This document shows positions 1 to 17,949 of a stretch of 17,949 nucleotides of DNA, in pieces. Made by a program: the position numbers and the translations under genes. This DNA comes from Burkholderiaceae bacterium (lineage in GTDB: Bacteria > Pseudomonadota > Gammaproteobacteria > Burkholderiales > Burkholderiaceae): the NCBI GenBank assembly GCA_022701965.1, contig JAKONL010000426.1, positions 1-17,949 of the forward strand, given 5' to 3'. How positions within the stretch are numbered: position 1 is the first letter of the stretch; every line of letters begins with the position of its first letter. The notes under the pieces were generated by a model. That model made no database searches. It saw only the letters and a list, made by a program, of their open reading frames with translations, and had not been told where the DNA came from.

Positions 1-1187
1 CCCATGCGGCCGACTTCGCCGGTGGCGAACGGAGGCATGTTGTAGTGGAACAGGAAGCGGTCCTCGTAGTCGCCCGACAGTGCGTCGATGCGCTGCGCAT
101 CGCGCTCGGTGCCCAGCGTGGTCACCACCAGCGCCTGCGTCTCGCCGCGCGTGAAGATCGCCGAGCCGTGGGTGCGCGGCAGGACCGAGCTGCGGATCTC
201 GATCGGGCGCACCGTGCGGGTGTCGCGGCCGTCGATGCGCGGCTCGCCTTCGAGGATCTGGCTGCGCACGATCTTCGATTCGATCGCGAACAGCAGGTCG
301 TTGACCTTGCCCGAATCGAAGGGCTCGCCGCTTTCCTTGAGCGACGCCATCACGCTGGCATTGGCTTCGCGCAACGCTTGCGTGCGCGCCTGCTTGCTGC
401 GGATCTGGTAGACGGCGCGCAGCTTCTCCTCGGCCAGGCCGTTGACCTTGGCGACGAAGGATTCGTCTTCGGCGGGCGCCTTCCAGTCCCACAGGGGCTT
501 GCCGGCATCGCGCACGAGTTCGTGGATCGCGTTGATCGCGACGGCGGCCTGTTCATGGCCGTACACCACGCCGCCGAGCATGATCTCCTCGCTCAGCTGA
601 AGGGCTTCAGACTCGACCATCAGCACTGCCGCTTCGGTACCGGCGACGACCAGGTCCATCTGCGAATCCTTGCGGGCGGTCTGGCCCGGATTCAGCACGT
701 ACTGGCCGTTGATGTAGCCCACGCGCGCGGCACCGATCGGGCCGCTGAACGGAATGCCGGAGATCGACAGCGCGGCGCTGACGCCGATCATGGCGGCGAT
801 GTCGGCATCGACCTCGGGGTTGAGCGACAGCGTGTGGATGACCACGTGCACTTCGTTGAGGAAGCCTTCGGGGAACAGCGGGCGGATCGGACGGTCGATC
901 AGGCGGCTGGTGAGCGTCTCGTGCTCGCTGGGCTTGGCTTCGCGCTTGAAGAAGCTGCCGGGGATCTTGCCCGCGGCGTAGGTCTTTTCGATGTAGTCGA
1001 CGGTCAGCGGGAAGAAGTCCTGGCCGGGCTTGGCCGACTTGGAAGCGACCACGGTCGCCAGCACCACGGTGCCTTCGATGTCGACGACGACGGCGCCGCT
1101 GGCCTGGCGGGCGATCTCGCCCGTTTCCAGGACGACCTTCTTGTCGCCCCACTGGAACGACTTGGTGACTTTATTGAAGAGGCTCAT
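1..1187 (-). CDS. pnp: Polynucleotide phosphorylase (PNPase), N-terminal part, cut by window edge
   Basis: This gene encodes the phosphorolytic 3'-to-5' exoribonuclease that degrades mRNA in the cytoplasm, often within the RNA degradosome. The reading frame on the minus strand begins [14 protein letters not shown] and continues with family-typical text such as [38 protein letters not shown] and [15 protein letters not shown], which is the first RNase PH-like domain. The helical linker and the start of the second RNase PH domain follow ([17 protein letters not shown], then [16 protein letters not shown] near the edge). About 395 of the usual 700 or more residues are visible; the KH and S1 RNA-binding domains lie outside. 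A GGAG Shine-Dalgarno (1193-1196 on the complementary strand) stands 5 nt from the ATG. It lies downstream of rpsO in the widely conserved rpsO-pnp order, separated by the rpsO terminator and a 5' UTR of up to about 180 nt. The long plus-strand open frames over it are shadows. Confidence 0.96.
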
Positions 1188-1366
1188 CTTTGCTCCGATA
1201 GATTGGCGGACGGTCGCGGGTCGAAAGCCCGCGGGACGTCGCGCCGGGTGGGAAGCGCTGTCAGAACACGATGCCATTCCAGCGAAACTCGACCCGCAGG
1301 GTCCAGCTCCGGTGGAATGACACAGCTTCGCTCTGTGCGGCACTCCGAAACGAGGGTTCGCGAAGT
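1188..1366 (-). other. rpsO-pnp intergenic / pnp 5' UTR region
   Basis: These 179 nt between the rpsO terminator and the pnp start hold no gene. Two short inverted repeats are visible: GCGGG/CCCGC at 1216-1220 and 1228-1232 with a 7-nt loop, and CACAG/CTGTG around 1321-1337. In enterobacteria the pnp leader carries a stem cut by RNase III that mediates PNPase autoregulation. Whether these weaker stems do the same here is only a guess. No clear sigma-70 promoter was picked out by eye. Confidence 0.35.
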
Positions 1367-1406
1367 AAAAAACGCCTGAGCTAGCGGACTAACCCAGGCG
1401 TTTTTT
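1367..1406 (-). terminator. Intrinsic terminator after rpsO
   Basis: There is a perfect 12-bp inverted repeat, with arms 1367-1378 and 1395-1406 and a 16-nt loop. Read on the minus strand the transcript forms a CGCCTG/CAGGCG stem followed by a run of six U. It starts 13 nt past the rpsO stop codon, so it should end or attenuate rpsO transcription before pnp. The A/T ends make it potentially bidirectional, but no plus-strand gene runs into it. Confidence 0.88.
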
Positions 1407-1419
1407 CATGCGATCCGAC

Positions 1420-1686
1420 TTACTTGCGCAGACCCAGCTTGGCGATCAGCGCGGTGTAGCGTTCGGCATCCTTGGACTTCAGATAGTCCAGGAGCTTGCG
1501 GCGGCGGCTCACCATGCGCAGCAGGCCGCGGCGACCATGATGGTCCTTGGCATGCGTCTTGAAATGGGGGGTGAGTTCGTTGATGCGTGCGGTCAGCAGT
1601 GCGACTTGCACTTCTGGACTGCCGGTGTCATTGGCGGCGCGGGCGTTGTCTTTGACGACTTCGGCCTTGATGGAAGCTGCGATCAT
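1420..1686 (-). CDS. rpsO: 30S ribosomal protein S15
   Basis: This is the small-subunit ribosomal protein that binds 16S rRNA helices early in platform assembly. The 88-residue product reads [20 protein letters not shown], then [23 protein letters not shown], the conserved [19 protein letters not shown] segment that contacts rRNA, and [24 protein letters not shown]. The family length is about 89 residues. The frame is open further upstream, but the ATG at 1686 is preceded by an AAGGAAAA ribosome-binding site (1692-1699) and gives the normal N-terminus. It is followed by an intrinsic terminator and then pnp, the classic order. The 97 nt to the upstream aminotransferase gene suggest that it has its own promoter or at least its own translational leader. 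Confidence 0.97.
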
Positions 1687-1783
1687 TTGGATTTTCCTTG
1701 TTCCGACGTGTCGGGATGTTCGACTTGCGGTGTGCGCTGGAACTGCACGCACCGTGTGCCTTGCAGGACGCAAAGCCCGGCGA

Positions 1784-2968
1784 TTATAGCTGCCGCGGCA
1801 ACTTCAAGGCGCCCGACCCTTGCAGCCAGCGCTTCAGCCTTTCGACGCCGTCGACCAGACGCTGCGGGTCCTTCGACGCGAAGCACCAGCGCAGCCAGCC
1901 CTGGGCCTCGGGACCGAAGGCATTACCGGGGGCCAGGCCGATGCCGGCCTCGACGACCAGGCGCTTGGCGACGTCCAGAGAATCGGTGAAGCCGTCGATC
2001 CTGAAGAACGCGTACATCCCGCCCCTGGCCGCCGCGACCTTGACGCCCGGCACCGCCGCCAGCGCCGGTACCAGCACGTCGCGGCAGGCCTTCAGGTGCG
2101 CGACGACCCGCGGCGTGATGTCCTGCGTGTGCGCCAGCGCCGCCAGCCCGGCGCGCTGGGTGAAGACGCTCGCGCAGGAGGTGTTGAATTCGATCAGCTT
2201 GCCCATGCCTTCGACCAGCGACGCCGGCATCACCAGCCAGCCCAGGCGCCAGCCGGTCATGAGGAAGCTCTTCGAGAAACTGTGCACCACCACCAGGCGA
2301 TCCTCGGGCGCGGCGATGTCGAGAAAGCTCGGTGCGCAGCCGTTGGGTGTCGGCTCGTAGTAGAGCCGCTCGTAGACCTCGTCGGCCAGGATCCAGGTGC
2401 CGGTCATGCGGCAATGGTCGAGGATCGCCTGCTGCTCGGTGCGTGCGAGCGTCCAGCCGGTCGGATTGTTCGGCGCGTTGACGATCAGCAGCCGCGTCTT
2501 CGGCGTGATGGCCGCACGCAGCGCATCGACATCGAGCGTCCAGACGCCGTCGACCGGCTTCAGCGGCACGCAACGCACCCGGGCGCCCATGATTGCCGGT
2601 TGCGCCACGAGATTCGGCCAGACCGGCGTGATCGCCACCACCTCGTCGCCAGCATCGACCAGTGCCTGCACCGCCAGCATCAGCGCGTTGACGCCGCCCG
2701 AGGTGATCGCGATGCGGGACGCGTCGACGGCCGGGTGCAGAGCGCTGGTGTAGCGCGCCACGGCCGCCCGGAGTTCGGGCAGTCCGAGGTTGTGCGAATA
2801 GAAGGTCTCGCCGCGCTGGATCGACTCGACCGCCGCCTCGCGCACGACGTCGGGTGTCACTTCGTCGCTTTCGCCGAACCAGAAGGCCAGCACGTCGTCG
2901 CGGCCGAGGCCCGCATTGGCGACCTCGCGAATCTTGGAGGCTTCGAGGTCCTGGATGGCCTGGCGCAT
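1784..2968 (-). CDS. Class I/II PLP-dependent aminotransferase
   Basis: This 394-residue cytoplasmic enzyme is predicted to transfer amino groups between an amino acid and a 2-oxo acid using pyridoxal phosphate. Fold-type I landmarks are in order: substrate-side [12 protein letters not shown] near residues 56-67, ITSGGVNAL near 88-96, NAPNNPTG at 164-171 (PLP-binding Asn), ADEVY at 195-199 (Asp and Tyr), SFSKSF with the presumed Schiff-base lysine at 233, and MTGWRLGW after it. A late Arg in LRWCFASK is a candidate for the carboxylate-binding arginine. The length is typical of the aspartate aminotransferase superfamily. The substrate cannot be read from sequence; aspartate, aromatic or branched substrates are all possible. 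The start lies 27 nt behind the stop of the periplasmic binding protein gene, so the two probably share a transcript. That protein is of the amino-acid-binding type, which hints at amino acid metabolism. Confidence 0.88.
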
Positions 2969-2995
2969 GGTCGTTCTCTCGTTTCTCTGTCTCGT

Positions 2996-4315
2996 TCAAG
3001 GACGCTGCATCTTGCAGCTGTTGGGCATCTCGGCCTTCTCGGCCGCCACCGTCTTCAGCACACGAAAACCGTAGCCCGAGCCTTCGACGTCGAACCTGAC
3101 GCCCGGGGTGCCCTGGCGGTCCATGACGCCGACGACCAGCTGCTGCTGGAACTGGTGGTCTTCGGCCCGCATGCGGCCGCGCTGCCCCGCCAGCGTGACG
3201 TCGGCGCGTTCGAGCGCGCGCGCCACGGCGACCGCGTCGGTGCTGCCGGCGTTCTGAAATGCCTGGGCCAGCGACTCGATCATCAGCTGCATGCGCATGT
3301 GGACGTAGTCGTCGGCGGGCTTCGGAAATCGGGTGCGGAATTCGCGGTAGAAGGCTTCCGACTGCGGCGTCTGCACGTTCGGCAGCCAGTCCGCCACCGC
3401 GATCACGCGGCCGATGCCGGCATCGCCGATCGCCGCCGGCGCGCCCAGGGCGTTGCCGTAGAAGCTGTAGAAGGTGCCGTTGAAGCCCGCCTCGCGCGCG
3501 GCCTTGACCAGCAGCGTGAGGTCGTTGCCCCAGTTCCCGGTGACCACCGCCTGCGCGCCGCTCGAGAGGATCTTGCTGGCGTAGGGCGCGAAGTCCTTCA
3601 CGCGGCCCATCGGGTGCAGCTCCTCGCCGACGATCTGCACGTCGGGCCGCAAGGCGCCGAGCTGGCGCCGCGATTCGCGCAGCACGGCCTGTCCGAAGCT
3701 GTAGTCCTGGCCGATCAGGTAGACCTGCCTGAGCGCGGCGTCGTCCTTGACGACGTCCATCAGCGCGGTGACGCGCATGTCGGCATGGGCATCGAAACGG
3801 AAGTGCCAGAAGCTGCAGCGCTCGTTCGTGAGGATCGGGTCGACCGCCGAATAGTTCAGGAAAAGCATGCGCCGCGACGGGTCGCGGGCGTTGTTCTTGT
3901 CGATCGCGTCGACCAGCGCGGCCGCCGTCGCCGACGAATTGCCCTGCAGCACGATGCGCGCCCCGCCGTCCATCGCCGCGCGCAGCGCGGAGAGCGCCTC
4001 CTCGTTCTGGCCCTTGCTGTCGTAGCGCTCGATCTCAAGGCGCCGGGCGCCGCCGGGCAGCTTGACGCCACCGCGCGCGTTGACCCGCTCGACGGCCCAG
4101 AGCACGTTGCGGAACACCGCTTCGCCGGTGTTGGCGAAGGGTCCGCTCATGCTTTCGATCAATGCCAGCTTGATCGGCGCGACGGCGGACGCTGCATCAG
4201 ACGCGTTCTCCGGAGCGGCCCGGACCCGCCGCGACACTTGACCAAGGGCACCTGCGCCTAGCGCCGACACCGCCAATTTCAAGGCCTTGCGGCGCCAAAT
4301 AAAGCTCTGGGTCAT
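2996..4315 (-). CDS. ABC-transporter-type periplasmic substrate-binding protein (LivJ-like, Peripla_BP_6), Tat-type signal
   Basis: The 439-residue product starts MTQSFIWRRKALKLAVSALG. A twin-arginine (WRRKALK) followed by a hydrophobic stretch and an Ala-rich cleavage region suggests Tat export. From about residue 45 it reads IKLALIESMSGPFANTGEAV, the usual opening of branched-chain amino acid/urea/amide-type type I binding proteins. It continues with AVERVNARGGV, SATAAALVDAI, FLNYSAVDP and VYLIGQDYSFGQAV, all family-like. No permease or ATPase gene is adjacent, so the transport partner is unknown and the protein may be an orphan. Another in-frame ATG lies 13 codons upstream; the one chosen places the RR motif at a normal distance from the N-terminus. 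The gene precedes the aminotransferase by 27 nt. The ligand is not inferable. Confidence 0.85.
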   Translation of the reverse strand: MTQSFIWRRKALKLAVSALGAGALGQVSRRVRAAPENASDAASAVAPIKLALIESMSGPFANTGEAVFRNVLWAVERVNARGGVKLPGGARRLEIERYDSKGQNEEALSALRAAMDGGARIVLQGNSSATAAALVDAIDKNNARDPSRRMLFLNYSAVDPILTNERCSFWHFRFDAHADMRVTALMDVVKDDAALRQVYLIGQDYSFGQAVLRESRRQLGALRPDVQIVGEELHPMGRVKDFAPYASKILSSGAQAVVTGNWGNDLTLLVKAAREAGFNGTFYSFYGNALGAPAAIGDAGIGRVIAVADWLPNVQTPQSEAFYREFRTRFPKPADDYVHMRMQLMIESLAQAFQNAGSTDAVAVARALERADVTLAGQRGRMRAEDHQFQQQLVVGVMDRQGTPGVRFDVEGSGYGFRVLKTVAAEKAEMPNSCKMQRP

Positions 4316-4435
4316 TGTCTTGAAACGCTCGCCGCAACGCCTAGATGCGATGGCAAGCGGCGCTCTTTGTTGAAGGCCGCGCAGTGTACGGGACGCGTTG
4401 GTCCCGATCGTGTTCAAACCTGACTGGAGATTTTC

Positions 4436-4810
4436 ATGTTCTTCGCCCCCGAAATCCGCACCGCCCGCTTCGTTCCCCGCGCCCCCGACCGCAGCTTCGA
4501 GCGCTTCGTCAACGGCGCGCTGATGGCCAACCCGACGACCGCTGCGACCGTCGAGCAGGACGACACGAGCTGGACGGTGTCGCTCGACGTTCCCGGCGTG
4601 ACGCGCGACGACCTGAGCATCGGCATCGAGGGCGCCGTCGTGCGCATCGAGAGCCGTGCCGAGGCGAAGCGACGTGTCAAGGCGGCCTTCGAGTTGCCGC
4701 TGGAGATCGACACGGCCAGCAGCCAGGCGAGCCTGAATAACGGCGTCCTGACCCTCAAGCTCGGCAAGCTGCTGCCGAAGAACAAGGTGCACCAGCTCGC
4801 GATCAGTTGA
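4436..4810 (+). CDS. Small heat-shock protein, Hsp20/alpha-crystallin family
   Basis: This is a 124-residue ATP-independent holdase chaperone predicted to bind unfolding proteins in the cytoplasm. The alpha-crystallin domain runs from about residue 37 to the end: SWTVSLDVPGVTRDDLSIGIEGAVVRI, the FELPLEID strand, and the signature NNGVLTLKLGK. The N-terminal arm is short (about 35 residues). There is no obvious C-terminal I-x-I/V tail, the motif that usually drives oligomer assembly; the protein ends HQLAIS. A GGAGA ribosome-binding site (4426-4430) is 5 nt from the ATG. It is divergent from the binding-protein gene across a 120-nt spacer and is followed by a strong terminator, so it is probably monocistronic. 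I found no convincing sigma-32 promoter with correct spacing and no RNA-thermometer pairing over the ribosome-binding site. Confidence 0.9.
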   Translation: MFFAPEIRTARFVPRAPDRSFERFVNGALMANPTTAATVEQDDTSWTVSLDVPGVTRDDLSIGIEGAVVRIESRAEAKRRVKAAFELPLEIDTASSQASLNNGVLTLKLGKLLPKNKVHQLAIS

Positions 4811-4825
4811 GTTCCGAACACCTTT

Positions 4826-4845
4826 TCCGATTTTCAACAATCGGA
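4826..4845 (+). repeat. Short inverted repeat after hsp20
   Basis: Arms TCCGATT (4826-4832) and AATCGGA (4839-4845) enclose a 6-nt loop just after the hsp20 stop. There is no U-run behind it, so alone it is not a terminator. It precedes the true terminator by 14 nt and might protect the 3' end of the message. Confidence 0.5.
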
Positions 4846-4859
4846 CAAACGCATCTATC

Positions 4860-4889
4860 AAGCCAGTCGCAATCCGACTGGCTTTTTTT
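4860..4889 (+). terminator. Intrinsic terminator after hsp20
   Basis: There is a perfect 10-bp stem, AAGCCAGTCG (4860-4869) with CGACTGGCTT (4875-4884), a 5-nt loop, and a run of seven T at 4883-4889. It sits 50 nt downstream of the hsp20 stop codon and should end that transcript. Confidence 0.93.
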
Positions 4890-5002
4890 ATGTTTGAATG
4901 CGAATTGTGTGTAAAACATCACTCTAAGTGTATGTTTTTTCGAACTTTATTATTAATTTCAAGTCGCGGTTTCGCTGACTAGCACTTAGCGAGCCCCGGC
5001 AC
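4890..5002 (+). other. AT-rich spacer before the hydrolase gene, with an imperfect hairpin
   Basis: Roughly 4890-4970 is strikingly AT-rich against a GC-rich background and probably contains the hydrolase promoter. No single -35/-10 pair with good spacing stands out. An imperfect inverted repeat, AAAACATCAC (4913-4922) with GTGTATGTTTT (4928-4938), has a TCTAA loop and a T-run. It could be an operator or a weak second terminator. Confidence 0.4.
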
Positions 5003-5008
5003 AAGGGG
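5003..5008 (+). promoter_or_regulatory. Ribosome-binding site that fixes a TTG start
   Basis: AAGGGG lies 7 nt upstream of the TTG at 5016. No in-frame ATG gives a sensible alternative N-terminus, and this spacing supports TTG initiation. Confidence 0.65.
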
Positions 5009-5015
5009 CTTCGCT

Positions 5016-5723
5016 TTGGAAACACATCTGCATCCGGCCGTCGCTGGCACGCGTTCGGACACCCTGCTCGTCTTTCTTCCCGGCGCCTTTCTGCAGCCCG
5101 AGGAATTCGAGCACCAGGGTTTCGTCGGGGCGGTGCGCAGCCATCGTTTCGCCGCGGATGTGATGCTGGTGGATGCCAACGTCTCCTATTACTACGACCA
5201 GACCTTCGTCCAGCGCCTGAGCGCGGACATCCTGGCACCTGCACGGCACCAGGGCTACAGGTCGATCTGGCTGGTCGGCATCTCGATCGGCGGCTTCGGC
5301 GCGCTGACCCACGAGCTGCAGCAGCCCGGGCTGGTCGACGGCCTGGTGGTCCTGGCGCCCTACCTCGGTCGTCGGCCGGTCGGCGCCGAGATCCAGAAGG
5401 CCGGCGGCCTGCGCGTCTGGAAGAAGCCCGATGGCCCGCCGCCGGACGAGGAGGTCGACCGCAAGCTCTGGCCGTTCCTGCAGCGCTATGCGGCGCCGGA
5501 GATTTCGGCCGACCTGCCGCCGCTCTACCTCGGCTACGGGCTCGCCGACCGTTTCGCGCCCAACCACAGGCTGCTGGCCGAGGTTCTCCCGGACGGCCAC
5601 GTGTTCACGACCGAGGGCGGTCACGACTGGCCCCAGTGGTCGCAGCTCTGGCGCGACATGCTGCACGTGCTGCCTTTGCCGCTGCTGGCACCGGAGGCAC
5701 CGGGACTCGAGCAGAGCGCCTGA
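5016..5723 (+). CDS. Alpha/beta hydrolase, TTG start
   Basis: This 235-residue cytoplasmic protein has an alpha/beta-hydrolase layout: LLVFLPGAFLQPEEF (strand and oxyanion-side loop), IWLVGISIGGFGAL with the nucleophile-elbow serine at residue 90 (G-I-S-I-G-G), LYLGYGLADRFAP with a candidate acid Asp178, and TTEGGHDWPQW with candidate base His203. The triad order Ser-Asp-His and the spacing are normal. No signal peptide is visible. The substrate is unknown; the family includes esterases, lipases and thioesterases. The start is TTG, chosen because of a well-placed AAGGGG and because METHLHP follows in frame with no upstream alternative. The nuclease gene follows 55 nt later on the same strand and could be cotranscribed. 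Confidence 0.82.
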   Translation: METHLHPAVAGTRSDTLLVFLPGAFLQPEEFEHQGFVGAVRSHRFAADVMLVDANVSYYYDQTFVQRLSADILAPARHQGYRSIWLVGISIGGFGALTHELQQPGLVDGLVVLAPYLGRRPVGAEIQKAGGLRVWKKPDGPPPDEEVDRKLWPFLQRYAAPEISADLPPLYLGYGLADRFAPNHRLLAEVLPDGHVFTTEGGHDWPQWSQLWRDMLHVLPLPLLAPEAPGLEQSA

Positions 5724-5778
5724 GCCCGCGTCGGACGGCAGGGCCGACAATCCGGCCCATCGACATGTCCGACGAACC

Positions 5779-6441
5779 GTGACCGACCCGACCCCGACCT
5801 CAAACCCGCGCCCGCGCCCGACCTCCGGTCTCCGCCAGCTCCTGATCGCCTGCGCCCTCGCTTGGGGTCCGGGCGCCACGGTGCCGGCCACCGCGGGCAC
5901 GATCGTCGCGGTGCCCCCGCCGGCCGGGCGGGCCGACGTCGAAGTCTTCTTCTCGCCGGGGGGCGACACCGACCGCGCCATCGCCGGCCAGATCGCCGCC
6001 GCGCGCCAGCGGGTCTGGCTCGCCGGCTACTACTTCACCTCGGCCACGATCGCCAGGGCGCTCGCTCAGGCGCATGCGCGCGGCGTGGACGTGCGGGTGG
6101 TGCTCGACGGTTCGCAGGCCACGCAGCAGTATTCGAGCGCGACCTATTTCCACGACCACGGCGTCGCGCTGTGGATCAACGCTCGCTATCCGGTGATGCA
6201 CCACAAGTTCCTGATCGTCGACGCCGACACCCTCGGTCTCGGTTCGATGAACTTCACCCGCGCCGGGGCCCAGAAGAACGCCGAGAACTTCAACCTGTTC
6301 CGCCGCTGGCCGGCGCTGGTGGCGCCCTATGCGGCGGAATTCGAGCGCCTCGCCGCGGAGTCTGTCCGCTACCGGCCGGGCCTGCGCTTCGACGCCGACG
6401 GCGACGCTGCAGTGCCTGCCAAGTCCGAGCGTCCGGAATAG
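5779..6441 (+). CDS. Secreted single-HKD phospholipase D/Nuc-family endonuclease
   Basis: The 220-residue product (GTG start) has a Pro/Arg-rich N-tail, a hydrophobic stretch LRQLLIACALAW and an Ala-rich likely signal-peptidase region near residues 36-41, so export to the periplasm is expected. The body begins VEVFFSPGGDTDRAI. It carries one HKD motif: His141-x-Lys143 in VMHHKFLIVD, then Asp148, Gly155, Ser156 and Asn158 (GSMNF). Proteins of this size with one motif, like the plasmid-encoded Nuc nuclease, act as homodimers with one active site and cut nucleic acid without metal; that activity is inferred. The frame is open far upstream over the hydrolase gene, but that part is a shadow. GTG at 5779 is the only reasonable start before the signal peptide, and its ribosome-binding site is weak. 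It converges with tsaD across 18 nt. Confidence 0.83.
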   Translation: MTDPTPTSNPRPRPTSGLRQLLIACALAWGPGATVPATAGTIVAVPPPAGRADVEVFFSPGGDTDRAIAGQIAAARQRVWLAGYYFTSATIARALAQAHARGVDVRVVLDGSQATQQYSSATYFHDHGVALWINARYPVMHHKFLIVDADTLGLGSMNFTRAGAQKNAENFNLFRRWPALVAPYAAEFERLAAESVRYRPGLRFDADGDAAVPAKSERPE

Positions 6442-6459
6442 GGGTGAGCGGACGGCCGG

Positions 6460-7512
6460 TCAGGCCGCGACGTCGTCGAGTCTCTCCAGCGCGTCGAGCG
6501 GCCAGCGCGGCTTGACGTCGAAGGCGTAGTCGTCGTTCGCCTGCTGCATGCCCGACTGCAGCCGCATCGCCGCCGCCATCGCGATCATCGCGCCGTTGTC
6601 GGTGCACAGGTGCAGTTCCGGATAGTGCACCCTGACGCCGCGCGCGGCGCAGGCCGCGTTGAGCTGCTCGCGCAGCGTCCGGTTGGCGCCGACCCCGCCG
6701 GCCACCACCAGGCGATCGAGCCCGGTGTCGCGCAGCGCGGCGAGCGACTTCTTCAGCAGCACCTCGACGATGGCCGCTTCGGTCGAGGCCGCCAGATCGG
6801 CCTTGCGGGCCTCGAGGTCGTCGCCGAGCTTGCGGGCCTGGGTGAGCACGGCGGTCTTCAGTCCGGCGAAGGAGAAATCGAGGTTGCCGCTGTGCAGCAG
6901 CGGGCGCGGCAGCTTGAAGGCGGCCGGATCGCCCTGCTCGGCGAGCTTCGCCAGCCACGGCCCGCCGGGGTACGGCAGTCCCATCAGCTTGGCCGACTTG
7001 TCGAACGCCTCGCCGGCCGCGTCGTCGATGGTCTCGCCGAGGATCGCGTAGCGCCCGACGCCGTCGACCCGCATGAGCTGCGTGTGGCCGCCCGACACGA
7101 GCAGCGCGACGAACGGAAATTCGGGCGCGTCCGCGCTCAGGAACGGTGAAAGCAGATGGCCCTCGAGGTGATGCACGCCCAGCACGGGCTTGTCCAGCGC
7201 GGCGCCGAGCGCGCATGCCACGCCGGCCCCCACCAGCAGCGCGCCCGCCAGTCCGGGCCCGCGCGTGTAGGCGACCACGTCGACGTCCGCGAGCGCCTTG
7301 CCGGCGTCCTCGAACACCTGCTGGGCGAGCGGGAGCACGCGCCGGATGTGGTCGCGGCTCGCGAGCTCGGGCACGACGCCGCCGTAGGCCTGGTGCATGG
7401 CGATCTGGCTGTGCAGCGCGTGCGAGCGCAGCACCGGAAGCGACGCCCCGGCCGTCTCGACCAGGGCGACGCCCGTTTCGTCGCAGGATGATTCGATTCC
7501 GAGGATCAGCAT
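6460..7512 (-). CDS. tsaD: tRNA N6-adenosine threonylcarbamoyltransferase
   Basis: This is the catalytic subunit of the TsaBDE system, which attaches threonylcarbamoyl to A37 of tRNAs that read ANN codons (t6A). The 350-residue protein opens [19 protein letters not shown] and contains the metal-binding HLEGH (His115, His119), [52 protein letters not shown] and CTDNGAMIA. These are the complete set of family blocks at the normal length (337 in E. coli). The open frame extends upstream on the minus strand through nasR, but MLILGIESS is the conserved N-terminus. The ribosome-binding site is poor. It diverges from nasR with about 60 nt between starts. No t6A partner gene is adjacent. Confidence 0.97.
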
Positions 7513-7572
7513 GCGCGCGAGTTTAGGCGGCGCCCCGGGATGGGGCACGGATGTTGCTGCAAGCCCTTCACG

Positions 7573-8862
7573 ATGAAATCCGGACTGAGCTTCCTTGTCG
7601 CTGCGCTGCGCAGCGAAATCGACGAACTCGACCAGCTCGCGCGCACCAGCGAGCTGGTCGGCGCCATCGGGCGGCTGGTGCACGGCCTCCAGCGCGAACG
7701 CGGCATCTCCAACGTGGTGCTGGCGTCCGGCGGCCAGCGATTCGCCGCCGAGCTGCAGACGCAGGTCGCCGAATCGCTGCAACTGGAAGAACGCGTGCGC
7801 GAGGGCTTCGACCGCCTGGAGACCGACCCCGGCCGGCTCGGCAACGGCGCGCGCCTGTTCAGCCGCATCGCCTGGGTGCTCCCGGGCATGGACGCCCTGC
7901 CCGACCTGCGGCGGCGCATCGGCACACTGGCCATGCCGGTGGCCGACGCGACCGCGGCTTTCGTGAAGCTGATCGCCGGCCTGCTGGCGGTGGTGTTCGA
8001 GGCCGCGGACGGTGCGACCGATCCGGAGATCTCGCGCCTCCTGGTGGCGATGTTCAATTTCATGCAGGGCAAGGAATTCGCCGGGCAGGAACGGGCCTGC
8101 GGTGCCGCGGCCTTCACGTCGGGCCGCAACGACAGCGGCCGCCAGCAGCAGTGGCTGCACCTGATCGAGTCGCAGGAGCGCTGCTTCCAGGTGTTCTCGG
8201 AGTTCGCCGGCGCCGAACTCCAGGCCCAGTGGCTGGCCAACCTGCCACCGGCCCACACCGCCGAACTCGAACGCCTGCGCCGCATCGCCTGCGCCGCGCC
8301 GGCGGGCGTCGCGCTCGACCCCGAGCTCAGCGCGCCGTGGTTCGACTGCTGCACGCGGCGCATCGACGCCATGCAGGTGGTCGAGACGCGGCTCGCGGCC
8401 GACCTGCGCGAACTGTGCGTCGTCAAGAGCGAACAGGTGCGCGCCGAGATGGCCGCGCACACGGCGCTGCTGACGCAGATTTCCACCCGGTCGCCGGCGC
8501 CGGTCGCGGTCGCTTTCTTCGATCCCGTCGCGGCGGATACGGCCGACGCGCCCGTCGCCCCGGCGGCGAACACCGCCCTCTACGGCCGGCAGCTCGAGCG
8601 CGCCATCCTCGAGCTGGTCCAGGACCAGTCGCGGCGGCTGCAGGCCATGCGCGACGAACTCGACACCGTGCGCGGCGCGCTCAATGAACGCAAGCTCGTC
8701 GAGCGCGCCAAGGGCCTCCTGATGGCGCACCGCAAGCTCAGCGAGGAGGACGCCCACAAGATGCTGCGTCAGACCGCGATGAACCAGAACCGCCGGCTGG
8801 TGGATGTCGCCGAATCGGTGCTGGCGATGGCCGATTTCCTGCCCATGCACGACCGCGGCTGA
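7573..8862 (+). CDS. nasR: NIT-ANTAR nitrate-responsive antiterminator (NasR)
   Basis: This is a 429-residue cytoplasmic regulator. The N-terminal NIT (nitrate/nitrite sensing) domain spans roughly residues 20-290 and includes [20 protein letters not shown], with Arg41 and Arg43 in the helix that binds nitrate in this family, and later [15 protein letters not shown]. An ANTAR RNA-binding domain closes the protein from about residue 355: [48 protein letters not shown], with all usual conserved positions. Klebsiella NasR, of similar design, binds nitrate and prevents termination in the nas leader. Here two matching leaders lie downstream, at about 8959-9119 and 14776-14923. The start is set at 7573 because the family begins MKSGL-like; an in-frame ATG at 7540 would add 11 residues including three Cys. 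No leader or sigma-54 site is seen before nasR itself, so it may be made constitutively. Confidence 0.93.
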
Positions 8863-8873
8863 GATCGGCGACC

Positions 8874-8903
8874 TGCTTTGGTGCGGTGCACAACGAGCGT
8901 GCC
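8874..8903 (+). promoter_or_regulatory. Overlapping NtrC-like binding dyads upstream of nrtA
   Basis: The NtrC consensus is TGCACC-N5-GGTGCA. The segment 8887-8903 has GCAC-N7-GTGC at the required spacing. An overlapping segment, 8874-8890, has TGC-N11-GCA with a perfect right half GGTGCA. They lie about 55-85 nt before the predicted transcription start, a normal enhancer distance for sigma-54. They were identified by eye only. Confidence 0.55.
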
Positions 8904-8932
8904 GCGAAGACGCTGGAAATGCGCCCGAAGGC

Positions 8933-8947
8933 TGGCACGCGCTTTGC
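8933..8947 (+). promoter_or_regulatory. Sigma-54 (RpoN) promoter for nrtABD
   Basis: TGGCACG, four bases, then TTGC matches the -24/-12 consensus TGGCACG-N4-TTGC exactly. With the C at 8947 taken as -12, transcription starts near 8959, giving a leader of about 161 nt before the nrtA ATG. Its place right after nasR and before a NasR-type leader fits nitrogen-controlled nitrate assimilation. Confidence 0.87.
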
Positions 8948-8958
8948 GATGACGGTCA

Positions 8959-9088
8959 CAAGGACCGGCGACGGTCATCAGGCGGGCGGCATCCAACGGC
9001 GGGTGCGGCCTGCCGCACCGGACAAAGGCGTCCGCATCCACAAGGACCCGTTCGCGGACGGGCCCGTGCAATGCGGACGCCTTTTTTT
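8959..9088 (+). ncRNA. NasR/ANTAR antitermination leader RNA 1 (upstream of nrtA)
   Basis: In order: a 5' hairpin GACCG-GCGA-CGGTC (8963-8976) with a GNRA-type tetraloop; P1, a 6-bp stem (8989-8994 with 9001-9006, one T.G wobble) closing the hexaloop AACGGC; a 12-nt linker; P2, a 5-bp stem CGGAC/GTCCG (9019-9023 with 9030-9034) closing the hexaloop AAAGGC; and the terminator (9024-9088). Both loops have A at position 1 and G at position 4, the hallmark of ANTAR target RNAs. The P2 loop and 3' arm are also the 5' arm of the terminator, so P2 and the terminator exclude each other. NasR bound to P1-P2 should allow read-through. A rival hairpin, GGTGCGG-CCTG-CCGCACC (9002-9019), overlaps P1 and the foot of P2. 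Confidence 0.85.
9024..9088 (+). terminator. Leader terminator upstream of nrtA (attenuator)
   Basis: The 5' arm 9024-9037 (AAAGGCGTCCGCAT) pairs perfectly with 9071-9084, followed by T residues to 9088. The enclosed bases contain a small inner hairpin, CCCGT/ACGGG (9047-9051 with 9058-9062). It ends 31 nt before the nrtA ATG, a position that suits an attenuator rather than the end of nasR. Confidence 0.93.
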
Positions 9089-9119
9089 GTTTCGTCACCC
9101 TTTCCTCTGGAGCCAGCCC

Positions 9120-10367
9120 ATGTCCGACCCGCTGCCGAATCCCAAGTTGAGCCGCCGCAAGGTGCTGCAGGCCGCCGCCGTTGGCGCCCTCGCGATCGAT
9201 CCGGCGCTGCGCGCCGCCGTCTACGCCCAGGGCTCCGACAAGCCGGAGAAGGAGGAGGTGAAGATCGGCTTCATCCCGCTGACCGACTGCGCCAGCGTCG
9301 TCATGGCGTCGGTGCTGGGCATCGACAAGAAGTACGGCGTGAAGATCGTGCCGAGCAAGGAAGCGAGCTGGGCCGGCGTACGCGACAAGCTCGTCAACGG
9401 CGACCTCGACATGGCGCACGTGCTCTACGGGCTGGTCTACGGCGTGCACCTGGGCGTGGGCAGCACGAAGAAGGACATGGCCGTGCTCATGACGCTCAAC
9501 AACAACGGCCAGGCGATCACGCTGTCGAAGAAGCTGGCCGACAAGGGCGCGGTCGACGGGCCGTCGCTGGCGAAGTACATCGCCAAGGAAAAGGGCGACT
9601 ACACCTTCGCCCAGACCTTCCCGACCGGCACCCACGCGATGTGGCTCTACTACTGGCTCGCCTCGGCCGGCATCGACCCGTTCAAGGACGTGAAGAACAT
9701 CGTCGTGCCGCCGCCGCAGATGGTCGCCAACATGCGCATCGGCAACATGGACGGCTTCTGCGTCGGCGAGCCCTGGGGCCAGCGCGCCATCATGGACGGC
9801 ATCGGCGTGACTGCGATCACCACCCAGGACATCTGGAAGGACCATCCCGAGAAAGTGCTGGGCACGACCGCCGACTTCGTGAAGAAGTACCCGAACACGG
9901 CACGCGCCGTGACCGCGGCCATCCTGGAGGCCGGCCAGTGGATCGACACCGGCCTGCAGAACAAGAACAGGATGGCCGAGACCATCGCCGACAAGAGCTA
10001 CGTCAACACCAGCGTCGACGCCATCAACCAGCGCATCCTGGGCCGCTACACCAACGGCATGGGCAGGAACTGGGACGACCCCAACCACATGAAGTTCTAC
10101 GGCGACGGCACGGTGAACTTCCCCTACCTGTCGGACGGCATGTGGTTCCTCACGCAGCACAAGCGCTGGGGCCTGCTCAAGGCGCATCCGGACTACCTGA
10201 AGGTCGCCACGGAGATCAACCGGATCGATGTCTACAAGCAGGCCGCGACGGCCACCAAGACCCCGGTGCCGGCCTCCCCGATGCGGTCGAGCAAGCTGCT
10301 CGACGGCGTCGTCTGGGATGGCAAGGACCCGGCGAAGTACGCCGACTCTTTCAAGATCAAGGCCTGA
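9120..10367 (+). CDS. nrtA: Nitrate ABC transporter substrate-binding protein (NrtA/NasF/CmpA family), Tat signal
   Basis: This 415-residue periplasmic nitrate-binding protein begins with a twin-arginine signal (LSRRKVLQAAAVGALAID). The mature part shows family text: VKIGFIPLTDCASVVMA, KEASWAGVRDKLVNGDLDMAHVLYG, a TFPTGTHAMWLYYWLA segment, GNMDGFCVGEPWGQRAI and WKDHPEKVLGTTADF. These are typical of NrtA/CmpA anion-binding proteins, and the nitrate gene context makes nitrate or nitrite the likely ligand. The frame is open upstream to 8886, but that stretch covers the leader RNA. The ATG at 9120 has GGAG (9109-9112) 7 nt away and directly gives the signal peptide. nrtB follows after 10 nt. Confidence 0.94.
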   Translation: MSDPLPNPKLSRRKVLQAAAVGALAIDPALRAAVYAQGSDKPEKEEVKIGFIPLTDCASVVMASVLGIDKKYGVKIVPSKEASWAGVRDKLVNGDLDMAHVLYGLVYGVHLGVGSTKKDMAVLMTLNNNGQAITLSKKLADKGAVDGPSLAKYIAKEKGDYTFAQTFPTGTHAMWLYYWLASAGIDPFKDVKNIVVPPPQMVANMRIGNMDGFCVGEPWGQRAIMDGIGVTAITTQDIWKDHPEKVLGTTADFVKKYPNTARAVTAAILEAGQWIDTGLQNKNRMAETIADKSYVNTSVDAINQRILGRYTNGMGRNWDDPNHMKFYGDGTVNFPYLSDGMWFLTQHKRWGLLKAHPDYLKVATEINRIDVYKQAATATKTPVPASPMRSSKLLDGVVWDGKDPAKYADSFKIKA

Positions 10368-10377
10368 GGAGCACACC

Positions 10378-11310
10378 ATGGTCAGCGCCGTCTTCCATTC
10401 CCCGCTCGAGACTTCCCTGCCGGTTCCGGCAGCCACCAACGTCGTGCCGCTGAAATCCGCGGCCGACATCGCGATGCCGGCAGCGGCACGCGAAGCGCGC
10501 AAGCCGAACAAGCCGCACAAGCCGCTCGACCTGCGCGCCTTCTGGATGCGCGTGCTGCCGCCCCTGGCCGGCTTCGGCCTGCTGCTGGTCGTGTGGGAGC
10601 TGATCGCCGTCAGCAGCACCACCGGCTTCCCGACCCCGCTGGCCGTCTTCAAGCAGGCGCTGGTGGTGTTCAGCGATCCGTTCTACAGCAAGGGGCCGAA
10701 CGACCAGGGCGTCGGCTGGAACATCCTGTCGTCGCTGCAGCGCGTGGCGCTGGGCTTCGGGCTGGCGGCGCTGGTGGGCATCCCGGCGGGCTTCGCGATC
10801 GGCCGCTTCGAATTCCTCTCGCGCATGTTCAATCCGCTGATCAGCCTGCTGCGGCCGGTCTCGCCGCTGGCCTGGCTGCCGATCGGCCTGCTGGTCTTCA
10901 AGGGCGCCAACCCGGCGGCGATCTGGACCATCTTCATCTGCTCGATCTGGCCGATGGTGATCAACACCGCCGTGGGCGTGCAGCGCGTGCCGAGCGACTA
11001 CATGAACGTCGCACGCGTGCTGAACCTGAGCGAGTGGAAGATCATGACCCGGATCCTGTTCCCGGCCGTGCTGCCCTACATGCTCACCGGCGTGCGCCTG
11101 GCGGTGGGCACCGCGTGGCTGGTGATCGTCGCGGCCGAGATGCTGACCGGCGGCGTGGGCATCGGCTTCTGGGTCTGGGACGAGTGGAACAACCTCAACG
11201 TCGCCAACATCATCATCGCGATCTTCGTGATCGGCGTGGTCGGGCTGATCCTCGAATACGCGCTTGTCAGGATCGCCACCGCGTTCACGTTCGAGGAGGT
11301 GAAGTCATGA
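10378..11310 (+). CDS. nrtB: Nitrate ABC transporter permease
   Basis: This 310-residue inner-membrane permease has a polar N-terminal tail of about 55 residues, unusually long, rich in Pro, Ala and Lys. Hydrophobic segments follow, beginning LPPLAGFGLLLVVWELIAV, then LQRVALGFGLAALVGIPAGFAIG, PVSPLAWLPIGLLVF, AIWTIFICSIWPMVINTAVGV and NIIIAIFVIGVVGLILEYALV. The cytoplasmic EAA-type coupling loop is MNVARVLNLSEWKIMTRILFPAVLPYM, which docks on the ATPase. This matches BPD_transp_1 permeases of the NrtB/SsuC/TauC group. A GAGGAG ribosome-binding site overlaps the nrtA stop region (10366-10371). Its stop overlaps the nrtD start in ATGA, indicating translational coupling. Confidence 0.94.
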   Translation: MVSAVFHSPLETSLPVPAATNVVPLKSAADIAMPAAAREARKPNKPHKPLDLRAFWMRVLPPLAGFGLLLVVWELIAVSSTTGFPTPLAVFKQALVVFSDPFYSKGPNDQGVGWNILSSLQRVALGFGLAALVGIPAGFAIGRFEFLSRMFNPLISLLRPVSPLAWLPIGLLVFKGANPAAIWTIFICSIWPMVINTAVGVQRVPSDYMNVARVLNLSEWKIMTRILFPAVLPYMLTGVRLAVGTAWLVIVAAEMLTGGVGIGFWVWDEWNNLNVANIIIAIFVIGVVGLILEYALVRIATAFTFEEVKS

Positions 11311-12113
11311 ACCACGACGACCGATTCATCGACATCCAGGACGTCGAGCAGACCTTCAAGACCGCCAAGGGCAGCTTCCAGGCGTTGCGCGACATCCACC
11401 TGACGGTCGCCAAGGGCGAGTTCGTCGCCCTGATCGGGCATTCGGGATGCGGCAAGTCGACGCTGCTCAACCTCATCGCCGGCCTGACCCGGCCGACGCA
11501 CGGCGTGCTGCTGTGCGCCGACAAGGAGATCGCCGGCCCGGGCCCGGAACGCGCGGTGGTGTTCCAGAACCATTCGCTGCTGCCCTGGCTGACCTGCTTC
11601 GAGAACATCTTCCTGGGCGTCGAGCGGGTGTTCGGCGCGAGCGAGTCGAAGGCGCAGTTGCGCACGCGCACCGACGCGGCGCTGGCGCTGGTCGGCCTGA
11701 CGCCGGCGGCGGCCAAGCGCCCGGGCGAGATCTCGGGCGGCATGAAGCAGCGCGTGGGCATCGCACGGGCCCTGGCGATGGAACCCAAGGTGCTGCTGAT
11801 GGACGAACCCTTCGGCGCGCTCGACGCCCTCACCCGCGCACGACTGCAGGACGAGCTGCTGGCGATCGTGCAGAAGACGCAGAGCACGGTCGTGATGGTC
11901 ACGCACGACGTGGACGAGGCGGTGCTGCTCTCCGACAAGATCGTGATGATGACCAACGGCCCGTCGGCCACCATCGGCGAGGTGCTGCGCGTCGAGCTGC
12001 CACGTCCGCGCAACCGGGTCGAGCTGGCCGAGGACCGCGACTACGTGCACTACCGCAAGGCGGTGATCGACTTTCTCTACACGCGGCAAGGGCACGTCGA
12101 AAAAGCCGCCTGA
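11307..12113 (+). CDS. nrtD: Nitrate ABC transporter ATP-binding protein
   Basis: This 268-residue cytoplasmic ATPase energises the importer. It has Walker A GHSGCGKST at residues 44-52, Q-loop Gln87 (VVFQNHSLLPW), signature ISGGMKQ at 142-148, Walker B VLLMDEP at 162-168, D-loop FGALD and switch His200 (MVTHDVDEA). Its length is that of a simple NrtD/SsuB/TauB-type ATPase, so the second cyanobacterial subunit NrtC, with a fused binding domain, is absent. The ATG overlaps the nrtB stop by 4 nt and has a strong GAGGAGGT site (11293-11300). No clear terminator follows before gcd. Confidence 0.94.
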   Translation: MNHDDRFIDIQDVEQTFKTAKGSFQALRDIHLTVAKGEFVALIGHSGCGKSTLLNLIAGLTRPTHGVLLCADKEIAGPGPERAVVFQNHSLLPWLTCFENIFLGVERVFGASESKAQLRTRTDAALALVGLTPAAAKRPGEISGGMKQRVGIARALAMEPKVLLMDEPFGALDALTRARLQDELLAIVQKTQSTVVMVTHDVDEAVLLSDKIVMMTNGPSATIGEVLRVELPRPRNRVELAEDRDYVHYRKAVIDFLYTRQGHVEKAA

Positions 12114-12233
12114 ACCGCGGACCGCCTCGGCAGGAGGGGTTTGCAATCCAAGGGTTTTCCCTAAGTTGTGGAAAAATTGAGGTCTTTCGGCCGCCGTTGC
12201 GGCCGCTTCGATTCGCACCCTGGGATTTTTTCG
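12114..12233 (+). other. nrtD-gcd spacer with two inverted repeats
   Basis: This 120-nt spacer carries TTTTCC/GGAAAA (12155-12160 with 12170-12175) and CGGCCG/CGGCCG (12188-12193 with 12200-12205, 6-nt loop). Neither is followed by a clean U-run, so termination of the nrt transcript here is doubtful. No sigma-54 site or ANTAR hexaloop is seen, unlike the other two intergenic regions of the nitrate locus. A sigma-70 promoter for gcd could lie here but is not obvious. Confidence 0.4.
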
Positions 12234-14642
12234 ATGACAGACAAACTGGACCGGCAACCCGCGCGTGGGCGCGGCATGCTGCTCGCGCTCGGCGCGCTCA
12301 CCTTCCTGATGGGCGCCTTTCTCGCGGTCGGCGGCGCCTGGCTCGCGACGCTCGGCGGCAGCTGGTACTTCGTGCTCGCCGGCATCGCGCTGGGGGTCTC
12401 CGGATTCCTGATCGCACGCCGCCGGCCGGCCGGCGCCTGGCTGTTCGCGCTGACGCTGGTCGCCACCGCGGCCTGGGCGGTTGCCGACGCAGGGCTGCAT
12501 TTCTGGCCGCTGGTGTCGCGCGGGGTCGCCTTCGCCGTGCTCGGGCTGCTGATCACGCTGGCCTATCCGACGCTGGTCCGCGCCGCGGGCGGCGTCACCG
12601 GGCGCGGCGCCTATGGCCTCGCCGGGCTGCTGGCGGTCGCGCTGGCGGCCACCGGCGCTTACGCCTTCGTTCCGATCCCCGTCGTCGCGGCGCGAGGGGA
12701 GGCGCCGGCGGTGACGCCGGTCGCGGCCGGCGCGGCGCAGAAAGACTGGCAGCACTGGGGCAACACCACCGCCGGCGACCGCTTCGCCGCGCTCGACCAG
12801 ATCACGAAGGCCAACGTCGGTCAGCTCCAGGTCGCCTGGACCGCGCACACCGGCGACATCCCGCAGAGCACCGGCTCCGGTGCCGAGGACCAGAACACGC
12901 CGCTGCAGATCGGCAGCACGGTCTACGTCTGCACCGCGTACGGCAAGGTCCTGGCGCTCGACGCCGACACCGGCGCGCAGCTCTGGAAGTACGACCCGCA
13001 GGCCAAGGCGCCGAACTGGCAGCGTTGCCGCGGCCTGGGCTACCACGACCAGGATGCCGCCACGGGAGCGACCGGCGTCGCGGCCGCAGCCGCACCGCCG
13101 ACGGCCGCCGCGGCCGCCGATTGCCGCAAGCGCCTGCTGCTGCCCACGCTCGACGCCCGCCTGATCGCCATCGACGCCACGACCGGCCGCCCCTGCGCCG
13201 GCTTCGGCAACGGCGGCACGGTCGACCTGTCGGTCGGCATGGGCGACATCAAGTTCGGCTACTACCAGCAGACCTCGACGCCGCTCGTCGCCGGCAACCT
13301 GGTGATCGTCGGCGGCCGCGTCGCCGACAACTGGTCGACCGACGAGCCGCCGGGCGTGGTGCGGGCGTTCGACATCGTGACCGGCGCGCTGGTCTGGGCC
13401 TGGGACTCGGGCAATCCGGCGATCACGAAACTGCCACCCGCAGGCCAGACCTACACGCGCGGTTCGCCCAACGTCTGGGCGGCGATGTCGTACGACCCGA
13501 AGCTCGGCTTGGTCTACTTGCCGACCGGCAACGCGACGCCCGACTTCTTCGGCGGCCACCGCACGGCGGACGAGGACAGGTACAGCTCGTCGATCGTCGC
13601 CCTGGAGGCCGCGAGCGGCAAGGTGCTCTGGCACTTCCAGACCACCCACCACGACCTCTGGGACTTCGACCTGCCGGCCCAGCCGCTGCTGCACGACCTG
13701 CCCGACGGCGCGGGCGGCACCCAGCCCGCGCTGGTGCAGATCACCAAGCAGGGCGAGATCTTCATGCTCAACCGCGAAACCGGGGTGCCGATCGCCGAAG
13801 TGCAGGAGAAGCCGGTGCCGCAGGGCAAGCTCCCGGGCGAGCGCTACTCGCCGACGCAGCCGTTCTCGGTCGGCATGCCGTCGATCGGCAACGCGACGCT
13901 GGCCGAATCCGACATGTGGGGCGCCACGCCCTTCGACGCCCTGCTCTGCCGCATCGCCTTCAAGGGCATGCGCAGCGAAGGCGTCTACACGCCGCCGGGG
14001 CTCGACCACGCACTGCAGATGCCGGGTTCGCTCGGCGGCATGAACTGGGGCAGCGTGTCCTTCGATCCGACCACCGCCACCATGTTCGTCAACGACATGC
14101 GCCTGGGGCTGGCCAACTACATGATCCCGCGCGACAGGATGCCCAAGAACGCCAGCGGCATCGAGATGGGCGCCGTGCCCCAGGAAGGCACGCCGTACGG
14201 CGCGATGCGCCAGCGCTTCCTGTCCCAGCTGGGCATCCCGTGCCAGGCGCCGCCCTTCGGCACGATGTCGGCGATCGACCTGAAGACCCGCAGGATCGTC
14301 TGGCAGGTGCCGGTCGGCACGGTGCAGGACACCGGGCCGCTGGGCATCCGCATGCACCTGCCGATCCCGATCGGCATGCCGACGCTGGGCCCCTCGCTCG
14401 CCACCCAGTCGGGGCTGGTGTTCTTCGCCGGGACGCAGGACTTCTACCTGCGCGCCTTCGACAGCGCGACCGGCAAAGAGGTCTGGAAGGCGCGACTGCC
14501 CGTGGGCAGCCAGGGCGGTCCGATGACCTACGTCTCTCCCAAGACCGGCCGGCAGTACGTAGTGATCTCCGCCGGCGGGGCCCGGCAGTCCCCGGACCGC
14601 GGCGACTACGTGATCGCCTACGCGCTGCCGGACGCCAGGTAG
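12234..14642 (+). CDS. gcd: Membrane-bound PQQ-dependent glucose dehydrogenase (quinoprotein)
   Basis: This 802-residue protein matches the E. coli Gcd length (796). It is predicted to oxidise glucose to gluconolactone in the periplasm and pass electrons to ubiquinone. Residues 1-150 hold about five transmembrane helices (GMLLALGALTFLMGAFLAVGG, YFVLAGIALGVSGFLIA, AWLFALTLVATAAWAVADAG, and others). The rest is an eight-bladed PQQ propeller starting DWQHWGNTTAGDRFAALDQI, with repeated tryptophan-docking motifs such as ALDADTGAQLW, AFDIVTGALVW and AFDSATGKEVW. His271 (RGLGYHD), Asp474 (HHDLWDFD) and Lys505 (ITKQGE) match, by my recollection of the family, PQQ-binding and catalytic residues. A 12-residue Ala/Pro stretch (AAAAPPTAAAAA) is a local insertion. 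The start is ATG 12234; an in-frame ATG at 12168 is less likely. No pqq genes are nearby, so the cofactor must come from elsewhere. Confidence 0.95.
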   Translation: MTDKLDRQPARGRGMLLALGALTFLMGAFLAVGGAWLATLGGSWYFVLAGIALGVSGFLIARRRPAGAWLFALTLVATAAWAVADAGLHFWPLVSRGVAFAVLGLLITLAYPTLVRAAGGVTGRGAYGLAGLLAVALAATGAYAFVPIPVVAARGEAPAVTPVAAGAAQKDWQHWGNTTAGDRFAALDQITKANVGQLQVAWTAHTGDIPQSTGSGAEDQNTPLQIGSTVYVCTAYGKVLALDADTGAQLWKYDPQAKAPNWQRCRGLGYHDQDAATGATGVAAAAAPPTAAAAADCRKRLLLPTLDARLIAIDATTGRPCAGFGNGGTVDLSVGMGDIKFGYYQQTSTPLVAGNLVIVGGRVADNWSTDEPPGVVRAFDIVTGALVWAWDSGNPAITKLPPAGQTYTRGSPNVWAAMSYDPKLGLVYLPTGNATPDFFGGHRTADEDRYSSSIVALEAASGKVLWHFQTTHHDLWDFDLPAQPLLHDLPDGAGGTQPALVQITKQGEIFMLNRETGVPIAEVQEKPVPQGKLPGERYSPTQPFSVGMPSIGNATLAESDMWGATPFDALLCRIAFKGMRSEGVYTPPGLDHALQMPGSLGGMNWGSVSFDPTTATMFVNDMRLGLANYMIPRDRMPKNASGIEMGAVPQEGTPYGAMRQRFLSQLGIPCQAPPFGTMSAIDLKTRRIVWQVPVGTVQDTGPLGIRMHLPIPIGMPTLGPSLATQSGLVFFAGTQDFYLRAFDSATGKEVWKARLPVGSQGGPMTYVSPKTGRQYVVISAGGARQSPDRGDYVIAYALPDAR

Positions 14643-14663
14643 CCCGCGGGCGCGGCGGTCGCG

Positions 14664-14710
14664 CGCACCAAGGCGATGCGGCCCGCGCCATGCCGCACGG
14701 AAGCGGCGCA
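14664..14710 (+). promoter_or_regulatory. Two NtrC-like dyads upstream of the nas reductase operon
   Basis: The segment 14664-14680 has GCACC-N5-GATGC, one mismatch from the GCACC-N5-GGTGC core. The segment 14694-14710 has GCAC-N7-GCGC with right half GGCGCA (about 9 of 12 consensus positions). They lie about 65-110 nt before the predicted start, mirroring the arrangement before nrtA. They were matched by eye. Confidence 0.45.
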
Positions 14711-14749
14711 CCGGTGGACGATCCGGCGCCGCCGGGCGTGCCATCCTTC

Positions 14750-14764
14750 TGGCATGCGCCTTGC
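14750..14764 (+). promoter_or_regulatory. Sigma-54 (RpoN) promoter for the nitrate reductase operon
   Basis: TGGCATG, four bases, then TTGC (followed by A) is one mismatch from TGGCACG-N4-TTGC, with correct GG-GC spacing. It lies 108 nt after the gcd stop. With C14764 as -12, the start is near 14776, giving a leader of about 148 nt. Confidence 0.83.
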
Positions 14765-14775
14765 ATGCCCCTGCA

Positions 14776-14878
14776 GCAAGGTCACCGACGGCGACGAAGC
14801 CGGCGGCGACCCCGAGGACAAAGGCGTCCGCATGACAGCTCGGCCCAGGCAGGGCCCGGCCATGCGGACGCCTTTTTT
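14776..14878 (+). ncRNA. NasR/ANTAR antitermination leader RNA 2 (upstream of the oxidoreductase-nasA operon)
   Basis: P2 is GGAC/GTCC (14816-14819 with 14826-14829) closing the hexaloop AAAGGC, identical to leader 1, and its loop plus 3' arm form the 5' arm of the terminator. P1 is less regular. The strongest stem is CCGACGGC/GCCGGCGG (14785-14792 with 14799-14806, one A.G mismatch) with a six-base loop GACGAA, so position 4 is G but position 1 is G rather than A. A rival 3-bp stem, GTC/GGC (14781-14792), closes ACCGAC, which has the A1/G4 pattern but is weak. P1 and P2 are 9 nt apart in the first model and 23 nt in the second. The shared core and context make NasR control likely. Confidence 0.78.
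14820..14878 (+). terminator. Leader terminator upstream of the oxidoreductase gene (attenuator)
   Basis: There is a perfect 15-bp stem, 14820-14834 with 14861-14875, followed by T residues to 14878. An inner hairpin GGCCC/GGGCC lies at 14842-14846 and 14852-14856. The terminator ends 45 nt before the ATG of the oxidoreductase gene, so it acts as an attenuator of that operon. Confidence 0.93.
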
Positions 14879-14923
14879 GTTGTCGCAGGCGCCGTCGTGG
14901 GCGCCGCAGGACGGAGAGCGGTC

Positions 14924-16183
14924 ATGGACATGCGCGCGAAGAAGCAGAAACTGGTGCTGGTCGGCAACGGCATGGCCGGCGTGCGGACGCTCGAGGAACT
15001 GCTCAGGATCGACCCGGCGCTCTACGAGATCACCGTCTTCGGTGCCGAGCCGCACCCCAACTACAACCGGATCATGCTGTCGCCGGTGCTCGCCGGGGAG
15101 CAGACCGTCGACGAGATCGTGCTGAATCCGTGGTCCTGGTACGAGGAGCACGGCATCACGGTGCATGCCGGACGCCGGGTGACCGGCGTGGACCGGGTCA
15201 GGCGCATCGTGCGCGCCGACGACGGCCGCGGCGAGCCGATCGAGGCGTCCTACGACCGCCTGCTGCTGTGCACCGGCTCCCACCCCTTCATGATCCCGGT
15301 GCCGGGCAATGACCTCGAAGGCGTGATCGCGTACCGGGACATCGCCGACACGCAGACCATGATCGACACCGCCAGGACGCACCGCCACGCGGTGGTGATC
15401 GGCGGCGGCCTGCTGGGCCTCGAGGCCGCCAACGGCCTGATGCTGCGCGGCATGGACGTCACGGTGGTGCACGTCAACGCCTGGCTGATGGACCGCCAGC
15501 TCGACGAGACGGCCGCCGGCCTGCTGCGCAAGTCCCTGGAAGACCGCGGGCTGAAGTTCCGCCTCGCGGCGCACACGCAGGCGCTCGTCGGCGACCGCGA
15601 AGACGGCAAGGCCGGCCGCGTGAAGGCGATCCGCTTCAGGGACGGCAGCGAGCAGGCGGCCGACCTGGTGGTGATGGCGGTGGGCATCCGTCCCAACGTG
15701 AAGCTGGCCGAGTCGATGCGCCTGCACTGCGAGCGCGGGATCGTGGTGACCGACACGCTGCAGACCGTGACCGACGCGCGCATCTACGCGGTCGGCGAAT
15801 GCGCGGCGCACCGCGGCATCGCCTACGGCCTGGTGGCGCCGCTGTTCGAGCAGGCCAAGGTCGCGGCCAACCACCTGGCCGAGATGGGCTACGGCCGCTA
15901 TCTCGGCTCGCTGACCTCCACCAAGCTCAAGGTCACGGGCATCGACCTCTTCAGCGCCGGCGACTTCACCGGCGGCGAAGGCACCGAGGAGATCGTGCTG
16001 AGCGATCCGTTCGCCGGCGTCTACAAGAAGCTGGTGATCAAGGACGACCGGCTGGTGGGCGCCTGCCTCTATGGCGACACGGCCGACGGCAGCTGGTACT
16101 TCGAGCTGCTGCGCGAGGGCCGCAGCGTGGCCGACCTGCGCGAGACGCTGATGTTCGGCGAGCCGCAACCGGAAGAGGACTGA
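14924..16183 (+). CDS. FAD/NAD(P)H-dependent oxidoreductase, NirB N-terminal-like; probable electron donor subunit for NasA
   Basis: This 419-residue flavoprotein has an FAD dinucleotide fold at residues 13-19 (VGNGMAG) and a second fold at 157-165 (VVIGGGLLG). It has NirB-like text throughout: PHPNYNRIMLSPVLAGE, WYEEHGITVHAGRRVTGVD, LLLCTGSHPFMIPVPG, RDIADTQTMI, VDTLQT-type VVTDTLQTVTDARIYAVGECAAHRG and LGSLTSTKLKVTGIDLFSAGDF. It corresponds to the FAD/NADH module of large NirB or of Klebsiella NasC. It ends before any BFD-like [2Fe-2S] Cys cluster or siroheme domain, so it is not a nitrite reductase. Its stop is followed at once by the nasA ATG, which supports a role as reductant supplier to NasA. 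The first ATG was chosen because GGAG (14913-14916) lies 7 nt away. Confidence 0.88.
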   Translation: MDMRAKKQKLVLVGNGMAGVRTLEELLRIDPALYEITVFGAEPHPNYNRIMLSPVLAGEQTVDEIVLNPWSWYEEHGITVHAGRRVTGVDRVRRIVRADDGRGEPIEASYDRLLLCTGSHPFMIPVPGNDLEGVIAYRDIADTQTMIDTARTHRHAVVIGGGLLGLEAANGLMLRGMDVTVVHVNAWLMDRQLDETAAGLLRKSLEDRGLKFRLAAHTQALVGDREDGKAGRVKAIRFRDGSEQAADLVVMAVGIRPNVKLAESMRLHCERGIVVTDTLQTVTDARIYAVGECAAHRGIAYGLVAPLFEQAKVAANHLAEMGYGRYLGSLTSTKLKVTGIDLFSAGDFTGGEGTEEIVLSDPFAGVYKKLVIKDDRLVGACLYGDTADGSWYFELLREGRSVADLRETLMFGEPQPEED

Positions 16184-17949
16184 ATGCGCGAAACCAAGTC
16201 CACCTGCCCCTACTGCGGCGTCGGCTGCGGCGTGGTCATCGAGTCCGACGGCGCGCGGATCACCGGCGTGCGCGGCGACCCCGACCATCCGGCGAACTTC
16301 GGACGCCTGTGCACCAAGGGCTCGACGCTGCACCTCACCGCGAGCGCCGAGGTCGCGCTGCAGACGCGCCTGCTGCGCCCGATGCAGCGGCCGCGGCGCC
16401 GCGCCGCGCCGCAGCCCGTGTCCTGGGACACCGCGCTCGACACCGCCGCCGACCGGTTCGCGCAGGTCGTCGCCGAGCACGGGCCCGACGCGGTCGCGTT
16501 CTACATCTCCGGCCAGCTGCTGACCGAGGACTACTACGTCTTCAACAAGCTCGCCAAGGGCCTGATCGGCACCAACAACATCGACACCAACTCGCGCCTG
16601 TGCATGAGCAGCGCCGTCGCGGGCTACAAGAAGACGCTGGGCGCCGACGCGCCGCCCGCCTGCTACGACGACTTCGACGACGCCCGGTGCCTGTTCATCG
16701 TCGGCAGCAACACCGCCTGGGCCCATCCGATCCTGTTCCGTCGCATCGAGGACGCCCGGCGCGCCAATCCGGCGATGAAGATCGTCGTCGTCGACCCGCG
16801 CCGCACCGACACCTGCGAGATCGCCGACCTGCACCTGGCGATCCAGCCGGGCACCGACGTGATGCTGTTCAACGGGATGCTGCACCTGATGCTCTGGGAA
16901 GGCTGGATCCGGCCCGACTACATCGCCGCGCACACCAGCGGCTTCGACGCCCTCGAGGCGACCGTGCGCGACTGCACGCCCGACCGCGTGGCGCAGGTCT
17001 GCGGCATCGACACGGCGGCGCTGCGCGAGGCCACCCGTCTGTTCGCGACCTCGGCGGCGACGCTGAGCCTCTATTGCCAGGGGCTGAACCAGTCGAGCTC
17101 GGGCACGGCCAAGAACGCGACGCTGGTCAACCTGCACCTGGCCACCGCGCAGATCGGCCGGCCGGGCGCCGGGCCGTTCTCCCTCACCGGCCAGCCCAAC
17201 GCGATGGGCGGGCGCGAGGTCGGCGGCATGGCGAACCTGCTGGGCGCGCATCGCGACATGGCCAATGCCGATCACCGTGCCGAGGTCGCCGCGCTGTGGG
17301 GTGTCGACAGCGTGCCTTCGCGCCCCGGCAAGACCGCGGTCGACCTGTTCCAGGCCGCGGCCGACGGCGAGATCAGGGCGCTGTGGATTTCCTGCACCAA
17401 TCCCGCCCAGTCGATGCCCGACCAGTCCACGGTCCGGCGCGCGCTGGAGCGATGCGAGTTCGTCGTGCTGCAGGAGGCCTTCGCGACCACCGCGACCGCG
17501 GCTTACGCCGACCTGCTGCTGCCGGCCACGACCTGGGGCGAGAAGGTCGGCACCGTGACCAACAGCGAGCGCCGCATCTCGCGCGTGCGGCCGGCGGTCG
17601 CGGCGCCCGGCGAGACGCGGCACGACTGGTCGGCCGTCGCCGATTTCGCGCAGCGGCTCGAACGGCGCCTGCCGGCGCGCGCCGCCGCCACGCTGTTTCC
17701 CTATGCGCTCGACAGCGACGCCGGCGCCGAGGCCATCTGGAACGAGCACCGCGAGAGCACCCGCGGCCGCGACCTCGACATCACCGGCCTGAGCTGGGCG
17801 ATGCTCGAATCGCAGGGACCGCAGCAATGGCCGTTGCCCGAGGGCGCGACGGCCGGGCGTGCCCGTCTCTACGAAGACGGCGTGTTCCCCACGCCCGACG
17901 GCCGGGCGCGCTTCTTCAATGCCGCCTACCGCCCGGTCGCCGAGCCGCG
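16184..17949 (+). CDS. nasA: Assimilatory nitrate reductase, molybdopterin catalytic subunit (3' end outside window)
   Basis: This cytoplasmic molybdoenzyme reduces nitrate to nitrite. The first 588 codons are visible and open to the window edge. An N-terminal [4Fe-4S] motif is formed by Cys8, Cys11, Cys15 and Cys43 (CPYCGVGC ... GRLCTKG). The likely molybdenum-ligand Cys140 lies in NSRLCMSSAV. Bis-MGD-binding segments follow: FIVGSNTAWAHPI, IVVVDPRRTDTCEIADLHLAIQPGTD, LYCQGLNQSSSGTAKN, GQPNAMGGREVGGMANLL, WISCTNPAQSMPD, and LLLPATTWGEKVGTVTNSERRISRV. This is the NasA/NarB group, whose members are often 700-900 residues; whether a C-terminal BFD [2Fe-2S] domain is present cannot be seen. The ATG abuts the stop of the oxidoreductase gene, with GAGGA (16175-16179) 4 nt away, indicating one operon and coupled translation. 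Confidence 0.95.
   Translation, partial: MRETKSTCPYCGVGCGVVIESDGARITGVRGDPDHPANFGRLCTKGSTLHLTASAEVALQTRLLRPMQRPRRRAAPQPVSWDTALDTAADRFAQVVAEHGPDAVAFYISGQLLTEDYYVFNKLAKGLIGTNNIDTNSRLCMSSAVAGYKKTLGADAPPACYDDFDDARCLFIVGSNTAWAHPILFRRIEDARRANPAMKIVVVDPRRTDTCEIADLHLAIQPGTDVMLFNGMLHLMLWEGWIRPDYIAAHTSGFDALEATVRDCTPDRVAQVCGIDTAALREATRLFATSAATLSLYCQGLNQSSSGTAKNATLVNLHLATAQIGRPGAGPFSLTGQPNAMGGREVGGMANLLGAHRDMANADHRAEVAALWGVDSVPSRPGKTAVDLFQAAADGEIRALWISCTNPAQSMPDQSTVRRALERCEFVVLQEAFATTATAAYADLLLPATTWGEKVGTVTNSERRISRVRPAVAAPGETRHDWSAVADFAQRLERRLPARAAATLFPYALDSDAGAEAIWNEHRESTRGRDLDITGLSWAMLESQGPQQWPLPEGATAGRARLYEDGVFPTPDGRARFFNAAYRPVAEP

Follow-up and report, generated by a model that had tools for sequence, protein, structure and literature searches.

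Organization of the Locus

The window, that is, the whole stretch of 17,949 nucleotides that was analyzed, carries on its forward strand two RNA leaders, one before transporter genes and the other before reductase genes. Upstream of both, at 7540-8862, lies the gene of NasR, a protein with a nitrate/nitrite-sensing NIT domain (Pfam, 4.8e-55) and an ANTAR RNA-binding domain (1.2e-20), with 4akk and 6wsh/6ww6 as relatives in the PDB. A NIT-ANTAR protein, cognate to an ANTAR leader, is therefore encoded in the same locus. The first gene after leader 1 encodes an nrtA-like ABC substrate-binding protein (9120-10367; NMT1_2, 1.4e-102) and is followed by an ABC transporter permease gene (10375-11310) and by the third gene of the transporter cluster (11315-12113), for which no Pfam family was matched. 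A PQQ-dependent dehydrogenase gene (12168-14642; PQQ, 1.4e-231) separates the transporter genes from leader 2. The first gene on the reductase side, after leader 2, encodes a FAD/NAD(P)H oxidoreductase (14927-16183; Pyr_redox_2, 2.1e-52; Rubredoxin_C, 4e-19), hereafter the FAD gene. It is followed by a molybdopterin oxidoreductase gene of the assimilatory nitrate reductase type, nasA-like (16184-17949; Molybdopterin, 1.9e-73; Molybdop_Fe4S4, 3.1e-19), which runs off the window. Both reading frames are uninterrupted within the window.

The closest relatives found for the FAD protein belong to Variovorax and kin (86% for loci L001 and L006), and the S15 of the window is 99% identical to the S15 of three genomes, one of them the Variovorax record with L006. 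The gene order of the window, PQQ dehydrogenase included, is identical in L002. Leader 2 is also present in L001, L003 and L005, where other DNA lies between nrtC and the FAD gene, and absent from L004 and L006, where the FAD gene comes directly after nrtC.

The promoter search of the window used the sigma54-type pattern TGGCAYGNNNNTTGC, which we take to be the consensus of such promoters. Only two exact matches were detected, each just upstream of one leader: 8933-8947 for leader 1 (predicted start near 8959) and 14750-14764 for leader 2 (predicted start near 14776). When up to one mismatch was allowed, the window gave four matches against 0.85 in shuffles.

Structure of the Two Leaders

In what follows, loop positions are numbered from the 5′ side, so that A1/G4 denotes a hexaloop with A at position 1 and G at position 4. 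Leader 1 contains an extra 5′ hairpin, P0 (8963-8976; stem GACC/GGTC, loop GGCGAC), whose stem covaries among relatives, then P1 with the canonical A1/G4 loop AACGGC (8981-9014, loop at 8995-9000), and P2 with the loop AAAGGC (9020-9033), which overlaps the 5′ arm of a terminator hairpin of -39.0 kcal/mol followed by a T run (9024-9084).

Leader 2 likewise has two hexaloop hairpins, each closed by a C-G pair. P1 (14780-14811) is a stem of 11 bp with two mismatches and the loop GACGAA (14793-14798). P2 (14816-14829) follows after 4 nt with the canonical loop AAAGGC, and a terminator hairpin of -41.8 kcal/mol with its T run occupies 14820-14875. Positions 14820-14829 are common to P2 and the terminator, so that the formation of P2 excludes the intrinsic terminator; the two structures are mutually exclusive in leader 1 as well. 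G4 is present in both loops of leader 2, and A1 in P2 only, since P1 carries G1. The 4-nt linker is short, as it also is in the orthologous leaders; in eutP (PMC3369931), induction suffered when the linker was 3 nt, and the linkers of natural eut leaders measure 5-12 nt.

The earlier note on this DNA had described a second NasR-type leader sharing an 18-nt core with the first, and our folding reproduced it. The core GGACAAAGGCGTCCGCAT occurs exactly twice in the window, at 9020-9037 and 14816-14833; in shuffles of the window its matches averaged 0.01 even with three mismatches allowed. A recent duplication of leader 1 was considered as the origin of leader 2 and rejected: P2 and the terminator are conserved in 94 of the 101 genomes of the genus group of genome G002, hence the core common to both leaders reflects a conserved motif and does not point to a recent duplication. 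A search for a close copy of leader 2 in the 'plasmids' collection returned only short unrelated matches.

Leader 2 folded with a z-score of -6.8, and none of 200 shuffles folded as well. P1 with the loop GACGAA reached -20.5 kcal/mol with a closing-pair probability of 0.9995. The only A1/G4 alternative indicated by the earlier note, a hairpin with the loop ACCGAC and the stem GUC/GGC (14781-14792), does exclude the stable P1, as had been stated, and is negligible (-1.7 kcal/mol, closing-pair probability 1.7e-10). Replacing G1 by A left P1 little changed (-19.7 kcal/mol); thus nothing in the folding explains the G. The note had also allowed for binding of NasR through a different upstream element. 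This is unlikely, because the transcript predicted from the match at 14750-14764 would start about 4 nt before P1; if that sigma54 start is right, a further canonical P1 upstream is likewise rejected, and there is no room for an extra 5′ hairpin such as the P0 of leader 1.

Orthologous Second Leaders

Ten orthologous leader 2s, all before the same FAD gene, were compared with that of the window (L001, L002, L003, L005, L177, L178, L179, L180, L181, and L215). Their P1 loops are AATGGC, AAAGGC, AACGGC or AACGAT, that is, A1/G4 in all ten, and A1 occupies both loops in each of them. G1 in P1 is thus specific to the window among these eleven leaders. The alignment across relatives proposed in the earlier note, to see which P1 fold covaries, was made with these leaders. 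In the eleven-leader alignment, in which the outer stem of the window P1 is one column out of register, 6 of the 11 pairs of the stem were changed on both sides and 89.1% of all helix cells paired. The covariation score was 0.342 against 0.188 in shuffles, with none of 500 as high, and in one of the five covariation measures, the count of double-change pairs, 43 of 500 shuffles attained the observed value. The stable P1 is therefore the conserved fold in the homologues, and the G1 of the window looks derived, since all ten orthologues with the same P1 stem are A1/G4.

At position 473 on the reverse strand of L181 (the same as L219) lies a first leader whose P1 is read as GAAGAC with a bulge, with no clean hexaloop; the L181 genome also has leader 2.

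Survey of Leaders: Variation at Position 1 of P2

A pattern of P2 plus terminator, with A at position 1 of P2, was run over four genome samples. It matched in 94/101 genomes of the genus group of G002 (the conservation mentioned above), in 107/399 genomes of its family, in 34/399 of its order and in 6 of a seven-genome genus. Together with the related-locus matches this gave 264 matches, 248 of them distinct. Ten were dropped, seven as reverse readings of two-way terminators and three for lack of a T run. A P2-like motif on both terminator strands, with the pattern read both ways, was observed in L123, L124, L129, L130, L133, L134, and L144. Among the 238 leaders kept, 217 have an A1/G4 hexaloop of at least 4 bp close to P2; inspection of the remaining 21 revealed several canonical ones with a 3-bp stem or with P1 further upstream.

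With C, G or T at position 1 of P2, 26 matches were found in 25 of the 399 family genomes and none in the 101 genus genomes. Six of them, including the sole C, were dropped, as they had no T run and no downstream FAD or nrtA gene. The 20 retained leaders and L016 all carry the G1 loop GAAGGC, 14 before a FAD gene and 7 before nrtA. The raw count alone is unconvincing, because a reversed-pattern control gave about 16 matches; it is the genes and T runs that make these leaders real. A genuine P2 that has C or U as its first loop letter was not found in the 399 family and 101 genus genomes. At position 4 of P2, letters other than G gave 11 matches in 399 genomes, none of them near FAD, NasR, nasA, nrtA or nrtC genes.

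The survey thus comprises 258 distinct leaders (238 + 20), 21 of which have G1 in P2; 17 of these 21 have an A1/G4 P1. Trees built from the downstream proteins require at least six changes of the P2 label for the FAD protein (36 rows; 12 of 33 inner branches of this tree are open) and at least four for NrtA (81 rows).

Survey of Leaders: Variation at Position 1 of P1

For the best P1 loop with G4, the 258 leaders gave A1 in 238, G1 in 7, T in 1 and no loop in 12. One of the seven (L206) was judged spurious, leaving six: the window (GACGAA, 11 bp), L272 (GACGAA, 12 bp), L294 (GATGAG, 12 bp), L079 (GATGTT, 9 bp), L304 (GCCGAT, 6 bp), and L291 (GAGGAG, 5 bp). When G4 was not demanded (stem of at least 5 bp, C-G closing), the tally was A..G in 217, G..G in 6, T..G in 1, other letters at position 4 in six, and no hairpin in 28. 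Mononucleotide shuffles produced G1/G4 hairpins of at least 5 bp at 19 of 1290, about 3.8 per 258 leaders, so the two shortest (L291 and L304) may be due to chance; the stems of the window, L272, L294, and L079 measure 9-12 bp. In four of the six (L079, L272, L291, and L294) another A1/G4 hexaloop lies upstream, so that these leaders could perhaps do without the G1 hairpin; no such hexaloop is present in the window's leader 2. Three successive hexaloop hairpins were observed in L079, L080, L093, and L104-L107.

C at position 6 is found in none of the six G1/G4 P1 loops against 209 of the 238 A1 loops (Fisher, 5.9e-6), a contrast that falls to p = 0.14 when each distinct loop is counted once. 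We considered whether G1 in P1 requires a position 6 that does not pair with it. This is contradicted by the GAAGGC loops of P2, all 21 of which gain a predicted G1-C6 pair (-6.0 vs. -4.0 kcal/mol), and is kept as a weak hint only.

The Extra 5′ Hairpin P0

Transporter leaders have a third hairpin, P0, at the 5′ end, downstream of the predicted sigma54 start and ahead of P1. Of 175 such regions, 85 contain a hexaloop with G4 and a C-G or U-G closing pair (A1 in 62, G1 in 20 and C1 in 3), as against 96 of 3500 shuffles. The P0 stem covaries in an alignment that took in 87 of 149 eligible leaders, and loops identical to GACGAA were found in P0 eight times. Their presence was rejected as proof of NasR recognizing G1 loops, since P0 loops also become tetraloops: among 167 distinct P0 loops, 65 are hexaloops and 73 are tetraloops, GCAA and UUCG among them (a count made without shuffle control). 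With so many switches to tetraloops P0 is perhaps merely a stable 5′ hairpin; its role could be that of a spare ANTAR site or of a 5′ stabilizer.

The NasR Protein

By alignment, the residue corresponding to EutV Tyr164 is His in the NasR of the window and Trp in that of Klebsiella oxytoca. The same His occurs in 36 loci of this NasR type (including a few duplicates), and almost all of their leaders are canonical; this residue consequently does not explain G1. A compensating change near the RNA-binding face was sought by comparison with relatives that have canonical leaders, and none was found. Compensation for G1 by NasR was rejected, as the ANTAR segment matches that of these relatives.

Position 1 in Previously Characterized Leaders

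The published rule (PMC3369931) requires A1 in both loops of ANTAR leaders. There, replacing A1 by U in either eutP loop reduced induction, and binding was weaker in position-1 mutants; the change tested there was not A-to-G. A1 has also been reported as required in nasF, and SELEX with NasR selected A1 (PMC7496416). In the structural description given in PMC8934654, the crystal structure of EutV with RNA shows A1 without protein contact and G4 stacked on Tyr164, and the accompanying text treats the reason for the conservation of A1 as open despite the absent contact. Variability of position 1 is not in itself new, as an actinobacterial survey (PMC8164766) gives the conservation of A1 and G4 only as >50%. 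Neither natural G1 variants in NasR leaders nor a third hairpin appear in the titles and abstract openings of the literature searched.

A Purine at Position 1

P1 of leader 2 departs from the A1 rule, and the leader is thus a variant of the ANTAR leader. The earlier note had offered three options, namely tolerance of G1 by NasR, remodeling of P1 on binding, or a weaker response. Tolerance appears the best supported, with G1 present in 21 P2 and 6 P1 hairpins of 258 leaders, and on this sequence evidence we consider it reasonably probable that leader 2 is a NasR-type attenuator of the reductase genes in which a purine is tolerated at position 1 of P1. The hairpins and the terminator of leader 2 were observed, as were its promoter match, the order of the genes, the covariation of the P1 stem and the repeated occurrence of G1; from these we infer the following course for its start, its binding by NasR and its nitrate response. 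Transcription would start at the leader's own sigma54 promoter, and the NasR encoded at 7540-8862 would serve it. Without nitrate, the terminator at 14820-14875 would form and transcription would stop. With nitrate, NasR would bind P1 and then P2, and a P2 held by NasR would sequester the 5′ arm needed by the terminator, so that the polymerase would read on through the FAD gene and that of the nitrate reductase. Position 1 would accept a purine, with G4 and the C-G closing pair kept, and NasR would still use the G1 P1.

Two other origins of this G are possible. It could be a lineage-specific lesion, given A1 in all ten orthologous leader 2s. The G at 14793 could also be a single-base sequencing error, since one base turns the loop into AACGAA, which is seen elsewhere.

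Reductase and Transporter Leaders

It is also possible that G1 reduces or grades the nitrate sensitivity of leader 2, as the third option had it. Here G1 would lower the affinity for NasR, so that the reductase genes would require higher nitrate (or NasR) levels than the transporter genes, and nitrate import would begin before reduction. We hold this to be a tentative possibility. The distribution of G1 is consistent with it: any G1 occurs in 15/38 FAD leaders against 8/132 nrtA leaders (Fisher, p = 1.9e-6, kinship ignored) and in 1/88 unclassified ones, the class being assigned by short N-terminal motifs in three FAD and 48 nrtA leaders. Also, in 19 hand-assembled pairs of transporter and reductase leaders, the window included (two transporter leaders are unclassified, and P0 was not counted), G1 lies on the reductase side only in 12, on the transporter side only in none and on neither side in 7; the two-leader genomes left out of these pairs include G004, G125, G147, G345, and G487. 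The weakened binding of EutV after mutation of position 1, in the mutant data of PMC3369931, points the same way. However, the genomes are related, and the association reflects fewer events than the counts suggest, because the P2 label needs only about six changes on the FAD tree. Moreover, seven transporter leaders also carry G1 in P2, and G1 in P2 was sought in the family and genus samples and not in that of the order, which added mainly A1 transporter leaders. Finally, both loops are A1 in all ten orthologous leader 2s; graded control is therefore not general in this clade.

A wider proposal, more speculative still and in our opinion rather unlikely, is that loop position 1 would act as a natural dial (A or G, not C or U), with G repeatedly setting the nitrate threshold of the reductase operon apart from that of the transporter operon under one NasR.

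It is improbable, on the other hand, that leader 2 is decaying, its P1 having lost recognition by NasR, and that the reductase genes depend on sigma54/NtrC control plus residual read-through, or on transcription from upstream. The presence of A1 in all ten orthologues argues for such a loss, as does its requirement in eutP and, reportedly, in nasF. Against it, the P1 stem, the C-G closing pair, G4, P2, the terminator (-41.8 kcal/mol) and the promoter match are all intact, a strong terminator lacking its antiterminator would shut the operon off, and within the window the FAD and nasA frames are uninterrupted.

Although the ACCGAC hairpin can be drawn with its GUC/GGC stem (14781-14792), remodeling of P1 into it on binding is extremely improbable, the alternative being about 19 kcal/mol weaker (-1.7 vs. 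-20.5 kcal/mol; closing-pair probability 1.7e-10) and the stable fold being the one that covaries in the orthologues.

We thus return to a tolerated purine in P1 as the preferred reading. The A1/G4 rule serves to recognize ANTAR target RNAs, and leaders that differ at position 1, two of them sharing a locus with a canonical partner under a single NasR, make the question of A1 directly testable. If G1 lowers affinity, this would explain how one sensor staggers nitrate import and reduction; if it leaves affinity unchanged, real targets escape search models requiring A1. With its canonical P2, no spare hairpin upstream and G1 in P1 only, leader 2 is among the cleanest natural test cases.

Comparison with Known Systems

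As far as the descriptions in PMC3369931, PMC7496416 and PMC3369936 extend, leader 2 resembles the nasF/NasR system of Klebsiella oxytoca in its NIT-ANTAR regulator, its two hexaloop hairpins and its P2 overlapping an intrinsic terminator, and, in what is reported of nasF, also in the nitrate-assimilation genes downstream. Unlike nasF, P1 carries G1 here, the locus has two leaders that keep transporter and reductase apart, and leader 1 has an extra 5′ hairpin. With eutP/EutV of Enterococcus faecalis it shares the two hexaloop hairpins, the kept G4 and top base pair, and the overlap of P2 with the terminator; EutV, in contrast, is a two-component response regulator, eutP has A1 in both loops, and the linker is 4 nt here. 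In leaders of this kind, the Rfam models narK RNA (RF03032) and P11 (RF00625) span either the P1/P2 hairpins or P2 with the terminator, but leader 2 scores under the gathering score of both (25.0 bits against 43.2, and 20.2 bits against 70, respectively). The close systems also include the orthologous leader 2s of Variovorax and kin, with the FAD gene downstream, a covarying P1 stem, an identical P2 and a terminator. They are always A1/G4, whereas P1 of the window carries G1.
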